In this document: positions 1 to 64,000 of the stretch, in pieces
How the letters are laid out: every line of letters starts with the position of its first letter
Position numbering within the stretch: the first letter of the stretch is position 1
Source of the DNA: Lachnospiraceae bacterium
GTDB taxonomy: Bacteria > Bacillota > Clostridia > Lachnospirales > Lachnospiraceae
Direction: 5' to 3'
Assembly (NCBI GenBank): GCA_017439665.1
Contig: JAFSIS010000008.1
Span: 1 to 64,000, forward strand
Length of the DNA stretch: 64,000 nt
Made by a program: the position numbers and the translations under genes
The notes under the pieces: model-generated
The model's input: the letters and a program-made list of their open reading frames with translations, nothing else
The model's database searches: none
Told to the model about the DNA's origin: nothing

Positions 1-220
1 ACAGAGTATCGTCTATAATATCTACCGCAAGGTTTATGGTTTGCTCTTGTATGGTTTTAATACTTTTTCCTATTTCATCTTTTTCTTCCAGTATTGACGT
101 TAATTGTTCGATCAGTGGTGAGTTAACTTTTTTAAACATTTTTCGTTTCTCCCATAATTTCTTGTATGAATCTGTATAATCCACTCCTCCTGCGCTTTTA
201 TTTACCTCATTCAGATCCAC
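1..220 (-). CDS. Partial unknown protein, runs off the left edge
   Basis: An open minus-strand frame runs from GTG at 220 to the window edge, giving at least 73 residues rich in Lys, Glu and Ile, helical in character. Possible starts are GTG 220, GTG 184 and ATG 139. The ATG at 139 has a GGAG about nine bases upstream; the GTG at 220 would overlap the stop of the preceding gene by 10 nt, as in translational coupling. No family recognised. It follows the 178-residue unknown gene in the same direction and probably shares its transcript. Confidence 0.45.
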   Translation of the reverse strand, partial: MDLNEVNKSAGGVDYTDSYKKLWEKRKMFKKVNSPLIEQLTSILEEKDEIGKSIKTIQEQTINLAVDIIDDTL

Positions 221-747
221 CCTATCTGCTTTTGTTCTTCCATATAACCTCCATACAGCAAAGGAACTTCTGTCAAATATCCTTTCTTTTGTATAGCTGC
301 TTTAAGTACCTCTCCCAAATGAGCATAAAGTAATTCCATGTACCACCTTCTTACACTTTCCTTCTCTCCCTCAGATACACGGATAAATTCCTGATCCAAC
401 TCTGCTCCCAGTCTCTCTATATCCTGATCAATCTCAGTAAACAGTTCTGAAAGATCCAGCTCCTCCTCCGGAGGCTCTTCTTCCAGGAACAGTATCTCTT
501 TCTGGCAGGTAACAAGAAATATATGGTTTCCTGTAATATAACTGCTTCTCAAATAGGAAATCGTAAGCTTCTCATACTCCTGATGACTATGTATAAAATT
601 AAACTGTGCGGATAAAACCTCTTCTATCCTGTCCCAGATATACCTACGATTCTTTAATAGTGCTTCTTCTATCACTCTTAACCTTTCGTTCAAAAGCTCA
701 CTTACTCTTGTTTCCAAAAAAGCTCTCATCTTGGGAATACGGTTCAT
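211..747 (-). CDS. Unknown acidic helical protein, 178 aa
   Basis: The 178-residue protein has a strong AAGGAG-type ribosome binding site just before the ATG. It is strongly helical, with a charged N-terminal third (RVSELLNERLRVIEEALL) and an acidic stretch near residue 90 (EEEPPEEELDLSELF). No signal peptide, membrane segment or catalytic motif is visible, and I do not recognise the family. The neighbouring genes are small, AT-rich and partly broken, so this is probably accessory DNA, perhaps part of a defence or toxin/immunity island. Function unknown. Confidence 0.6.
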   Translation of the reverse strand: MNRIPKMRAFLETRVSELLNERLRVIEEALLKNRRYIWDRIEEVLSAQFNFIHSHQEYEKLTISYLRSSYITGNHIFLVTCQKEILFLEEEPPEEELDLSELFTEIDQDIERLGAELDQEFIRVSEGEKESVRRWYMELLYAHLGEVLKAAIQKKGYLTEVPLLYGGYMEEQKQIGWI

Positions 748-816
748 GGTTTGCTCCTTCTCCTTTATCTTTTTGTATTCTACCAGATCAATGCATCAAA
801 TTTGCATCATAGAGGA

Positions 817-1041
817 TCACTCTTTCTCCCAATTAATCCATTCCAGGGAAACCACACTATTACGATACTTTTCTGTACTTTTTTCCCAGTATTCTTTCGT
901 TACCTCCTGTTCATTGAAAATAAATAAATCATGATCGTCTATGGATAAATTGCCGTTATCGTCATATCAAACAAAACTTTCTTTCCTGACAAATTCGCCT
1001 TTTTGAGTTATCTCGATATAACAATATATGTATTCCTCCAT
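817..1041 (-). pseudogene. Small gene with in-frame TGA (remnant)
   Basis: Reading from ATG 1041 gives a natural-looking frame beginning MEEYIYCYIEITQKGEF. It is interrupted by TGA at 967-969 and then continues as YDDNGNLSIDDHDLFIFNEQ down to the stop at 817. With the TGA read as sense it would be about 74 residues, ending in a Trp/Glu-rich segment (VVSLEWINWEKE). Composition on both sides of the TGA is alike, which argues for one gene broken by a recent nonsense change. No SECIS-like structure was noticed. It overlaps the upstream TPR-like fragment out of frame. Resembles small immunity-type proteins in style only. Confidence 0.5.
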
Positions 1042-1270
1042 CTTTTAAAGAATAGTGTCTTTCATAGTGGTTATCAATTTGATAGGCTGAAAAAGTACGT
1101 CCCCTCTCTTTTGCAAGTGAGTATGCCGTTTTAAAATATCTATCCGCTCTATCAAATTGTTTTAAATTTATACATACAATTGCATATTGTTCCCAAAAGA
1201 AAAGATTTCGCCTACAGAACTTTAATTCTTTTGCTTTCTCGTAATATTCAATCAACTTTGCTGAATCCAT
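962..1270 (-). pseudogene. TPR-like C-terminal fragment, 102 aa
   Basis: The first 75 residues look like tetratricopeptide helices: residues around FFWEQYAIVCINLKQFDRAD and YFKTAYSLAKERG, then YQIDNHYERH. This pattern is familiar from the C-termini of large SIR2 or P-loop NTPase defence proteins, where the gene normally ends soon after the NHYAR-like motif. Here there is no NTPase or SIR2 domain, and the last 30 residues run out of frame through the start of the next small gene. I read this as the surviving 3' end of a larger gene. The ATG has no convincing Shine-Dalgarno. Confidence 0.45.
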
Positions 1271-1502
1271 TTGGTACTATAATACTCAAACCCAAACATT
1301 TCATACTATAATTATGTTAAAACTTATCAATATAGAAGAAGATAAAATAGTATATTAAACTGAATAAGCCTCAAATACAATCGACCAGGACAAAAGTCTT
1401 ACTCTACTCTGTGATTATTTTTTATCTAAGCGTTTTTTAATCTGCCGTGCTATGCTACATTAATCAAGCAGCATAGCACATAGCAGCTTTAATATTATGA
1501 TT
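1271..1502. other. Gene-free AT-rich spacer with one palindrome
   Basis: No coding frame is supported here. The only structure seen is a perfect 10-bp inverted repeat (gtgctatgct at 1447-1456 with agcatagcac at 1470-1479, 13-nt loop) just downstream of the 130-residue gene. It lacks a T-tract on either strand, so it is at best a weak terminator. Confidence 0.5.
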
Positions 1503-1895
1503 TCAACTGAAGCATTTTTCAAATAATTCAGTTCTCAAATTAATAAATTCTTCATTTTCATTAACGTTAAAAACTTCATAAAGCTCATCCAACTCAAGTT
1601 TCACCAATGGCGTATCTCTAGCCATTTGATGAATTTTCCAATTAACCACATCATTAATCAATTCATCAAATAAATCTTCTGCAGTAAAATACAAATGGTT
1701 CCAATCAAAGGCAAAATTATTAGGGCAATCCTCCCTGCAAAGTTCCAGATAAACAAAACCAAATCTTCCTGCATCTGCTACACAATTTCCCTCCTGTTCG
1801 ACAATCGGATTAAACACATCTGCAACCCTTTGACATTTTTTCCTTTCTTCTTCTGTCATAGCAGGTAAACTGGATAACATTTCAATAACATTCAT
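1503..1895 (-). CDS. Unknown acidic protein, 130 aa
   Basis: A 130-residue acidic soluble protein (many Asp/Glu/Asn) preceded by GTAGGAGA before the ATG. Features visible are a Cys pair region (LCREDCPNNF) and an aromatic DWNHLYF segment; no catalytic motif is evident. Size, charge and setting beside gene remnants are typical of immunity proteins or orphan SUKH/SMI1-like proteins, but I see no diagnostic motif and do not assign a family. Confidence 0.6.
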   Translation of the reverse strand: MNVIEMLSSLPAMTEEERKKCQRVADVFNPIVEQEGNCVADAGRFGFVYLELCREDCPNNFAFDWNHLYFTAEDLFDELINDVVNWKIHQMARDTPLVKLELDELYEVFNVNENEEFINLRTELFEKCFS

Positions 1896-1967
1896 AATAA
1901 AATTCTCCTACCTTTTTTATCCAATCATATCATGATTTACAATGTAACGTGAAAACTTTTCCATAGA

Positions 1968-2011
1968 CAAAAAAAGGTGCTTAAAAGCCGGTTTAGAGCT
2001 TTCAAGCACCT
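1968..2011 (-). terminator. Rho-independent terminator of the EET/Rnf operon
   Basis: On the minus strand an aggtgctt/aagcacct stem, extended inward by aaagc/gcttt, is followed by six T residues. It lies 14 nt after the stop of the last gene of the redox operon. Confidence 0.85.
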
Positions 2012-2024
2012 TTTCACTGCACTC

Positions 2025-2474
2025 CTACAGCAGAATATTTCCAAATCCCTGGAAGGCCATGAACAGGACGAAGGCACTGCAGACAGGGGCCAGCCTGGAT
2101 CTGATGGTACATTCCATACGATCCGTCATAGAAGCAAACATACCGCTGATCAGGGTATATTCCACTCCGCCAACGCCGGCCAGCCACAAAGCCTCCTTTA
2201 CGGAAGCCAGACCTGCCAGCCAGGGAAGGCAGCCAAAGATCAGGGCCGCGAACACCAGGTTCATCACCGGATGGCTGCTCTTTTTTTCTCCCAGATAATG
2301 GGTCAAGAGCAGGGACAAAAGGCTCAGTCCCGCCAGATTGGGGATGTTCAGCCGGATCAAAATGGCTGCTGCCAGAAAGGTCTTTAACAGAACCATGATG
2401 ATCAGGGTGATTCCCATGACCAGAGCCAGCATCATGGTTTCATTTATCTTCAATTTACTCGTTAATTTCTTCAT
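2025..2474 (-). CDS. Unrecognised polytopic membrane protein in Rnf-like operon
   Basis: A 149-residue very hydrophobic protein with about four or five membrane spans (roughly residues 14-40, 45-60, 71-90, 94-112, 127-147). The start chosen is ATG 2474, which has GGAGG at proper spacing and lies 4 nt past the RnfG stop; a longer frame into rnfG has no such site. It is the last gene of the operon, where RnfE or RnfA would be expected. It lacks the recognisable RnfA/RnfE cysteine motifs; the only similar string is FGCLPWLAG near residue 80, and overall length is about 50 residues shorter. It may substitute for RnfA/E as the membrane electron conduit, or anchor RnfG. Function is inference from position. 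Confidence 0.75.
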   Translation of the reverse strand: MKKLTSKLKINETMMLALVMGITLIIMVLLKTFLAAAILIRLNIPNLAGLSLLSLLLTHYLGEKKSSHPVMNLVFAALIFGCLPWLAGLASVKEALWLAGVGGVEYTLISGMFASMTDRMECTIRSRLAPVCSAFVLFMAFQGFGNILL

Positions 2475-2478
2475 TCCG

Positions 2479-3177
2479 TCAACCTCCCCAACTCGTTGCT
2501 CCGGAGGAAATATCCGCTCCGGTGACGTATGCCACAGCCGCATTCACTCCCTTGGTGACCGCCTTGGAAGAAACGGTTGCCCCGGTCAGTGCATCCACGG
2601 TGGTTCCCGTCTGGGCTTCTCCTGAGGTTCCCAGATACTGCTGCAAAAAGGGTACATTGGTCTGGCTGGCCGCACCCAGGCCGAAGGTCTCATGCTGTCC
2701 GTAAACACAGAGCCCCTTCACCTTACCGCTGTCGTCCACGCCTACCAGTAATTCAATCTCATCCACATAGCCCTGGGTCACCGTACAGATCACGTAACCG
2801 GTCTCCCCCCGGTAGACGAAGCGGATGATCTCTTCCTCTTCGGCAGCTTCTTCGCCCTCTTCAGGGATGATCTCTTCTCCCACAGGCTCCGTTTCTCCAC
2901 CTTCGCCGGCAGAAGAAGCAGCTGCCAGCTCTGTACCGTTGTCAGTCTGAGGCCCGCCTGCCACTTCGGCACCGTTGTCAGCCTGAGACTCCTCCGCCGC
3001 CTCCACACTCATCTCCAGGGTGAAGGTAGTGGAGCCGGGCAGTAAATAAGGAAAGATTTTCTGCAAATAACGTTCTTCATTGGCTGTCTCCAGCCCTGCC
3101 AGTCCTTTCCTGCCTGCAAAAAGAAGGCAGCCCATGATCAGGATGGTCACCAGTGTTTTTCCCATGTATTTTTTCAT
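2479..3177 (-). CDS. rnfG: RnfG-like FMN-binding subunit
   Basis: A 232-residue protein with one N-terminal membrane anchor (residues 8-22) and a C-terminal FMN-binding domain. The flavinylation motif DALTGAT is at 195-201, so Thr201 is the expected site of covalent FMN attachment by ApbE; SSKAVTKGV follows as in RnfG/NqrC proteins. In known Rnf and Nqr complexes this extracytoplasmic flavin passes electrons across or along the membrane face. Between anchor and domain lies an unusual acidic insert of about 60 residues (58-117) with an internal repeat (QADNGAEVAGG, QTDNGTELA). ATG 3177 overlaps the rnfD stop as ATGA. The longer frame upstream of 3177 runs inside rnfD and is not used. Confidence 0.9.
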   Translation of the reverse strand: MKKYMGKTLVTILIMGCLLFAGRKGLAGLETANEERYLQKIFPYLLPGSTTFTLEMSVEAAEESQADNGAEVAGGPQTDNGTELAAASSAGEGGETEPVGEEIIPEEGEEAAEEEEIIRFVYRGETGYVICTVTQGYVDEIELLVGVDDSGKVKGLCVYGQHETFGLGAASQTNVPFLQQYLGTSGEAQTGTTVDALTGATVSSKAVTKGVNAAVAYVTGADISSGATSWGG

Positions 3178-4172
3178 GCTCTGCTCCCTCCTTTCCCGGT
3201 TCCGAACCGACGGGGTACAGTATAGTAATCCAGTGCCCAGACAAGCGCATTCATCAGCAGAATGGCGTAGGTCACTCCCTCCGGAAACAATCCGAAATAC
3301 CTGAAGACCACGGTAAGGATACCGCATCCTGCTCCATAGATCAGCTGGGCCACAGGGGTCACCGGTGAAGAAGAATAGTCCGTTGCCATAAACAGGGCTG
3401 CCAGAACTACACCGCCTCCCATCAGGCTGTAAAGCATCCACATCAGGGGATCTTCGCCCTTATAGAAGATGAAGGTAAGGACGGCCACCGTTCCCAGATA
3501 GGCCACAGGAATTCTCCAGGAAATCACCCTTCTAAGCAGAAGGTAAACCCCACCGATCAGGAGGGCAAGGGTACAGATTTCTCCCATACTTCCATCAATA
3601 TTGCCTAAAAACATATCCTTTAAGGAGATCTCCGGCAACGCCGGAATCTGCATATGGTGAAGTGGTGTGGCACTGGTCACCAGATCTGCACCGGCACTAA
3701 TTTGGGATACCACCCTTTCTGTTCCCTCCTCCACAGCACCTGTCCCCGCAGGAAAACGGGTCAGATATACGGGCCAGAACAGCACCAGGAAGGCACGGGC
3801 AGCCAGAGCCGGGTTGAAGATATTTTTGCCGATTCCTCCTGAAAAGCCCTTCACCACAATCATGGCAGACAGGCTTCCTACTGCCATAAGCCAGCAGGGT
3901 ATGGATACGGGAACCGACATTGCCAAGAGCAGACCGGTTACCGCCCAGGACAGATCCGGTAAGGTATTCCGGTGATAGATCAGCTTGTCACAGATCAGTT
4001 CTCCAAGGAAAGCCGCTGCCACACTGACCAGGGTAATGAGTATTGCTCGTGAACCAAAGCGGAGAATCCCTGCCAAAAGTGCCGGAAGGAGGGCGATGAT
4101 CACATCCCGCATAATGGTTCCTGTTTTTGTTTTGCTCCTGAGGTGTGGAGCTGAAGTTACCAGATAGTTCAC
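3174..4172 (-). CDS. rnfD: RnfD-like membrane flavoprotein subunit
   Basis: A 332-residue integral membrane protein with about nine spans. It shows the family signature GGIGKNIFNPALAARAF at 112-128, the flavinylation-type motif VTSATPL at 165-171 (Thr169 as predicted FMN-phosphothreonine), and YAILLMN near the C-terminus. RnfD carries a covalently bound FMN and forms part of the transmembrane electron path. Translation starts at GTG 4172, one base after the rnfC stop, with AAGGAGGA inside the end of rnfC. It overlaps rnfG by 4 nt, indicating tight coupling. Confidence 0.92.
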   Translation of the reverse strand: MNYLVTSAPHLRSKTKTGTIMRDVIIALLPALLAGILRFGSRAILITLVSVAAAFLGELICDKLIYHRNTLPDLSWAVTGLLLAMSVPVSIPCWLMAVGSLSAMIVVKGFSGGIGKNIFNPALAARAFLVLFWPVYLTRFPAGTGAVEEGTERVVSQISAGADLVTSATPLHHMQIPALPEISLKDMFLGNIDGSMGEICTLALLIGGVYLLLRRVISWRIPVAYLGTVAVLTFIFYKGEDPLMWMLYSLMGGGVVLAALFMATDYSSSPVTPVAQLIYGAGCGILTVVFRYFGLFPEGVTYAILLMNALVWALDYYTVPRRFGTGKGGSRA

Positions 4173-4173
4173 T

Positions 4174-5472
4174 TTAGCGTTCCTCCTTCAGTTTTTGTTT
4201 TGCTGCCTTAAAGCTGGAGGTCAGGGGAAGCTTGCCCGGACAGGTATAGGAACAGCAGCCGCACTCAATGCAATCCATCAGATAATAGTACTCCATTCCT
4301 TTTTTATTTTCCAGCTGAATCTGTTCAAAAAGATGCAGGGGCTGCAGCTTCATGGGACACACCGTCAGGCATTTTCCACATCGGATGCAGGCATAATCCC
4401 CGGTGTCTACATTCTCAATAAGTCCCAGCACTCCGTTGGTTCCTTTGATCACGGAAACAGATAAGTCATCCTGGGCATAGCCCATCATGGGACCTCCGGT
4501 GATCACCTTACAGGTTTCTGCCTTCACTCCTCCTGCTGCCTCAAGCAGATCAGCATAGGAGGTTCCAACAGGTGTCCGGAAGTTCCCCGGATGATTTACC
4601 CCTTCACCACTGACCGTTACGATTCGTTCGGTAACGGCTTTTCCCTGCACCACTGCATCATAGGTGGCAGCAAAGGTGGCCACATTAAATACGGCACAGC
4701 CTACGGCTGCGGGCAGCTGTCCGGGAGGAACCTCCCTGCCGGTGACGGCCTGGATAAGCTGCTTTTCTGCTCCCTGGGGAAAACGGGTGGGAAGCACCTT
4801 CAGTTCAATGTCCTTTTCCTTTTCCAGAGCCTTTTTCAGCCCTTCAATCGCTTCTTTTTTATTTTCTTCTACGGCCAGAACCATTCTCTCCGGCTTCAGG
4901 ACATGACGGATAATATGCATTCCTGCCAGCACCCGGTCTGCCTCATTGCGAAGCAGGGTATCATCTGCGGTCAGATAAGGTTCACACTCACAGCCATTGG
5001 CAATCAGTGTCTCCACCTTTTCCATGGAGGAGGCTGCTTTCACCTGGGTGGAAAAAGTTGCTCCACCCATACCTACGATCCCTGCCTCACGAATGATGGC
5101 AAGAATCTCTTCCAGGTTCAGCTTCCGGTAATCCTCATGGCAGGCCATGGTTTCATCCGGTGTATCCTGAAAGTCATTTTCAATGACCACAGCCATGATC
5201 TCCTGGCCGGAGGGATGGCGTCTGGGTTCCACCGCAACCACTTTTCCGGAAACGGAGGCGTGAACGGGTACACAGAGGCCTTCCCCGTCGCCTATCTTCT
5301 GGCCTTTTTTTACCTGATCGCCTACTCCCACCAGGGGCTTACAGGGTACGCCGATGTGCTGGGACATGGATATACTTACCTGCTTTGGCTCCAGTCTTCT
5401 GAGCGGAGGTCCACCTGCAGAAAGTTCCTTTTTATCTGCCGGATGAATTCCTCCAAAAAACAAAGATTTCAT
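4174..5472 (-). CDS. rnfC: RnfC-like NADH-side iron-sulfur flavoprotein
   Basis: A 432-residue cytoplasmic peripheral subunit. In order: an N-terminal RnfC barrel-sandwich domain, the nucleotide/FMN segment GIVGMGGATF at 131-140, NGCECEPYLTAD at 159-170, GGPMMG at 326-331, and two C-terminal 4Fe-4S ligand sets, Cys362/365/368/372 and Cys401/404/407/411. In Rnf complexes this subunit exchanges electrons with NAD(H). Length is near the usual size. Start ATG 5472 has AAAGAGG upstream. No rnfB is present in the operon, so the normal ferredoxin-side entry is missing; electrons here probably enter at RnfC from NADH. Confidence 0.93.
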   Translation of the reverse strand: MKSLFFGGIHPADKKELSAGGPPLRRLEPKQVSISMSQHIGVPCKPLVGVGDQVKKGQKIGDGEGLCVPVHASVSGKVVAVEPRRHPSGQEIMAVVIENDFQDTPDETMACHEDYRKLNLEEILAIIREAGIVGMGGATFSTQVKAASSMEKVETLIANGCECEPYLTADDTLLRNEADRVLAGMHIIRHVLKPERMVLAVEENKKEAIEGLKKALEKEKDIELKVLPTRFPQGAEKQLIQAVTGREVPPGQLPAAVGCAVFNVATFAATYDAVVQGKAVTERIVTVSGEGVNHPGNFRTPVGTSYADLLEAAGGVKAETCKVITGGPMMGYAQDDLSVSVIKGTNGVLGLIENVDTGDYACIRCGKCLTVCPMKLQPLHLFEQIQLENKKGMEYYYLMDCIECGCCSYTCPGKLPLTSSFKAAKQKLKEER

Positions 5473-5638
5473 CTATACCTCTTTCTATTCTGCTAAAACA
5501 GTTTTTACTTTATGATGTCTTTTTTTTAACAATCTTTGGCTGTAAAGGTACCTATCAGGTACCTCGCTGTTACTATTTTTTCTCTTTAACAACTCGAAGC
5601 AGGCTTTAAGCTTCTGCAAATTTTCTCCCTTTAGCAAG
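5473..5638. other. Spacer between apbE and rnfC with hairpins
   Basis: This is the longest gap in the redox operon (166 nt). It contains the compact hairpin aggtacc-tatca-ggtacct (about 5550-5570) and short hairpins next to the apbE stop. None has a clear T-tract on the minus strand, so complete termination is not predicted; processing or partial attenuation between lipoprotein genes and rnfCDG is possible. Confidence 0.5.
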
Positions 5639-6667
5639 CTAGCTTCGGATCAACTCCTCAAAGCCCGGGCTATAGTATTGGTTTCCCTCCAGATCGATCC
5701 ACATAGCTTCTGCCTGACACTTTTCAAGAAGTGCCTGTCCCTCCTCAAGAGGAAGCAGGAACAGGGCTGTGGAGAGTGCATCTGCCAGGCCCGAATCTTC
5801 ACAGACTATACTGACGGATCGCCAGTAGCGGGCTGGATAGAGGGTATCCGGATCTATGATATGGTGATAGCTTTCCCCATCCACCTGATAATAGCGTTGA
5901 TAATCTCCGCTGGAAACCACACTGCCCTTCATCAGGTTCAGGGTGTGTACAAATTCCTCAGGATTCTCAGGGGACTGGATTCCCACTACCCAGGGGCTGT
6001 CCGTCTCCGGCTTGGGCCCCGTTGCATGGACATTTCCTCCTACACTTACCGAAAGACCGGCGGGAAGATCTTCACATACCTTCTGCACGGCCCAGCCCTT
6101 GGCAATGGCTCCTACATCCAGACTCTGGTTCGGATCCTCAAGAAAAACCGTGGAGTTTTCTTCATCAATGATCATCCCATCAAAGCTGCAATGGAGAGCT
6201 GCCTCCTTCAAGGCAGCTTCATCCGGCAAAACTGCATTTTCCTGGTCATCAATCCCTGCACTCCTGACCTCGTGCCAGAGGGAGAGAACGCTTCCCATGG
6301 CTACATTCACTCTGCCCTCCGTCAATTCATAATAGCTGCGACAGTCCAGCAGGAAATCAATGATCCTGGTATCCACTTTTACAGGCTTATCTCCTGCCTG
6401 GTCATTGATGGTCTTCAGATTATTGATCCCTTCGTAGCTATGATAAATATCCAGAAGCTGGTGATACTCTTCCAGGGAGGCCTTAATGGCTTCTGCCTCC
6501 TTTTGGAATTCTTCCTGGTTTTTGGCATATCCGATGATGGTCGTCACGGTGTCAAACAGCCCCAGAAAAGTAGCCTGATATTTTTCTTTTCCACCGATGG
6601 AGGAGGTGCTGCCTGCACATCCTGTAAGTAACACCAGGGCCATAAAAAACGGGAAGATTCTTCTCAT
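5639..6667 (-). CDS. apbE: ApbE lipoprotein, FAD:protein FMN transferase
   Basis: A 342-residue lipoprotein (lipobox LLTGC, Cys17) of the ApbE family, which moves FMN from FAD onto Thr of the D-x(2,3)-[ST]GAT-type motif in extracytoplasmic proteins using Mg2+. Motifs: SLDVGAIAKGWAVQ around 182-195, VGGNVHATG near 209, HHIIDPDT at 268-275 and the C-terminal metal/flavin segment DSGLADALSTALF at 291-303. I prefer ATG 6667 over GTG 6679 because AAGGAG overlaps the GTG but is well placed for the ATG. Its likely clients are next door: the double FMN-binding lipoprotein, RnfG and RnfD. Corresponds to FmnB of the Listeria electron-transfer locus. Confidence 0.93.
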   Translation of the reverse strand: MRRIFPFFMALVLLTGCAGSTSSIGGKEKYQATFLGLFDTVTTIIGYAKNQEEFQKEAEAIKASLEEYHQLLDIYHSYEGINNLKTINDQAGDKPVKVDTRIIDFLLDCRSYYELTEGRVNVAMGSVLSLWHEVRSAGIDDQENAVLPDEAALKEAALHCSFDGMIIDEENSTVFLEDPNQSLDVGAIAKGWAVQKVCEDLPAGLSVSVGGNVHATGPKPETDSPWVVGIQSPENPEEFVHTLNLMKGSVVSSGDYQRYYQVDGESYHHIIDPDTLYPARYWRSVSIVCEDSGLADALSTALFLLPLEEGQALLEKCQAEAMWIDLEGNQYYSPGFEELIRS

Positions 6668-6694
6668 ACGTCCATACACTCCTTCAAGCTCTGC

Positions 6695-7786
6695 CTACTG
6701 TCCTGCTTTTTCCACCAGCTGGATAAAGCTTCCGATGGAAACGGTCACGGATGCTGCCAGATCTGCATCACCGGCCTTTCCTTCCTCCGTCACTGCTATG
6801 GTGGTCACTTCTTCAATGGTCTTTCCGGTAACGTATGCTGCAAAGGCTGCTGCCTGCTCATTCCACTCTTTTCCGATGGAGGAGGCTGCCTTCATTCCAT
6901 AGCTTTCTCCCAGTTCATTTTTACTCAACACTTCTGCTGTCAGATCAGAGGTGATCTTTCCTGCAGTATCAAAGTTTACATTTGCCTGTACTCCATCCAG
7001 GATCATGCTGGTAATGGTACCTTCTTTTAAGGTCATTGCTGCAATGGTGGCATAGGCCTGGGTCAGGCCCTCTTCCTCTCCTGCATCCTTACTCTTGCTT
7101 GCATGGGTGATCTGAGTGATTACCAGCTCGTCTCCCACAGAAGCCCCCAGGTCTGCTGCATTATTCACTGCTGCTTCGATCTGGTCTACAAAGCTTCCAA
7201 TATACATGGTGGCAGAAGAAGCCAGATCGGCATCCTTTGCCTTGCCGCTTTCATCCACTGCACCATTCTTTAACTCCTCCACAGTTTTTCCTACTGCATA
7301 CTGTGCAAGAGCTTCAGCCTGCTCATTCCATTCCTTTCCGATGGAGGAAGCAGCCTTCATTCCATATTCTTCACCCAGCTCATTTTTACTGGGGAAGCTT
7401 TCCCTGACGTCTACCAGCTTACCTTCTTTAGAGAAGTTGATAGTAGCCTTGATTCCATCGATAGCACAATCCTGGATCACTCCCTGTCCATCCACAGTTA
7501 CTGCCACGATACCGATGTTGGTCGTAGAGGAACCGTCTGCCTCTTCACCTGCATCCGTACCTTCCAGTGTAGTCACGATAGACATACCTGTTTTTACAGC
7601 ACCCTCTGCCAGCTCTTCTGTATCCGTTACAGATGCTTCCTCTCCGCTCTCTGCTGCCTGCTCTGTTGCTGTTGCTGCTTCCTGGGTTTCCGGACTGCTC
7701 TGCTGTACAATAACAGTATTCCCACAACCGCCAAGTAAACTCACGGTTAATCCCAAACTTAAAAATGTTGCCAATAATTTTTTCAT
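6695..7786 (-). CDS. PplA-like lipoprotein with two FMN-binding domains
   Basis: A 363-residue lipoprotein (signal peptide 1-20, lipobox LLGGC, Cys21), a low-complexity acidic linker (about 30-85), then two tandem FMN-binding domains. The first carries DLASSAT at 187-193, a good flavinylation site at Thr193. The second carries DLAASVT at 342-348, where Val replaces the usual Ala, so its modification is less certain. The segments at 134-172 and 289-327 are nearly identical (KNELGE.YGMKAASSIGKEW), showing internal duplication with little drift. PplA in Listeria is the surface flavoprotein that hands electrons to external acceptors. AGGAGGAG precedes the ATG; the apbE gene follows closely. Confidence 0.9.
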   Translation of the reverse strand: MKKLLATFLSLGLTVSLLGGCGNTVIVQQSSPETQEAATATEQAAESGEEASVTDTEELAEGAVKTGMSIVTTLEGTDAGEEADGSSTTNIGIVAVTVDGQGVIQDCAIDGIKATINFSKEGKLVDVRESFPSKNELGEEYGMKAASSIGKEWNEQAEALAQYAVGKTVEELKNGAVDESGKAKDADLASSATMYIGSFVDQIEAAVNNAADLGASVGDELVITQITHASKSKDAGEEEGLTQAYATIAAMTLKEGTITSMILDGVQANVNFDTAGKITSDLTAEVLSKNELGESYGMKAASSIGKEWNEQAAAFAAYVTGKTIEEVTTIAVTEEGKAGDADLAASVTVSIGSFIQLVEKAGQ

Positions 7787-7800
7787 TTTCTCCTCCTTAT

Positions 7801-7935
7801 GTTGCTGCCTGGGCAGCTCACTTATGTTGCTGCGTCAGCAGCTTTTCATCCCGAGATCTTTGTGCGTCAGCACAAAGTCTGCAAGGAAGGCTTTATTCTT
7901 CCTTGCGCCTCCTTTTATTGCTGCCTGGGCAGCTT
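7801..7935 (-). repeat. Modular hairpin element (C-B-A type)
   Basis: Spacer between eetB-like and pplA-like genes made almost wholly of palindromes. On the minus strand the order is hairpin A'' (7920-7933, gctgcccaggcagc), hairpin C (7881-7906), hairpin B (7859-7876, tttgtgctgacgcacaaa), hairpin A (7829-7842) and A' (7804-7817), then AAGGAGG of pplA. The same B hairpin with a neighbouring C-type hairpin recurs at 31029-31079 and 63850-63896. Confidence 0.65.
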
Positions 7936-8454
7936 TTAGCTTTTTTCCGGTATCTGTCCGCTTACTGCCAGAATACGGAATACTCCCGCACAGATGCTGC
8001 CTGTAGCCATTCCCGTAAAAATGGATACGATCAGTAAATAGGGAAGATATCCCACCACGTAAACAGACTCCATCAATACCACCGCCACACCAATCTGGCC
8101 TATATTATGGGCCGCTGCCCCCAATACGCTGACTCCATAAACGGAGAACAGTTTAATCTGGCGCATTAATGTCATCACCACCAATGCCAGGATTCCTCCG
8201 GTCAGTGAGAAGGCCAGGCCTGAGAATCCCCCTCCGAAGAAGGCTCCCAGAAAACACCGGATCCCCAGGATGGTGAAGGCACTCTTTACACCCAAAAAGT
8301 AGAGGGCCATCAGTGTGACCACGTTAGCCAGTCCCAGCTTAATTCCCGGCAGTCCAACAATCATTTGCAGGGGAATGAACCGCTCGATATAGGAAAGCAC
8401 CAGGGCCAACGATATTAAAATTGCACAATAGATCAGCTGCTTCGTTTCTCTCAT
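7936..8454 (-). CDS. EetB-like Gx transporter family membrane protein
   Basis: A 172-residue membrane protein with about five spans and the Gly-rich pattern of the Gx-transporter / heptaprenyl-diphosphate-synthase-component-I family: KLGLANVVTLMALYFLG, LGAFFGGGFSGLAFSLTGG, and LGAAAHNIGQIGVA. In Listeria the homologue EetB acts with EetA in flavin-based extracellular electron transfer, probably at the membrane step; similar folds also occur in vitamin transporters. It starts 18 nt after the EetA-like gene with AAGAGGA before the ATG and is followed by the PplA-like lipoprotein, matching the known gene neighbourhood. Confidence 0.88.
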   Translation of the reverse strand: MRETKQLIYCAILISLALVLSYIERFIPLQMIVGLPGIKLGLANVVTLMALYFLGVKSAFTILGIRCFLGAFFGGGFSGLAFSLTGGILALVVMTLMRQIKLFSVYGVSVLGAAAHNIGQIGVAVVLMESVYVVGYLPYLLIVSIFTGMATGSICAGVFRILAVSGQIPEKS

Positions 8455-8472
8455 TTTTCCTCTTGTTCCATC

Positions 8473-8859
8473 TTACTTTACGATAACATCTACCTCGGAC
8501 TCTCCTCCCACCCTGAGTTCAACCCGGTTGGGAAGGCAGACGATACTCCGTCCTGCTTCGTGGATCCATCCACTGTGTACACAATCGGTTCCGGGACAAC
8601 TGGACTGAGTGATACCGGCCTCTTGGTTTCGGATCTCAATTCGATTGTAATACTCACCCTCCACAGTAAATTCTGCATCCTGTGCCAGCGGCATCTCCTT
8701 GATCAGCTTTCCATCCTGATAGATGAACAGTGTATTCGCTTCCTGCTTTTGTACTCCTGAGTGAAAACCAGCTGCTGTAAGAAAGGTAAGCGCAAGAACG
8801 ATACCAATGGCAATAACATCGCCTTTTCCAAACTTCAGATTCATTTTCCGGTCTTTCAT
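8473..8859 (-). CDS. EetA-like NusG domain II membrane-anchored protein
   Basis: A 128-residue protein with one N-terminal membrane anchor (about residues 14-33) followed by an extracytoplasmic NusG-domain-II fold (about 42-127). Typical features are IYQDGKLIKEMPL, the central GEYYNRIEIRN and the Cys-containing SCPGTDCVHSGWI with C-terminal IVCLPNRVELRV. Listeria EetA has this architecture and is needed for electron transfer to the surface flavoprotein. AAGGAGGA precedes ATG 8859. It is the first gene of the operon, about 28 nt from the predicted transcription start. Confidence 0.88.
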   Translation of the reverse strand: MKDRKMNLKFGKGDVIAIGIVLALTFLTAAGFHSGVQKQEANTLFIYQDGKLIKEMPLAQDAEFTVEGEYYNRIEIRNQEAGITQSSCPGTDCVHSGWIHEAGRSIVCLPNRVELRVGGESEVDVIVK

Positions 8860-8886
8860 TCTTTTGCTCCTCCTTTCCTCTGACGT

Positions 8887-8902
8887 GCCCTCGTATTATA
8901 AC
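8887..8902 (-). promoter_or_regulatory. Extended -10 promoter of the EET/Rnf operon
   Basis: Minus-strand TATAAT (8895-8900) preceded by TG and one base gives an extended -10 box. No good -35 at standard spacing was found. Predicted leader is short, ending in the AAGGAGGA of the EetA-like gene. Confidence 0.65.
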
Positions 8903-9003
8903 ATGAGCCGTAAACCTTGTATACAATTTCATTGATTATTTCTTAACGAAAAATATCGGTATTTTTTGTCAGTTATTCCAGTCAGTGCCATATAAAGAAA
9001 CCA

Positions 9004-9044
9004 TAAAAAAACAGGCATACCAAGTGTTACTACCTGATATGCCT
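9004..9044 (-). terminator. Terminator of the AbiE operon
   Basis: Inverted repeat aggcata (9013-9019) / tatgcct (9038-9044), extended by partial pairing, followed on the minus strand by a run of seven T residues. Lies about 85 nt downstream of the toxin gene. Confidence 0.75.
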
Positions 9045-9128
9045 CAGACTGTAGACAAAGGATCCGGTATTCAAAGCAATCCTTGAATAAGCTAATCCTG
9101 ACAGCCAAATTTACTTTTCTGAAACCTG

Positions 9129-10046
9129 TCAGGCAAACATCTTCTCCACCAATTCCTTATAGCGTTTCTTCAACATCTCATACTCCAAGGAATCTGAAAT
9201 CAACTTAAGCGTAGTTTCCCGATAATCTTCTTTGTAAAAATCTTGATCACAAATCTTTTGAACCAACTCTACAATATTCACATCCATAGGTGCTGCCGGA
9301 GCAATTTCACTTCCCATATTAATTCTATGCACACGCACTTCCTTTACAAGTTCCAAGAAATCACTATCCAGCTCCACATGCTCTGTCAATTTGTAAATAT
9401 CATAAAGGTGTCTTGCATTTCTGTGAGGTTTGTCCTGCAAATAGTAATCGCATACAGCAAAAATTTTATCAATCAATGTACGATTCAAAGACTGAACACG
9501 CATAGGAAATGTTCCCAAATCATACGTTACAATAAGCTCCTCTTCCTCTGCTCCCAGGGCATCTAATATATAATTACCGAGTTCCCTTTCTTCTGTAGGA
9601 AATGCGTAAGACAACAAAGACGTTTCCAGCTTAACATAGGGTGGAATAGGATTGATCACTCTATTACCCACTACTGACTCATAATAAAAATCATAATGAT
9701 TCAGATTCTTATCGCTTTCGATAGAATCAAAATTGCGAATCACAAGTCCCAATTCATCTGCAATCGGCTTTAAAATGTTATATTTTAACTTCTTCCTTCT
9801 TGCTTCTCCCAGATGTTCTGAAAATGTAATATCAATATCCTCCGAAAATCGGTCTATTACCTGAAAGGCTTTGGATAGAGATGTACCACCTTTAAACACA
9901 ACCGGATATTCAATTGCAGAAAGCTTCTTCAAAATCAATGTAACGTAATAATCTTTCTCTACGATATCTTCACTGACTTCAAGTTTCTGTGATGTCAGCA
10001 AAATTGCATCGCAAAACAGTTCTCTATTCTCTTTATGCAAGTACAT
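9129..10046 (-). CDS. AbiEii-type nucleotidyltransferase toxin
   Basis: A 305-residue protein of the AbiEii/DUF1814 nucleotidyltransferase family. The core motif is visible near residue 55: VVFKGGTSLSKAF (GGTSL with following Lys) then RFSEDIDITF, the metal-binding Asp pair. In type IV AbiE systems this enzyme is a reversible, growth-inhibiting GTP-dependent nucleotidyltransferase that aborts phage infection. It overlaps the upstream antitoxin gene by 14 nt, the usual arrangement. Length is in the family range and no truncation is seen. Confidence 0.9.
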   Translation of the reverse strand: MYLHKENRELFCDAILLTSQKLEVSEDIVEKDYYVTLILKKLSAIEYPVVFKGGTSLSKAFQVIDRFSEDIDITFSEHLGEARRKKLKYNILKPIADELGLVIRNFDSIESDKNLNHYDFYYESVVGNRVINPIPPYVKLETSLLSYAFPTEERELGNYILDALGAEEEELIVTYDLGTFPMRVQSLNRTLIDKIFAVCDYYLQDKPHRNARHLYDIYKLTEHVELDSDFLELVKEVRVHRINMGSEIAPAAPMDVNIVELVQKICDQDFYKEDYRETTLKLISDSLEYEMLKKRYKELVEKMFA

Positions 10047-10656
10047 GATCTAACCCCAGTTCATAGTAATATTTAAAGGTAGCCATCGGATATTTTCTGA
10101 TATATATATCGACATCACTCCGCTTTATTCCGTGAATGGCGATATACTCAGCAAATTTTTCCCTTGCCTCATCATAAGTATAATCTAAATATGCATCAAG
10201 ATTTTTTAGCAACTCAAGCATCTGTAACACATACACATTCTCTTTTGTTATCTGTACAATTGGTTTTCTCACATAAAAGCTTCTGTTACCAATCCGTACT
10301 TCTCTGTCTGACGAGTTGGTATTGTTACTCACAATCTCAACCACTCGTGGAACCTGTGTCGTAATCCCTAGCTGATTTGCAAAAGAATTACCACCATAAA
10401 AACCGTCAACATTATCTCCTTTGGAAATAAAACGATATCTCGCCACCATATCCGCATTAGGACCAATGGTAGAATTCAGCAAAGACTTCTTTGGTATAAA
10501 ATATACTCCGGTATCATACTTCTGCAGCAAACCTTTATCACAGAGTTTCTTCAACTGCTGGTTTAATGCCGACTTCGTAATATCCTCACGCTCCAAATCC
10601 GAAAAGAAAATCGGCTCCGCTTCTTTGTAATGTTCTTTTATATAATTGTATAGCAT
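10033..10656 (-). CDS. AbiEi-type antitoxin / transcriptional regulator
   Basis: A 207-residue protein with an N-terminal winged-helix region (residues 1-60; SALNQQLKKLCDKGLLQKYD is the recognition part) and a C-terminal AbiEi-like domain (YRFISKGDNVDGFYGG onward). AbiEi proteins repress their own promoter and counteract the AbiEii toxin. AAGGAGAAG precedes the ATG. A consensus promoter with inverted repeats lies directly upstream, fitting autoregulation. Gene order antitoxin then toxin with overlap supports a complete, intact system. Confidence 0.87.
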   Translation of the reverse strand: MLYNYIKEHYKEAEPIFFSDLEREDITKSALNQQLKKLCDKGLLQKYDTGVYFIPKKSLLNSTIGPNADMVARYRFISKGDNVDGFYGGNSFANQLGITTQVPRVVEIVSNNTNSSDREVRIGNRSFYVRKPIVQITKENVYVLQMLELLKNLDAYLDYTYDEAREKFAEYIAIHGIKRSDVDIYIRKYPMATFKYYYELGLDHVLA

Positions 10657-10711
10657 CGTCCCTTCTCCTTTCTTAACGTTTTAGTTATTTTAAATCTATT
10701 TTGTTAAGTAT

Positions 10712-10740
10712 ATTATATTCGTTGACGAAAACTATGTCAA
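10712..10740 (-). promoter_or_regulatory. Consensus sigma-A promoter of the AbiE operon
   Basis: TTGACA (10735-10740), 17-nt spacer, TATAAT (10712-10717) on the minus strand. The spacer contains ttcgt-ca-acgaa, and a cttaac/gttaag inverted repeat lies between the promoter and the AbiEi ribosome binding site; both are candidate AbiEi operators. Confidence 0.85.
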
Positions 10741-10912
10741 TTATATTCTTTCGCATATTATACCTGAATTATTCACGGTACTGTCGTGAAAGTGGATGTG
10801 TTAGGTCGGATATTACCCTATGAATGATTCAAGATTAACTAAATCAATCCAATACATATCTTCATATAATGTCCCAGAATGATGGTTCAACATCTTCTTT
10901 GCCAATTGATAT
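10741..10912. other. Spacer with possible gene remnant
   Basis: No full gene. The minus strand holds an open stretch ending at TAA 10813-10815 whose last residues read MLNHHSGTLYEDMYWIDLV, natural-looking protein but only about 35 codons and running back into the clpX terminator. It is probably a decayed 3' end. A ttcacg/cgtgaa hairpin lies near 10775-10790. Confidence 0.35.
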
Positions 10913-10941
10913 AAAAAACTGGCGGGGTAAATCCCCGCCAG
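10913..10941 (-). terminator. Terminator of the htrA-clpX operon
   Basis: A 9-bp GC-rich stem (ctggcgggg / ccccgccag) with a short loop, followed on the minus strand by TTTTTT. Lies about 25 nt downstream of the clpX stop. Confidence 0.9.
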
Positions 10942-10963
10942 CCGATGGGCCAGGACCTTTCGG

Positions 10964-12577
10964 TCAACCCAAATATTCATTCACTTCCTTCAACTGATCC
11001 CGTTCCTCCAGACCTACAGTATTGCTTCGGATATCGATGATGGGACCACCGGTTCCTTCAATATATTCCCTGGTAATGGTCACCCTTCCAATATTGTCAT
11101 CCTTGGGGATCTCATACATGATATCCAGCATAAATTCCTCGATGATGGCTCTCAGGGCTCTGGCACCCGTGTCCTTTTCAAGAGCCTTTTCCGCAATGGC
11201 TTCCAGAGCCCCGTCGTCAAATTCCAGCTTGACCTCATCCAGCTCAAGAAGCTTCTGATACTGCTTCAAAATCGCATTCTTGGGCTCCTTTAAGATCTGT
11301 ACCAGCATTTCCCTGGAAAGTCCCTGGAGGGTGTAGACGATGGGCAGTCTTCCCAAAAACTCGGGGATCATACCAAATTTACGCAGATCCTCTACCGTTA
11401 CCTTGTCCAGAATCTGTTTATCCTTATCGTATTTATCCTTCAGCTCTGCTCCGAAACCGATGGAGGTCTGCTTATTCAGCCTCTGCTTGACGATATCCTC
11501 CAGATCCGGAAAAGCTCCGCCGCAGATAAAGAGAATATTTCGTGTGTTTACGGTGGTCAAAGGAACCATGGCATTTTTGCTGCTGGCTCCCACAGGTACC
11601 TCGATATCGGCCCCTTCCAGAAGCTTCAGCATTCCCTGCTGCACCGATTCTCCGCTCACATCCCGGGAATTGTGGTTCTTTTTCTTGGCAATCTTATCGA
11701 TTTCATCAATAAAGATGATTCCCATTTCTGCCCGGTCCACATCATTGTCCGCAGCAGCCAGAAGCTTGCTTACCACGCTTTCAATGTCATCACCGATATA
11801 GCCGGCCTCCGTCAGGGAGGTGGCATCGGCAATGGCCAGAGGTACATCCAGAAGTCTGGCCAGGGTTTTTACCAGATAGGTCTTACCGCTTCCGGTAGGA
11901 CCGATCATCAGCATATTGGACTTCTCAATTTCAATTTCGTCCATGGTGCCGGTAGCCACCCGCTTATAGTGGTTATATACGGCTACAGAAATCACCTTTT
12001 TTGCCTTTTCCTGACCGATCACATACTCATCCAGCCGGGCCTTGATCTTATGCGGAGCCGGGATATTTTTAATATCCAAAACAGGCTTGGCACTCTTTTT
12101 ACGCTTTTTGGGACGCTGGCGGCTGCCCATTCCTCCATCCATCTGCAGATCAGATAGATTGATGAAGCTGATATTGGGAAAGCCCCTCCGCCTTAAGTCA
12201 GCAAGCTTTTCCTCACGGGACCTGGTCTCTTCCTCTTCATCTCCATTATCCGGCTTTTCTTCCTCTGTTTTCTCTACTTCCTGCTTCTTATCATCAGGCT
12301 GTTCTTCTTCGTTTTTCTTCTTATTTTCCTGAGTAGTTTTCCCCGCAAAGGGATTGGAAAACTGGTAAAGACTGCTCATTAATGCAGGGTCATTCAACAT
12401 CCCCTGATAATCGAACTGACTCACCGTTTCCATGGTTTTATGCATACAATCGTTGCATACCGTTATATTGCCCGGAAGCTTAAACATCTTTCCAGCCTTA
12501 CTCTCCGGTCTTCTGCAGATGACGCAGACATCCTCATATCCGTCATCCGATGTTGTTGTTTCAAATTCTTCTGCCAT
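10964..12577 (-). CDS. clpX: ClpX-type AAA+ unfoldase with long acidic linker
   Basis: A 537-residue ClpX family protein, over 100 residues longer than usual. N-terminal zinc-binding domain (Cys18, 21, 41, 44), then an unusual 90-residue Glu/Lys-rich linker (80-165), then the AAA+ core: Walker A GPTGSGKT 226-233, pore loop GYIGD 259-263, Walker B IIFIDEID, the SGESVQQGMLKLLEG segment, the IGF loop at 373-375 for docking on ClpP, and sensor EFLGRLP. Because the IGF loop is kept, it probably still feeds ClpP. ATG 12577 is chosen for its GAGGGG; an ATG four codons upstream is possible. It lies 36 nt after htrA, so the two are likely cotranscribed. The linker suggests a second, specialised ClpX. 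Confidence 0.9.
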   Translation of the reverse strand: MAEEFETTTSDDGYEDVCVICRRPESKAGKMFKLPGNITVCNDCMHKTMETVSQFDYQGMLNDPALMSSLYQFSNPFAGKTTQENKKKNEEEQPDDKKQEVEKTEEEKPDNGDEEEETRSREEKLADLRRRGFPNISFINLSDLQMDGGMGSRQRPKKRKKSAKPVLDIKNIPAPHKIKARLDEYVIGQEKAKKVISVAVYNHYKRVATGTMDEIEIEKSNMLMIGPTGSGKTYLVKTLARLLDVPLAIADATSLTEAGYIGDDIESVVSKLLAAADNDVDRAEMGIIFIDEIDKIAKKKNHNSRDVSGESVQQGMLKLLEGADIEVPVGASSKNAMVPLTTVNTRNILFICGGAFPDLEDIVKQRLNKQTSIGFGAELKDKYDKDKQILDKVTVEDLRKFGMIPEFLGRLPIVYTLQGLSREMLVQILKEPKNAILKQYQKLLELDEVKLEFDDGALEAIAEKALEKDTGARALRAIIEEFMLDIMYEIPKDDNIGRVTITREYIEGTGGPIIDIRSNTVGLEERDQLKEVNEYLG

Positions 12578-12613
12578 ATTTCCCCTCATTCTGCCGCTTC
12601 CGGACAGACAGGA

Positions 12614-13918
12614 TTAAGGATGTGTCTGAACCGTACTCTGCATACCCAGAACGATCTGAAGGGTAATCTCTTCATATCCTCCCGCATTGCCTCTTTGTAC
12701 GATGACCTCTACCGTTTCTCCCATCTCATAATATTCCAGACAGCCTTGCAGATCTTCCATATTTTTTACGGTGTTTCCTTCAAAGCCGACGATAATGTCT
12801 CCTTTGACCATACCTGCAGTTTTGGCTCCGCCTTCATATACCTGAGTAACGAATACACCTTCCGGCATACCATACATCGCAGATACATCACTGGTTACAT
12901 CCAGTCCACTGATTCCCAGATAGCCTTTCTTTGCTTCGTCTACCTTATCTCTGGTCTCCCGGCTCATCAATTCTTCGATAATGGGTTTTGCACTGGAAAT
13001 CGGAATAGCATAACCCATACCCTCGATAGCTGAACCGCCGATCTTGTTGGAATTGATTCCAATGACCTCACCCTGTACATTTAACAGGGCTCCTCCCGAG
13101 TTACCGGGATTGATGGCAGCATCGGTCTGGATCAGATTACCGGTGGTGGTACCATCCTCTGCCATCTCAATCTGTCTGTCCAGTGCACTGATCACACCGG
13201 TGGTCACAGACTGACCATAGCCCAAAGCATTACCGATGGCAATGGCGGGCTCTCCCACCTTAAGACTGTCGGAATCTCCCAGAGTAGCCACGGAAATAGC
13301 TGACAGGGTGGAGCTGTCCAGATCAGAAATATTTACAGCTAAAACAGCCAGATCCATACTGGAATTGCTTCCCTTTACCTTTGCGGTAGCGATGGATTCA
13401 TCAATAAACTGCACCTTCAGATCCAGTGTGTCTGCTACCACATGATGATTGGTTACGATCAGCAGCTCGTTTTCGTTTTCTCCTACGATAATACCGGAAC
13501 CGCTGGAAGGCTGCTCAGTCTGATACTGCTGTCCCCAGAAGCTGCCGGTTACCAGTGCCGTATTGGTAATGGAAACGACACTGGGCATTACCTCATCTAC
13601 TACCTGGGTCACATCGGTGACTACCGCATTGACGGTGGTCGTAAGCTCAATTCCCGATTCCGTAACCACCGTTTCCGGTACAACTTCTTCTTTCGGAAGC
13701 TCAGCTTCCTCAATAGAGGAAGGAACCTCACTCCATGCGTTATTGCTGGCCTCCTGGTTCTTTACCAGCTGATTGCCCAGATAGAAACAGAGACTGGCAC
13801 TTAGGCCAAAAAATGCTCCCATAATGATGCTTAACACAATCTTTTTAGCAGTTCCTGTTCCCTTTGGTTTTTCGGGCTGTCTGTAGCCTCTGTTGTCTTC
13901 TTCATTATAATTATACAT
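12614..13918 (-). CDS. htrA: HtrA/DegP-family membrane serine protease
   Basis: A 434-residue protease anchored by one N-terminal membrane segment (26-48), with its catalytic and PDZ domains outside the cell. The triad is visible: His159 in TNHHVV, Asp189 in SMDLAVL, Ser274 in NPGNSGGALL. A single PDZ domain follows (about 332-425; LGISGLDV start). HtrA proteins degrade misfolded exported proteins under envelope stress. The acidic, Thr/Val-rich stretch 60-105 forms a stalk. Downstream clpX follows on the same strand, pairing extracellular and intracellular quality control. Confidence 0.93.
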   Translation of the reverse strand: MYNYNEEDNRGYRQPEKPKGTGTAKKIVLSIIMGAFFGLSASLCFYLGNQLVKNQEASNNAWSEVPSSIEEAELPKEEVVPETVVTESGIELTTTVNAVVTDVTQVVDEVMPSVVSITNTALVTGSFWGQQYQTEQPSSGSGIIVGENENELLIVTNHHVVADTLDLKVQFIDESIATAKVKGSNSSMDLAVLAVNISDLDSSTLSAISVATLGDSDSLKVGEPAIAIGNALGYGQSVTTGVISALDRQIEMAEDGTTTGNLIQTDAAINPGNSGGALLNVQGEVIGINSNKIGGSAIEGMGYAIPISSAKPIIEELMSRETRDKVDEAKKGYLGISGLDVTSDVSAMYGMPEGVFVTQVYEGGAKTAGMVKGDIIVGFEGNTVKNMEDLQGCLEYYEMGETVEVIVQRGNAGGYEEITLQIVLGMQSTVQTHP

Positions 13919-14046
13919 ATCAACACTTCCTTTGCATAGTTTTCTTTATTTTCTCCCGTCAGCATATGCAGTCAGGAGTCCTTTTCATGCTTTTTAAGTA
14001 TAACGGTGAAATGTGATAAAATTGTGTTTAAAATCTGTAAAAAGTA

Positions 14047-14982
14047 TTAAGACTTCCAGTAGTTTCTATTCATACTGCACCTGAGAATCAGAGCCTTCGG
14101 CAATTTTTTATAGGCCTTTCCCAGCCGATAGCCCAGAAGCTTACAGCCGGTTTCATAGATAAACGGGAGCATCCAGATCAGTTTTTTCTGCTTTGCCAGA
14201 TAAGAGAGCATCTCTCCCACCAGCTTCTGTCCCTCTTTTTCCGAGGTTACAGCCCCAAAGATCTCAGGATGGTCAGCCTGGGATACTCCCAGATCAAAAT
14301 TCCGGCAAAGCTGCTGTCTGCCCGTATAGTGGTGAGAGTGGATCACCCTTGCCTCGGCCCGGTAGGCCACACCATACCCTGCCTGAATCAGACCACCGGC
14401 AAAGATCATATCCTCATTGAAGATCGTTTTTTGGATAAAACCACCCTGCCTGTCGTAGATTTCTCTTTTATAGGCTGCACAGACATTAGAGCAGAAAAAG
14501 GTTTTGATTCCCAGCTCCTTAAGATCTGAAGCATACTTGATCCGGCTCTTATCCGGATAATTAAACCCTCTGGTATACTCCTCCAGAATGGTGCTGTCCT
14601 TACGGGGAATCTGCCTGGCGTAAGCAGCGGCCACCTTCTCCTCCTGCAAAGCCTTAAGAAGCTCCTCCACCAGATATCGGTCTGCCGGAAGGGCATCCTG
14701 AGTCATACAGAGGAAAAACTCCGCCTGAGAGAACTGCACCCCCACATGCCTGGTCTTTCCGTGATCGAACTCCTCCCTCTTCACATGATGGATCTCAATA
14801 TTATCATACCGCTCCAGAATCCTGCTCTCCCGAAGAAAAGGCTGTATCAGCTCCTCCTGGGTATTCATCAGGATGATCTTGTTCGGGGGTATTGTCTGCT
14901 TCTGAAGTCTGTCGATCAACTCTCCAAATTCCCTATTCGGTTTGCAGGTAGGAATGATCACATCAATGGTAGAATTACTCAT
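14047..14982 (-). CDS. GT2 glycosyltransferase, rhamnosyltransferase-like
   Basis: A 311-residue family 2 glycosyltransferase. The N-terminal nucleotide-sugar fold begins STIDVIIPTCKPN; the EEFDHGKTRHVGV segment and the FLCMTQDALP acceptor-side Asp motif are typical of bacterial rhamnosyltransferases. A C-terminal basic amphipathic region (YRLGKAYKKLP) probably binds the membrane. Start ATG 14982 follows GGGGAGTAAGG; a longer frame extends through the upstream terminator and is discarded. It is the last gene of the polysaccharide block, separated from the LCP gene by a terminator, so it may have its own or read-through expression. Confidence 0.85.
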   Translation of the reverse strand: MSNSTIDVIIPTCKPNREFGELIDRLQKQTIPPNKIILMNTQEELIQPFLRESRILERYDNIEIHHVKREEFDHGKTRHVGVQFSQAEFFLCMTQDALPADRYLVEELLKALQEEKVAAAYARQIPRKDSTILEEYTRGFNYPDKSRIKYASDLKELGIKTFFCSNVCAAYKREIYDRQGGFIQKTIFNEDMIFAGGLIQAGYGVAYRAEARVIHSHHYTGRQQLCRNFDLGVSQADHPEIFGAVTSEKEGQKLVGEMLSYLAKQKKLIWMLPFIYETGCKLLGYRLGKAYKKLPKALILRCSMNRNYWKS

Positions 14983-15029
14983 CCTTACTCCCCTATCTTT
15001 TTTGTGCTGGAAGCTTATGACACAACCAG

Positions 15030-15083
15030 AAAAGGCTGTTGCCAGACAACAGCCTTTTAAGGAAAACGCTTTAATCAGCGTTT
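15030..15083 (-). terminator. Double hairpin after the LCP gene
   Basis: Two stem-loops on the minus strand just past the LCP stop: aaacgct/agcgttt (15064-15083) then a 12-bp stem aaaaggctgttg/caacagcctttt (15030-15058) running into TTTTCTGG. The second fits an intrinsic terminator or attenuator. Confidence 0.7.
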
Positions 15084-15091
15084 CTTTAGAT

Positions 15092-16195
15092 CTATTTTCC
15101 GCTATCCGCACTGATCTTCGCGCTATACTGCTGCACCTCACTGGAAAGCTCATAGTTCGGTGTATCAAACAGGAACTCATGCAGCTTCACTACGTTTACA
15201 TTCAGGTCAACAGGAATAACCGAGCTTCCTATATTGCCTCCCAAATTACCTGTAGCACGATATTCCTCGAAGGGAAAGCCATCCTTGCCAACAATATTGT
15301 AATTGGAAATTTCTCCCAGAACTTTCACCATCTCATCCACATCCAGGGAAGTAGATACATAGGGAAGAACATCATCCAGGATCTTGTTCAGGGTTGCAGG
15401 ACTGGCAGTTTTTGCCTTATCCATGATCGCAGACAGCACCTCTCTCTGACGCTCGGCACGCATGAAGTCATCACCTACCTGACGTACACGGCAGTATGCG
15501 GTTGCCTGCAGACCGTTCAGGGTCTGTAAGCCTGCACTGGTAACAGGAGTGTAGTCCTTTCCTTCATCTGCCACGAAGGTCTTTCCATCGGTACTGGTTC
15601 CCACCATGCTGATCTGGTAGTTATTCAGATGGCGGATCTCGCTTTCCAGAATATTGATCTCAACTCCTCCCAGAGCATCTACAACCTTCTCCAGACCGGT
15701 AAAGCCTACGGTGATATAATCTTCAATATTCAGGTCGAGATTCATATTCAGCATATTGATCGCCTGCTCCGGTCCTCCCTTTGCATAGGCCGCATTACAC
15801 TTATTATAAGTATCATTTCCCAGATTCAGATAAGTATCACGGTAGACACTGAGCAGCTTTACATCTCCGGTATCTTCATTTACGGAAGCAATGATAATGG
15901 TATCACTTCGGTTACCCTTACCCAGGGATTTGTCTCTGGCATCCACTCCGAAAAGCGCGATGTTCCGATAACCCTTCAGCGTCTCGTTATTTTTTACGGA
16001 CTCATTGACCTCAATATTTTCCTTATCAATGGAAATCTTATTGATCTTCTCTGTTTTCAGTACTCCATACAGTACAATGACCAGAACGACTAAAAGAACG
16101 ATCTCCAGAATGAATAATAAAATTCTGTTCTTCTTTTTCTGTGCAGACTTTTTCTTCGTTTTCCTCGGTTGCGATCCTACTTTTTTTGTTGCCAT
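15092..16195 (-). CDS. LytR-CpsA-Psr (LCP) family glycopolymer ligase
   Basis: A 367-residue protein with a Lys-rich cytoplasmic tail (1-25), one membrane span (about 27-46) and an extracellular LCP domain. Signatures include NIALFGVDARD, NRSDTIIIASVN, LLSVYRDTYL, and ALGGVEINI; the conserved Arg/Asp residues for pyrophosphate and Mg2+ are present (RVRQVGDDFMRAERQR). LCP enzymes transfer undecaprenyl-linked glycopolymers onto peptidoglycan. ATG 16195 has GAAGGAAGAGG; the earlier in-frame start at 16243 lacks such a site and overlaps the upstream gene. Next to the WbaP-type gene, it is the likely final attachment step for the polysaccharide made here. Confidence 0.92.
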   Translation of the reverse strand: MATKKVGSQPRKTKKKSAQKKKNRILLFILEIVLLVVLVIVLYGVLKTEKINKISIDKENIEVNESVKNNETLKGYRNIALFGVDARDKSLGKGNRSDTIIIASVNEDTGDVKLLSVYRDTYLNLGNDTYNKCNAAYAKGGPEQAINMLNMNLDLNIEDYITVGFTGLEKVVDALGGVEINILESEIRHLNNYQISMVGTSTDGKTFVADEGKDYTPVTSAGLQTLNGLQATAYCRVRQVGDDFMRAERQREVLSAIMDKAKTASPATLNKILDDVLPYVSTSLDVDEMVKVLGEISNYNIVGKDGFPFEEYRATGNLGGNIGSSVIPVDLNVNVVKLHEFLFDTPNYELSSEVQQYSAKISADSGK

Positions 16196-16239
16196 TTTTC
16201 CTCTTCCTTCTTGCTGTAAATATTCGTTTTTACCTGTAA

Positions 16240-17640
16240 TCAATAGGCATTTTCATTCACAACTCCTTTAAACAGGGTCATGAAAATTATCTTTATATCA
16301 AAGACCATACTCCAGTTTTCAATATAATATAAGTCGCATTCGATTCTGCGGCGAATGGAGGTATTGCCTCGATATCCATTAACCTGAGCCCAGCCGGTGA
16401 GACCGGGTCTTACCTGATGCTTGATCATATAGCGGGGAATCTCTTCCTTAAAACGCTCTACAAACTGCGGCCTCTCGGGTCTGGGACCTACGATACTCAT
16501 ATCCCCTTTCAGGATGTTCCAAAGCTGGGGCAGCTCGTCCATACTGGTTCTTCGCATGACTTTACCGATCCTGGTGACTCTGGGATCATCCTTTACCGTC
16601 CAGCCTTCCTTTTCCTTCTCCTCCGTCTGTACCTCCATGGTGCGGAATTTATACATCTTAAAGGTCCTGTTATGAAGGCCCACCCTTTCCTGTTTAAAAA
16701 TAATTGGCCCTTTGCTGCCGGTTTTTACCAGGACAGCCAGTACCAGAAACAGGGGGGAGAGAATGATCAGCCCCAGGGCTGAACCCAGGATATCCATGGA
16801 ACGCTTTACAAAACGGTTCAGAGTGTTGGTCAGCGGCACATAACGGATATTGATCACCGGAAGTCCCATCAGATCCTCGGTATATGGCCTGTTGGGGATC
16901 AGACTCTGGTAATCCGGAATAAATTTGGTGTGTACACCGGATTTTTCGCAAAGGCCGACGATTTCCTCCAAAATATCATAATCCGCCAGAGACAGGGTAA
17001 CTGCGATCTCATCCAGCTGGGTCAGCGGCAGGACCACCTCCAGATTTCCAATGGATCCCAGTACCTTAACCCCTCTGTATACGGTTCCCGTAGGCACATG
17101 ATTGTCCAAAATTCCCCGAACCACATAGCCCCACTGGGGGTTGGCATTTATTCGATTGATATACTCCTCTGCTGCCCGGGAATAGCCCACCAGCAGGATG
17201 TATTTCAGGTTATAGCCCTTCTTCCTGAAATACCGCAGTGTTTTCCTCAGAATGATCCGAAAGCTTAAGGTGATCACCATATTCAGTACAAAAAAGATGA
17301 ACAAAAGCCCCCGGGAAAAGTTACTGATTTTGAAGGCTGTAAGGCAGATCATAAAGCCGGCCACACCGGTCAGATTCACCTTGAATACGTCGATGATCTC
17401 CCGTTCCAGAGTCTGGGAACGCTTGGGAGTATACAGTTTATAGGTATAGTAAAGAATGATATAACCGGGTACCAGAAAATACAGTGCGCTGAAATAAAAA
17501 CCCATGGGAAGTGCGCCAATGCCCTCCTCGGCAAAGACGACAAACTTCAGATACCAGGCCAACAGATAGGAGCCTGCCACCGCCAGAGCATCTAACAACA
17601 CATGTAAACGGTTAAAATATTTCTGGTTGTCTTTAATCAT
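16240..17640 (-). CDS. WbaP/CpsE-type undecaprenyl-phosphate sugar-1-phosphate transferase
   Basis: A 466-residue polyprenol-phosphate hexose-1-phosphate transferase. Four N-terminal membrane spans, a central Rossmann-like CoA-binding-3 region (KKGYNLKYILLVGYSR), a fifth hydrophobic segment (LGSALGLIILSPLFLVLAV) and the catalytic C-terminal sugar transferase domain: FKQERVGLHNRTFKMYKFRT, TSMDELPQLWNILKGDMS, VGPRPE and RPGLTGWAQVNG. It starts polysaccharide assembly by loading a sugar phosphate on undecaprenyl phosphate. ATG 17640 is preferred over GTG 17649 from the GGTGG spacing. The LCP gene follows by 44 nt. Confidence 0.93.
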   Translation of the reverse strand: MIKDNQKYFNRLHVLLDALAVAGSYLLAWYLKFVVFAEEGIGALPMGFYFSALYFLVPGYIILYYTYKLYTPKRSQTLEREIIDVFKVNLTGVAGFMICLTAFKISNFSRGLLFIFFVLNMVITLSFRIILRKTLRYFRKKGYNLKYILLVGYSRAAEEYINRINANPQWGYVVRGILDNHVPTGTVYRGVKVLGSIGNLEVVLPLTQLDEIAVTLSLADYDILEEIVGLCEKSGVHTKFIPDYQSLIPNRPYTEDLMGLPVINIRYVPLTNTLNRFVKRSMDILGSALGLIILSPLFLVLAVLVKTGSKGPIIFKQERVGLHNRTFKMYKFRTMEVQTEEKEKEGWTVKDDPRVTRIGKVMRRTSMDELPQLWNILKGDMSIVGPRPERPQFVERFKEEIPRYMIKHQVRPGLTGWAQVNGYRGNTSIRRRIECDLYYIENWSMVFDIKIIFMTLFKGVVNENAY

Positions 17641-17724
17641 ATCAGCCACCCAATTCTATACATAGCAAATATTTTACAATATTCTCAAAAAAAGTACAAC
17701 TGAAAATTCAACCAGGTTTCCCTC

Positions 17725-18693
17725 TTAACCCACAAAGCGTCGCAGGGTATTCCCCCAGAGCTTTCCCTGGATCCGCAGAATATTTCCCAGATTTTTTCGC
17801 CCCGGATGCTGTTTTTTCTCTCTGCCTTCCTTTTTGGTACACAGGCTTATCCCCTCAAGACATCCTTTAACATAGACTCCTCCCAGCCCTTTTTTCAGAA
17901 AAAAAAGAAGCTTGATCAGGTATCCGCATAAAAGCAGCGGACTGTTCAGGAGTATCTGCCAGAGAGGCATATTTTTATAGATCAGGTAGATACTGTTTCG
18001 GGAGGAAAGGCTGACCTTAAAGGCATTGTGCCGGGAACCGGATACTCCGCTTCCGGCATGATAAACCACTGCCTTCGGCGTATAATAATTCCGAAAGCCG
18101 TAAAGCTGGGCACGCCAGCCCAGGTCACAGTCCTCCAGATAGGCAAAATGATTATCATCAAATCCGCCCAGCTTTTCCACCAGTTCCCTGCGGTAGATGG
18201 CGGCTCCCGCGCAGGCAGAAAAAATTTCTGCCCTGTTCCGATAGTACTTTTTTTCTTCCTTGCCCTTTCCCCTGGCAAAGGCCCAGCCCAGGGCACAGTA
18301 CAGATCTCCTGCTCCGTCCAGAAGTCCCGGCCGGTTCATATCCAGCATTCTGGCGGAAACGGAAAAAGCCTTTTTCTCTTCTTCCAGGGCCTCTTCCAGG
18401 GCTCTGACGAAGCCTGCTGCCACCTGTGTATCGTTATTCAGCAAAAGCACATAGGGCGTTTTGGCCGCCCTGATTCCGGCATTGACCGCACCGCAGAAGC
18501 CTGTGTTTTTTTCCATCCTGATAAGCTCGGCCTCAGGGCAGTTTTTTTCGATCCACTGCAGGGAACCGTCAGTAGAGCCGTTATCCACGATCAGGAGATG
18601 AAAGGCTGTGCTGGTTTCCTCTCTCAGCGCCTTTATGCAGTTTTCCATATACTTCATGCCATTATAGTTGGGGATGATAATGGTGGTTTTCAC
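17725..18693 (-). CDS. GT2 glycosyltransferase, WbbL-like
   Basis: A 322-residue family 2 glycosyltransferase similar in layout to WbbL-type rhamnosyltransferases. Motifs: TTIIIPNYNG at the N-terminus, NTGFCGAVNAGI, the metal-binding LLLNNDTQV, CAGAAIYRRELVEKLGGFD and AYLEDCDLGWRAQLYG, followed by a hydrophobic helix near the C-terminus (WQILLNSPLLLCGYLIKLLF) for membrane contact. The start is GTG 18693, which has AAGGAG seven bases upstream; an ATG at 18723 lies inside the previous gene. Likely adds one sugar during surface glycan assembly; donor inferred to be dTDP-rhamnose from the rml genes. Confidence 0.87.
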   Translation of the reverse strand: MKTTIIIPNYNGMKYMENCIKALREETSTAFHLLIVDNGSTDGSLQWIEKNCPEAELIRMEKNTGFCGAVNAGIRAAKTPYVLLLNNDTQVAAGFVRALEEALEEEKKAFSVSARMLDMNRPGLLDGAGDLYCALGWAFARGKGKEEKKYYRNRAEIFSACAGAAIYRRELVEKLGGFDDNHFAYLEDCDLGWRAQLYGFRNYYTPKAVVYHAGSGVSGSRHNAFKVSLSSRNSIYLIYKNMPLWQILLNSPLLLCGYLIKLLFFLKKGLGGVYVKGCLEGISLCTKKEGREKKQHPGRKNLGNILRIQGKLWGNTLRRFVG

Positions 18694-18704
18694 AGTCAGT
18701 CTCC

Positions 18705-20027
18705 TTACCCTCTGATGATCCATTCCGGATCCCAGTACAGCCGATATCCGCTCTGGATCAGCCTGCGGCAGACCTCTTCGGCCCGGGCAGACTGCTCCTT
18801 CCCTTTATTAGATGCAGCTTCCTGCAAAAAAGTTTCAATTATGGTCAAAAAAGCGGGATTGACCTCCCAATAGTCCATATCCAGACAGTCCACATTCTGT
18901 GCCAGCACTGCCCGGTGCATATAGCCGCTGTAACCGGCGGGAAGGCCCTGATACAGAGGCTCACCGGCCGGTCCAAAAGCCGTTGCCAGAAGCCTTCCTT
19001 TTCGGATCCTCTTTCCCCCCCTGGCCGCTACGTCTGGTCTCTGGGAAAAAATACCGCCTTCATACTCTATCCGGTAAAAGCCTACATGGCGCATATGGCT
19101 GACCTTTGCCTTCCAGCCTCTTCCTGCCAGAAAATCCTCCAGTGCCCTCCGTCCAGCTTCATAGGCATAGGACTTGCTGGCGGGATTTACCGCTGTAGAA
19201 GCCCCATGGCAGCGCCAGTGATAGAGAATCCGGGGCAGATGGAAGATTTCTTCCTCCACCTTTGGATTTTTCTCCATAAGGAAAGCCACCGCCCTTAAGA
19301 TCAGGTCATAATCCTGGGCCCCGTCAAAAGTCTTCCGAAAGCCCAGAGTCTGAATCAGCTCCCTTTTCATGACCAGAAAATGACAGATATAATTGTTGGT
19401 CAAAAGCAGATCCAGATTAAAGCCGGTCTTAAAATGGGGATCAAAAAACCGTTCTCCTGCCTCATCGCATTTATCTTCATCGGAATAAAGAAGCGAATAC
19501 CCCCTGCCATCTTTTCTGCCTTTTTCCAAGGCATCTGCCATATGGTAAAGGGCGTCCGGTGTGAGATAGTCATCATGATCCAGAAGTCCTACATAGTCTC
19601 CCCGCACCCATTTTAAGCCTGCCTGAGAGTTTTCACTGATCCCCCCGTTGGTTTCCAGCTTGAAATAGCGAATCCTTTTCTCTTCATACTCTTTAGTTTT
19701 TTTCCTTACAACCTCTGAATTTCCGGCATCCAACAGAAGAAGCTCCCAATGGGGATAGGTCTGCTCCAGTAAAGAATCCAGCAGCTGGGCCAAAAATTCT
19801 TCCCTGGTTTCATAGGCAGGAACCAGAATACTGAACAGAACGGGCTTTTCCCATATCCTTGCCTTCTGCTGCCGCAGCACTTCCTCATCCGGTTTCTGAT
19901 AGGTATAGTCGGCAAAATAGCCGGCCGTTGTCCTCTCCCTGACTGCATCCAGAGTGGCCCCTATGCCGTTTCGTTTTAAATAATAGTATGCTTTTTTCAG
20001 ATTGCTTCTATTAACGATATTTCTCAT
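18705..20027 (-). CDS. GT2 glycosyltransferase, 440 aa
   Basis: A 440-residue protein with a family 2 domain: FSILVPAYETREEF, NGGISENSQAGL, the DXD-like LLDHDDYLTPDAL and YSDEDKCDE, then NNYICHFLVMKREL, GAQDYDLILR and ILYHWRCHGAST. This N-half pattern is shared with the two larger transferases upstream and suggests a polymerising or repeating-unit rhamnosyltransferase family. About 110 residues after the domain (residues 330-440) resemble the degenerate second half of those proteins. ATG 20027 is supported by GGAAG; the longer frame crosses a terminator. Followed closely by the WbbL-like gene. Confidence 0.87.
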   Translation of the reverse strand: MRNIVNRSNLKKAYYYLKRNGIGATLDAVRERTTAGYFADYTYQKPDEEVLRQQKARIWEKPVLFSILVPAYETREEFLAQLLDSLLEQTYPHWELLLLDAGNSEVVRKKTKEYEEKRIRYFKLETNGGISENSQAGLKWVRGDYVGLLDHDDYLTPDALYHMADALEKGRKDGRGYSLLYSDEDKCDEAGERFFDPHFKTGFNLDLLLTNNYICHFLVMKRELIQTLGFRKTFDGAQDYDLILRAVAFLMEKNPKVEEEIFHLPRILYHWRCHGASTAVNPASKSYAYEAGRRALEDFLAGRGWKAKVSHMRHVGFYRIEYEGGIFSQRPDVAARGGKRIRKGRLLATAFGPAGEPLYQGLPAGYSGYMHRAVLAQNVDCLDMDYWEVNPAFLTIIETFLQEAASNKGKEQSARAEEVCRRLIQSGYRLYWDPEWIIRG

Positions 20028-20117
20028 CTTTTTCTTCCGACAGACGATTTTTCTTTTCCCACCGGGCCTGCACAGGCAGGTGTGGTCCGGCTTCGCCGGA
20101 TGCACTCTTTTAAAAGA

Positions 20118-20150
20118 GGACTGTCGCCCTGAAAGCAACAGTCCTCTCCA
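20118..20150 (-). terminator. Terminator after phosphoglucomutase
   Basis: A gaggactgt/acagtcctc stem with a G-C rich loop is followed by TTTT on the minus strand. Two more hairpins (tccggcgaagccgga, and one around cctgcctgtgcagg) follow before the next gene. Confidence 0.75.
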
Positions 20151-20166
20151 CTTTATTCATTTACCC

Positions 20167-21888
20167 TTATAAACAGGCCTTCAGACTTTCGGTTAATTCC
20201 GCATTTTTCTTTGCCGCATCCTCCAGGCTGTTTCCTTTTACACCCATATAGAATTTGATCTTAGGCTCCGTTCCGGAGGGTCTTGCACAGCACCAGGAAT
20301 CCTCCGTCAGATCAAAGTACAGTACGTTGGACTTAGGCAGGCCCGTAGAGCTCTTTTCACCGGTTTCCATATTGGTCACTTCACCACTTTCATAATCTCT
20401 CATGGAAAGCACCTTCAGGCTGCCAAACTCCTTAGGCGGATTATTCCTTAACTTATTCATCATCTCCTGAATCTGTCTGGAACCATCGATTCCCTTCAGG
20501 GTAATGGTATACAGATCCTCTTTGAAATAGCCGTATTTTTCATAGAGCTTTAACATCTGATCCCAGAGGGTAATGCCATTTTTCTTACACCATGCAGCCA
20601 CCTCACAAAGGAGCATCACTGCCACGATGGCATCCTTGTCCCTGGCATGGGTTCCGGCCAGGCAGCCATAGCTTTCTTCCAAACCGAAAACGTAACTGTT
20701 AGAACCGGTCTCCTCGAACAGCTTCATCTGCTCTCCGATAAACTTAAAGCCGGTTAATACCTCGATCAGCCTGGCTTCATAATCTGCCGCGATCTGATCC
20801 GCCATATTGGTGGTTACGATGGTCTTGATCAGGGCCGGATTGGGAGGCATGGTTCCTGTAGCCTTCTTTTCCCGGAAAAGATATTCTGCGATCAGCATAC
20901 CGGACATGTTTCCGGTAAAGGAAACGTATTCTCCGGACTTGGTATCCAGTGCGTAGATGCCCAGACGGTCTGCATCCGGATCGGTAGCCAGAACCACGTC
21001 TGCCTTTTTCTCCTTTGCCAGCTTAAGGGCCAGGGTAAAGGCCTTGGGATCCTCGGGATTGGGATAATCCAGAGTGGTAAAATTGGGATCCGGCTGCTCC
21101 TGTTCGGGAACCACATAAACATGCTTATAGCCCAGCTCACTTAAGATTCTTCTGGCGGGAACATTTCCGGTTCCGTTGAAGGGCGTATAAACGATCTTCA
21201 GCTCGTCAGCTACTTCCTGAATGATCTCGGGATGGATCATCTGTTTTTTCAATTCTACCATGTAGGCATCATCAATCTCCTTACCGATGACCTGGTACAG
21301 TCCGGCTTTTACTGCCTCATCCTTACTCATGGTCTTTACCGTATGGTAACCGGTAATGCTCTGTACTTCGCTGATAATCTCTTTATCCTTGGGTGCAGTT
21401 ACCTGTGCGCCGTCCTCCCAGTACACCTTATAGCCATTGTACTCCGGAGGATTGTGGCTGGCGGTCACTACGATACCGGAAATACAGCCCAGGGTACGCA
21501 GGGCAAAGGACAATTCCGGTGTGGGTCTTAAGGCATCAAAAACATAGGCCTTGATCCCATTGGCTGCCAGACAGCAGGCTGCCTCATCGGCAAACTCAGG
21601 AGACATAAAACGGGAGTCATAGGCAATGGCTACACCCTTTTCGCTTCCTCCCTGCTTGATAATGTAATTGGCAAGACCCTGGGTAGCCTTTCTTACGGTG
21701 TATAAATTCATCCGGTTGGTTCCGGCACCGATCACGCCGCGAAGTCCTCCCGTACCAAATTCCAGCTCTTTATAAAAACGATCTTCGATCTCCTTTTCGT
21801 TATCTGCGATCTTTCTCAATTCTTCTTTGGTAGCCTCATCAAAATAGCTGTCGGTCAGCCAAAGCTGATAATTTTCCTGATATCCCAT
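20167..21888 (-). CDS. pgcA: Phosphoglucomutase / phosphomannomutase
   Basis: A 573-residue alpha-D-phosphohexomutase. All four family signatures are present: phosphoserine loop VTASHNPPEYNG, metal loop ATDPDADRLG, sugar-binding GLEESYG and phosphate-binding RPSGTEPKIKFY. It interconverts glucose 6-phosphate and glucose 1-phosphate, the substrate of RmlA and of UDP-glucose synthesis, so its place inside the polysaccharide locus makes metabolic sense. Length matches the PgcA type. A TTGAAA-16-TACACT promoter with a TG extension lies upstream, and a terminator closes the gene, so it is probably a single-gene transcript. Confidence 0.95.
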   Translation of the reverse strand: MGYQENYQLWLTDSYFDEATKEELRKIADNEKEIEDRFYKELEFGTGGLRGVIGAGTNRMNLYTVRKATQGLANYIIKQGGSEKGVAIAYDSRFMSPEFADEAACCLAANGIKAYVFDALRPTPELSFALRTLGCISGIVVTASHNPPEYNGYKVYWEDGAQVTAPKDKEIISEVQSITGYHTVKTMSKDEAVKAGLYQVIGKEIDDAYMVELKKQMIHPEIIQEVADELKIVYTPFNGTGNVPARRILSELGYKHVYVVPEQEQPDPNFTTLDYPNPEDPKAFTLALKLAKEKKADVVLATDPDADRLGIYALDTKSGEYVSFTGNMSGMLIAEYLFREKKATGTMPPNPALIKTIVTTNMADQIAADYEARLIEVLTGFKFIGEQMKLFEETGSNSYVFGLEESYGCLAGTHARDKDAIVAVMLLCEVAAWCKKNGITLWDQMLKLYEKYGYFKEDLYTITLKGIDGSRQIQEMMNKLRNNPPKEFGSLKVLSMRDYESGEVTNMETGEKSSTGLPKSNVLYFDLTEDSWCCARPSGTEPKIKFYMGVKGNSLEDAAKKNAELTESLKACL

Positions 21889-21975
21889 TTACCTTCCTCC
21901 TTTTCCTTTTCTCCGAACCGGCTTTGTACGCAGTCACCTGATACCCTTCCGGGCTGTCCGGCTCTGACTGGTTAT

Positions 21976-22003
21976 AGTGTACCATACTCTCCCCGGTTTT
22001 CAA
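21976..22003 (-). promoter_or_regulatory. Probable promoter of phosphoglucomutase gene
   Basis: TTGAAA (21998-22003), 16-nt spacer, TACACT (21976-21981) with a TG one base upstream of the -10 on the minus strand. Confidence 0.5.
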
Positions 22004-22021
22004 ACTCTTTCTTCACCCTTT

Positions 22022-23992
22022 TCAGCTTTTGACGAGCTTTAAGGAATAATCGCTTCTGTCCAGGGAAAAATTGGGATTGTAGTAAGGGTCTCCGGCCTCC
22101 AGCCAAGCCTTCCATTTTTCCCGAAAACGGGCCGACTCATCGTTATAGCGGGCTGCCTTTTCTCCCTGATCATCCAGACCTCTGGAAATGGACTCATAAT
22201 GGTACAGCTGGGCAAAGGGGGTAAACACGTTGAGATAGCCCAGCTTTCTTAATTTCAGACAAAAATCCACGTCATTCAGGGAGATCTCAAAGCTTTCTTC
22301 CAGTCCGCCCACTTCTTCATAAAGGGCTTTTTTTACCAGAAGGCAGGCTCCCGTAACGGCAGAAACGTTCTGTGCATAGCAGAGCCTTCCCATATAGCCC
22401 ATATTCTCCTGGGGCTGTCCATAATGGGTATGGCCTGCAGTTTTATGGGCCCCCAGACCGATCACCACTCCTGCATGCTGAATGGTCTTATTGGCATAGT
22501 AAAGCTTGGCTCCCACAGCCCCTACGTCTTTTCGCTGGGCATACATCAGAAGCTCCTCTATCCAGTTTACACTGATCACCTCTGTATCATTATTTAACAG
22601 CAGGATATATTCTCCCTCTGCATGACTTACTCCCAGATTATTCACCCTGGAATAATTGAAGCTGCCTTCGTAGGTCACTACCCTGATCCGCTCATCCTGG
22701 GTCTGGATTTCTTCATAATAATCGAAGATCTCCTCCGTACTGCTGTTGTTTTCCACGATGATGATCTCCCAATTGGTGTAGGTGGACCTCTGCTGAATAG
22801 AGGTAATGCATCTTCTCAGGTCTCTCTCATGATCCTTGTTGGCGATGATGATACTGATTTTTGGATTGCCGATGATCTCATAGCTGATCTTAAAAATGGT
22901 CTCACAGGCTCTGGTACTGACGATCCTGAAGTTTGCAAATCCATGCTGTCTGAGATGGTCCGCTATGGCCTGTCTGGCCGCCTCTATGGCATAGGATTTG
23001 GCTTCGATCCCACTGGCCACACTGCCTGCGTGGCTTCTCCAGTAATACAAAAGTTTTGGCACATGAACCACATTCTTTGCCAGATCCGTCAGTCTGAGGA
23101 TCATATCGTGATCCTGGCTGCCGTCAAATTTGGTCCTGAAAAGCTCTGTTCCTTCCAGAAGGGTTCTGGAAAAACAGCTGAAATGGCAGATGTAATTGTT
23201 GGCCCTCAGATTGTCCGGTGCATAGTCCGGCTTAAAATGCAGGGTCAACATTTTATCGATGTCTCCGTCCTTAAAGGTGGTCTCATCACAATAGATATAG
23301 TCGGCATCCTTTTCGTTGATCACCTTCACGTATTCATACAGTACAGAAGGATGGAGAATATCGTCATGGTCAAAGAGGGCAATATACTCTCCCGTGGCCA
23401 GCTCCATACAGGCATTGGTATTTCCGGATATTCCCAGATTTTTTTTCAGCTGATGATAGATGATCCTCTTATCCTTCCGGGCTGCCTCCCTGCAGATTCT
23501 GCCTACTTCCTCATGGTCCTTATCGGAGCCGTCCGCCAGACACAGCTCCCAGTTCTGATAGGTCTGATCCAGTACGGAATCAAGCATCTGGTGCAGAAAC
23601 TCCACCGGCGTGTTATAGAGGGGAACCAGAATGCTGATCTTCACCATTCTGGGAAAGGCCATCTCTGCCTGTGCCCTTCTCTCCTCCGGTGTGGGAAAGC
23701 TTAAGGTTCCAAACTGCTTTCTGGCCTCTATCTCCCTTTTTTTGTGGGCCAGCTTGGCCGCCAGCCCTCTGGGGCCTCCACAGCCTCTCACCCGGTTCAC
23801 CGTACGGATACCCAGATGCATCAGGCTTCGCAGGGGAGCGGAATAGACCCATAAGGGATTGGTCTTGATCCGGTTTAATTTAAACTCCAGCAGATCATTT
23901 TTTTCTTCCAAAAGGGCGATCCGGTCTGCCAGCATAGTATTTTTCAAATGCTCTTTTTCATAGGCTTCCCTGTAATTGATTTCCTCAGTCAT
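22022..23992 (-). CDS. Two-domain GT2 glycosyltransferase, 656 aa
   Basis: A 656-residue protein with an N-terminal helical coiled region (residues 1-45; DRIALLEEKNDLLEFKLNRI) and two family 2 catalytic domains. Domain 1: ISILVPLYNTPVEF, NLGISGNTNACMEL, LFDHDDILHPSVL, YCDETTF, GSQDHDMILR. Domain 2: KISIIIANKDHERDL, YSRVNNLGV, LLLNNDTEV, VTGACLLVKK, SLNDVDFCLKLRKLGY. Two complete sites suggest a bifunctional transferase adding two linkages, as in rhamnan polymerases. AAGGA before the ATG lies in the end of the upstream gene, 3 nt away. Last gene of the rml-promoter operon. Confidence 0.88.
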   Translation of the reverse strand: MTEEINYREAYEKEHLKNTMLADRIALLEEKNDLLEFKLNRIKTNPLWVYSAPLRSLMHLGIRTVNRVRGCGGPRGLAAKLAHKKREIEARKQFGTLSFPTPEERRAQAEMAFPRMVKISILVPLYNTPVEFLHQMLDSVLDQTYQNWELCLADGSDKDHEEVGRICREAARKDKRIIYHQLKKNLGISGNTNACMELATGEYIALFDHDDILHPSVLYEYVKVINEKDADYIYCDETTFKDGDIDKMLTLHFKPDYAPDNLRANNYICHFSCFSRTLLEGTELFRTKFDGSQDHDMILRLTDLAKNVVHVPKLLYYWRSHAGSVASGIEAKSYAIEAARQAIADHLRQHGFANFRIVSTRACETIFKISYEIIGNPKISIIIANKDHERDLRRCITSIQQRSTYTNWEIIIVENNSSTEEIFDYYEEIQTQDERIRVVTYEGSFNYSRVNNLGVSHAEGEYILLLNNDTEVISVNWIEELLMYAQRKDVGAVGAKLYYANKTIQHAGVVIGLGAHKTAGHTHYGQPQENMGYMGRLCYAQNVSAVTGACLLVKKALYEEVGGLEESFEISLNDVDFCLKLRKLGYLNVFTPFAQLYHYESISRGLDDQGEKAARYNDESARFREKWKAWLEAGDPYYNPNFSLDRSDYSLKLVKS

Positions 23993-23995
23993 TTT

Positions 23996-25957
23996 CTATA
24001 TCCTTCTTCCTTTTCCTCCAGAAAAACAAAGCTTCAGATTGGCTTTTTTCATCAGATACTGGCCGGAGCACCTGTCCTTAGCCAACAGCGCCAGCTCATA
24101 GGTGCCCTCCTGGATATCCGCTGTCTCCACCAGACAGGCAAAACCGCTGAGATCCACATTCGTCTGTCCCTCCACATTGGTCACAACATCGGGACGGTAG
24201 CGTCTCTTGGGAAGGATCCGGTAGTGAGGGCCGGTTTCTCCCAATAACAGGATCCCCAGTTCAAAGCAGGCATTGTCAGATCCCAGCACCAGGGCTGAAC
24301 CCTGAAAATACAACAGTTCTTCCTTTGCCATCTTGCTGTCCCCATGGGCAAACCATTCTGTGGACTCTCCCGCATACTCAAACAGAGGTGCCACACAGTC
24401 ATCCTCTCTCAGCTTTTTCGGCAAAGCCTTCAGCAGTTCAGGCTTTAACACTCCCTCCACCCGGGAATCGTATTCGTAGGCAAAGGAGTAATTGTAATCC
24501 AGAATATCACTGGTAAAATACTCATGATAATAGGGATCCCGGTTCCATAAGGCTTTGTGGGCTGTATAGAGCCTTTCCTGCTCTCCCTTCAGGCGCTTCT
24601 GTTTTTTGGGGCTGGCATCGCTGCCCCTGCTTAAGGATTCATAATGCCATAAGTAGATTTCATTATGGAGGACATTGTAGTACCCCCTCTCATATAAGCG
24701 CCAGCAAAGATCCACATCATTATAGGCCACCTGCAGTTTTTCATCGAAGCCTCCCACCTCTGAAAAAACGGTTTTTCTCATCATCAGGCAGGCTCCGGTT
24801 ACGGCCAGAACATTGCGCACATCCCGGTTTCTTCTGTCATAATAGATCCGGTCATCTGTCCGGTACTGCAGCTTGTGGGCAGGCCCCATATAGATGCTGT
24901 ACACTCCGCAGTGCTGCATCATGCGGCTGTCGGGATAATACAGCTTTGCCCCCACAGCTCCCACATGGCTCTGGATTGCCTGCTCTGCCAGGGCCTTCAG
25001 CCAGCCTTCATGCCTGGCCTGACAGTCATCATTTAAAAACAGAAGCAGATCCCTGGTGCTTTCCCCGGCTCCCCGGTTGCACATCCGGGAAAAATTGAAT
25101 TCCATGGGTTCATAAATATAGCGAAAGCCGCATTCCTTTTCCAATTCCCTGATCTGTAAAAGGGCCTCTTTGCCGCTTCCATTATCCACCACGATCACCT
25201 CTACGTCCATTCCGTCGGAATACTGTCTGATGGACTCCAGGCACTGAGCAAGAATATCGGGATTGTCTTTGGAAGGAATGATAATGGATACCCCCTCTGC
25301 CGGCACAGTGGACAAACGCTTTTTCGCTGCTTCCTTAATGGGCCGGTATTCATCTTCAAAGCCCCAATAGGTGATCCGGGGGGTGGTGACAAGAATCTCC
25401 TTCAAATGGCAGACCTGATCCCGTTTCAGGGGAAGGCAGGCCTGCAAACAGAGGGAATAGTACCTTTGCCTGGGGGTACTTAAGCCCTCCAGGGAAAGAT
25501 CCCTTAATGCTTCCCTGCGAAAAGCTGCCAAAGAGCCGAAATAGCACCAGGACAAAAGGGTATTGGGTGAATAATCCGGTTTATACCAGGGATTCATCCT
25601 GCTTTCCCTTCCGTTGCTCCATTCATCCTCATCTGCGTAAGCTGCCTGAAGCTTCTCATTTTCAGCAAAACAGGCAGACAGCCTTTGGGCTGCACCTTCC
25701 CGCAGCATTTCCTTATTTTCCACGAAGCAGATAATCTCAGCATCCGTATTTTGCCAAAGAGTCTCCCCCTTTTCCAGCTCTTCATAGGAAAAAAAAGCGG
25801 TCTTCAGCTTTGCCGGAGAGACTTTATCCCGGCCTTCTTCTTTCTCTTTGATCCACCGGTCATAGGAGCAGGTCCTTTCCTGCCAGAGCCGGCGATACTC
25901 CTGTCTGTATTTATTTTCTAAAATTCCACGAACTTGTTGCTTGACTTTACCTATCAC
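23996..25957 (-). CDS. GT2 glycosyltransferase with degenerate N-half, 653 aa
   Basis: A 653-residue protein. The C-half (about 220-480) is an intact family 2 domain: GVSIIIPSKDNPDIL, EFNFSRMCNRGAGE, LLFLNDDCQ, VTGACLMMRK, YNDVDLCWRLYERGYYN. The N-half (50-200) retains the outline of a second transferase but the DXD-type motif is eroded (YADEDEWSN). A C-terminal 130-residue beta-rich region may bind sugar. Starts at GTG 25957 overlapping the upstream stop as GTGA. Probably acts with the 656-residue enzyme in the same polymer. Confidence 0.85.
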   Translation of the reverse strand: MIGKVKQQVRGILENKYRQEYRRLWQERTCSYDRWIKEKEEGRDKVSPAKLKTAFFSYEELEKGETLWQNTDAEIICFVENKEMLREGAAQRLSACFAENEKLQAAYADEDEWSNGRESRMNPWYKPDYSPNTLLSWCYFGSLAAFRREALRDLSLEGLSTPRQRYYSLCLQACLPLKRDQVCHLKEILVTTPRITYWGFEDEYRPIKEAAKKRLSTVPAEGVSIIIPSKDNPDILAQCLESIRQYSDGMDVEVIVVDNGSGKEALLQIRELEKECGFRYIYEPMEFNFSRMCNRGAGESTRDLLLFLNDDCQARHEGWLKALAEQAIQSHVGAVGAKLYYPDSRMMQHCGVYSIYMGPAHKLQYRTDDRIYYDRRNRDVRNVLAVTGACLMMRKTVFSEVGGFDEKLQVAYNDVDLCWRLYERGYYNVLHNEIYLWHYESLSRGSDASPKKQKRLKGEQERLYTAHKALWNRDPYYHEYFTSDILDYNYSFAYEYDSRVEGVLKPELLKALPKKLREDDCVAPLFEYAGESTEWFAHGDSKMAKEELLYFQGSALVLGSDNACFELGILLLGETGPHYRILPKRRYRPDVVTNVEGQTNVDLSGFACLVETADIQEGTYELALLAKDRCSGQYLMKKANLKLCFSGGKGRRI

Positions 25958-28005
25958 AAATGTATCTTCTTTCTCAGCATTTTTTCCAGATCTTCACCCG
26001 GTCCCCTGCCTATGGGGCTGATCTCCAATTCCACTTCCAGCCGGTTTTCTCCCCTTCGTTTCAGCTGCTCCAGATGCAGGTTGATATTGGGATCCTCTGT
26101 GGAAAACACAAAGGTGTTCTCCGCTCTCACCCCATTCACCGTGATCAGCTTCCTGTTCATCAGGTTTAGAGCCTCCCCGTTAAAGACCAGTTTTCTGATC
26201 TTACAAATGCAGGATCCAAAATAGGGATCGATCCTGAGATGGCGCACATTTCCATCCAGATCCAGGGTAAACCCGGCCTCTCCCTCACTGGCATAGGGCT
26301 CCTTCACAAAGTAGGACTCTTCTTCCCTGTAGCCTTCTCCCCGGTCCTCGTAGATCTGGATCCGTCCCCTGACCTCTTCGCGGGAAATTGTCCCCAGCCA
26401 CTTTTCCGGAAGGAAGATCTGACCTCCCAGAAGATTTCGCATCTGGGACATGGAAAGCCGTTTTCCCATCACCTGTTTCTGGAAAGCTACCTCCTTCTTT
26501 TGATATTCCTCCATATCCTGAGAGGGAATACCGATATATTCCAAAGCCCGCCCCATATCCAGGCGGTTTCTTTTTTCATTTTCCAAAAGATAGCAATAGA
26601 GACTGCGGAATACGATCTCCTTCGTCTCCACCTGCCGTTCCAAGGTCCATTCATAGTCGATCAGTGTCCACTCATCCCCCTTGACCAGAATATTGGAAAA
26701 AATCATATCATAATTGGCAATGGGAAAATCCTCCCCATAGCTGATCCTGTCCACATATTCCTGAAAAAGCGTAAAAAAGCCTTCCTCATCCTCTGCCTTA
26801 AGACACTCATCCAAAAGCTCAGATAAGGTAATGCCCTCCACATATTCCAGACACACGGCGGGCAGCCTTCCCTCCAGAAGCTGGCAGCGGTTGATCATCA
26901 GCTTTCCCCCTGCATAGCGCCTGGAAAGCTTTTCATAGGAGTCCTGGATCTTCCGGATATGGTCTGCACCGTATTCATCCAGGGCAGCTTTATATACCTT
27001 CCGCTCTCCCTTTTCACTGACGATACTAGTCTTTACCGCCTTTTCTACACTTCTGTCATTGGAATAGCGGCAATACTCCAGCTGGGGCTCTTTTCCGATC
27101 ACGGCCATATAGGAATTGGAATAGAAGGGGAACATATCCTCCTTCAGGATCGCATCAAAGGCATTTTTCTCATCAAACAGAAGCATCCTGTCCCGGTCAA
27201 AATTGCGCAGGTTATCGGTCAGCTCGCCCACCTGGGGAAGCCGCCTGTCAGAAAACAGGGTGGTCATAAACTTATAGTCCGGATAGGGATAGTAAAAGCT
27301 GTATTCCGTCACACCACAGGAGGTAAAAATCTCTTCCAGTCCTTTTCGGGAAAAGGTTCTCACCCCGCCTCCTTCAGGATAATCTTCCAGAGAGGAAAAG
27401 AAGGTACCCAGATGGTCCTCCCGGCAGCCGGCCCAATACTTCATACCGAATTTATTTTCAATGGCAATGACCATTCTTCCCTCTGGTTTCATATGCCGTT
27501 TCAGGATCTTAAAAAAATCATGGAAGGGAGTCCTGCCGCCGATATAGCTCTGGCCGTATTCAAATACACCGATGAGACAGATATAGTCGTAGTCGCAGGG
27601 CAGATCCGGCTCAATATCCTGAAAATTCCCCACATGGATGGTGACATTATCGCAATCCGTATGGCGGTAAGCATTGATCAGGCTTCTTTGTTTGGACAGA
27701 TCGATACAGGTCACCTGGCCGGCCTTTTCGGAAAGCTTTCCTGTGATGGCACCACAGCCGCTTCCCACCTCCAGTACCTTCATCTTCTTGTCCATGGGCA
27801 GCCAGTCCACAATATTCTCTCTAAGATGGGAGAGATGGTAGAGTACGGGCCAATCCTTCCGCTCTTCAATTATCCGGGGAAATTCCATGGCCGAATAGGT
27901 TTTTACAATTCCCAAAATCTCCTGCTCAATCTCTCCGTCGCAGTAAAAATCTTCTCCCGGATAATGGCTATAATCCAGGGTCACCTTCCCAATCTGTTCC
28001 GTCAT
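25954..28005 (-). CDS. Methyltransferase-kinase-like fusion (WbdD-like)
   Basis: A 683-residue multidomain protein. N-terminal SAM-dependent methyltransferase: motif I VLEVGSGCGA at 77-86, acidic residue in CIDLSKQ at 100-106, and LIGVFEYG near 144. The middle (about 330-475) resembles an aminoglycoside-kinase/protein-kinase fold: hinge VCLEYVEGITLSELL (384-398), a catalytic-loop-like NYDMIFSNI (431-439) and a DFG-like LIDYEW (448-453). A C-terminal beta domain (about 545-660) follows. In E. coli O8/O9a, WbdD is a methyltransferase/kinase that caps the polysaccharide and stops growth. Position between the exporter and the polymerising transferases fits such a terminator. HxD is replaced by NYD, so kinase activity is uncertain. 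Confidence 0.75.
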   Translation of the reverse strand: MTEQIGKVTLDYSHYPGEDFYCDGEIEQEILGIVKTYSAMEFPRIIEERKDWPVLYHLSHLRENIVDWLPMDKKMKVLEVGSGCGAITGKLSEKAGQVTCIDLSKQRSLINAYRHTDCDNVTIHVGNFQDIEPDLPCDYDYICLIGVFEYGQSYIGGRTPFHDFFKILKRHMKPEGRMVIAIENKFGMKYWAGCREDHLGTFFSSLEDYPEGGGVRTFSRKGLEEIFTSCGVTEYSFYYPYPDYKFMTTLFSDRRLPQVGELTDNLRNFDRDRMLLFDEKNAFDAILKEDMFPFYSNSYMAVIGKEPQLEYCRYSNDRSVEKAVKTSIVSEKGERKVYKAALDEYGADHIRKIQDSYEKLSRRYAGGKLMINRCQLLEGRLPAVCLEYVEGITLSELLDECLKAEDEEGFFTLFQEYVDRISYGEDFPIANYDMIFSNILVKGDEWTLIDYEWTLERQVETKEIVFRSLYCYLLENEKRNRLDMGRALEYIGIPSQDMEEYQKKEVAFQKQVMGKRLSMSQMRNLLGGQIFLPEKWLGTISREEVRGRIQIYEDRGEGYREEESYFVKEPYASEGEAGFTLDLDGNVRHLRIDPYFGSCICKIRKLVFNGEALNLMNRKLITVNGVRAENTFVFSTEDPNINLHLEQLKRRGENRLEVELEISPIGRGPGEDLEKMLRKKIHL

Positions 28006-28039
28006 CCCTCTGCTATCCCTTCTTTATTTTACACCATAG

Positions 28040-29332
28040 CTATTCCACTATGATCCTGGAATTCATATCGTAATATCCCACCGTGTTTTTATCTGACACA
28101 ACTGTCAGATTTAATACATCATATAACCGATGGTATACCTGAAAGACATCTCCTTCATAACCGGTCACTCCCAGAGACAGCAGGTATTCACCTCCCTGCA
28201 GATCCAGGTTCTGGGTGAAGGTGATCTTCTTTTCCTCACCCGCCTTCACCGGAGAAAGAAAGGCCTTTTCCACCATGGAATTGGTTCCCGTGATCTCCGT
28301 CCCATGCTTGTCTTTTATGGTAAAGGCAAAGATCGGTGATGGCACATCCTCTGAAAATTTCACCTGCATATGCAGGGTAAAGGGCTCACCCTTGATGATG
28401 GCATTGGTTTTGATCCCCCGCTGATCGGTGAGATAAAATTCCGTGATTTCTCCCGCCCGGGTTCCGTATTCCAGTGCCTTTTCATTGACTCCGGGAACGC
28501 CACCTCTTAAACCATTCTCTTCTTTGCTCTCCGGCACCGTCTCTCCCTCTGCCGCCAGAACTTCAAAATTCTCCTCGTCGGGCAGAGGATACTGTCCCAC
28601 CAGCACCTGCTTATAGGCATCGATCATTTCCTTGGGCTTTCCTTCTCCCAGCTTCACACCCTTATTCAGCAGTACCACCCGGTCACAGTATTTGGCTATA
28701 CTGCTTAAATCATGGCTGACAAAAAGGATGGTCTTTCCCATCTTTTTAAACTCGTCAAATTTATGGTAGCATTTGGCCTGAAAAAAGACGTCTCCTACCG
28801 ACAGGGCCTCATCCACGATCAAAATTTCCGGCTCGATATTGATGGCTACTGCAAAAGCCAGTCTTACAAACATACCGCTGGAATAGGTCTTGCAGGGCTG
28901 ATACACATAGTCACCGATATCCGCAAACTCCAGAATATCGGCAAGCTTGGCATCGATCTCCTTTTCGGAAAAGCCCATCATGGTTCCATTCAGATAGATG
29001 TTCTCAATTCCATTGTATTCCATATTGAATCCCGCGCCCAGCTCCAGAAGGGCGGAAATACGGCCGTTTACCGTAAGCTCTCCGTGGGTGGGATTTAACA
29101 CACCGGTAATGATCTTCAAAATGGTAGATTTGCCGGAACCGTTGGTTCCGATGATTCCCACCGTTTCCCCCTGACGGATGGACAGATCCACTCCCCTTAG
29201 GGCATAGTGCTCCTTGTACAGCTTTTTCCGGGAAAGCCCCAGTGCCTCCCGCATACGGTCAGAAGACTTATTATATAATTTATAAATTTTCGTAATCTCA
29301 CTGGCCTGGATCGCCATCTTCGTTTCTTCCAT
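28040..29332 (-). CDS. wzt: Wzt-type ABC exporter ATPase with C-terminal glycan domain
   Basis: A 430-residue ATPase of the polysaccharide/teichoic acid exporter family. Nucleotide-binding domain: Walker A GTNGSGKST, signature TYSSGMFVRLAFA, Walker B ILIVDEAL, switch FVSHD. After residue 245 there is a 180-residue extension ending in a beta-sandwich (about 295-430; EPFTLHMQVKFSED, GEYLLSLGVTGYEGD), matching the Wzt C-terminal carbohydrate-binding domain that recognises the chain terminus before export. Starts at ATG 29332; an internal ATG after GGAAG is possible. With the Wzm permease and the upstream-acting capping enzyme it forms an ABC-dependent export system. Confidence 0.9.
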   Translation of the reverse strand: MEETKMAIQASEITKIYKLYNKSSDRMREALGLSRKKLYKEHYALRGVDLSIRQGETVGIIGTNGSGKSTILKIITGVLNPTHGELTVNGRISALLELGAGFNMEYNGIENIYLNGTMMGFSEKEIDAKLADILEFADIGDYVYQPCKTYSSGMFVRLAFAVAINIEPEILIVDEALSVGDVFFQAKCYHKFDEFKKMGKTILFVSHDLSSIAKYCDRVVLLNKGVKLGEGKPKEMIDAYKQVLVGQYPLPDEENFEVLAAEGETVPESKEENGLRGGVPGVNEKALEYGTRAGEITEFYLTDQRGIKTNAIIKGEPFTLHMQVKFSEDVPSPIFAFTIKDKHGTEITGTNSMVEKAFLSPVKAGEEKKITFTQNLDLQGGEYLLSLGVTGYEGDVFQVYHRLYDVLNLTVVSDKNTVGYYDMNSRIIVE

Positions 29333-29340
29333 ATAACCCC

Positions 29341-29408
29341 CGCTCTGCTTGCGATACTGCCTGAATAAAAGTGTGAAAATCAGAGATTTTCACACACCCC
29401 CTGTGCTT
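29341..29408 (-). repeat. Paired hairpins between wzm and wzt
   Basis: On the minus strand cgtgctgtaaaagcacag forms a hairpin that contains the wzm stop codon in its loop, followed by gtgtgaaaat/attttcacac and TTTT. Placed to act as a partial terminator or mRNA processing site inside the operon. Confidence 0.5.
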
Positions 29409-30404
29409 TTACAGCACGTCTGAAAAATGCACCTTCAGCCGCTTAAAGACCAGTGCCCCTATTCCAAACAGTACCACTGTGATGATCCAGAAATACATGG
29501 TGGAATAAAAATCGTTAAAAAACCAGGTTTTTTCAAAGATGGTGTTCCGGTATCCGTTGACGATATAGACCAAAGGATTGATCTTCACCACCATCTGCAC
29601 CTTGTGATCCAGCTGATTCACATCCCACATAATAGGAGTTGCCCACATGCCGATCTGCAGAAGGATATTAATAATCTGTCCGATATCCTTGAAAAAAACC
29701 ATAATGGCACAGGTACTGTAACAGATTCCCAGCACCAGGACGAACAGACAGAAGCTGTAATACACAAGCTGAATCGTATGGATACCGGGATAATAACCGT
29801 ACAAAGCGCCAATAATCAATAAAATACAGACAAAAAACACATGGATAAAGGTAGCCGCAATAATTTTGATAATGGGCAGTATGCTGATCTTGAAGACCAC
29901 CTTTTTTACCAGATAATTATATTCGATCAGGGCATTGGTTCCGTTCTGCAGACTTTCTGTGAAATAGAACCAGGGTACCAGACCTGCCGTCAGAAACAGC
30001 ACATAGGGAACAGAGTCACTGGCGATCTGTCTGCTGGAATCCATGATCACGTCGAAAACCACATAGTACATAGCTACCGTAACCACCGGCTGAACCAGGG
30101 CCCAGAGTGCCCCCATATAGGAACCGGCATACCGCTTCTTAAAATCATTTTTCGCCAGCTTCCAGATCAGATGCCGGCTCTGAAAGAGCTCCACAGGCAG
30201 GATCGTTATTTTATCGTACAAAAAAGCAAAGCCCAGAACAGCCACCAGAATGATGCCGCAGGCAATGATCTTTTTGATCATCTCATCCTGGGGATCTGCC
30301 AGAGGATTCTGATAAAACACAATAACAGCTGCCATGATCAACATGGCAACTGTAAAAAGGGTGATTCCTGCTTTTTTGCTGATTTGTTTTCCCGTTTGCT
30401 TCAT
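29409..30404 (-). CDS. wzm: Wzm-type ABC polysaccharide exporter permease
   Basis: A 331-residue ABC-2 permease. The core domain with six membrane spans starts near residue 75 with the amphipathic helix LIWKLAKNDFKKRYAGS and GALWALVQPVVTVAMY, typical of Wzm/TagG; NPLVYIVNGYRN near the C-terminus is also typical. An extra 70-residue N-terminal part with two spans precedes it, which most Wzm proteins lack. It forms the channel for lipid-linked glycan with Wzt. ATG lies 4 nt after rmlC with GGTGACGGAG upstream. Confidence 0.92.
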   Translation of the reverse strand: MKQTGKQISKKAGITLFTVAMLIMAAVIVFYQNPLADPQDEMIKKIIACGIILVAVLGFAFLYDKITILPVELFQSRHLIWKLAKNDFKKRYAGSYMGALWALVQPVVTVAMYYVVFDVIMDSSRQIASDSVPYVLFLTAGLVPWFYFTESLQNGTNALIEYNYLVKKVVFKISILPIIKIIAATFIHVFFVCILLIIGALYGYYPGIHTIQLVYYSFCLFVLVLGICYSTCAIMVFFKDIGQIINILLQIGMWATPIMWDVNQLDHKVQMVVKINPLVYIVNGYRNTIFEKTWFFNDFYSTMYFWIITVVLFGIGALVFKRLKVHFSDVL

Positions 30405-30407
30405 GCT

Positions 30408-30983
30408 TTACTCCGTCACCTTTCCTGCACCGGCCTGGCTAAAGCTTTTAATTCCGGGCCACTTCTGATCTTTTTCGGAAAGGGTGAGCTCCATATCTTC
30501 CGGGATGGGCCATTCAATCCCGATATCGGGATCCTTCCAGAGAAGCCCGCCCTCATCATCCGGATGATAAAAATCCGTACATTTATAGGCAAATTCTGCA
30601 TATTCCGAAAGCACAACGAAGCCGTGGGCAAAGTTCTTCGGAATAAAAAACTGTTTCTTATTTTCTTCACTTAAGATTACACCGTACCACTGTCCGAAGG
30701 TAGGAGAGCCTTTCCGCAGATCTACGGCAACGTCGAATACCTCTCCTCTCACTACACGCACCAGCTTGTCCTGGGGAAATTCCTTTTGAAAATGGAGCCC
30801 TCTAAGCACGCCTCTTTTGGAGGCAGACTGATTATCCTGTACAAAGATCTCAGGAATCCCTGCCGCCTCATAATCCTTATGATTATAGGTTTCCATAAAA
30901 TATCCCCTGGAATCCCCGAACACTTGTGGGGTGATCACCTTTAAGCCCTCAATATGGCATGTTTCTACCGTTATTTTTCCCAT
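30408..30983 (-). CDS. rmlC: dTDP-4-dehydrorhamnose 3,5-epimerase
   Basis: A 191-residue RmlC cupin enzyme, converting dTDP-4-keto-6-deoxy-glucose to dTDP-4-keto-rhamnose. Signatures: SKRGVLRGLHFQ with the catalytic His, DKLVRVVRGEVFDVAVDLR, and FFIPKNFAHGFVVLSE with second His and Tyr near YKCTDFYHP. ATG 30983 is preceded by GAGAGGAAAG; the frame is open 21 codons further but that part runs through a hairpin element. No rmlD follows, so the final reductase must be elsewhere or replaced. Confidence 0.95.
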   Translation of the reverse strand: MGKITVETCHIEGLKVITPQVFGDSRGYFMETYNHKDYEAAGIPEIFVQDNQSASKRGVLRGLHFQKEFPQDKLVRVVRGEVFDVAVDLRKGSPTFGQWYGVILSEENKKQFFIPKNFAHGFVVLSEYAEFAYKCTDFYHPDDEGGLLWKDPDIGIEWPIPEDMELTLSEKDQKWPGIKSFSQAGAGKVTE

Positions 30984-31028
30984 CTTTCCTCTCACTCCTA
31001 CTGCTTTCACAGTCTTTTCATTACCGAA

Positions 31029-31079
31029 CTTTGTGCCGGAACACAAAGCCCGGGTGGAAAGAACTTCCTTCTTTCCACC
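31029..31079 (-). repeat. Modular hairpin element (C-B type)
   Basis: Between the GH25 stop and rmlC. On the minus strand hairpin C (ggtggaaag/ctttccacc, 31053-31079) starts at the stop codon, then five bases, then hairpin B (ctttgtg/cacaaag, 31029-31048). Same B core as the elements at 7859 and 63850. Confidence 0.6.
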
Positions 31080-32318
31080 TTACTCCTCCAGCTCCAAAAA
31101 GCTGAGGTTCATATCCACTCTTCCTTCTATGCCGGGAATTCTGCCGGAAGAGGAATACTGCCACATATGGTATTTCTTGTCATAGGAAGGTGCATCCGCA
31201 TACTCTGCCAGCCAGATGACGATATCGTCCGGCAGACGTGAAGTATCCAGCCGGTTATTGTACCAGTTCTTGCTGGCATAGATACCTCCCTGATAGCCAC
31301 TGTTACGGATGGTCTCACAGAAGGCTTCACAGACTGCTGTTCTGGTCTGTACATCCAGGTTATCTGCCCGGCCTTCTCCTCCTGCGCCCTCTGTATCGAT
31401 GAAAATCGGATAGGTCAGATCATACTCCTTACAGAGCTCCAATACCATACTGGCCTCTTCCACCGCTTCCACCTGATTCACTGCCTGGGTAAAGAAGTAG
31501 ATTCCTACCGGAATTCCTGCTTCTGTTGCCCCCTTAATATTCTGTTTAAAATACCAGTCTTCTACCAGACTTCCGGTAACGCTTCCCCTGTAGCCGGCAC
31601 GGATGATAGCAAAGCCCACACCCTGCTCCTTCACCTGGGCCCAGTCGATGGCTTCGTTCCAGCGGGATACATCGATACCAAAAACAGCATTATCCCTGGT
31701 CCGAATCTGGGTAGTTCCTGCTACTGCTTCTGTAGCAGCGGCTCTCTCTCCATCCTCTGCCAGAGCATCCACTTCCTGCTCCGTTTTGATCAGCAGGGAA
31801 ATATCTCCTATGGCAACGTACTCTACTCTGGACTTTACCGTTACCGGAAGAGGTGCTGCAGGAACGATATAGCCTTCGGTCTCAGCCAGAGAAATCTTAT
31901 ATTCTCCCGAATCCATTTCCCCGATATAAATAATCCCGTCCCGGTCCAGATCCCGGTATTCATCGGTTTCATTCACCAGAATTTTAAAAAACTGCCCCTC
32001 TACGGTCTTACCTTCTTCATCCACGATCTGGATCCGAAGGTCCTTTTCCACAGAGGTGGCGATCAGGGAAAGACTCTCCCCTTCTCCTGCTTCTTCCTCG
32101 GTTTCTTCTTCCTCAAAGAAGCTGTCATCCGACATCCAGCCATACAGATCATCCCCGATCTGCCCTTCCAGAAGCTGTGATGTCACTTCCTCTGCCACCG
32201 GTTTACTCTCCTGCTTCTGCCCCGGTCCCATACCATTGGAGTACAGGACTACAGCAAAAATAGTCAGCATAAACAGGAGGGATACCAATATCGTATTTCG
32301 TAAAAATCTAGAGTCCAT
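31080..32318 (-). CDS. Membrane-anchored GH25 lysozyme
   Basis: A 412-residue protein: one N-terminal anchor (about 8-28), acidic linker, a transthyretin-like/SpaA-like beta domain (about 90-160) with the Ca-loop-like string [13 protein letters not shown], and a C-terminal GH25 domain (from about 212) starting FGIDVSRWN with the catalytic pair in [12 protein letters not shown]25 enzymes cleave the MurNAc-GlcNAc bond of peptidoglycan. ATG 32318 overlaps rmlA by 11 nt and has GAGG six bases upstream. Located inside the rml operon, it may open the wall for polysaccharide attachment or passage. Shares its two main domains with the 1012-residue protein nearby. Confidence 0.9.
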
Positions 32319-33177
32319 TGGCAACCTCGGTTAAATATTGACCATAGGCAGTCTTTAACAGCGGCTCTGCCAGGGTCAGCAGCTGATCTTTGGTAATAAA
32401 TCCTCTTTTATAGGCAATCTCTTCAATACAGGAAATATAGAGTCCCTGTCGTTTCTGGAAAGCCGCCACAAAATCCGATGCCTCCAGAAGGGAATCATGG
32501 CTTCCCGTATCCAGCCAGGCGAAGCCTCTTCCCATAGTTTCTACCCTTAACTGTCCTTTTTCCAGATAAGCGTTGTTCACCGCCGTAATTTCAATTTCTC
32601 CTCTGGCGGAAGGCTTCACATTTTTTGCGATCTCCACCACCTGATTGTCGTAAAAATAAAGACCCGGAACTGCGTAATTACTCTTGGGTTTCTCCGGTTT
32701 TTCTTCGATGGACAGGGCCCTGCCCTCTTCATCGAATTCCACCACTCCGTATTCTCTGGGATCTCTTACATAATACCCGAAAATAGTGGCTCCCTCTTCT
32801 CTGGCCGCCACCTCTCTAAGCAGCTTTGAAAAGCTCTGTCCGTAAAAGATATTGTCTCCCAGCACCAGGGCGACCCGGTCACTGCCGATAAACTCTTCCC
32901 CGATAATGAACGCGTCCGCCAGCCCTCTGGGGTATTCCTGAACGGCATAGCTAAGGGTCAGGCCCAGCTGGCTTCCGTCACCCAGAAGCTCCTGGAAAAC
33001 GGGCAGATCCCTGGGGGTAGAGATGATCAGTATCTCCCGGATCCCTGCCAGCATCAATGTGGACAGTGGATAATAAATCATCGGTTTGTCATAAACCGGC
33101 ATAATCTGTTTGGATATGGCTTTGGTCAGCGGATAAAGCCGTGTTCCCGAGCCTCCTGCTAAAATAATGCCCTTCAT
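32308..33177 (-). CDS. rmlA: Glucose-1-phosphate thymidylyltransferase
   Basis: A 289-residue RmlA enzyme making dTDP-glucose from glucose 1-phosphate and dTTP. Motifs: [15 protein letters not shown] with the catalytic Arg, [39 protein letters not shown] and [10 protein letters not shown]. Length is exactly that of the short RmlA class. AAGGAG precedes the ATG. Follows rmlB and shares 11 nt with the lysozyme gene downstream. Confidence 0.97.
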
Positions 33178-33223
33178 CTGTTTCTCCTTTTTGTATCCTG
33201 GTTTTTTATCACGATCCAGAACC

Positions 33224-34318
33224 TCATTCGCATGACTCTGAATCCTTATACATCTCCTGATAATACTTCTGATAGTCTCCGCTGGTTACATGCTTCATCC
33301 AGTCCTCATGTTCAAAATACCATTTAATGGTAAGTCTGATTCCTTCCTTAAACATGGTTTCCGGCTCCCAGCCGATCTCTGCCTTGATCTTATCCGGTGC
33401 AATTGCATATCTTCTGTCATGGCCCTTACGGTCCTCCACATAGGTGATCAGTTCCTTCGTTACCAGTGCCTTTCTGGGGTCATTTTCCGGCAGCATTTCC
33501 TGCAGGGTATCCAGAATGATATGGATGATCTCAATATTCTGCTTTTCGTTATGTCCTCCGATATTATAGGTTTCAAAGAGCCGTCCCTGCTCCTGCACCA
33601 TATCGATGGCCTTGGCATGATCCTCCACATACAGCCAGTCACGGACATTTTTTCCGTCACCATATACGGGCAGCTTCTTTCCCTGAAGAGCATTATTGAT
33701 GATCAGGGGGATCAGCTTCTCAGGGAACTGGTAAGGTCCGTAATTATTGGAGCAGTTGGTAATATTTGCCGGAAATTTGTAGGTATCCATATAGGACTTT
33801 ACCAGCATGTCCGAGGATGCCTTGCTGGCGGAATAAGGGCTGTGGGGATCATAGGAGGTTGTCTCATAAAAATAGGTTCCCTCCTCTTCCAGTGAGCCAT
33901 ATACCTCATCCGTAGAAACGTGAAGGAATTTTTTTCCCTCCTTAAAGCTTCCATCAGGAAGCTCCCAGGCCTCTCTGGCACAGTTGAGCATGACCAGTGT
34001 TCCCAGCACATTGGTCTGTACGAAAACCTCCGGATTGCGGATACTTCTGTCTACATGGCTTTCTGCTGCAAAATGCACAACACGGTCAATATCGTTCCCG
34101 GCAAAGATCTTTCGGATAGCTTCCCTGTCACAGATATCCGCCTTGACAAAGGTATAGTTTTTTCTTCCTTCTATCTCCTTCAGATTCTCCGGATTTCCTG
34201 CATAGGTCAGTGCATCTACATTAATGATGCGGATGTCATCTCCATACTTTTTAAACATATAATGAATATAATTCGAACCGATAAATCCGGCTCCACCCGT
34301 TACCAGATAGGTTTTCAT
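33224..34318 (-). CDS. rmlB: dTDP-glucose 4,6-dehydratase
   Basis: A 364-residue short-chain dehydrogenase/reductase. NAD-binding motif [14 protein letters not shown] at the N-terminus; catalytic [17 protein letters not shown] (Tyr and Lys) and [18 protein letters not shown]. Produces dTDP-4-keto-6-deoxyglucose, second step of dTDP-rhamnose synthesis. ATG 34318 is chosen for its GGAGGAG; five extra upstream codons are out of line with this site. First gene of the main polysaccharide operon. Confidence 0.97.
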
Positions 34319-34350
34319 GGCATACTCCTCCACTTTTCATAATTAGTGCT

Positions 34351-34359
34351 ATTGTACCA
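34351..34359 (-). promoter_or_regulatory. Extended -10 promoter of the rml/export operon
   Basis: TACAAT (34351-34356) preceded by TG and one base on the minus strand; a weak AT-rich -35 region upstream. It lies about 35 nt before the rmlB start and after the terminator of the preceding gene. Confidence 0.55.
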
Positions 34360-34380
34360 CACTTTTTAATATTTGAATAC

Positions 34381-34436
34381 AAAAAAGGAGCTGCCTCTCC
34401 TAAATTCTTTATAAAGAATTTAGGAGAGGCAGCTCC
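34381..34436 (-). terminator. Long perfect terminator after the 1012-aa GH25 gene
   Basis: A near-perfect stem of about 24 bp (ggagctgcctctcctaaatt paired with its complement) followed by TTTTTTG on the minus strand, 7 nt past the stop codon. Confidence 0.93.
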
Positions 34437-34442
34437 ATCTTT

Positions 34443-37400
34443 TTAGTAGCTCATATAGCTCAGATTCATGTCTACGTTGGTACTGATTCCGGAAATTCTT
34501 CCTTTATCAGAATACTGCCACATATCATATCTTCCGCCATAGGTTACCTGGGTATTGTACTGTGCCAGCCAGATCTTATATCCACTGAGTGCACTGATGT
34601 TCATCTTCTGGTTCAGCCAGGTTTTATTTGCGTAGATACCTGCTCTGTAACCGCCATTCTGGATGGTCTGACAGAAGGCATTGATTACCTTGGTACGGGT
34701 TCCTGCATCCAGTCCGTCTGCACGTCCGCCGCTGCTCTCCACATCGATAAATACAGGGTAGGTAATCTTATAGTTTTTAATCTGGCTCAATACCATGGAG
34801 GCTTCTTCCACTGCTTCTACCTCATTTATTGCCTGGGTAAAGAAGTAAACGCCTACCTTCAGGCCTGCAGCAGTGGCTCCCTGGATGTTCTGCTTAAATC
34901 TGGCATCCTCTATAAGGGCACCCTGGGTAGAGCCTCTGAAACCGGTACGAATGATCACGTAGGAAACACCCGCATTTTTTACCTGGGTCCAGTTAATGTT
35001 TCCATTCCAGGTGGAAACGTCGATTCCCAGAACTCCCGAGCCTGTATGCAGGGAGCCATCGCTGTTAAAGGTGTATTTTGCACCCTGGATCACCTGCTCT
35101 CCGGTTACCTTATTCCCGTTTTTGTCAAAATAATAGGTTTTTCCGTCCAGATTCTGCCAGCCTGTATACTTGTACTGGGCATTACTTTCTTTGGTATAGA
35201 AATTGGAGTACTTGTAATAGTCTGCCACCTTGGCTTCCACGTACTGGCCGTTGGCATAATAGTAAACCTGCTTTCCGGACTTGGTCTTCAGGGCTGTAGT
35301 GGTATCCTTTTTGGCATCATAGCCGGCAGTTACCGTAACCTTACAGGAAACACTTTTTCCATCTGCTGTTACCGTAATTGTAGCTTCTCCTGCTGCCTTG
35401 GCCGTCACCTTGCCATTTTCTACCGTGGCCACCTCCGGCTTGGAGGAAGACCAGGAAAGGGTCTTTCCGGCAGGGGTAACCGCAGCCTTCAGGGTGAGGC
35501 TTTCTCCTGTCTTTAGGGTGGCAGTGGTTTTATCCAGAGTAATGCTCGTTTCCACCGCCTTAGCCGTTACCTTAACCGTACAGGAGGCTGTTTTTCCTCC
35601 TGCCTTCACCGTAATAGTGGCTTCGCCTGCTTTTACCGCCGTAACGGTTCCGTTCCCATCTACCTTGGCTACCCCATCCGCTGAACTGCTCCAGGTCAGT
35701 GTTTTATCCGTAGCATTTTCCGGAGTAATTTTAGCCGATAAAGAAGCTGTCTTCCCCTCTTCCAAAGAGAGGCTGGTCGAACTTAAGCTGACTCCTGTTA
35801 CCGCAACTGTAGGGTTTTCCGGCTGAGAGGGTTTGGTCTCTCCACTGTCCGGCTGGGAGGGCTTGGTTTCTTCACTGTCCGGTTCAGAGGGCTTGGTCTC
35901 TCCACTACCCGGCTCAGAGGGCTTAGTTTCTCCACTATCCGGTTCAGAGGGCTTGGTTTCTCCCTCTCCGTCTGATCCGGAAGATCCGCCTTCTCCGCCA
36001 CTGCCTGCCCCGGAGGACTCGCCTTCTCCCTCACCGTCCGGCCCGGAAGGTCCGCTTTCCCCCTCACTGTCCGGCTCGGCGGGTTCAGAAGCAGGGGAAT
36101 CCAGTGTTCTGGATACTTCCTCGGAAGAAGAAATCACTTCACTGGTAAAAGAAAAGCTTCTTAACAGACTCAGTCCGGCAGCCGTCGTGGAAGGATCTGT
36201 GATATCACTTTTTTGTACCTGTACATATGTAGATTCCGAACTTACCTCCGTTTTTGTGGATTCCACCCACTCAACCGTATCCGTCAGGGTTGCTTCGGTT
36301 TCTACCTTGGCTGACGTATCCTCCTGGGCCACGTTGACCTCGCTTTCTTTTTTGATCTCGTCGGATACGTCTATTTTCTGATAGTCAATATTTTCTTTTA
36401 CTTTGATCGTTTCTGCAGCGGTGCTGAAGCTGTAATCCTGCATATCTGCAAGCTCCACCATAGCTACAGAATAGGTTCCGGCTTCCAGCTTTGTCAGATA
36501 GATGATGCCGTCCTTATCCTCATCCTTCTGGTTATAGGTTTTTCCGGAGGGATCCGTGATCTTAACCTCAAAAAGAACGTTTCCTACCAGTTTTCCGCTC
36601 TTACTGTTGACAAACTTAATCTTCAGATCCTTCTGCACCGAGGTAAGCTTCATAGATACCTTAATTTCCTTGGAAAGCTCTTCTTCCTCGTATTCCTTCA
36701 GGACCTCCTCTTCAATCCGTGCCGTTTCCTCCATTGCCTTTTTGGCATCTGCCACGGCCAAAAGGGTATCTTCTCCGATGATTCCTACAGTTTCCAGCTG
36801 CTCGCCTACCGGTGCCAGAGCTTCAATCTGCTGCAAGGTGTTTCTTTTTCCTAAAAAAGCACAGCCCGTTACCACCAACAGCAGCAGGATGACCAGACCG
36901 GTGCCTGCCAGGATCTTATCCACAGTACCAAAACGGGAGAAAAAACTCACCTCCCGATGCCAGGATACGGCTTCCTCTTCCTCCTCTTCTTCCTCATCAT
37001 CCATGGACAGATACTCCAGATCATCATCCTCATCGGCTTCTGCCCACCCCTTCTTTGTTCCTTCTTCAGAGGTTTCTGTCCACTCCTCTTTTTCATCATC
37101 CATGGACACATACTCCAGGTCATCATCTAAAGACACATATTCCAAATCTTCTTCATCCGCAGACATCTGCTCCGTTTTTTCACCTGCTCCTTCGGCAGCC
37201 TCTGCCCCCCGGATGAAAAGTTTCTGTGGATCAGCGGCCGTTTCCATTTTCGATTTTTCCGCCAACTTCTCAGGCACAAGCTCCTCAGAAGCTTCCATAG
37301 TACAGGCTTTTTTGCCGCCGGCTTTCTCAGGAACACCTTCCTCCTCACCGGCTTCTTCCAGCCCGCTTACCACATCCAGCATAGACCAGCCCGAAGTTTC

Positions 37401-37481
37401 GTCCAGATCGATCAATTCCAGCTCCTGATCTGTATCCACTACATCCCGGGTTATTTTTTCTCCCTTTTTTCTTTTTTTCAT
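34443..37481 (-). CDS. Large membrane GH25 protein with Big2 domains
   Basis: A 1012-residue protein. Order: acidic N-terminal region (1-185) with three copies of a DLEY(V/L)SMDD repeat (113, 121, 155); membrane span 190-210; helical Glu-rich stalk; transthyretin/SpaA-like domain (about 283-365) with EDKDGIIYL; Ser/Thr-rich region; ten-residue repeats GETKPSEPDS (508-555); two Big2 Ig-like domains (562-640, 644-719); a choline/cell-wall-binding-like YYFDKNG segment (772-812); and GH25 (818-1010) with Asp821 and Asp913/Glu915. There is no signal peptide, so the acidic repeats should face the cytoplasm while the lysozyme lies outside. Strong own promoter. Role: anchored wall hydrolase, perhaps linked to division or glycan export. 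Confidence 0.9.
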   Translation of the reverse strand: MKKRKKGEKITRDVVDTDQELELIDLDETSGWSMLDVVSGLEEAGEEEGVPEKAGGKKACTMEASEELVPEKLAEKSKMETAADPQKLFIRGAEAAEGAGEKTEQMSADEEDLEYVSLDDDLEYVSMDDEKEEWTETSEEGTKKGWAEADEDDDLEYLSMDDEEEEEEEEAVSWHREVSFFSRFGTVDKILAGTGLVILLLLVVTGCAFLGKRNTLQQIEALAPVGEQLETVGIIGEDTLLAVADAKKAMEETARIEEEVLKEYEEEELSKEIKVSMKLTSVQKDLKIKFVNSKSGKLVGNVLFEVKITDPSGKTYNQKDEDKDGIIYLTKLEAGTYSVAMVELADMQDYSFSTAAETIKVKENIDYQKIDVSDEIKKESEVNVAQEDTSAKVETEATLTDTVEWVESTKTEVSSESTYVQVQKSDITDPSTTAAGLSLLRSFSFTSEVISSSEEVSRTLDSPASEPAEPDSEGESGPSGPDGEGEGESSGAGSGGEGGSSGSDGEGETKPSEPDSGETKPSEPGSGETKPSEPDSEETKPSQPDSGETKPSQPENPTVAVTGVSLSSTSLSLEEGKTASLSAKITPENATDKTLTWSSSADGVAKVDGNGTVTAVKAGEATITVKAGGKTASCTVKVTAKAVETSITLDKTTATLKTGESLTLKAAVTPAGKTLSWSSSKPEVATVENGKVTAKAAGEATITVTADGKSVSCKVTVTAGYDAKKDTTTALKTKSGKQVYYYANGQYVEAKVADYYKYSNFYTKESNAQYKYTGWQNLDGKTYYFDKNGNKVTGEQVIQGAKYTFNSDGSLHTGSGVLGIDVSTWNGNINWTQVKNAGVSYVIIRTGFRGSTQGALIEDARFKQNIQGATAAGLKVGVYFFTQAINEVEAVEEASMVLSQIKNYKITYPVFIDVESSGGRADGLDAGTRTKVINAFCQTIQNGGYRAGIYANKTWLNQKMNISALSGYKIWLAQYNTQVTYGGRYDMWQYSDKGRISGISTNVDMNLSYMSY

Positions 37482-37559
37482 ATATTCCTCCCTGATTTAA
37501 CGGTATTCATCCACTTTTTATTGGGTATTTTTCGAGAAATCTTTATGTAAAACGGTATC

Positions 37560-37588
37560 ATTATAGCACTATCTTGCTTTTCCTTCAA
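37560..37588 (-). promoter_or_regulatory. Sigma-A promoter of the 1012-aa GH25 gene
   Basis: TTGAAG (37583-37588), 17-nt spacer, TATAAT (37560-37565) on the minus strand; leader of about 70 nt to the ATG. Confidence 0.8.
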
Positions 37589-37735
37589 CCATTAGTGAAA
37601 ATTACCACAATTTGGCGAATGTTCACGACCATTATCGGTTGAGCGATACCGCAAAATCTGCCAAAATAGAATCAAATCAGTAACTCTTTAACCCCTTGCT
37701 TCGCTACTGCCGCTGTAAAGAAAAGGAGCTTTGCC

Positions 37736-38008
37736 ATGATGTATGTTCATTTTTGTAAAACCTGCAACCGTATCCATATGCTGAACGGCCACAAAATGGT
37801 CTGTCCCAGATGCAGCACATCTCTCACCGAGCTTCAGATGTCCTATCTGGAATATGCCGGACTCAACCCCGCCGAACGCAGGCTGCTCACCGATCTGTGC
37901 AGCAACGAAGCTTCACTGAAGGAGCTTCGCACCACCTATCGCATGTACAAGTACAATAAATGGTACAAGGAACAGGCCCTTCCCACTGCTAACTGTAGTA
38001 CAACATAA
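37736..38008 (+). CDS. Small zinc-ribbon protein
   Basis: A 90-residue plus-strand protein with a CKTC...CPRCS zinc-ribbon (Cys8, 11, 23, 26 region) followed by a helical segment (LNPAERRLLTDLCSNEASL). AAAAGGAG lies before ATG 37736. Small ribbon proteins of this kind often act as adaptors or regulators, but no specific function can be given. It is convergent with the transporter gene and shares 20 nt with its 3' end. Confidence 0.7.
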   Translation: MMYVHFCKTCNRIHMLNGHKMVCPRCSTSLTELQMSYLEYAGLNPAERRLLTDLCSNEASLKELRTTYRMYKYNKWYKEQALPTANCSTT

Positions 38009-38327
38009 TTCCGGCCAGAATAAAGAGGATACCTGCTGTCTTTCGTATAGTTATCCTCTCTCCAAAAACCAAAACTCCCAGCAGAGGGACCAGGACATAA
38101 CCCAGAGCCTCCACGACGGGTACACTAAGATAGGAAAGATGTCTGTAGGCCAGTATGGTCAGGATCATAGAAACGAACAGCATACCGTAGCCGCCGATCA
38201 CATAACCATTCAGATATTCTCTCAGCTTCGAGGTATAGGTCCGCCCCGCTCCCTTTTTCAGAAGCACCTGGGAAAAGGAAGCAATACACACTGAGCAGAC
38301 GGCCAGAAAAAAATAGTAAAGCTTCAT
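37989..38327 (-). CDS. SMR/EamA-like small transporter subunit 1
   Basis: A 112-residue four-span membrane protein of the small DMT (EmrE/ArnE-ArnF-like) type. Features: SQVLLKKGAG, YRHLSYLSVPVVEALGYVLVPLLGVLVFGERIT and a last span LFILAGIMLYYS. Paired with the next gene by a 4-nt overlap, so the two probably form a heterodimer. ArnE/ArnF-like pairs flip lipid-linked sugars and are common near surface glycan genes; drug export is the alternative. Confidence 0.82.
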   Translation of the reverse strand: MKLYYFFLAVCSVCIASFSQVLLKKGAGRTYTSKLREYLNGYVIGGYGMLFVSMILTILAYRHLSYLSVPVVEALGYVLVPLLGVLVFGERITIRKTAGILFILAGIMLYYS

Positions 38328-38692
38328 GCCCTTTCCTCCTTATTTTCGGAATCCTCCCTGTCACTGTTGACGATCAGAATTCCTGCCACAACCAGACCAA
38401 CTGCTGCAATCTGCTTCAGGCTTATCTCCTCCCCAAAAATGAGCTTTGCCCAGAGTGCTGACCATAACAGGGCCATCGCCCGGTTGGCATAGGCCACTGA
38501 CAGCGAAAATCGCTTGATCATCTGCTGCCAGATCAGAGCATAAACTCCCAGAAAAAAAAGGTCCAGACCAAAAAAAAGCAATATATCTTCCATCCCGACT
38601 GCCCCGGCTGCAAATTTAGCCATGATTCCGGACAGTGTATAAATGATCACCGCTCCCTGCAAAAGAAGCAGCTGTTTCAGCTGTGCATTCAT
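38324..38692 (-). CDS. SMR/EamA-like small transporter subunit 2
   Basis: A 122-residue four-span membrane protein, partner of the gene just downstream. It shows YANRAMALLWSALWAKLIFGEEIS, the span-3/4 signature of the DMT superfamily, and ends in a charged tail (DREDSENKEERA). Upstream on the opposite strand is the SGNH hydrolase gene, so the promoters of the two are back to back in 38693-38841. Confidence 0.82.
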   Translation of the reverse strand: MNAQLKQLLLLQGAVIIYTLSGIMAKFAAGAVGMEDILLFFGLDLFFLGVYALIWQQMIKRFSLSVAYANRAMALLWSALWAKLIFGEEISLKQIAAVGLVVAGILIVNSDREDSENKEERA

Positions 38693-38746
38693 CTTTTTCC
38701 TCCCTCTTTCCGAATCGAAAAAAAATCTTAAGATTATCTGCGGACG

Positions 38747-38775
38747 TAGACTTTTTTTCTCCTATCATGTATAGT
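38747..38775 (+). promoter_or_regulatory. Probable promoter of the SGNH hydrolase gene
   Basis: TAGACT (38747-38752), 17-nt spacer, TATAGT (38770-38775) on the plus strand, about 65 nt before the ATG. Confidence 0.55.
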
Positions 38776-38841
38776 AGCTTAAGGCTATTTTTTTAGCAAG
38801 TGATTGCTGTATTTTACAGGCAATTCAGAAAGGATTATTTT

Positions 38842-39786
38842 ATGGAAAAAAAGCAAGGTTTTAATTTTCATCTGATTTTTTTTATCGTCATTCTGGTACT
38901 TTTTCTTTTTGCTGCCGTAAGGCTGTGGATCTGGAATATGGGGGAAGAATCCCAATACGATCCCAATGAGGACACCTCCCAGTTCGATATCGAAACCATG
39001 GATCACATTCAGCCCATGAGTTCCTCCCGGCTTGAGGGCCATGTGGATGACGGTGTGACCACCCTGCTCTGTCTGGGCAACTCACCCTTTGCCGACAATA
39101 AGGGAGAGGGCGGACTGGCACAGGCTCTGGCAGCACAGGTAGATGGTGTAGCCTATGATGCTTCCTTTGCCGACTCCTTCCAGAGTTTAAAACATGAAAC
39201 CTACCAGGCGGACTATCCTAATGATGGAGTAAGCCTCTACTCCATTGCCCAGGCTATCTCCAGCGGAGATTTTTCCACTATGGAGGCTGCTGCAGCTTCT
39301 CTTTCCGATGAAGCTGTCAAAACCGTAGAAATGTTAAAAGGTCTGGATTTCTCCACAGTGGACATGCTGATCATTATGTACGATCTGTCCGACTACATTG
39401 ATCACCGTCCTCTGTACGACCCCAATAATGACAGTAATCTGGTCACCTGGAGCGGTTCCATGAATGCCTCCCTGGAGCTTATTGAAGAGGCATATCCCCA
39501 TATCCGTACGGTCATTCTCTCCACCCCTGCCTGCGGCAAAACCATAGATGATTTTTATGTGGATGGAGATATTCACAATTTAGGAAACGGGACAATTCCC
39601 GATTACCTGAATTACCAGATGAATGTAATCTTAAACACTGGTGTTTCCTACATCGATCTCTATTATGGTGTGATCAGAATAGATACCCGTGATGAATATC
39701 TGGTAAATGATTACCATTTGAATGAAAAAGGTATACAGGCCATTGCAGACCGCTTCGGCTATTTCTTCGGTGATCAGGCCGAGTAA
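38842..39786 (+). CDS. Membrane-anchored SGNH hydrolase-like protein
   Basis: A 314-residue protein with an N-terminal membrane anchor (about 9-30) and an extracellular SGNH/GDSL-like domain. Block I appears as LLCLGNSPFADN (GNS rather than GDS), and the catalytic Asp-His block as VNDYHLNEKGIQAIADRF near the C-terminus. Central part LDFSTVDMLIIMYDLSDYI matches the hydrolase core. Such enzymes deacylate surface glycans or act as acyl-carrier partners. ATG 38842 with AGAAAGGA is preferred to an ATG 14 codons earlier. Function on cell-surface polysaccharide is inferred from neighbours. Confidence 0.75.
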   Translation: MEKKQGFNFHLIFFIVILVLFLFAAVRLWIWNMGEESQYDPNEDTSQFDIETMDHIQPMSSSRLEGHVDDGVTTLLCLGNSPFADNKGEGGLAQALAAQVDGVAYDASFADSFQSLKHETYQADYPNDGVSLYSIAQAISSGDFSTMEAAAASLSDEAVKTVEMLKGLDFSTVDMLIIMYDLSDYIDHRPLYDPNNDSNLVTWSGSMNASLELIEEAYPHIRTVILSTPACGKTIDDFYVDGDIHNLGNGTIPDYLNYQMNVILNTGVSYIDLYYGVIRIDTRDEYLVNDYHLNEKGIQAIADRFGYFFGDQAE

Positions 39787-39801
39787 CCTGCCGGATTACC
39801 G

Positions 39802-39895
39802 GTAACCTCTTCATCAAGGCTCAATAACCAGCCCGACCACCAGTAATCTTTTATAAGTGCTCAATAACCAGCCCGATCACCCGTAACCTCTTCAT
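39802..39895. repeat. 40-bp tandem repeat over the protease gene 3' end
   Basis: A unit of 40-41 bp is present in about 2.3 copies: gtaacctcttcat... begins at 39802, 39843 (diverged) and 39883, and gctcaataaccagcccga occurs in the first two units (near 39819 and 39859). The rightmost units include the last codons and the stop of the trypsin-like lipoprotein, so the gene end has been duplicated downstream. Confidence 0.75.
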
Positions 39896-40973
39896 AAAAA
39901 TCCAAAATATCCGGCAATCTGATTCCCCAGTAGGCTGTTTTATCCGCTTCCTCGGATACGCCAAGAGCCATGGCGGTCAGCTTGCCGGATTCGTCTATTA
40001 TGGCCGAACCCGAAGCTCCCGGCAGATTCTCGGCGGTATAGCTGACTACGGGATAATCCAGAGCCCACATCCTCTCCTCTTTTCCCAAAAGAACTCCTGT
40101 CTTTTCCAGCCACGAGCTCCCATCCTCACGATTGCAGCAGTACCCCACTGCCGGCAGATTTTCCGGGTCCAGGCTGTTCCAATGGGACAGACTGGCATCT
40201 ACGGTCACTATCCCTTCCGGAAATCCTTCCTCTCTGCTGACTCTGACCACTGCCATGTCCGGTTCCTCCTTCCTTCCCTGCACTTCGCCCACAGCCCGGC
40301 TTCCTTCATAAAAATACACCTGTACCTCCGGCTGTAAAGCCACATGTGCATTGGTTATCAAATAAAGATATTTTTCATCCATATCCAGAAGAAAACCACT
40401 GCCCCATACTACACTGCCATCCTTCTTGCTGCTGATACGGACAAAAGCCGGTTCATACTCTGTGAGATAAAGGGACACAGCTTCTGTCCCCTCTACAATA
40501 TAGACTCTGCAGCTGATCCCGGCTGTTCTTCCTCCCCCATCCTCTACACTGAAATGCACCTCATATTCTCCGCATTCATCCTGAATCACTTCCGAGGCAT
40601 CCACACGTATCTCCTCCGTCAGCTCATTTCCTTCTGCATCAAAAGCCCTGATCTGCTTTAAATAGTCAATGTGCTCTCCTCTCACCGAATAGATTGCTTC
40701 TGCTCCGGTAAATACAGGTCCCTCCTCACTGTGGATTTCCCCGCTCTGGTTCTCCCCACTGTGGTTCTCCTCACCCTGAATCTCCTCACTGTGGTTTTCT
40801 TCATCCTGCTTCTGTACGCCCTGGGTTGCCTCACTCTGAATTCCTTCCTTCTGTCTCTGTACGCCCTGGGTCGCCTCACTCCGAAGTCCTTCCTTCCCTG
40901 AAAAGCAGCCTGTCAACAACAAAAGCAGCAGGATAAACCACAGACAAAATCCTGTTTTTCTTCTCTTTATCAC
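39861..40973 (-). CDS. Trypsin-like serine protease lipoprotein
   Basis: A 370-residue lipoprotein (lipobox LLTGC, Cys23). A repeat-rich acidic linker (EATQGVQ twice, ENHSEE/ENHSGE) spans 30-85, then a small beta domain (about 88-165) and a chymotrypsin-fold protease: His210 in ITNAHVAL, Asp239 in EPDMAVV, and Ser321 in PGASGSAII, with SG-S replacing the usual SGG. Substrates are not evident; surface or wall-linked proteolysis is likely. The linker DNA is also repetitive, suggesting slippage. No PDZ domain, unlike the HtrA in this window. Confidence 0.82.
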   Translation of the reverse strand: MIKRRKTGFCLWFILLLLLLTGCFSGKEGLRSEATQGVQRQKEGIQSEATQGVQKQDEENHSEEIQGEENHSGENQSGEIHSEEGPVFTGAEAIYSVRGEHIDYLKQIRAFDAEGNELTEEIRVDASEVIQDECGEYEVHFSVEDGGGRTAGISCRVYIVEGTEAVSLYLTEYEPAFVRISSKKDGSVVWGSGFLLDMDEKYLYLITNAHVALQPEVQVYFYEGSRAVGEVQGRKEEPDMAVVRVSREEGFPEGIVTVDASLSHWNSLDPENLPAVGYCCNREDGSSWLEKTGVLLGKEERMWALDYPVVSYTAENLPGASGSAIIDESGKLTAMALGVSEEADKTAYWGIRLPDILDFYEEVTGDRAGY

Positions 40974-41019
40974 CTTTTCAACCCCATCTTTTTCAAAATC
41001 CTTTCCGGCTTCAGGATAA

Positions 41020-41058
41020 ACTTAAGGAAGCGCTGATTAAATCAGTATTTCCTTAAGT
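41020..41058 (-). terminator. Palindrome after the fliS-fliT operon
   Basis: A 10-bp stem acttaaggaa/ttccttaagt with inner ctgatt/aatcag pairing, followed on the minus strand by TTTATCC. About 110 nt downstream of the fliT stop; a likely but T-poor terminator. Confidence 0.55.
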
Positions 41059-41165
41059 ATCTACACCAAAAGAGGTGCATCTGCGAAAACTCTCCACAAA
41101 TACACCTGCCTTCTTCTCATTATCCTGATTCTGTGTTTACAGCTATTCAATGCCTCCGCAGCTAC

Positions 41166-41642
41166 CTATTTCTTCTTATCTAAAAATTGTGGTCCCACAT
41201 TTTTTACCTTATTCATATTCTGGTAATAATCGGTAGCCACTGACATAGCATTCCTCTTACTCTGGAGCACCTTCTTCTCCCTGCTGAGGGCCATTTCCAT
41301 CTCCGATTTGTTGCGGGCCTCAATTGCCTGAATGGATGCACTCCGTTCGGTTACCCTGGCAATCAATTCCTGCAAACTGCGAATCTCTTCCCTGTACTTC
41401 TCCTTCTCAGGAATAAGCTCATCCCGGATCTTCTCATAAAGACTCTCAAATCCGGAATCCAGATTCTCCAGTTCTTCGATCAGAGCCGCCTTTTCATCCA
41501 TGTTCTTATCAATGGCTTCAAAGGATACCTTTTCTTCTTTGAGAAGAAATGCCTGCCTACGGCTCTTCTCCTCTATCTTCACCAATACTTCAAGCTTTTT
41601 CTTCAGACCATCCTGTAAAATCTGTAGGTAGCTGTTCATCAT
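41166..41642 (-). CDS. fliT: FliT-like flagellar chaperone
   Basis: A 158-residue, almost wholly alpha-helical, charged protein (coiled-coil stretches 10-70 and 75-125) encoded directly after fliS with a 4-nt overlap. FliT proteins bind and escort the cap protein FliD. Sequence conservation in this family is low, so assignment leans on size, helix content and position; an FlgN/FlgN-like or general export chaperone is the alternative. Confidence 0.65.
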   Translation of the reverse strand: MMNSYLQILQDGLKKKLEVLVKIEEKSRRQAFLLKEEKVSFEAIDKNMDEKAALIEELENLDSGFESLYEKIRDELIPEKEKYREEIRSLQELIARVTERSASIQAIEARNKSEMEMALSREKKVLQSKRNAMSVATDYYQNMNKVKNVGPQFLDKKK

Positions 41643-42025
41643 TTTGCCTGATTCTCCCTGTTAACACGCATGATCTCCTTCCAGTTATCTCTCATGGAAC
41701 GAAGATGCATATTGATCTCTTCCAAAATAGCCTTATCCTTCTTCAGATTAGCTTCTACAAGGCGGCGCAGGAGGTATACATATACCCGATCAAAATCTGC
41801 CGCTACAGGATAACGCCGATCCAAAGTGGCACGAAATTCTTCAATGATCCGCTGTACCCGGATAATATTATTATGAGCCTTCTCGATATTCTTTTCTTCA
41901 ATCCCCATAATGGCAATATTACAAAACTTGATCGCTCCATCATAGAGCATCAGCGTCAGCTCTGCCGGTGATGCGGTTAAAACTTTACTGTTGTTGTACT
42001 TCTCATAAGCGCTGGGTAATGCCAT
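41639..42025 (-). CDS. fliS: Flagellin export chaperone FliS
   Basis: A 128-residue four-helix protein with clear family features: AYEKYNNSKVLTASPAELTLMLYDGAIKF at the start region, then IIRVQRIIEEFRATLDRR and a YVYLLRRLVEANLKKD core. FliS binds flagellin in the cytoplasm and prevents early polymerisation. AAGGAGGA precedes the ATG, and a sigma-A promoter lies upstream, separate from the fliD unit. Confidence 0.95.
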   Translation of the reverse strand: MALPSAYEKYNNSKVLTASPAELTLMLYDGAIKFCNIAIMGIEEKNIEKAHNNIIRVQRIIEEFRATLDRRYPVAADFDRVYVYLLRRLVEANLKKDKAILEEINMHLRSMRDNWKEIMRVNRENQAK

Positions 42026-42061
42026 GCCTCTTTATCCTCCTTGATAAACTCCGTTAACCAG

Positions 42062-42091
42062 ATTATACACCAGATTTATACATGATTGCAA
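42062..42091 (-). promoter_or_regulatory. Sigma-A promoter of fliS-fliT
   Basis: TTGCAA (42086-42091), 18-nt spacer, TATAAT (42062-42067) on the minus strand, about 37 nt before the fliS ATG. Confidence 0.7.
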
Positions 42092-42114
42092 CCATGTCCC
42101 CGCCTAATTATAAA

Positions 42115-42148
42115 GAAAAAAGGCCATTGTTTTTTATTCAATGGCCTT
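42115..42148 (-). terminator. Terminator of flaG-fliD
   Basis: Stem aaggccattg/caatggcctt with an AT loop and TTTTCTTT after it on the minus strand, about 20 nt past the fliD stop. Confidence 0.88.
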
Positions 42149-42166
42149 CATTAAACTCATCCTGTC

Positions 42167-43711
42167 TTACATACCGAACAGACCGGAAATTGCACTCTGC
42201 TGGGAATTGATCTTCGCCAGTGCTGTCTCCATAGCGGAGAACTGTTTATAATAACGATCCTCATAATCGGAAATCAGCTGTTCCTGCTTCTTGATCTGGG
42301 TCGTATAATCGCTGTACTCATCCTTCATCAGCTTATCATCATACAGAGTGAATGCACTGCTGTAGCTTGTACGCTTCATCAGATCCGTCAGCTTACTGTA
42401 CAGGTTCTTGGTAAGACTGGAGAAAAACTCGGTAACCTTCTCCGGATCCGTAGCAATCGCCGCCTTCAGCTTGTCAGCATTAGTGGAGGTATTGGCATCG
42501 TCCGGATCACCATCAATATGGTAAGCACCCTTCTCATTATCTGCTGCTGTAAAATAGCCCAGCGTATTGATGCCGAAGTCACTCAGATATACCTTGCTTC
42601 CATTAGCCATCTCTACACCCTGAAGCATAATCTGCTTCATTGCGGAGGATACGGTACTCAGTGTGGAATCCTTACGAAGAATGGAATCCTTGATCTTCTC
42701 TTCCCACTTCTCGATTTCCTTTTCGGACATAGCCTCTTTTTCTTCATCCGTAAGAGGCTCATAGCCCTTGGCAGAGTCTGCATTATAGAGAGTATCCATC
42801 TCAATGATCAGTTCATTATACTCCTTAAAGAAGTTCTTGATCATATCATAGATGCCCTCAGTATCATCACCGGTAGTCAGAGTAATGGGCTTACCGGCTT
42901 CTGTCGTTCCGGTAACACTGATGGTCAGACCGTTGATCTCGAAGGTATTGGTATCGGATTCAAAAGTAGCTCCATTTAATTTTATCTTGGCATCGCTGCC
43001 TTCAATCTTGGTGGAATCTCCGCCAATAAATCCAAGTCCGCTTAACAGATCAGAAGAAGTTATTTTTCCGTCCGTACCTGTGACTGCATCACTGGATGTA
43101 ATGGTGAAGTTATTGGCTTCACCACTCTCCTTGGAGCTTACGAAGAAACGCTGATTCTTCGTATCAAAACTGGCATTGAGTCCTGCACTCTTAAGCTTCG
43201 TTACCAGATCGTTGATGGTCATACCGTCGGTAATTTCAATCTCAGTATCCTTACCTCCTGCTGTCACTGTCAACTTCTTACCAACTGCATCGGACAAGCC
43301 TTCCATATCAGACAATTTGGTAGCACCAGTGTAACTGGCCTTCGTCTGGCTTCCGCTTGAACCAGTTTTCAGCTCTGCACCGGTCAGATATCCGGTCTTG
43401 GCCAGACTCTCTACTTCCAAGGTCTGTGCACCGTTTACTGCATTTGTTCCGGTAATTACGGTAGCAATGCTTTCATCCGTAGACTTGGTGGCCTTCTTGG
43501 TATAGTCACTCTGAAGACGCATATTGCTCAGTGTCTTCGTGTAGAAGGAATATACCTTGGTATTGAGCTCCTTCCACGCTTCCTGTTTCCACTCCAGCTT
43601 GGTCTGTGCCTTGATCAGGTTATTCTTCTTGGTCGATTTTGCTTCTACCAGAGCACTGATGATGCTCTCGGTATCCAGGCCGGAATTCAAACCGGTTATT
43701 CTAATTGCCAT
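42167..43711 (-). CDS. fliD: Flagellar hook-associated protein 2 (filament cap)
   Basis: A 514-residue FliD. N-terminus IRITGLNSGLDTESIISALV and C-terminal coiled region with KKQEQLISDYEDRYYKQFSAME and NSQQSAISGLFGM are diagnostic. Central variable domains (about 70-350) are rich in Thr/Gly/Asp. It caps the growing filament and folds flagellin subunits. The gene follows flaG by 11 nt under a sigma-28 promoter and is closed by a terminator. Confidence 0.96.
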   Translation of the reverse strand: MAIRITGLNSGLDTESIISALVEAKSTKKNNLIKAQTKLEWKQEAWKELNTKVYSFYTKTLSNMRLQSDYTKKATKSTDESIATVITGTNAVNGAQTLEVESLAKTGYLTGAELKTGSSGSQTKASYTGATKLSDMEGLSDAVGKKLTVTAGGKDTEIEITDGMTINDLVTKLKSAGLNASFDTKNQRFFVSSKESGEANNFTITSSDAVTGTDGKITSSDLLSGLGFIGGDSTKIEGSDAKIKLNGATFESDTNTFEINGLTISVTGTTEAGKPITLTTGDDTEGIYDMIKNFFKEYNELIIEMDTLYNADSAKGYEPLTDEEKEAMSEKEIEKWEEKIKDSILRKDSTLSTVSSAMKQIMLQGVEMANGSKVYLSDFGINTLGYFTAADNEKGAYHIDGDPDDANTSTNADKLKAAIATDPEKVTEFFSSLTKNLYSKLTDLMKRTSYSSAFTLYDDKLMKDEYSDYTTQIKKQEQLISDYEDRYYKQFSAMETALAKINSQQSAISGLFGM

Positions 43712-43722
43712 GGCAACTCCTC

Positions 43723-44160
43723 CTATCTCTTCTCATCCACCAGAAGCCCGGCTAACTCCCATACCTTGGCAATCATATCCAGCGTCTTTTCCGGCGGCAG
43801 TTCTCTGATTAATTCCTTCGTACTCTTATCTACAATCTTAATGGTGACCCGGTTGGTATCGTCATGAAAACCAAAGATTGCTTCAGAATTACTTAAATTC
43901 TTATTGATGTTCTCTACAGCCTTCTTCAATGCCTCATGACTGTTCTGGCTGTTTTGTTCCTGATTCTCGTACCCCTGTTTACCATCACTGTCCTGTTTCC
44001 TCGCTACGGCAGTGGTCGTATTGTCTACCTTAGGTACTGCTGTCGTCGTATTAGTAGTGTTCCCTTCCATGGTCTCGCTACTTGCCTTGGGTGCAGGCAC
44101 AGTTTTCGTCATGGGCTGAGCCTGAAGTGTTGAAATACTGCTTAATGGTTCCATTCCCAT
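43723..44160 (-). CDS. flaG: FlaG family protein
   Basis: A 145-residue protein: a low-complexity Thr/Asn/Gln-rich N-half (1-75) and a C-terminal FlaG domain (76-145) with FGFHDDTNRVTIKIVDKST, ELIRELPPEKTLDMI and KVWELAGLLVDEKR. FlaG affects filament length and often precedes fliD, as here. GGAGGTGA precedes the ATG, and a sigma-28 promoter is found 47 nt further upstream. Confidence 0.92.
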   Translation of the reverse strand: MGMEPLSSISTLQAQPMTKTVPAPKASSETMEGNTTNTTTAVPKVDNTTTAVARKQDSDGKQGYENQEQNSQNSHEALKKAVENINKNLSNSEAIFGFHDDTNRVTIKIVDKSTKELIRELPPEKTLDMIAKVWELAGLLVDEKR

Positions 44161-44206
44161 AGTTAATCACCTCCGTGTGACATCTAAGTTTGTGTTTCTA
44201 GTTATT

Positions 44207-44234
44207 TTATCGGAAAAAACACCCTGAAAGTTTA
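44207..44234 (-). promoter_or_regulatory. Sigma-28 (FliA) promoter of flaG-fliD
   Basis: TAAA (44231-44234), 16-nt spacer, TCCGATAA (44207-44214) on the minus strand; matches the flagellar TAAA-N15-GCCGATAA consensus except one spacer base and the first -10 base. Confidence 0.8.
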
Positions 44235-44241
44235 CCTGAAT

Positions 44242-44469
44242 TTAAAATAAGTTCTTCAGCGCATCCATATTCTCCTGGCTGATGGTATTGGCCAAAGCAT
44301 CCTTATTAGCCTCCTGGATCTGCAGATAAACCTCTTTACGGTAGACCGGAACCTCCTTGGGCGCTTCAATTCCTATCTTCACCTGATCCCCCTTAACCTC
44401 TAAAATCGTTATCTCCACATTATTGTTAATGACCAGAGCCTCATTTTTCTTGCGGGAAAGTGCCAGCAT
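44242..44469 (-). CDS. csrA: Carbon storage regulator CsrA
   Basis: A 75-residue RNA-binding regulator. The start LALSRKKNEALVINNNVEI, the central VKIGIEAPKEVPVYRKEVY and the C-terminal extension are typical of the Gram-positive CsrA linked to flagella. CsrA dimers bind GGA motifs near ribosome binding sites, notably of flagellin mRNA, and are antagonised by FliW. The gene begins directly after the fliW stop. Confidence 0.96.
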   Translation of the reverse strand: MLALSRKKNEALVINNNVEITILEVKGDQVKIGIEAPKEVPVYRKEVYLQIQEANKDALANTISQENMDALKNLF

Positions 44470-44931
44470 CTATTCACCCTCCTTCTTCATTTTCTGCAAA
44501 ATATCATAAATGTAGTATTTAACCGGGTAAATATCTGTATTCACAATTACCTGCGCTGCTTTCCTGTTCTGGGCATTAATAATGAGAGGTGCCTGGAGAT
44601 TGACACTCATGGCCGTCAGATCCTTGGGAACGCTGACGGTTACCAGTACCAGAACCTCCTGGGAATCCGTAATGGCAAGTGGATTTAACAGTTCATCCTC
44701 CACCTCCGGATTGTAGTCCTTCGCCACAAGGAGAGGATCCATTACCGGCATGGCAAACTGTGCTTCCTGTAAAGACTGCAGCCAGCGGATAGGTACATCC
44801 TTTCCTTTTTCCTCATCATGCACCAGAGCAAAATCCGTCATTTCGGGAAAACCGATGATTCCTCCAGGAAAATGAATAATCTTACTGTCATCAATTTCGA
44901 TCACACCAAAAACTCTGGTTTCTATTTTCAT
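44470..44931 (-). CDS. fliW: Flagellar assembly factor FliW
   Basis: A 153-residue FliW with IIHFPGGIIGFPEMTDFALV at the N-terminal part and NPLAITDSQEVLVLVTVSVP in the middle, both family hallmarks. FliW binds either flagellin or CsrA, thereby coupling filament export to flagellin translation. Lies between flgL and csrA in the classic order with spacing of 10 nt and 0 nt. Confidence 0.96.
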   Translation of the reverse strand: MKIETRVFGVIEIDDSKIIHFPGGIIGFPEMTDFALVHDEEKGKDVPIRWLQSLQEAQFAMPVMDPLLVAKDYNPEVEDELLNPLAITDSQEVLVLVTVSVPKDLTAMSVNLQAPLIINAQNRKAAQVIVNTDIYPVKYYIYDILQKMKKEGE

Positions 44932-44941
44932 CCTGTCCTCC

Positions 44942-46534
44942 TTAGATAAAGTTCATCAGACTGTTCTGTAAGATCTTTCCCGTAGCCATCAGAGAAGAAT
45001 TATAGGTCAGCTCTGCACTGCTTAAACGGATCGCTACTTCCGTAATATCCGCATCCTCATTCTCAGACTGCAGGGTCTCATAATTGGTCTTCTGGCTCAT
45101 CAGACGGCTGCTGATCAGCTCCAGTCTCTGACCTCTGGTTCCGTTTTCCGTAGAAGCCAGATTCACCGTATCCAGATGCCCCTGCATCTTGGTAATGCAG
45201 CTTTCAAACAGTTTCTGAGTTTTTTCATTGGAGAAGGTCAGTGCCTTCTCAGCAGCCTCCAGCTGCTCCTCCAGCTTTGCCTTCTTATTGGTGTCATTCA
45301 CATTATCTTCAATTTCCAGCAGCCCTTTCAGCTTGGCCACCATCTTTTCTATGGCAAGCGTTTCTTCCATGGAGGCAATCATATCGTCCACATCACGACC
45401 CACAGCATGGGTAAAGATTTCATCTGCCGTTGTATTCACCTGAATTCTCTGATTCAGTCCCACATCGTATTCGATTCCCTGTTTTTCTTCAATCCCCTTC
45501 AGATAGTCGGGATTATAGACGATATCCTTAGCTGCATCCGGTGCGGCACCCACAATATGGGTACAGGCGAAGTAATGCTCCGGCCTGAGATCCCCATCCT
45601 TCCAGTCTGATTTCTGATAGGTCACCCGAATCTCTCCCTCGTCTTCGTCCAGCCCTGTGGTAGCCAGATTGTCCTTGGTCGCCATCAGCTTTCCATAGAG
45701 ATCATCTCCCAGAAGAATCTCTCCGGTCTCCTTAATCAGGACAGCCTTATTTGCATAGGCTCCGCCTGTCGCATAGTCATTTTCATAGGGGCTGGGAACA
45801 TCGTACAGAGAAGCCACATCACACTCAACCCGCCTCTCCACGTAAGTGTCAGTTGCTGCATCGTGTTCCTTATAACTGATTACCGGAACCGTACCATCAT
45901 CCACATCCTGATAGGAGATACGCAGACGGTGAATCTCTTTCGTAGAAATATGATCTTCTTCGATCACATTCATATTTTCAAAGTTCGCTTCGGTAATGTC
46001 CAGAAGATCGCCCGTACCCACATAAGAAATGGTATCCAGAACACTCTTATCCACCTGCTCCGTAATGGAATACTTTTTGGTGGTATCCTCGGTAAAGGTA
46101 AGGGTGGTATCGGTACGATAGCCGGTAAAAATGTAACGTCCCGCATAGTCTGTATTACCGGTAGAATATACCTCATCCCTGAGGGATTTCAGCTGGGTAA
46201 GGATAATCTCCTTATCCTCTGTGGTCAGATTCTCATTGCTTCCCTTGGTGGCATTTTCATACATGCTGGTCACCACTTCCGTCATGGAAGAAATAGCATC
46301 TGCCGTCAGATCCAGCCAGCTCTTTGCATCCGGTACGTTTTTCCCATAGTACTGGTTGATCTGATTAACATTGGTTCTGAGACGGAGTGCACGGACAGCA
46401 ACCACCGGGTCATCGGAAGGTCTGTTCACTTTTTTCTGGGTGGACATCTGTGTACTCAATCTGTCCTGTAAAAGCTTATTGGTATTGATATTATTTAAGG
46501 AGTTATTCTGCATAACCTTATTCGTAATTCTCAT
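44942..46534 (-). CDS. flgL: Flagellar hook-associated protein 3
   Basis: A 530-residue FlgL. Flagellin-like N-terminus MRITNKVMQNNSLNNINTN and LQDRLSTQMSTQKKVNRPSDDPV, the helical LDLTADAISSMTEVVTSMYE, and a C-terminal flagellin-like helix ITEVAIRLSSAELTYNSSL. It forms the junction between hook and filament. Longer than the enterobacterial protein because of a central insert (about 150-400). Confidence 0.95.
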   Translation of the reverse strand: MRITNKVMQNNSLNNINTNKLLQDRLSTQMSTQKKVNRPSDDPVVAVRALRLRTNVNQINQYYGKNVPDAKSWLDLTADAISSMTEVVTSMYENATKGSNENLTTEDKEIILTQLKSLRDEVYSTGNTDYAGRYIFTGYRTDTTLTFTEDTTKKYSITEQVDKSVLDTISYVGTGDLLDITEANFENMNVIEEDHISTKEIHRLRISYQDVDDGTVPVISYKEHDAATDTYVERRVECDVASLYDVPSPYENDYATGGAYANKAVLIKETGEILLGDDLYGKLMATKDNLATTGLDEDEGEIRVTYQKSDWKDGDLRPEHYFACTHIVGAAPDAAKDIVYNPDYLKGIEEKQGIEYDVGLNQRIQVNTTADEIFTHAVGRDVDDMIASMEETLAIEKMVAKLKGLLEIEDNVNDTNKKAKLEEQLEAAEKALTFSNEKTQKLFESCITKMQGHLDTVNLASTENGTRGQRLELISSRLMSQKTNYETLQSENEDADITEVAIRLSSAELTYNSSLMATGKILQNSLMNFI

Positions 46535-46570
46535 CTGTTTTCTCCTTCTGCTGCCGGGCAGCCTCTGACA

Positions 46571-48469
46571 TTATACTCCGGTTTCCAGAATCAGCCGGTC
46601 ATAGACCTCTGTCATGGTCTGGATCATTCTGGAGGCCAGATTATAGGCATTCTGGTATTTTACCAGATTTACGGCCTCTTCATCCTGGTCTACTCCGGAA
46701 ATGGATAATCTCTGGTTATCAATGCTGTTTCCCATATTGGTGTAGTTGGCATAAAAGGTATCCGCACTGTTGGCATTCAGGGCAATATCTGAAAGAATAC
46801 AGGTCAGAAACTCCGATGCCGCTGCCCCTCTGAAGCTGAGCTTCGTTTCATCATTGATCATCTCTACCAGGCGTTCCACATTTTTGTATTCGTCCACACC
46901 TTCTGTCTGCCCCACCTTGGTGGCCAACAGATCCGGATCTGTAACCATGGCATCCAGAATGCTGAAATTCTTGGCCGTGAGACGGTAGTAGCTGTCATCA
47001 TCTACAGAAAGGGTTCTCTTACCACCATCAACAAGACCTTCATCAAAACGATACTGCTCTTCGCCGGTTTCCATGTCTCCGGTAAACATGAGATTGCCGG
47101 GATCGCCGTACAGATCGTAGCCTTCATTTAAAATCTTGTTGAAGGCTTCTGAGAAGGTCCTTACCCACTCATTCATCTGAGCCATATAGTAAGGTACTCC
47201 CTGATACTGCAGACTGGCACCTATAGAAGCCTCTTTGCCCAGACGGTTGCTGGTCAGGTTGGCATCGTTTGGACTTTCATCAATGGTAAAGGTATATTCC
47301 TTCTTGTCTGCATCAAAAGACCATTTAGTATAGTAATAAATCTGATTTCCCAGATTAATCTTTCCGCCGCTGTCGGAAAGGGTACATTTATTCATATCCA
47401 GAAGATAGTCGTTGGTTACCTTGACCTTAACCTCTTTATAAATTTTACCGTCTGCACCCGGCTGAAGCGTATTGATGTCGGTAACGGTTCCCTGGAAGTT
47501 CTCTCCATTGTTGCCGTCACGCATCTGGATCAGACCCGTCAGTTCTCCACCCAGACTGGCATTATAAAGGCTGAATTCATCTCCCAGTTCTCCGGTAAGG
47601 CGGTTAGCTACCCAGTATACATCGTAAAGTCCATCGATATCCGACTGATTTATCTTCTCCTCTTCTGCCCTTGCCACACACTCCATAGTCCTGTAGTCAT
47701 TACCATCCACCAGGGTCTGGCCTCCCGCAATCTTTACGATGAGACGATGAGCTCCTGTATAACGATCCGGATTGTTGGTATCAGTGATCGGTGTTTCGAT
47801 CACTTCCATGTCTACAATGGCAGAAAGCTCATCCAGCAATACGGAACGGGCATCTCTAAGCTCATTGGCATTGGATTTGCCATCAATTTCAATAACGTTG
47901 ATCTGCTTGTTCAGAGTCGCAATTTCCTCTGCTATGGAGTTGATCTCATCGATCTTGATCTTAATTTCCTGATTGGCGTCCTTCTGTACCTGCTCCAGAT
48001 TAGCTGCTGTACTGTTAAAATAGTCGCAAAGGCTGGATGCTCTTCCTACAAAAGCAAGCTTGGTGCTGTCAGAGCCGGACTGCTTTTCCACCTCTGCCAG
48101 GGCATTCATCATACTGTCAAAAATGGTTTTGAAGCCTTCGATGGTGCTGTCATCGGTAAAATAGTCCTCAATCTGCTTCATATAGTAGGACTTCATACTG
48201 TATTCACCGGCACTGGTGCTGTTGTTCCAGTATTTTACATCGTAAAATTCATCCCGGATCCGCTCAATAGCCAGTACCTCTACACCGGCACCAGCACAGC
48301 CGTAATCTGTAAATACCCTGAGCGCATCGGCTGCTGCCTGCTTAATCTGCTGACGGCTATAGCCTTCCGTTTCTACGTTCGATATATTGTTCCCCGTTGT
48401 ATTCAGAGCTGCATTTGCTGCCAGCAGGCCTGAATATCCGATGGTTAATCCAAAAAATTGAGATGGCAT
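46571..48469 (-). CDS. flgK: Flagellar hook-associated protein 1, copy 2
   Basis: A 632-residue FlgK. N-terminal FGLTIGYSGLLAANAALNTT, GNNISNVETEGYSRQQ, a long helical region with ELRDARSVLLDELSAIVDME, a variable centre, and a C-terminal NLVKYQNAYNLASRMIQTMT motif needed for assembly. The preceding gene is another FlgK, only distantly similar, so the strain carries two tandem paralogues. Confidence 0.93.
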   Translation of the reverse strand: MPSQFFGLTIGYSGLLAANAALNTTGNNISNVETEGYSRQQIKQAAADALRVFTDYGCAGAGVEVLAIERIRDEFYDVKYWNNSTSAGEYSMKSYYMKQIEDYFTDDSTIEGFKTIFDSMMNALAEVEKQSGSDSTKLAFVGRASSLCDYFNSTAANLEQVQKDANQEIKIKIDEINSIAEEIATLNKQINVIEIDGKSNANELRDARSVLLDELSAIVDMEVIETPITDTNNPDRYTGAHRLIVKIAGGQTLVDGNDYRTMECVARAEEEKINQSDIDGLYDVYWVANRLTGELGDEFSLYNASLGGELTGLIQMRDGNNGENFQGTVTDINTLQPGADGKIYKEVKVKVTNDYLLDMNKCTLSDSGGKINLGNQIYYYTKWSFDADKKEYTFTIDESPNDANLTSNRLGKEASIGASLQYQGVPYYMAQMNEWVRTFSEAFNKILNEGYDLYGDPGNLMFTGDMETGEEQYRFDEGLVDGGKRTLSVDDDSYYRLTAKNFSILDAMVTDPDLLATKVGQTEGVDEYKNVERLVEMINDETKLSFRGAAASEFLTCILSDIALNANSADTFYANYTNMGNSIDNQRLSISGVDQDEEAVNLVKYQNAYNLASRMIQTMTEVYDRLILETGV

Positions 48470-48511
48470 ATGGTCTGCCTCCTTTTCTTATGTATCATGA
48501 ATCATCCGCTT

Positions 48512-50185
48512 TTATACGGCAAGAGTATTGATGATGTGGGCAAGCATTTCATTAATGGCATTGATGTACCTGCTGGATGCATTGTAAGCATTCTGGAATT
48601 TTACCATGTAGGTCAGCTCATCATCAGTGGATACACCGATCACCTGCTCTCTTGCGGTAAAGGTAGCATTTACTGTAGCCTCCTGGTTGGAAAGGATGCT
48701 CTTATACACCTTACCGGAGTTGGCTACCTGGGCAACCAGATCACCATAATAATCAACGAAATTCGTCTTTTTCTTTACATGGGGATTGAGTACGTTGGAC
48801 TCCTCCATAAACTTGTCCTTCAGCACTTCCATGATCTCATAATCTATGGAATCATCGATCTGCTTCAGACCCAGCATACCGGGACTCTGCAGAAGCTCCG
48901 GATTCATCTGCATATTTGCCACAGAGTAGGTAGTGGCATAAACATTTGGATCCTCGTCGTTATACACCCAGTCTCCATTAGCATCCTGAGTATATCCATC
49001 AGAGCCGATCTTCTGGAAAAACTGAATCGGTTTTCCTTCTGAATCTCTTAAATAGGTGCTGTCCGGATTCTTGTCCGTTGCTGCCTGGGCTGCGTCGGCA
49101 AAAACCTTATTGATCGTTGTACATACGTTATGAATCAGCTGATCGAATTCTGCCTGCACGTTCATGATCACGGACTGGCTGACGGAATGATCGTATTTAT
49201 CCTCTGCCAGATCACGATAATCTGCATGGTGGTCACCTCTGGCCAGAAGCATGGATTTCAGGCTTCCGATATCCGTATTCAGATCGGAAGAAATGACAAC
49301 ATTCAGATTAAATACCTCTGCTCCGTCGATGTTATATTCTTTTTCTCCTCTGTCGTTAACGGTATAGGTAGCATTCTGTACCCAGAAGGGGGTGAAAAAG
49401 CCGGTATTCTTATCTTCATAAAGTCCGATCTCGTAAGCTACCTCACCCTTAACCAGATCTACACCTTCAATCTGCACGCTGACGTTGCCAAGAATATCCT
49501 CTGCATAACTGATATTGGCCATGGTTCCCAGCTCATCCAGGATACGGTTTCTCTCATCCCTTAAGTCATTGGCCTCTTCCTGTTTACCGCCCTCAATCCT
49601 GATAATGGATTCATTCAAAGCCAGAATCTGCTTTGCGTACTTATTGATGGTATCCACCTTACCGGAAATCTGGGTATTCATATTGTCCTGATAATCTACC
49701 AGTCCCTGGTACACCAGCTGGGCTCTTTCCAGAAACTGGGAAGAACGCTGAACCAGCAGCCCCTGTGTTACCACACTGTCAGGGTCCTTGGAGCACTCCT
49801 GTACAGCTGTCCATAAATTCTCCAAAGACAGCTGGAAGGACTCTCCTGTCATTTCATCCAGAAGGTTCTCAATCTCCTCCAGTGCTGTCGCTGATACTTC
49901 ATAAAAGGCCTGTCGTCCGGACTCTTTTCGATAGGTCTGGTCGAGGAAATAATCTCTGATCTGTTTTACCTTGGAATATTCTACACCGAGTCCCAGCTGC
50001 TGATTGGATACTGCCCGGGGGGTGACTGCAATCGTGTTATAGAACCTTGTTCCCAGCTGCACCTGCTGGCGGACATAACCCTTTGTATCCGCATTGGTCA
50101 TATTGTGTGCAGTAGTATTTAAGGCATTCTGACTTGTCTGTAAACCTGATACACCTATATATAAACTTCCCATTAATGATCCCAT
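48512..50185 (-). CDS. flgK: Flagellar hook-associated protein 1, copy 1
   Basis: A 557-residue FlgK: SLYIGVSGLQTSQNALNTTA, HNMTNADTKGYVRQQVQLGT, EANDLRDERNRILDELGTM, and C-terminal YMVKFQNAYNASSRYINAIN. Start ATG 50185 has GGAGG eight bases before it. It follows flgN, its expected chaperone, by 27 nt. Compared with the next gene it has a shorter central region. Which of the two forms the main junction zone cannot be told. Confidence 0.93.
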   Translation of the reverse strand: MGSLMGSLYIGVSGLQTSQNALNTTAHNMTNADTKGYVRQQVQLGTRFYNTIAVTPRAVSNQQLGLGVEYSKVKQIRDYFLDQTYRKESGRQAFYEVSATALEEIENLLDEMTGESFQLSLENLWTAVQECSKDPDSVVTQGLLVQRSSQFLERAQLVYQGLVDYQDNMNTQISGKVDTINKYAKQILALNESIIRIEGGKQEEANDLRDERNRILDELGTMANISYAEDILGNVSVQIEGVDLVKGEVAYEIGLYEDKNTGFFTPFWVQNATYTVNDRGEKEYNIDGAEVFNLNVVISSDLNTDIGSLKSMLLARGDHHADYRDLAEDKYDHSVSQSVIMNVQAEFDQLIHNVCTTINKVFADAAQAATDKNPDSTYLRDSEGKPIQFFQKIGSDGYTQDANGDWVYNDEDPNVYATTYSVANMQMNPELLQSPGMLGLKQIDDSIDYEIMEVLKDKFMEESNVLNPHVKKKTNFVDYYGDLVAQVANSGKVYKSILSNQEATVNATFTAREQVIGVSTDDELTYMVKFQNAYNASSRYINAINEMLAHIINTLAV

Positions 50186-50212
50186 TGTTCTCGCCTCCTT
50201 AAACTAAAGATG

Positions 50213-50731
50213 TTACTGCTTTGCATCAAAATTCCCCACCTTGATCCCAATTGAGCTTCCGTCCACATAGGCTCCTCTGGTGTAATTGGCAGTCTGTGGT
50301 GCTGACCTCAAAGAATGGATCAGATTCAGATCAAATTCGACCAGCTCCAGAGACTGTTCAATCAGCTCTCTGTTCTGCTCGTTTACTCTGGTCATCTGTT
50401 CTACCACCAGCTTCAACTCATCGTGAGTCTGTGCCAGCTGGTTCTGCTCCACAGGTCTACTCGCTAACATGTCTACTATGTTTGCCAGCTTCAGCGTCTT
50501 AACATCCCTGTTTAATACATTGGCAATATCCCCCGTCACCTCTTCCCGTTTGGCATCCAGGCGATTGAGCTTTGCGACAATGGTTTGTTCTTCATCCGTG
50601 ATATGCTGTAAGCTTTCCAAATCTCCCGCTACGATAACGGGAGTCTTCTTCATGGACAATTCCAGCAGCTTGCTGTACTCCTTCGTTTCTTCCTGCAAGA
50701 CTGAAATTAAATCCTCCATTAAACTGGCCAC
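50213..50731 (-). CDS. flgN: FlgN export chaperone
   Basis: A 172-residue helical protein of the FlgN family (SLMEDLISVLQEETKEYSKL; LEHIT-like LQHITDEEQTIVAKLNRLD). FlgN escorts FlgK and FlgL to the export gate. Encoded between flgM and the two flgK genes, the usual order in clostridial flagellar operons. Confidence 0.9.
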   Translation of the reverse strand: MASLMEDLISVLQEETKEYSKLLELSMKKTPVIVAGDLESLQHITDEEQTIVAKLNRLDAKREEVTGDIANVLNRDVKTLKLANIVDMLASRPVEQNQLAQTHDELKLVVEQMTRVNEQNRELIEQSLELVEFDLNLIHSLRSAPQTANYTRGAYVDGSSIGIKVGNFDAKQ

Positions 50732-50779
50732 TGAAAGTCCCTCCTGATTAACTCCATTTTTCCCGAAGGGTCACAGCCC

Positions 50780-51067
50780 TTAAAAACTTCCTAAATGTAA
50801 TTCGTTATACTTTGCAAAAAGATGGTTGGCAAAGGCATCAACTCCCACCTTGTAGGTGCCTGCTTCTATCTTGCTCTGCAGGCTCTCCACCACCTCTTCT
50901 CTTACGTCAGGGGTATTGTCCAGAGCATTCTTAGTCGTCTGGATATCCTGGCCCTTACTGCTGATCGAAAGCTGATCCTGAGCCTGGGTTCTGTTGTTCT
51001 TCTGCAGCCTCTGAGGCTGCTTGGCTCCATACACCTGCTGAATCTGCTGATAAGCATCTATACGCAT
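50780..51067 (-). CDS. flgM: Anti-sigma-28 factor FlgM
   Basis: A 95-residue protein with the FlgM C-terminal sigma-binding region (VREEVVESLQSKIEAGTYKV, FANHLFAKY). FlgM holds sigma-28 inactive until hook completion. TTAGGAGG precedes the ATG. First gene of the flgM-flgN-flgK-flgK-flgL-fliW-csrA operon and itself under a sigma-28 promoter, giving feedback. Confidence 0.93.
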   Translation of the reverse strand: MRIDAYQQIQQVYGAKQPQRLQKNNRTQAQDQLSISSKGQDIQTTKNALDNTPDVREEVVESLQSKIEAGTYKVGVDAFANHLFAKYNELHLGSF

Positions 51068-51124
51068 AAATTCCCTCCTAACTTCTCTATGGAAACATAC
51101 TCGGTTAACTTTTCCTTATTATGT

Positions 51125-51151
51125 TTATCGGATACTGGAATGGAAACTTTA
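51125..51151 (-). promoter_or_regulatory. Sigma-28 (FliA) promoter of the flgM operon
   Basis: TAAA (51148-51151), exact 15-nt spacer, TCCGATAA (51125-51132) on the minus strand. One base from consensus. Confidence 0.88.
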
Positions 51152-51233
51152 GTTTATTTTTTCCCTGCTCACAAAACCCCACCGAAGGGCAGTACCTTTT
51201 ACATCGTTAGAAAAGTCAACGGTTCTTCCTGTA

Positions 51234-51265
51234 AAGTAAAACGGACTGCAGAATTCTGCAGTCCG
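51234..51265 (-). terminator. Palindromic terminator downstream of the chemoreceptor gene
   Basis: A perfect 24-nt palindrome (cggactgcagaa and its complement, 51242-51265) followed on the minus strand by TTTTACTTT. A second hairpin, atgacaaca/tgttgtcat near 51361-51386, lies closer to the gene. Confidence 0.7.
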
Positions 51266-51425
51266 TCATATGAATCTTCCTTATAAAATTATAAACCGTC
51301 AAATCATCCCTGTTCTTCCAGTGTGCTGCCAGGTTAATGATCAATGTGACATCGCTGACTGATGACAACACCGCAGATGTTGTCATAGACAGTACTGTTA
51401 TACTAATTAGCAACGTGTCAGTACA

Positions 51426-53123
51426 CTAGCCTTTGACCTTAAACTGGGCTACCAGCTCAGCCAGCATACTTGCCTGGCTGCTCATTTCTTCACTGGCTGC
51501 CGCACATTCCTCACTGGTTGCAGAGTTGGTCTGTACCACATCATTAATGTGTTCTACGCCGCTGTTGATCTGTTCAAAGGCCTCAGTCTGAGCTGCCAGC
51601 GCATCCGCCACCCTGCTTACTTCAGCAGTAACGTTTCTGGCTGAATCTGCTACATTCTCCAGCTGCTGGGCAGTATCCTTGGCAATCACCATACCTTTGG
51701 CAACCGCTTCCACGGAGGATTCGATCAGAACGTTGGACTCTTTAGCTGCTTCCGCACTCTGTGCTGCCAGAACGGATACCTGGTCCGCAACTACCGCAAA
51801 GCCTCTTCCCGCCTCACCTGCTCTTGCTGCCTCGATAGAAGCATTCAGTGCCAGCAGATTGGTCTGGGATGCAATACTGTTAATGGTGTCGATAATCTTA
51901 CTGATCTGTCTGGAGGTCTGGTCGATCTCATTCATGGAATCTACCATCTCCTGCATCTTCACGTTACTGTTATCAATGGCAATACCTGCATTCTCCACAT
52001 CCTTGCTGATATCCTTGGCATTCTTTGCATTATCAGAAATCTGCTGGGAAATGGTCTCAACGGTAGCAATCAGCTCTTCGGTAATGCTTGCCTGGTCAGA
52101 AGCACCCTGAGCCAGTTCGTTGGCACTCTGGGATACCTGATCGGCACCGCTGTCTACCTGGTCAGAGGCTGCCTTGATTCCGTTCACGGTGTCCGCCATA
52201 TTCTTCTCAAAATCCTTGAAGGATTTCAAGATGGTCTTAAAATCTCCCAGCCATTCGCTCTGAGGCTTCACACGGAAATCCCCCTGGCAGAACTGCTCCA
52301 TATGGGCAGAGATATCATCTACATAGGAGCGGAGGGTGACGATGGCAGATTCCAGATTGGTAGCCATGGTTCCAATTTCATCTTTTCCTTCATAGGTAAC
52401 ATTGACATGAAGATTTCCTCTGGCCAGCTCCTTGGAGGCCTCTTCCACTTCCTTGAGCGGTCCGACAATAGAATTTACAATATTGTTGCCGATACGACGT
52501 GCTGCGATAACAGCCACAATGATCAAAACAATAATCGCGATCAGAGCAATCATGAAAACGGTTGCTGCTGACGCTTCAGAAGCCTTCATCAATTCGTCAG
52601 TCACCGAATCCAGCTCGAGGGAAAGTGCGATTACTTCATCCAGAGCAGGTGCGCACCGGTTTACGATAGCCTCCCTTGCCTCTGTAGTTTTGCCGGCTTC
52701 GATCATATCCATAATATCATAGCCGATGACACACCAGGCATCCAGCTTATTGGAATATTCCTGTACTTTACTGGCATCGATCACTCCGGTTTGTTCCAGG
52801 ATCTCCAGCTGTTCGCCGATGGCAGCCGTCTTCTCATCTACCTTGGCCCTGTAAGCTGACCAGTTAGCCTTATCATTATCAATATACATTTCACGGACAT
52901 TTCTCGCCGCAATATTCACGTCGATACGGCACATCTTTACTGCCGTATCCGCCAGATTGGAACCATTGATAAAACTGTTCAGACTGTTGTTCAGCACCGC
53001 CAGACCGATAATTCCCACTACACCGGAGACGATCATCATCATGATTACCGTCATGTAGCCTTTGTTAAGCCTTGTTCCTATACTTCCTACTGCTTTTTTC
53101 TTCTCCTGTACCTCTTTAGCCAT
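51426..53123 (-). CDS. Methyl-accepting chemotaxis protein
   Basis: A 565-residue chemoreceptor. Membrane span near 23-45, a four-helix-bundle sensor outside (about 46-188; CRIDVNIAARNVREMYIDN is typical of the 4HB_MCP family), second span near 190-208, HAMP domain, then the signalling hairpin with tip INTIASQTNLLALNASIEAA...AGRGFAVVA and C-terminal helices. It lacks a NWETF-like CheR-tether pentapeptide; the end is AQFKVKG. Ligand unknown. A sigma-28-like site upstream ties it to the flagellar regulon. Confidence 0.95.
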   Translation of the reverse strand: MAKEVQEKKKAVGSIGTRLNKGYMTVIMMMIVSGVVGIIGLAVLNNSLNSFINGSNLADTAVKMCRIDVNIAARNVREMYIDNDKANWSAYRAKVDEKTAAIGEQLEILEQTGVIDASKVQEYSNKLDAWCVIGYDIMDMIEAGKTTEAREAIVNRCAPALDEVIALSLELDSVTDELMKASEASAATVFMIALIAIIVLIIVAVIAARRIGNNIVNSIVGPLKEVEEASKELARGNLHVNVTYEGKDEIGTMATNLESAIVTLRSYVDDISAHMEQFCQGDFRVKPQSEWLGDFKTILKSFKDFEKNMADTVNGIKAASDQVDSGADQVSQSANELAQGASDQASITEELIATVETISQQISDNAKNAKDISKDVENAGIAIDNSNVKMQEMVDSMNEIDQTSRQISKIIDTINSIASQTNLLALNASIEAARAGEAGRGFAVVADQVSVLAAQSAEAAKESNVLIESSVEAVAKGMVIAKDTAQQLENVADSARNVTAEVSRVADALAAQTEAFEQINSGVEHINDVVQTNSATSEECAAASEEMSSQASMLAELVAQFKVKG

Positions 53124-53185
53124 AATTCTCCGCTCCTTTTCCTTTGTACGGTGAACCGAATTATCGATCGATCAATTCCAGTCTC

Positions 53186-53210
53186 TTTTCGGCTATTCAC
53201 TCTTAGTTTA
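53186..53210 (-). promoter_or_regulatory. Possible sigma-28 promoter of the chemoreceptor gene
   Basis: GCCGAAAA (53186-53193) with TAAA at 53207-53210 on the minus strand, but the spacer is only 13 nt; TATA two bases further upstream would give 15. Weak match. The rest of 53124-53384 shows nothing else recognisable. Confidence 0.35.
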
Positions 53211-53384
53211 TAATTATAAAGTCAGTTGTTATTTTTGTCAACGAAATTTCAGATAATTTTCATTCTCAAGGCCGTTTTGTCTGCTATCACTTTAACTTGT
53301 TAAACTTGACTGTTTTTAGCCGATTTTACGTGCTTTTCCCACTCTTGTCAGGAGCTCTCAGGAGAGAAAAATTCCTTTCTTCAT

Positions 53385-54392
53385 CTACCAGTAGTTCTTC
53401 TTCTGGTGTTCATTCAGACTCTGTATAAAATTATACTTATGCTCCAGGAAGGCCTCCAGCTGACTGATCACATGATACAGAATGGCCATGTCTTCAAAGT
53501 CCTCGTGACTTTCAGGCAGAGGACTCCTGCGCATCTCTTCCCACAGCTCTTCCAGCTTCTTCATCTGTTCCTGGGGATAATTATCGGCCATAATATAGTC
53601 CTTTAAATAAAGCATATAATCGGCGATCACTTCCGCCTGGCAGGGCCGCGTCCGCATCCGTTTCATCTCCGTATGGAGGGTGTAGAATTCCATGCACTGC
53701 TCCAGGCGCATCTCAAAATAACTGAGGTAATAACCGCTGTTGGAATGGAAGGTATTCCCTTCATATTCATAGGCCTCCAAAATGTAATCCTTAATATCAC
53801 TTTCCAGATTTTCCAGATCGGCCCACACATCCTCACAGCCCTCCTGATTTCTCAGATAGCCGGCCATTTCTTCTACAATATCCTTTAACCGCTGTTCCAC
53901 CCTGCGCATATGATTGATAATATGAGCCCGATGGCTGCGGTTATGGCGGAACATATTCACCACAAAGGCTACGATGATTCCAATCAGCACCAGCATGAAT
54001 TCATTCAGGATAAATTCCACGCTGAAATCTCTGGTTAACAGGAAATGGGTTCCGATTACTGCATTTACAGAAAGTGTACTCTTCCAATCCATGGCTTCAT
54101 TGATCAATACCAAAATAAATATGTAGATTGCATACATAAACCAGGGATCAATGGGCAGGTGGAAGAGGATGAAGGCCAGTGTAGTCGCAATAGCGTAGGT
54201 CACAATTCTGGCCCAGGACAGGCGTATGGTCTCCCACTTGGTAGAGAGAATGGTCAGCAGGGTAATGATACCTGCCGAAGCTGCATTCTGCAGATTCAGC
54301 AGACTGGCCAGAGTCAGAGCGGTACTGCTGCCGATACCGATTCTCAGGGCCAGAATAAATGCTTTTTTTCCTATTTTTTTTGTCTTTTTCAA
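53385..54392 (-). CDS. Aromatic acid exporter (ArAE/FUSC-like) family protein
   Basis: A 335-residue protein with four to six N-terminal membrane spans (about 10-165: GIGSSTALTLASLLNLQNAASAG and the paired ILVLINEAMDWKSTLSVNAV region) and a C-terminal helical cytoplasmic domain (about 170-330) of the ArAE_1_C type. These Gram-positive half-size transporters are thought to export aromatic acids or similar compounds; the substrate is unknown. The phosphoribosyltransferase-like gene lies upstream on the same strand with a 47-nt gap. Confidence 0.85.
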   Translation of the reverse strand: MKKTKKIGKKAFILALRIGIGSSTALTLASLLNLQNAASAGIITLLTILSTKWETIRLSWARIVTYAIATTLAFILFHLPIDPWFMYAIYIFILVLINEAMDWKSTLSVNAVIGTHFLLTRDFSVEFILNEFMLVLIGIIVAFVVNMFRHNRSHRAHIINHMRRVEQRLKDIVEEMAGYLRNQEGCEDVWADLENLESDIKDYILEAYEYEGNTFHSNSGYYLSYFEMRLEQCMEFYTLHTEMKRMRTRPCQAEVIADYMLYLKDYIMADNYPQEQMKKLEELWEEMRRSPLPESHEDFEDMAILYHVISQLEAFLEHKYNFIQSLNEHQKKNYW

Positions 54393-54439
54393 AAGCAGGT
54401 CCTCCTTTTGGATCTGGGTTTGATTAATGTGTCACAAGT

Positions 54440-55081
54440 CTATTCAATTCTTGAATAACCGAAGGCATTGGCAAAGGCATCAATAGGTTTTCCCTGTTTG
54501 CACAGGCTGCAGCTTTCAGGATCATATGCTTTATAGTCCGGAATGTCCCCCAGGGTAAACAATGCCTGAATGGGAATGCCCATCATGCTGTTGGCCATAC
54601 TGAACACGGCACTGATCCCACTGATGGATGCACCATAATAGCGCAGGGTCTGCATGGCCTTAACGATGGTCTGGCCAGTGGTGACGGAAGCCATCAGAAG
54701 AAGCACATTTTTTCCTTTTACCATAGGAATAAAGTTCTCTCTGAACACCAGCTGTCCGGTACTGATCTCTTCCGGTGTAATAATATAGATCGTTTTATGG
54801 GCATTCATGGAATAGATCCCTGCCTTGGTCAGTTCATCTGCCAGAAATGCACCGATGATCTCGCAGCCGTCAATGCATACTATCGTATCCACTATGGTAG
54901 TCACTGCAATCCGGGTGCTCAGCTCCTTTGCCGCTGCTGTGGCCTCACTCAGACGACTTTTTATTGTGGTCATATCCATGTAGTAGTTTACATGGGAATT
55001 GGGGGTAACAAAATGGCCCGGAATGGCTTTCAGGGCAACGCTGGGGTGCTGCTTTGATGTAATTTTGATCATGTCCTGCAT
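54440..55081 (-). CDS. Phosphoribosyltransferase-like protein
   Basis: A 213-residue protein with a type I phosphoribosyltransferase outline: IVDTIVCIDGCEIIGAFLADEL in the core and a PRPP-loop-like MASVTTGQT at 130-138. The usual acidic pair before TTGQT (DD or DE) is replaced by Ala/Ser, so catalysis is doubtful and a binding or regulatory role is possible. A C-terminal CSLC pair (191-194) could hold a metal. AAGGAGGA before ATG 55081 sets the start; 19 upstream codons are not used. Often labelled orotate phosphoribosyltransferase, but that activity is not supported here. Confidence 0.75.
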   Translation of the reverse strand: MQDMIKITSKQHPSVALKAIPGHFVTPNSHVNYYMDMTTIKSRLSEATAAAKELSTRIAVTTIVDTIVCIDGCEIIGAFLADELTKAGIYSMNAHKTIYIITPEEISTGQLVFRENFIPMVKGKNVLLLMASVTTGQTIVKAMQTLRYYGASISGISAVFSMANSMMGIPIQALFTLGDIPDYKAYDPESCSLCKQGKPIDAFANAFGYSRIE

Positions 55082-55266
55082 AAAGTCTTCCTCCTTAATG
55101 TAGATACCGTACTTGAATTGTATGACAATTTTATGCATCTATTTTAAAACAGGACACAATTGAATTCAATCTTTTCGTTAGACATTTTTTTATTTTTGTC
55201 CCTTGTGTTCCGTATCTTCAGGGAATAGGATATATCTATAGTGTGCCGGAAAGGATAAACAAAAAC

Positions 55267-56319
55267 ATGAAACAAAAGATTGGCCGTGTATTGGTAGAAA
55301 CAGCGGTTCGCAGAACCATCAAGGATATTCAGCAGGATCCCGAAAGGAGTATCCGTAACCTGATCGACATGGCTTTAAATTTTGCTGCCGGACGATTTCA
55401 GCAGCAGTTCTTTGAAGCCACCAGACAGGCCCTCAGCCGGGAAGACAGTGCCTATTACCGCCTGGTGACGGATGTGGTAAATTCCGTGGAGACGGACCGA
55501 CTGGTCACCTTTGGCATGAATCTGGGCTACAACGGCTGTACCCGGGGTGCCAGGATCATCCGGTCCATTGAAGCCGAGGAGGGCTTTAATATTCCCTGGT
55601 GCCTTTCTCTGGATATTGATCAGGAAACTTTTTTGTCCCATACTTCTGCTTATAAACGGCTGATCCGACAGGGCGAGGAGCTGGGTATCCATACCTGGCA
55701 GCTGCATACGGCGAATCCTTCAGAGCAGCTTCTGAATCTGGTCGCCGCCTTCCCCGATTCTGCCTTCGTTCTTTTTTGTCCTCCCGGATACATCAAAAAG
55801 GAGCTCCTTGCCCGGGCAGCCCATATTCCCAATCTGATGATCACCTGCATCTACAGCGAAAAGGAACAGGCAGAGTGTGAGCGAGCCTGCCGGGAGTTAA
55901 GGGCCGGCGGTTTTCTCTACGGTCTTCATCTGGTTTACCAAAAGAAAGAGGAAGCTTCTTTAAAAGACGACCACTATCTGGCAGGTCTGCTTAACCTGCA
56001 TCCCGCCTTCGTATTTTTCAGTCCCGATCCCTCTCTGCCAGCCCCCGACAGACAGCGGTTCTATTCGGTCATCAAGGCCCTCCGGCTAAGCCAGGATTAT
56101 GCCGCTATTTTCCTGGAGCTTCATCTGGATAACCAGAAGATCGACAGTATCATTTCCCAGGATGGCTGCAGTGGTGGTTTCACCGCTCAGGGACGGCTGT
56201 ATACTCTGGAGGAAAAAAATCTCTCCTCTGACACCTGTTTTTTTGACCATAACCTGAAATCCATACTCAAAACCGCCTTTCCCAAGGAGATAAAAAGGGA
56301 GCTGTCACAGGATTCTTAA
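55267..56319 (+). CDS. Conserved unknown protein, 350 aa
   Basis: A 350-residue plus-strand soluble protein. Residues 85-110 read FGMNLGYNGCTRGARIIRSI, then IPWCLSLDID and TWQLHTAN, giving alternating strands and helices like a (partial) TIM barrel. The layout recalls radical SAM barrels but no CxxxCxxC cluster is present. ATG 55267 is chosen because GGAAAGGA lies upstream of it and overlaps the earlier GTG 55243. Divergent from the phosphoribosyltransferase-like gene. Function unknown. Confidence 0.75.
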   Translation: MKQKIGRVLVETAVRRTIKDIQQDPERSIRNLIDMALNFAAGRFQQQFFEATRQALSREDSAYYRLVTDVVNSVETDRLVTFGMNLGYNGCTRGARIIRSIEAEEGFNIPWCLSLDIDQETFLSHTSAYKRLIRQGEELGIHTWQLHTANPSEQLLNLVAAFPDSAFVLFCPPGYIKKELLARAAHIPNLMITCIYSEKEQAECERACRELRAGGFLYGLHLVYQKKEEASLKDDHYLAGLLNLHPAFVFFSPDPSLPAPDRQRFYSVIKALRLSQDYAAIFLELHLDNQKIDSIISQDGCSGGFTAQGRLYTLEEKNLSSDTCFFDHNLKSILKTAFPKEIKRELSQDS

Positions 56320-56340
56320 AAAGAATCCCCCGGCAGCTCC
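56300..56340. terminator. Bidirectional terminator between convergent genes
   Basis: Nested palindrome with outer ggagctg/cagctcc and inner ggattctt/aagaatcc; it overlaps the stop of the plus-strand gene and abuts the stop of the minus-strand TetR gene. Confidence 0.65.
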
Positions 56341-56865
56341 TTAAGTTTCTCCAAAGCTTTTCATACAGTTTTTCATTCCCTTAAGCAGCTTCTTTGGTGA
56401 CTCCGGTTCCTTTTTCAGCAGCCAGCGTTCAATGGCACAGATGTAGGCATCGGTAAAAAAGGTGATATAAAAATCCAGCATTTCCTTTTCCTGAATGCTT
56501 CCTTCCAGGCAGGCATACAGGGTGGGATAAAGGTATTCCCGGAAATGCTCCGAAAAAGAATTCTGCCCCTCCATCCGAAGGGCCTTCCGGTAAAACCCCC
56601 TGTTTTCATAAAAATAGGTGCACAGATCCTGCAACAGATCCCACAGGGAGGGGTACTCCTTCCTACTGACGATAGCGATAAATTCTATATCATAGATCCA
56701 GTTCACCAGATCATATTTATCCCGGAAATGGTAATAAAAGCTTTTCCGGTTCATTTCACACCGGTCGCAGATGTCCCCGATACTGATCTTTTCAAAAGGC
56801 TTTTCTTCCATCAGCTCCTTCAGGGCTGCTGCCAATGCCTTTTTGGTTATATTGGAATCGGCCAT
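56341..56865 (-). CDS. TetR/AcrR-family regulator (DhaS-like)
   Basis: A 174-residue TetR-type regulator. N-terminal helix-turn-helix: KKALAAALKELMEEKPFEKI, SIGDICDRCEMNRKSFYYHF, RDKYDLVNWIY. The C-half matches the TetR_C region of DhaS-like proteins. It is divergent from the P-type ATPase gene with 237 nt between, which makes the ATPase a candidate target, though this is inference only. Confidence 0.88.
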   Translation of the reverse strand: MADSNITKKALAAALKELMEEKPFEKISIGDICDRCEMNRKSFYYHFRDKYDLVNWIYDIEFIAIVSRKEYPSLWDLLQDLCTYFYENRGFYRKALRMEGQNSFSEHFREYLYPTLYACLEGSIQEKEMLDFYITFFTDAYICAIERWLLKKEPESPKKLLKGMKNCMKSFGET

Positions 56866-57102
56866 TTTCTCTCCCTTTCAAACGTGGAGATTATACCATA
56901 AATGAAGAATTTTCTCAAGAATATCCCGTTTTGTCTCCGGACATTTTTTCTTTTTTGTCCAAAAAAGTAATACTTTTTCAAAAACGGGAAAAAATAGGAC
57001 ATAAGCCCCTTTCGGTCTAATGCCCTGTGGGATTTTTTCCCCTATAATCCCTCTATCACTATTATCATTTATCATCACCATAAATGGAGGAGGAAAAATT
57101 AA

Positions 57103-59718
57103 TTGACCCTTTATCACCAATCTATTGAAGAAGTTATGGAGCATCTGTCATCCGACGCCAAAAACGGCCTTTCCCAGGCTGAAGCGAAGCGTCGGCTTCA
57201 GCAATACGGAGAAAACCGGCTTCAGGAAAAAAAGAAAAGAAGCAATCTCCAGCGTTTTATCGACCAGTTTAAGGATGTCATGATCCTGATCCTGATTGCA
57301 GCAGCAGCCGTTTCCTTTGGCATTGCCATCATGGAAGGAAATCCAAAGGAATTTTTTGAGCCTGCCCTGATTCTTATTATCGTCATCCTGAATGCCGTTA
57401 TGGGTGTCCTTCAGGAAAGTAAAGCAGAAAAGGCCCTGGATGCCCTAAAAAGTCTCTCCGCTCCCCATGCCCGCATTATCCGGGAGGGCCGGGAGGAGCT
57501 TATCGAATCCACACAGCTGGTTCCCGGTGATCTGATCCGTCTGGAGGCCGGCGATTTCATTCCTGCCGATGCCAGACTGATCCACAGTGCCAGTCTCAAG
57601 GCCGAGGAATCCGCTCTTACCGGTGAATCGGTGCCGGCAGAAAAAAATGCTGCTGATACCATTCCCATCGATGCCCCCCTGGGCGACAGACACAATATGA
57701 TCTTTTCCGGCTGCAGTATTACATACGGAACGGCCCTGGCTATGGTGACCGCCACCGGTATGGATACGGAAATGGGAAAAATTGCAGGCCTGCTGGAAGG
57801 GGAAGAAAACATCCAGACCCCTCTGCAGAAAAAACTGTCCCAGCTGGGAAAATATTTAGGAATCATGGCTCTGGCCGCCTGCGCGGTTATTTTCGTGGTG
57901 GGACTGGTCAATGGTATTCCTGCCATAGAGATCTTTATGACTGCCGTTTCTCTGGCTGTCTCTGCTATTCCGGAGGGACTTCCTGCCATCGTGACCATCG
58001 TTCTTTCCATCGGTGTTCAGAGGATGGTCAGTAAAAATGCCATTATCCGCCGTCTTCCTGCCGTGGAAACCCTGGGCAGTGCCTCCGTCATCTGCTCTGA
58101 CAAAACCGGTACCCTTACCCAGAACCGGATGACTCTGGTTTCCGCCTGGCCTGAAAGCCTTCCGGCTCCCGAGGATATAGGCTCCTCAGCTTCCGAAGAG
58201 GTGCTTAGACTCTTACGCCTGGCCACCCTCTGCTGTGACGGCTCCGTTACCTTCCATGACGGAAAGGAACAGCACATCGGCGATCCTACGGAAACAGCCA
58301 TCGTTCTGGCTGCCCATAAAAATGGTCTGGAAAAAGAAGCTCTGAATGCAGCCCACCCCCGGCTGGCAGAGATTCCCTTCGATTCTGACCGGAAGCTGAT
58401 GACTACCGTACACAGCATTGACGGTAAGATCCTGGCCATCGTAAAGGGTGCCTTCGATGTAATGGCCCCTCTATGTATAGAAGGCAATCTGACTCTGGCC
58501 GGAAAAATCAACGAGGAAATGAGCTCCCAGGCACTGCGGGTACTGGCTATCGGCTGTAAGGAGCTTTCCCTGATCCCTGATGAGGCCCTGCCCGAAGAAT
58601 TGGAAAAAGACCTTACCTTTTTAGGCTTAGTGGGAATGATCGATCCTCCCCGCCCGGAAGCAAAGGCTGCTGTAGAGACCTGCCGAAAAGCAGGAATCAA
58701 ACCGGTAATGATCACCGGCGACCATGTAGTTACCGCCTCTGCCATTGCTTCCCAGCTGGGAATTCTCCACTCCGGGGATAAGGCGATTACCGGTGTAGAA
58801 CTGGATCGGATGGACGATGCCCAGCTGGATGCACAGATCGAAAAGATCTCTGTCTATGCCCGTGTTTCTCCGGAAAACAAGATCCGTATCGTAAAAGCCT
58901 GGCAGAAAAAAGGGCAGGTAGTTGCCATGACCGGTGACGGAGTCAATGATGCTCCCGCTCTGAAGGCTGCAGACATCGGCTGTGCCATGGGCATTACCGG
59001 AACCGACGTAGCCAAAGGTGCTGCCGACATGACCCTGACGGATGATAATTTTGCCACCATCGTGGATGCTGTCCGGGAAGGCCGGGGAATCTATGCCAAC
59101 ATCAAAAAAGTAGTGGGCTTCCTTCTGGGAACCAATATTGGTGAGGTGGTATCCGTTTTTACCGCCATGCTTTTATGGCATAAATCTCCTTTTCTTTCCA
59201 TGCAGCTTTTGTGGATCAATCTGGTAACGGACAGTCTTCCTGCCATTGCTTTAGGTATGGAGGCGGTAGAGGAGGATATTATGGAGAAGGCTCCGAAACC
59301 CAAAGAAGAGGGGCTGTTTGCCCACGGCTTCGGTATCCGTATCGTTCTTCAGGGCTTTATGTTCGGTATCCTTTCTCTGATCGCCTTTAGAATCGGTGAA
59401 AATGTCACCGGACAGCTGGCCGGCGGACAGACTATGGCCTTTATGGTTCTGGCTATCTCCCAGGTTCTGCAGGCCTTTAATATGCGTTCCGAGCACTCTC
59501 TGTTCAAGATCGGCTTTTTTGGCAACAAGACCCTGAACCGGGCAGCCCTGCTCTCCCTCATTCTGGTGCTTGTGGTCATGTTCACTCCCCTTGCTACAGC
59601 CTTTGGTCTGATCGCCCTGCCGGGCCATCTGTACCTGATCGGGCTGGGTCTAATCCTGGTGCCCCTTGTTCTAATGGAGGGCTCCAAGGTCCTGGGGCTG
59701 ATCCGGCACCGGGGGTAA
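57103..59718 (+). CDS. Calcium-transporting-type P-ATPase (P2)
   Basis: An 871-residue P2-type cation ATPase. N-terminal cation-ATPase domain, actuator TGES at 173-176, TM4 PEGLP at 290-294 (the Ca2+-type motif), phosphorylation site Asp333 in SDKTGTLTQN, nucleotide domain with KGAFD, hinge TGDGVNDAP (about 610-618), and C-terminal spans with LLWINLVTDSLPAIALGME, typical of calcium pumps. Exports Ca2+ or Mn2+. The start is TTG 57103, set by GGAGGAGG just upstream; the next in-frame ATG is too far inside. TATAAT at 57043-57048 may be the -10. Confidence 0.95.
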   Translation: MTLYHQSIEEVMEHLSSDAKNGLSQAEAKRRLQQYGENRLQEKKKRSNLQRFIDQFKDVMILILIAAAAVSFGIAIMEGNPKEFFEPALILIIVILNAVMGVLQESKAEKALDALKSLSAPHARIIREGREELIESTQLVPGDLIRLEAGDFIPADARLIHSASLKAEESALTGESVPAEKNAADTIPIDAPLGDRHNMIFSGCSITYGTALAMVTATGMDTEMGKIAGLLEGEENIQTPLQKKLSQLGKYLGIMALAACAVIFVVGLVNGIPAIEIFMTAVSLAVSAIPEGLPAIVTIVLSIGVQRMVSKNAIIRRLPAVETLGSASVICSDKTGTLTQNRMTLVSAWPESLPAPEDIGSSASEEVLRLLRLATLCCDGSVTFHDGKEQHIGDPTETAIVLAAHKNGLEKEALNAAHPRLAEIPFDSDRKLMTTVHSIDGKILAIVKGAFDVMAPLCIEGNLTLAGKINEEMSSQALRVLAIGCKELSLIPDEALPEELEKDLTFLGLVGMIDPPRPEAKAAVETCRKAGIKPVMITGDHVVTASAIASQLGILHSGDKAITGVELDRMDDAQLDAQIEKISVYARVSPENKIRIVKAWQKKGQVVAMTGDGVNDAPALKAADIGCAMGITGTDVAKGAADMTLTDDNFATIVDAVREGRGIYANIKKVVGFLLGTNIGEVVSVFTAMLLWHKSPFLSMQLLWINLVTDSLPAIALGMEAVEEDIMEKAPKPKEEGLFAHGFGIRIVLQGFMFGILSLIAFRIGENVTGQLAGGQTMAFMVLAISQVLQAFNMRSEHSLFKIGFFGNKTLNRAALLSLILVLVVMFTPLATAFGLIALPGHLYLIGLGLILVPLVLMEGSKVLGLIRHRG

Positions 59719-59723
59719 AGGGG

Positions 59724-59901
59724 CCAAAAGCAGCTTCATAGACTAATAAAGGGTATCTGTTCCCTTGTTCGCTTGTTGCCACGAGCAGTGTCCTCCCTGC
59801 ACGTACTGATCAATCAGTTCGCGTGGGAAGGACACTGTCTTCGCAAATGCGTACAAGTGGAAGCAGATACCCTTTTTTTCAGTCTATGAGGCCGCTTTTG
59901 G
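59724..59901. repeat. Large nested palindrome, 178 bp
   Basis: Outer 21-bp arms (59724-59744 with 59881-59901, 19 of 21 paired or nearly), second perfect 12-bp arms (aaagggtatctg 59748-59759 with cagatacccttt 59864-59875), and a third perfect 9-bp stem (cagtgtcct 59786-59794 with aggacactg 59829-59837) around actgat-ca-atcagt. The second stem runs into TTTTTTT on the plus strand, so it can terminate the P-ATPase transcript. Size and terminal arms also recall a MITE. It fills the gap between convergent genes. Confidence 0.75.
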
Positions 59902-59950
59902 AGGTACTATTATTTCCTGTTTTTTCCAATAAGATTCCTGCATGAGGATT

Positions 59951-60721
59951 TTACTCTTCTTTTTGAGCAAAATAATAATATGTATTTTCCTGTTCTTCAA
60001 ATATCTTTGTCCGGATCTGGAAAACCCGGTCCATTTCTCCTGAGGTAATGATTTCCTCCGGGCTTCCGGTGGTTACGATTTTTCCGGCTTCCATAAGGAT
60101 CAGGTTATGGGAGTATTCCAGAGCCAGATTCAGATCGTGGAGAACCATGACGATGGTCTTTCCCGACCGGTTCAGTTCACGAACCAGCTCCATCAGTTCA
60201 AAGCGAATATGGATATCCAGGTAAGTTGTGGGCTCATCCAGAAAGATCAGCTCCGTATCCTGAGCCAGTGCCATGGCGATATAGGCACGCTGCCGTTCAC
60301 CACCGGACAGCTTATTTACCAGACGATGGCGGTAATCTGCCATATTTACCCTCTCCATGGCCTCTTCAACATGGCGCTTATCTTCCTTCGTGATCCCCTG
60401 CCCATACTTCCGATAAGGAAAACGTCCATAGGAAACCAGATCTGCCACCTCGATTTCCGGTGGCTGGTGGCTTTGGGAAAGCAGTGCCACCTGACGGGCC
60501 ACCTTTTTGGGTTTCATTTCCCTGATTCTTTTTCCCTCCAGAAGCACTTCTCCTTCTGTGGCCGGCATCAGATTGCAGGCCACCTTAAGCAAGGTACTCT
60601 TTCCACATCCGTTGGGCCCCAGAATGGTGGTGATCTTTCCTCTGGGAAAGCTCACCGAAACCTCTTTCAACAAGGGAGAACAGCCGGGGTAAGCAAAGGA
60701 AATTCTGTTTAATTCAATCAT
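59951..60721 (-). CDS. FecE/FhuC-type ABC importer ATPase
   Basis: A 256-residue ATPase of iron-siderophore/cobalamin importers: Walker A GPNGCGKST, Q-loop SQSHQPP, signature LSGGERQRAYIAMALAQ, Walker B LIFLDEPTTYLD, switch VLHDLN. Its start overlaps the permease end by 8 nt. Works with the adjacent permease and binding lipoprotein. Confidence 0.94.
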   Translation of the reverse strand: MIELNRISFAYPGCSPLLKEVSVSFPRGKITTILGPNGCGKSTLLKVACNLMPATEGEVLLEGKRIREMKPKKVARQVALLSQSHQPPEIEVADLVSYGRFPYRKYGQGITKEDKRHVEEAMERVNMADYRHRLVNKLSGGERQRAYIAMALAQDTELIFLDEPTTYLDIHIRFELMELVRELNRSGKTIVMVLHDLNLALEYSHNLILMEAGKIVTTGSPEEIITSGEMDRVFQIRTKIFEEQENTYYYFAQKEE

Positions 60722-61736
60722 TTACTCTCCTCCTGCTGCGAATGATCAGATAGATGAAAAAGGGTCCTCCCAGGAAAGACAACAGGATTCCTACGGGAAC
60801 CTCATAGGGAGCAAAGGCCGTTCTGGATACCAGATCGCAGAGAATGACGAAGGCTCCACCCGCAAAAATACAGGAAGGCACCAGATACCGGTTGTCATTG
60901 CCGATCAGAAACCGGAATCCGTGGGGAATGATCAGTCCCACAAAGCTGATGAGTCCGGCAAAGCTGACCGCTGCTCCTGCCAGGATGGCCGCTGTAAACA
61001 CCAGCAAAAACCGGGTTCTTCCTACGCTCATTCCCAGACTTCTGGCGGTATCGCTTCCCAGGGAAACGATGTTCATATCCCTTCTCATCATCATGGCCAG
61101 CAATAGTCCGATCAGAATATACCAGACCGGTGCTTCCAGACTTTTTAAGGTTACTGCTGAAAGTCCTCCCACCAGAAAGGTACTGGCACCGATATAGGCA
61201 TCCGGATACAGGATCATAATGCAGTTCATTCCTGCTCCCAGGATGCTGCTCATGGCAATACCCGTAAGCACCAGAGTGACCCGGGAAACGCTTTTTCCCA
61301 TAGCCAGGGCAAATACGGCCAGAGCCGTAAGCAGGGCTCCCAGAAAGGCTGCCAGAGGCAGAAGGGAGGGCCGGGAAGGCAGAAGGGCCGAGCATAAAAG
61401 TACCAGAAGACCGGCTCCGTTATTGACACCAATCACGCTGGGACTGGCAAGAGGATTCTGCAGCACTGCCTGCAGGATGCTCCCACACACTGCAAGAGAG
61501 CTTCCTGCCAGTAAAGCCCCCAGCACTCTGGGGAGTCTGCTGTGGATCACGATTCTGTAGGCTGAGGCAGTGGTATCTCCCTTTGCCCAAGCTTCAAAAA
61601 AGGCAGCGGGAGAAATGTTGCTGGAACCGATAGTCACGCCTGAAACCAGGGCAATAACGACCAAGAGGAAGGTGACCAGAATGGCCAGCCTTCCTTTTTG
61701 TTGATTAGTCAGTTGTTTTTTCTTTTTTTCATTCAT
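60714..61736 (-). CDS. FecCD-type ABC importer permease
   Basis: A 340-residue permease with about ten spans. Family motifs: RLPRVLGALLAGSSLAVCGSILQ, NPLASPSVIGVNNGAGL, and the coupling region FVGLIIPHGFRFLIGND with PVGILLSFLGGPFFIYLI at the end. Imports an iron chelate, heme-like tetrapyrrole or corrinoid; the sequence alone does not fix the substrate. Encoded 7 nt after the binding protein gene. Confidence 0.95.
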   Translation of the reverse strand: MNEKKKKQLTNQQKGRLAILVTFLLVVIALVSGVTIGSSNISPAAFFEAWAKGDTTASAYRIVIHSRLPRVLGALLAGSSLAVCGSILQAVLQNPLASPSVIGVNNGAGLLVLLCSALLPSRPSLLPLAAFLGALLTALAVFALAMGKSVSRVTLVLTGIAMSSILGAGMNCIMILYPDAYIGASTFLVGGLSAVTLKSLEAPVWYILIGLLLAMMMRRDMNIVSLGSDTARSLGMSVGRTRFLLVFTAAILAGAAVSFAGLISFVGLIIPHGFRFLIGNDNRYLVPSCIFAGGAFVILCDLVSRTAFAPYEVPVGILLSFLGGPFFIYLIIRSRRRVND

Positions 61737-61743
61737 GTCTGTT

Positions 61744-62781
61744 TTATTTGGTCATCAGATCAGCAAGATACTGATAGCTGTCAGCCCATTTTGCATTGGG
61801 CTTGTACAAAAACTGCTCTCTGGGAAGAAGAATATAACGCTCATTTACCACTGCGGTAAGGCTGCTCCAGGCAGGATTGCTTTCAATACTTTCTTCCAGA
61901 TTTTTCCTTGTTGCTTCATCATCATTGCCCATGGCGATCACGAAGATGTAATCCGGATCTACTTCGATCACCTCTTCCATGCTGAACTGGGTAAGCAGGC
62001 TGGGGTAGTCGTCGATGATATTATGGGCTCCCAGCTCGGTCAGCATCCGGCCGGTCATGGAATCGGAATTCTGAGGTCTAACCCCGCCGGAATAGGTGAT
62101 CAGAAGCAGGAAGGCAGGCTCTTCTCCCAGTTCGGTATCGGCAAGGATCTGTTCGATCTGCTTTTGTACCTGAAGTCCGTTTTTCTCATAGGCTTCACTG
62201 TTACCGGTAATATCCGTACAAATTTTCAGCATTTTCAGGTAATCTTCAAAATGGGTCACACTGAAGTAAGCCGCTGGGATGCCTGCTGCCTCCAAAGAAG
62301 ACTTTAAGGTCATATGGTTATCGGTACGGACGGTTTCTGCGGAAAGGATCACCAGATCCGGATCCAGCGCCAGAAGCTCCTCCATATTGGGATTCTGGTA
62401 GGTTCCTACATTTACTGCCGTTTCCGGAATTCCCAGTTCCCGATTGTCGGTGGTATCCTCAGAGGTTCCCACCAGACTGTCGGCTCCTCCTGCCAGTACC
62501 CAGATTTCTGCAAAGCTTCCCATCAGGGTCACCACCCTTTCCGGATTCTCTACAGTAATTTCCTGGCCCAGATCATCCACAAAGGTATAGGGTCCCTGTG
62601 CTTCACTCTCTTCTGTCTTACCCACGATTTCTTCTGCAATCGTCGTATCTATACTGTCCGCCGTGGCTATTACTTCCGTTTCGGTCTGGCCCTGCGCACT
62701 CTTTGCGCCTCCACAGCCTGCCAGACAGGCTGCTGCCAGTAAAAGTGTCAGTAATTTATGGCTCAATTTTCTCTTTTTCAT
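61744..62781 (-). CDS. FecB-type substrate-binding lipoprotein
   Basis: A 345-residue lipoprotein (signal peptide with lipobox LAGC near residue 22) of the periplasmic-binding-protein-2 class (BtuF/FepB fold): TFVDDLGQEITVENPERVV, SFAEIWVLAGGADSLVG, LDPDLVILSAETVR and VIEVDPDYIFVIAMG. ATG 62781 has GGGGAG; 44 upstream codons overlapping the radical SAM gene are not used. Lies 22 nt after the radical SAM gene. Confidence 0.93.
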   Translation of the reverse strand: MKKRKLSHKLLTLLLAAACLAGCGGAKSAQGQTETEVIATADSIDTTIAEEIVGKTEESEAQGPYTFVDDLGQEITVENPERVVTLMGSFAEIWVLAGGADSLVGTSEDTTDNRELGIPETAVNVGTYQNPNMEELLALDPDLVILSAETVRTDNHMTLKSSLEAAGIPAAYFSVTHFEDYLKMLKICTDITGNSEAYEKNGLQVQKQIEQILADTELGEEPAFLLLITYSGGVRPQNSDSMTGRMLTELGAHNIIDDYPSLLTQFSMEEVIEVDPDYIFVIAMGNDDEATRKNLEESIESNPAWSSLTAVVNERYILLPREQFLYKPNAKWADSYQYLADLMTK

Positions 62782-62803
62782 TATTTTCTCCCCTTTACCG
62801 GTA

Positions 62804-63802
62804 TTAAACCAGCTTCTGTCCGTAAGCACAGTAATTATCTTCCTGGAGAATATCTCCTTCATGATAATATGCGGCACGGGCACGACAGCCTCCGCAGACA
62901 TCGTTGTATTCACATTCTCCGCAGGAGCCTGCGTATTTCTTTGATCTCAGCTTCTGGAATACAGGGCTGTGCTCCCAGATCTGGTCGAATTCATATTCCC
63001 GGACATCTCCCGCTTCTTCCACCATGTAAGCACAGGGACGCACCTTACCTACAGGGCTGATGATGCAGTAGGTCAGACCTGCAAGGCAGCCTCTGGTAAA
63101 GCGATCACCTACCTCTACACCTACTTCTTTTGCCACACGGGTAAACTGGGGTGCACAGGTAGGCTTAATGGAAATAGGAACCTCTTTTTGTTTTTCCATA
63201 ATGCTTCTTAAGAGCTTCTCGTATTCCAGGGATTCCACTGCTGTCTCTTCGATGAATACACCCCTTCCTACCGGAATCAGGAAAAAGATATATTCTGCAA
63301 TGGCTCCCATTTCCACTGCAAAGTCGATAATATCCAAAATTTCTCCTTTATTCCAATCCATAACGGTGGTATGGATCTGGAAGGGAAGCCCTGCCTCACG
63401 ACAGTTTTTCATGCCCTGAATGGTCCGCTTGTAAGCCTCAGGATGGCCTCTGAATTCGTTGTGTTTTTTCTCATCCAGACTATCCAGGCTGATCCCCATG
63501 GCTGCTGCTCCCGCATCCTTAAGCTTCCGGGCTACCTCTTTAGTGATCAGCATTCCATTGGTACCGAAAACCGGCCTTAACCCTTTTGATGCTGCGTAGG
63601 CAACCAGCTCGTAAATATCCGGTCGGGTCAGAGGTTCTCCACCGCTGAAGATCATGATTTTAAAGCCGGCACGGGCAATGCCGTCGATCAGCTTTTTTCC
63701 CTCTTCCGTGGTCAGCTCTGCCTCTTTCGCTTCTCCGGCATCCTGATAGCAGTGGCTGCAGGTCAGGTTGCACAGGTTTGTCGTCATCCAAGATACAATC
63801 AT
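62804..63802 (-). CDS. Radical SAM/SPASM enzyme, NirJ/AhbC/AhbD style
   Basis: A 332-residue radical SAM protein. SAM cluster Cys11, Cys15, Cys18 in CNLTCSHC; GGEP at 54-57. A C-terminal SPASM domain supplies Cys239, 246, 257, 294, 297, 303, 306 and 325, with the string CGGCRARAAYYHEGD followed by ED..C, typical of the NirJ/AhbC/AhbD heme-pathway group and relatives such as metalloenzyme maturases. AAGGAGGA before the ATG. The FecBCD-type genes follow on the same strand, hinting at a tetrapyrrole or metal-chelate pathway. Substrate could also be a peptide, given the small frame just upstream. Confidence 0.9.
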   Translation of the reverse strand: MIVSWMTTNLCNLTCSHCYQDAGEAKEAELTTEEGKKLIDGIARAGFKIMIFSGGEPLTRPDIYELVAYAASKGLRPVFGTNGMLITKEVARKLKDAGAAAMGISLDSLDEKKHNEFRGHPEAYKRTIQGMKNCREAGLPFQIHTTVMDWNKGEILDIIDFAVEMGAIAEYIFFLIPVGRGVFIEETAVESLEYEKLLRSIMEKQKEVPISIKPTCAPQFTRVAKEVGVEVGDRFTRGCLAGLTYCIISPVGKVRPCAYMVEEAGDVREYEFDQIWEHSPVFQKLRSKKYAGSCGECEYNDVCGGCRARAAYYHEGDILQEDNYCAYGQKLV

Positions 63803-63811
63803 TTTTCCTCC

Positions 63812-63958
63812 TTATTCTGCTGCTTTAGCAGCCCCGGAGTCACAGGGACTTTGTGCACCGGCACAAATCCCAGGCTGAACGAATAGCATTCGTTCAATCT
63901 GCTCCTTCATTCCTTTTGCGCTGTCACGGTTTTCGACAAACTGTAATAGCTTTTTCAT
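63812..63958 (-). CDS. Possible 48-aa peptide before the radical SAM gene
   Basis: An open frame from ATG 63958 to TAA 63812 encodes 48 residues: a leader-like MKKLLQFVENRDSAKGMKEQ and a C-terminal part GICAGAQSPCDSGAAKAAE with two Cys. The stop lies 1-2 nt before the AAGGAGG of the radical SAM gene, a spacing suited to coupled translation. Against it: no Shine-Dalgarno before the ATG, and the second half coincides with a modular hairpin element also seen elsewhere in non-coding spacers. It may be a RiPP-like precursor, a leader peptide, or chance. Confidence 0.4.
   Translation of the reverse strand: MKKLLQFVENRDSAKGMKEQIERMLFVQPGICAGAQSPCDSGAAKAAE
63819..63896 (-). repeat. Modular hairpin element (C-B-A type)
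   Basis: On the minus strand: hairpin C (63876-63896, tgaacgaa/ttcgttca), seven to eight bases, hairpin B (63850-63867, tttgtgccggtgcacaaa), about 17 bases, hairpin A (63819-63832, gctgctaaagcagc), then AAGGAGG. Same order as the element at 7801-7935. Confidence 0.6.
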
Positions 63959-64000
63959 TTTATCATACTAAAGTATTACTGGAAATTGGCGATATGACAC
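63959..64000. other. Right edge, possible promoter
   Basis: A TATGAT string (about 63964-63969 on the minus strand) could be the -10 box of the radical SAM/importer unit. A matching -35 would lie close to or beyond the window edge, so this is tentative. Confidence 0.3.

Follow-up and report, generated by a model that had tools for sequence, protein, structure and literature searches.

A small membrane protein in the place of RnfA/RnfE accompanies RnfC, RnfD and RnfG in Rnf-like operons of gut Clostridia

In a variant of the Rnf operon, the gene that follows rnfG encodes a small membrane protein, here called X, which is strictly linked to this operon, is mutually exclusive with RnfE, RnfA and RnfB, and has no conserved metal ligands. 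Comparative sequence analysis makes it reasonably probable, in our judgement, that RnfC, RnfD, RnfG, and X form a reduced, one-way complex, in which X, derived from RnfA/E, would be an obligate membrane subunit without redox activity. On the broader proposal we are evenly divided: that in the RnfCDG-X of gut Clostridia a single cysteine-free remnant stands in for the ion-pumping RnfA/RnfE pair, and that what was a reversible pump now exports electrons from NADH in one direction, to a multi-flavin lipoprotein.

The operon and its last gene

The operon was analyzed in a stretch of 64,000 nucleotides from a Lachnospiraceae bacterium (contig JAFSIS010000008.1), referred to as the window. Its eight genes lie on the minus strand in the order NusG domain II protein, PF07456/EetB-like protein, two-repeat flavoprotein lipoprotein, ApbE, RnfC, RnfD, RnfG, and X. 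From the promoter side to the terminator, the features are:

8895..8923, minus strand: promoter-like sequence upstream of the operon, TATACA-17-TATAAT with a TG extension, called only by its match to the consensus
8473..8859, minus strand: NusG domain II protein
7936..8454, minus strand: PF07456 membrane protein, EetB family
6695..7786, minus strand: two-repeat lipoprotein; the repeats contain DADLA(A/S)S(V/A)T-type motifs, found by eye and by script
5639..6679, minus strand: ApbE flavin transferase (lipoprotein)
4174..5472, minus strand: RnfC, with RnfC_N, Complex1_51K, SLBB and two 4Fe-4S motifs, both kept
3174..4172, minus strand: RnfD, NQR2_RnfD_RnfE, flavinylation motif SATPL kept
2479..3177, minus strand: RnfG, FMN_bind, motif DALTGATVSS (TGAT) intact
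2483..2489, minus strand: Shine-Dalgarno sequence of X, GGGGAGG, within the last rnfG codons (TGG GGA GGT TGA)
2025..2474, minus strand: X, a predicted five-helix membrane protein, last operon gene; proposed cysteine-free RnfA/E relative without helix 1
1971..2015, minus strand: intrinsic terminator directly after X, a 19-pair hairpin and a T-run

X is a real gene. Its start was set to the ATG at 2474, which has a Shine-Dalgarno sequence and matches the starts of the orthologues; an alternative upstream start would give 172 aa. GGGAGG occurs at the equivalent position at the end of rnfG in 26 of the 29 loci described below, which points to translational coupling of X to rnfG. The C-terminal WGG-stop of the variant RnfG (window 2479-2489) is conserved and encodes the Shine-Dalgarno sequence of X in most loci; translation signals may be what preserves this protein motif. 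On the 3' side of X, the terminator hairpin has a dG of -25.9 kcal/mol (z -6.3). The first-pass annotation had described a last gene of 149 residues with four to five spans, and the present data bear out the length and the position while settling on five predicted helices. These span residues 12-33, 44-61, 69-86, 92-123, and 129-148 in a single AlphaFold2 model built from 24 sequences (pLDDT 89.5, pTM 0.82); from the X sequence alone, the model is poor (pLDDT 57). Single-sequence searches with X gave no match in Pfam, NCBIfam, PDB sequences or plasmids.

The window RnfD comprises 332 aa with PF03116 as its sole Pfam domain and carries no fused PF00175 NAD-binding domain. In the window RnfG, an acidic, repeat-like insertion of about 50 residues is found near the N-terminus, and relatives are without it. 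The repeats of the flavoprotein lipoprotein gave no Pfam hit, FMN_bind included. Two repeats are found in the window versus about four in three genus-mates (L010 11145-13199; L011 11159-13141; L012 4247-6313). The NusG domain II protein of the operon is presumably EetA-like. From their length and even number, we infer that the lipoprotein repeats are of the FMN-bind2 type (PMC10979944). The FAD exporter subunit EetB belongs to PF07456 (PMC9973259), in keeping with a flavin supply to ApbE.

RnfC, RnfD, and RnfG are present in the window operon, and none of RnfA, RnfE, and RnfB is encoded there. On another contig, the same genome holds a complete ordinary operon, RnfC-D-G-E-A-B; thus, the window holds a second, partial Rnf. 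The operon is adjoined by an AbiEii toxin family gene (PF08843) and an upstream DUF6088 gene (9129-10656, minus strand), likely a type IV toxin-antitoxin pair. Downstream of the operon, a 130-aa ORF (1503-1895, minus strand) has no Pfam match.

Distribution of X and linkage to the operon

First searches revealed five orthologues of X with 29-40% identity. As the six genus and family sequences were too varied for a direct scan of contigs, the variant RnfD was taken as bait across 84,980 genomes, followed by an iterated HMM of X. This resulted in 29 hits, i.e., the window itself (L014) and 28 further loci, where X of L030 is identical to that of the genus-mate G203 and is an apparent duplicate. 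The hits derive mostly from MAGs and isolates of Lachnospiraceae and Oscillospiraceae; two of the isolates are Flavonifractor, and the complete genome of Oscillospiraceae CE91-St43 is also represented. Two class-level genomes (L110, L111) gave weak hits that proved spurious, being a short frame opposite other genes and a part of a larger unrelated protein.

In all 29 loci, X directly follows rnfG. Upstream, wherever the contig reaches, the order flavoprotein lipoprotein, ApbE, RnfC is unchanged, with the exceptions of L031 (no ApbE detected) and L055 (no flavoprotein lipoprotein detected). Not in a single one of the 29 operons were RnfE, RnfA or RnfB found beside X, while the canonical neighbours L051, L052, L054, L056, L084, and L091 carry all three and are without X. 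Outside this operon setting, X was never found in approximately 1,000 genomes searched. The suggestion of the first-pass annotation that the gene represents a new subunit type defining an Rnf-like variant is in good agreement with this distribution, as is the co-occurrence with RnfCDG lacking A/E, which it had proposed to check and which holds as far as the contigs reach. Two outcomes that it had named as counting against its view, a confident match to an unrelated transporter family and orthologues mostly outside the operon, were not observed.

In the RnfD tree, the variant proteins group in one clade (support 0.94), with a canonical RnfD from Oscillospiraceae as sister; the single member listed as canonical inside the clade is L014, the window itself. 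A single origin of the variant, out of a full Rnf, is therefore most likely.

RnfA and RnfE were also sought elsewhere in the X-bearing genomes. Each of eight genus and family genomes checked contains exactly one RnfE/RnfA pair, and RnfA/E (PF02508) is present in seven of ten other X-bearing genomes searched. In the remaining three (L055, L038, L043), the variant RnfD is present but PF02508 gave no hit; these are drafts in which MAG incompleteness is possible, and an X operon independent of RnfA/E is therefore suggestive only. Where a genome holds both systems, sharing of subunits with the complete Rnf is possible.

Cysteines of X and its probable kinship with RnfA and RnfE

RnfA and RnfE each carry two cysteine half-sites, and their ligand cysteines (C25/C113 of RnfA and C25/C108 of RnfE in A. 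woodii, PMC11889175) are invariant in 60 canonical RnfA and 63 RnfE sequences. X lacks this pair of half-sites. The window protein has three cysteines, Cys82 in the string GCLPWLAG, Cys122, and Cys132, so that the first-pass annotation had placed Cys132 correctly, the first cysteine one residue too early (as Cys81), and had passed over Cys122. Conservation of Cys81 and Cys132, which it proposed to check, is absent: in the 24-sequence alignment, the column of Cys82 holds a cysteine in one sequence, that of Cys122 in one, and that of Cys132 in two. Hence, the faint resemblance of GCLPWLAG to an RnfA/E half-site does not hold up as a cysteine site, while the reported absence of a recognisable RnfA/E cysteine signature is corroborated. 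None of the alignment columns is a conserved Cys or His, and no conserved heme or Fe-S site was found among the 24 sequences; strong conservation falls on P, G, A, and L residues and on R119 and Q142. An RnfA/E-type membrane [2Fe-2S] cluster in X therefore appears very unlikely.

Two Oscillospiraceae MAGs with an X operon contain a third, highly divergent Rnf-like cluster (L112:3483-5662, L113:4454-6640). Its PF02508 proteins score 49-104 bits, yet Fe-S cysteines are gone from both sites of the RnfA-like protein of L112 and from the first of that of L113, and, judged by eye, from both sites of the RnfE-like protein of L113 and from the second of that of L112. RnfA/E relatives devoid of cluster ligands therefore do occur. 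Adding the divergent RnfA-like proteins did not raise the score of X.

Formally, X falls outside PF02508: the Pfam scan gave no hit for the window X and a single one among the 24 members, with E 0.54, below the cut-off. Profile comparison reaches further. With hhalign, 24 X against 60 RnfA sequences gave a probability of 55-67%, a score of 33-36, and P 5e-5 to 1.2e-4. The best span places X 91-147 on RnfA 129-190, i.e., from helices 5-6 to the C-terminus, and a relaxed path places X 1-148 on RnfA 28-191, which is RnfA minus helix 1. In 400 column shuffles preserving hydrophobicity, the X-RnfA score was never reached (33.3 versus a mean of 14 and a maximum of 27.0); it also exceeded the decoy membrane families tested. 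The global mode is weak (P 0.013). Against RnfE alone, X is not significant, with 36 of 400 shuffles reaching the score; the X consensus nevertheless aligns to RnfE weakly and repeatedly, with the same one-helix offset as to RnfA. The X HMM gives RnfA and RnfE higher scores than their reversed or shuffled counterparts and than other membrane proteins, but RnfD no higher score than its reversed version; these group tests use related sequences and their p-values are inflated.

Structural comparison ranks the same families. In a Foldseek search of the X model, A. woodii RnfA and V. cholerae NqrE took ranks 2 and 4 of 350,542 chains with non-significant E >1; the best E was 1.3 and no fold rose above background, so that the support is one of ranking only. 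In the VIA comparison, C. tetanomorphum RnfA reached Z 5.9, inside the background, with the best Z of 6.8 to ABCA1. The five helices predicted for X differ from the six-helix RnfA/RnfE fold with its broken helices I and IV. The positions matching RnfA R154 and E158, which in A. woodii are reported to interact with the cluster of RnfB (PMC11889175), are mostly lost in X. The last helix of RnfA contacts helix V of RnfD (PMC9588780), and this part of RnfA is the one best preserved in X.

The alignments suggest that X is best read as an RnfA/E protein without its first helix, by a similarity that is weak but specific and below normal significance. A remote relationship of X to RnfA/E is, in our view, likely.

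A proposed reduced complex and its relation to known systems

X most likely derives from an RnfA/RnfE-type protein by loss of the first helix and both cysteine half-sites, a loss that would have accompanied the dropping of the ferredoxin-linked limb formed by RnfB, RnfA, and RnfE. In the known Rnf, electrons pass along ferredoxin, RnfB, RnfA/E, RnfG, RnfD, RnfC, and NAD (PMC11889175). After loss of B, A, and E, the remaining NADH-RnfC-RnfD-RnfG chain could deliver only to something outside. Electrons would thus enter from NADH at RnfC (FMN and two 4Fe-4S clusters), proceed to the flavins of RnfD and the FMN on RnfG, and be handed to the multi-flavin lipoprotein and on to an extracellular acceptor; the co-encoded lipoprotein with its two to four DADLAASVT-type repeats would be the obvious acceptor of RnfG. 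The EetB-like protein would export FAD and ApbE would attach the FMN. X would sit next to RnfD where RnfA otherwise lies, pack the membrane part, and keep RnfG docked at RnfD. RnfA/E has been proposed as the sodium channel of Rnf (PMC11889175); without RnfA/E and its cluster, no sodium pumping by the known route and one-way running are expected. Membership of X in the complex, the direction of electrons, the absence of pumping, and a structural role of X are what we infer from these observations, and a structural, gap-filling subunit would be the simplest reading of X.

Other origins and roles of X have to be weighed against this. X may have no kinship with RnfA/E: a small membrane protein of other origin could have been recruited by RnfCDG, as an accessory or for assembly, and its similarity to RnfA/E would then reflect the chance likeness of hydrophobic helices. 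The weak scores, the blank Pfam and PDB sequence searches, and a structural Z within background would fit such a protein, which we nevertheless hold to be unlikely, since the RnfA signal stands above all hydrophobicity-preserving shuffles and tested decoy families and both RnfA and RnfE align to X shifted by one helix. It is far less probable that X still conducts electrons through some other cofactor, organic or not conserved (heme, quinone, flavin), in place of the [2Fe-2S] cluster. Operon position and the likely kinship with conduit subunits speak for it; the conserved residues include neither Cys nor His, and RnfD and RnfG already carry electrons across. Of the highly diverged conduit envisaged by the first-pass annotation, an RnfA/E origin is thus suggested by profile comparison and a conduit role is unsupported.

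Two further possibilities concern partners of X, and both are very improbable. X could adapt the RnfCDG limb to the RnfA/E/B of a canonical Rnf encoded elsewhere, giving a hybrid complex. The occurrence of RnfA/E in the genus of the window and in most other tested genomes would allow this. However, each canonical operon supplies RnfC, D, and G of its own, and the three X-bearing draft genomes have no detectable RnfA/E. A part in flavin export, with X as ECF-T partner of the EetB-like protein, has the lowest probability of all. EetB does work with an ECF-T subunit, FmnA (PMC9973259), and the stretch of X between helices 4 and 5 includes a conserved Arg. Yet eight loci with at least 1.2 kb upstream of the flavoprotein gene keep X without an adjacent EetB homologue, and X is always coupled to rnfG. 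In addition, ECF-T proteins are far larger than X.

RnfCDG-X would bear on the debate whether RnfA/E or RnfD is the ion pump (PMC11889175, PMC9588780). A natural RnfC/D/G complex without RnfA/E would be a ready-made test: electron transfer without pumping would support the RnfA/E pump model, and pumping would count against it. Literature searches in an open-access library found no description of RnfCDG-X. In a survey of flavinylation, Rnf is defined by RnfB and NQR/RNF-like systems by the RnfD-NqrF fusion; neither describes the RnfCDG-X cluster, and X clusters would not count as Rnf under the RnfB-based definition (PMC8238504).

Compared with RnfABCDGE, for which cryo-EM structures exist from A. 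woodii (PMC11889175) and C. tetanomorphum (PMC9588780), the window shares RnfC, RnfD, and RnfG with their cofactor motifs and has X, resembling helices 2-6 of RnfA/E, in the rnfE slot. In contrast, RnfB, RnfA, and RnfE are missing from the operon, X has no cluster ligands, and a flavoprotein lipoprotein is added. With RnfA/RnfE and NqrE/NqrD (PF02508), X has in common a weak profile similarity, collinear helices, and a C-terminal end at the same place, whereas it has five helices instead of six, no half-site cysteines, and a score below the Pfam threshold. The two-subunit NQR/RNF-like systems, in which an RnfD-like membrane domain is fused to the NAD-binding domain of NqrF (Meheust 2021, PMC8238504; Huang 2024, PMC10979944), likewise keep a single electron-transfer limb with a proposed one-way flow to an extracytosolic FMN domain. 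In the window, however, RnfC is separate, the flavinylation motif of RnfD is kept, and X is added.

The locus for flavin-based extracellular electron transfer (EET) of the Gram-positive Listeria also combines an EetB family protein, ApbE, and a lipoprotein, which is multi-flavinylated in Listeria and putatively so in the window, where its repeats gave no Pfam FMN_bind hit. Electrons enter the Listeria pathway by Ndh2 and quinone, whereas the proposed entry in the window is RnfC-RnfD-RnfG-X. If true, RnfCDG-X would give gut Clostridia a separate way of feeding electrons into flavin-based export.
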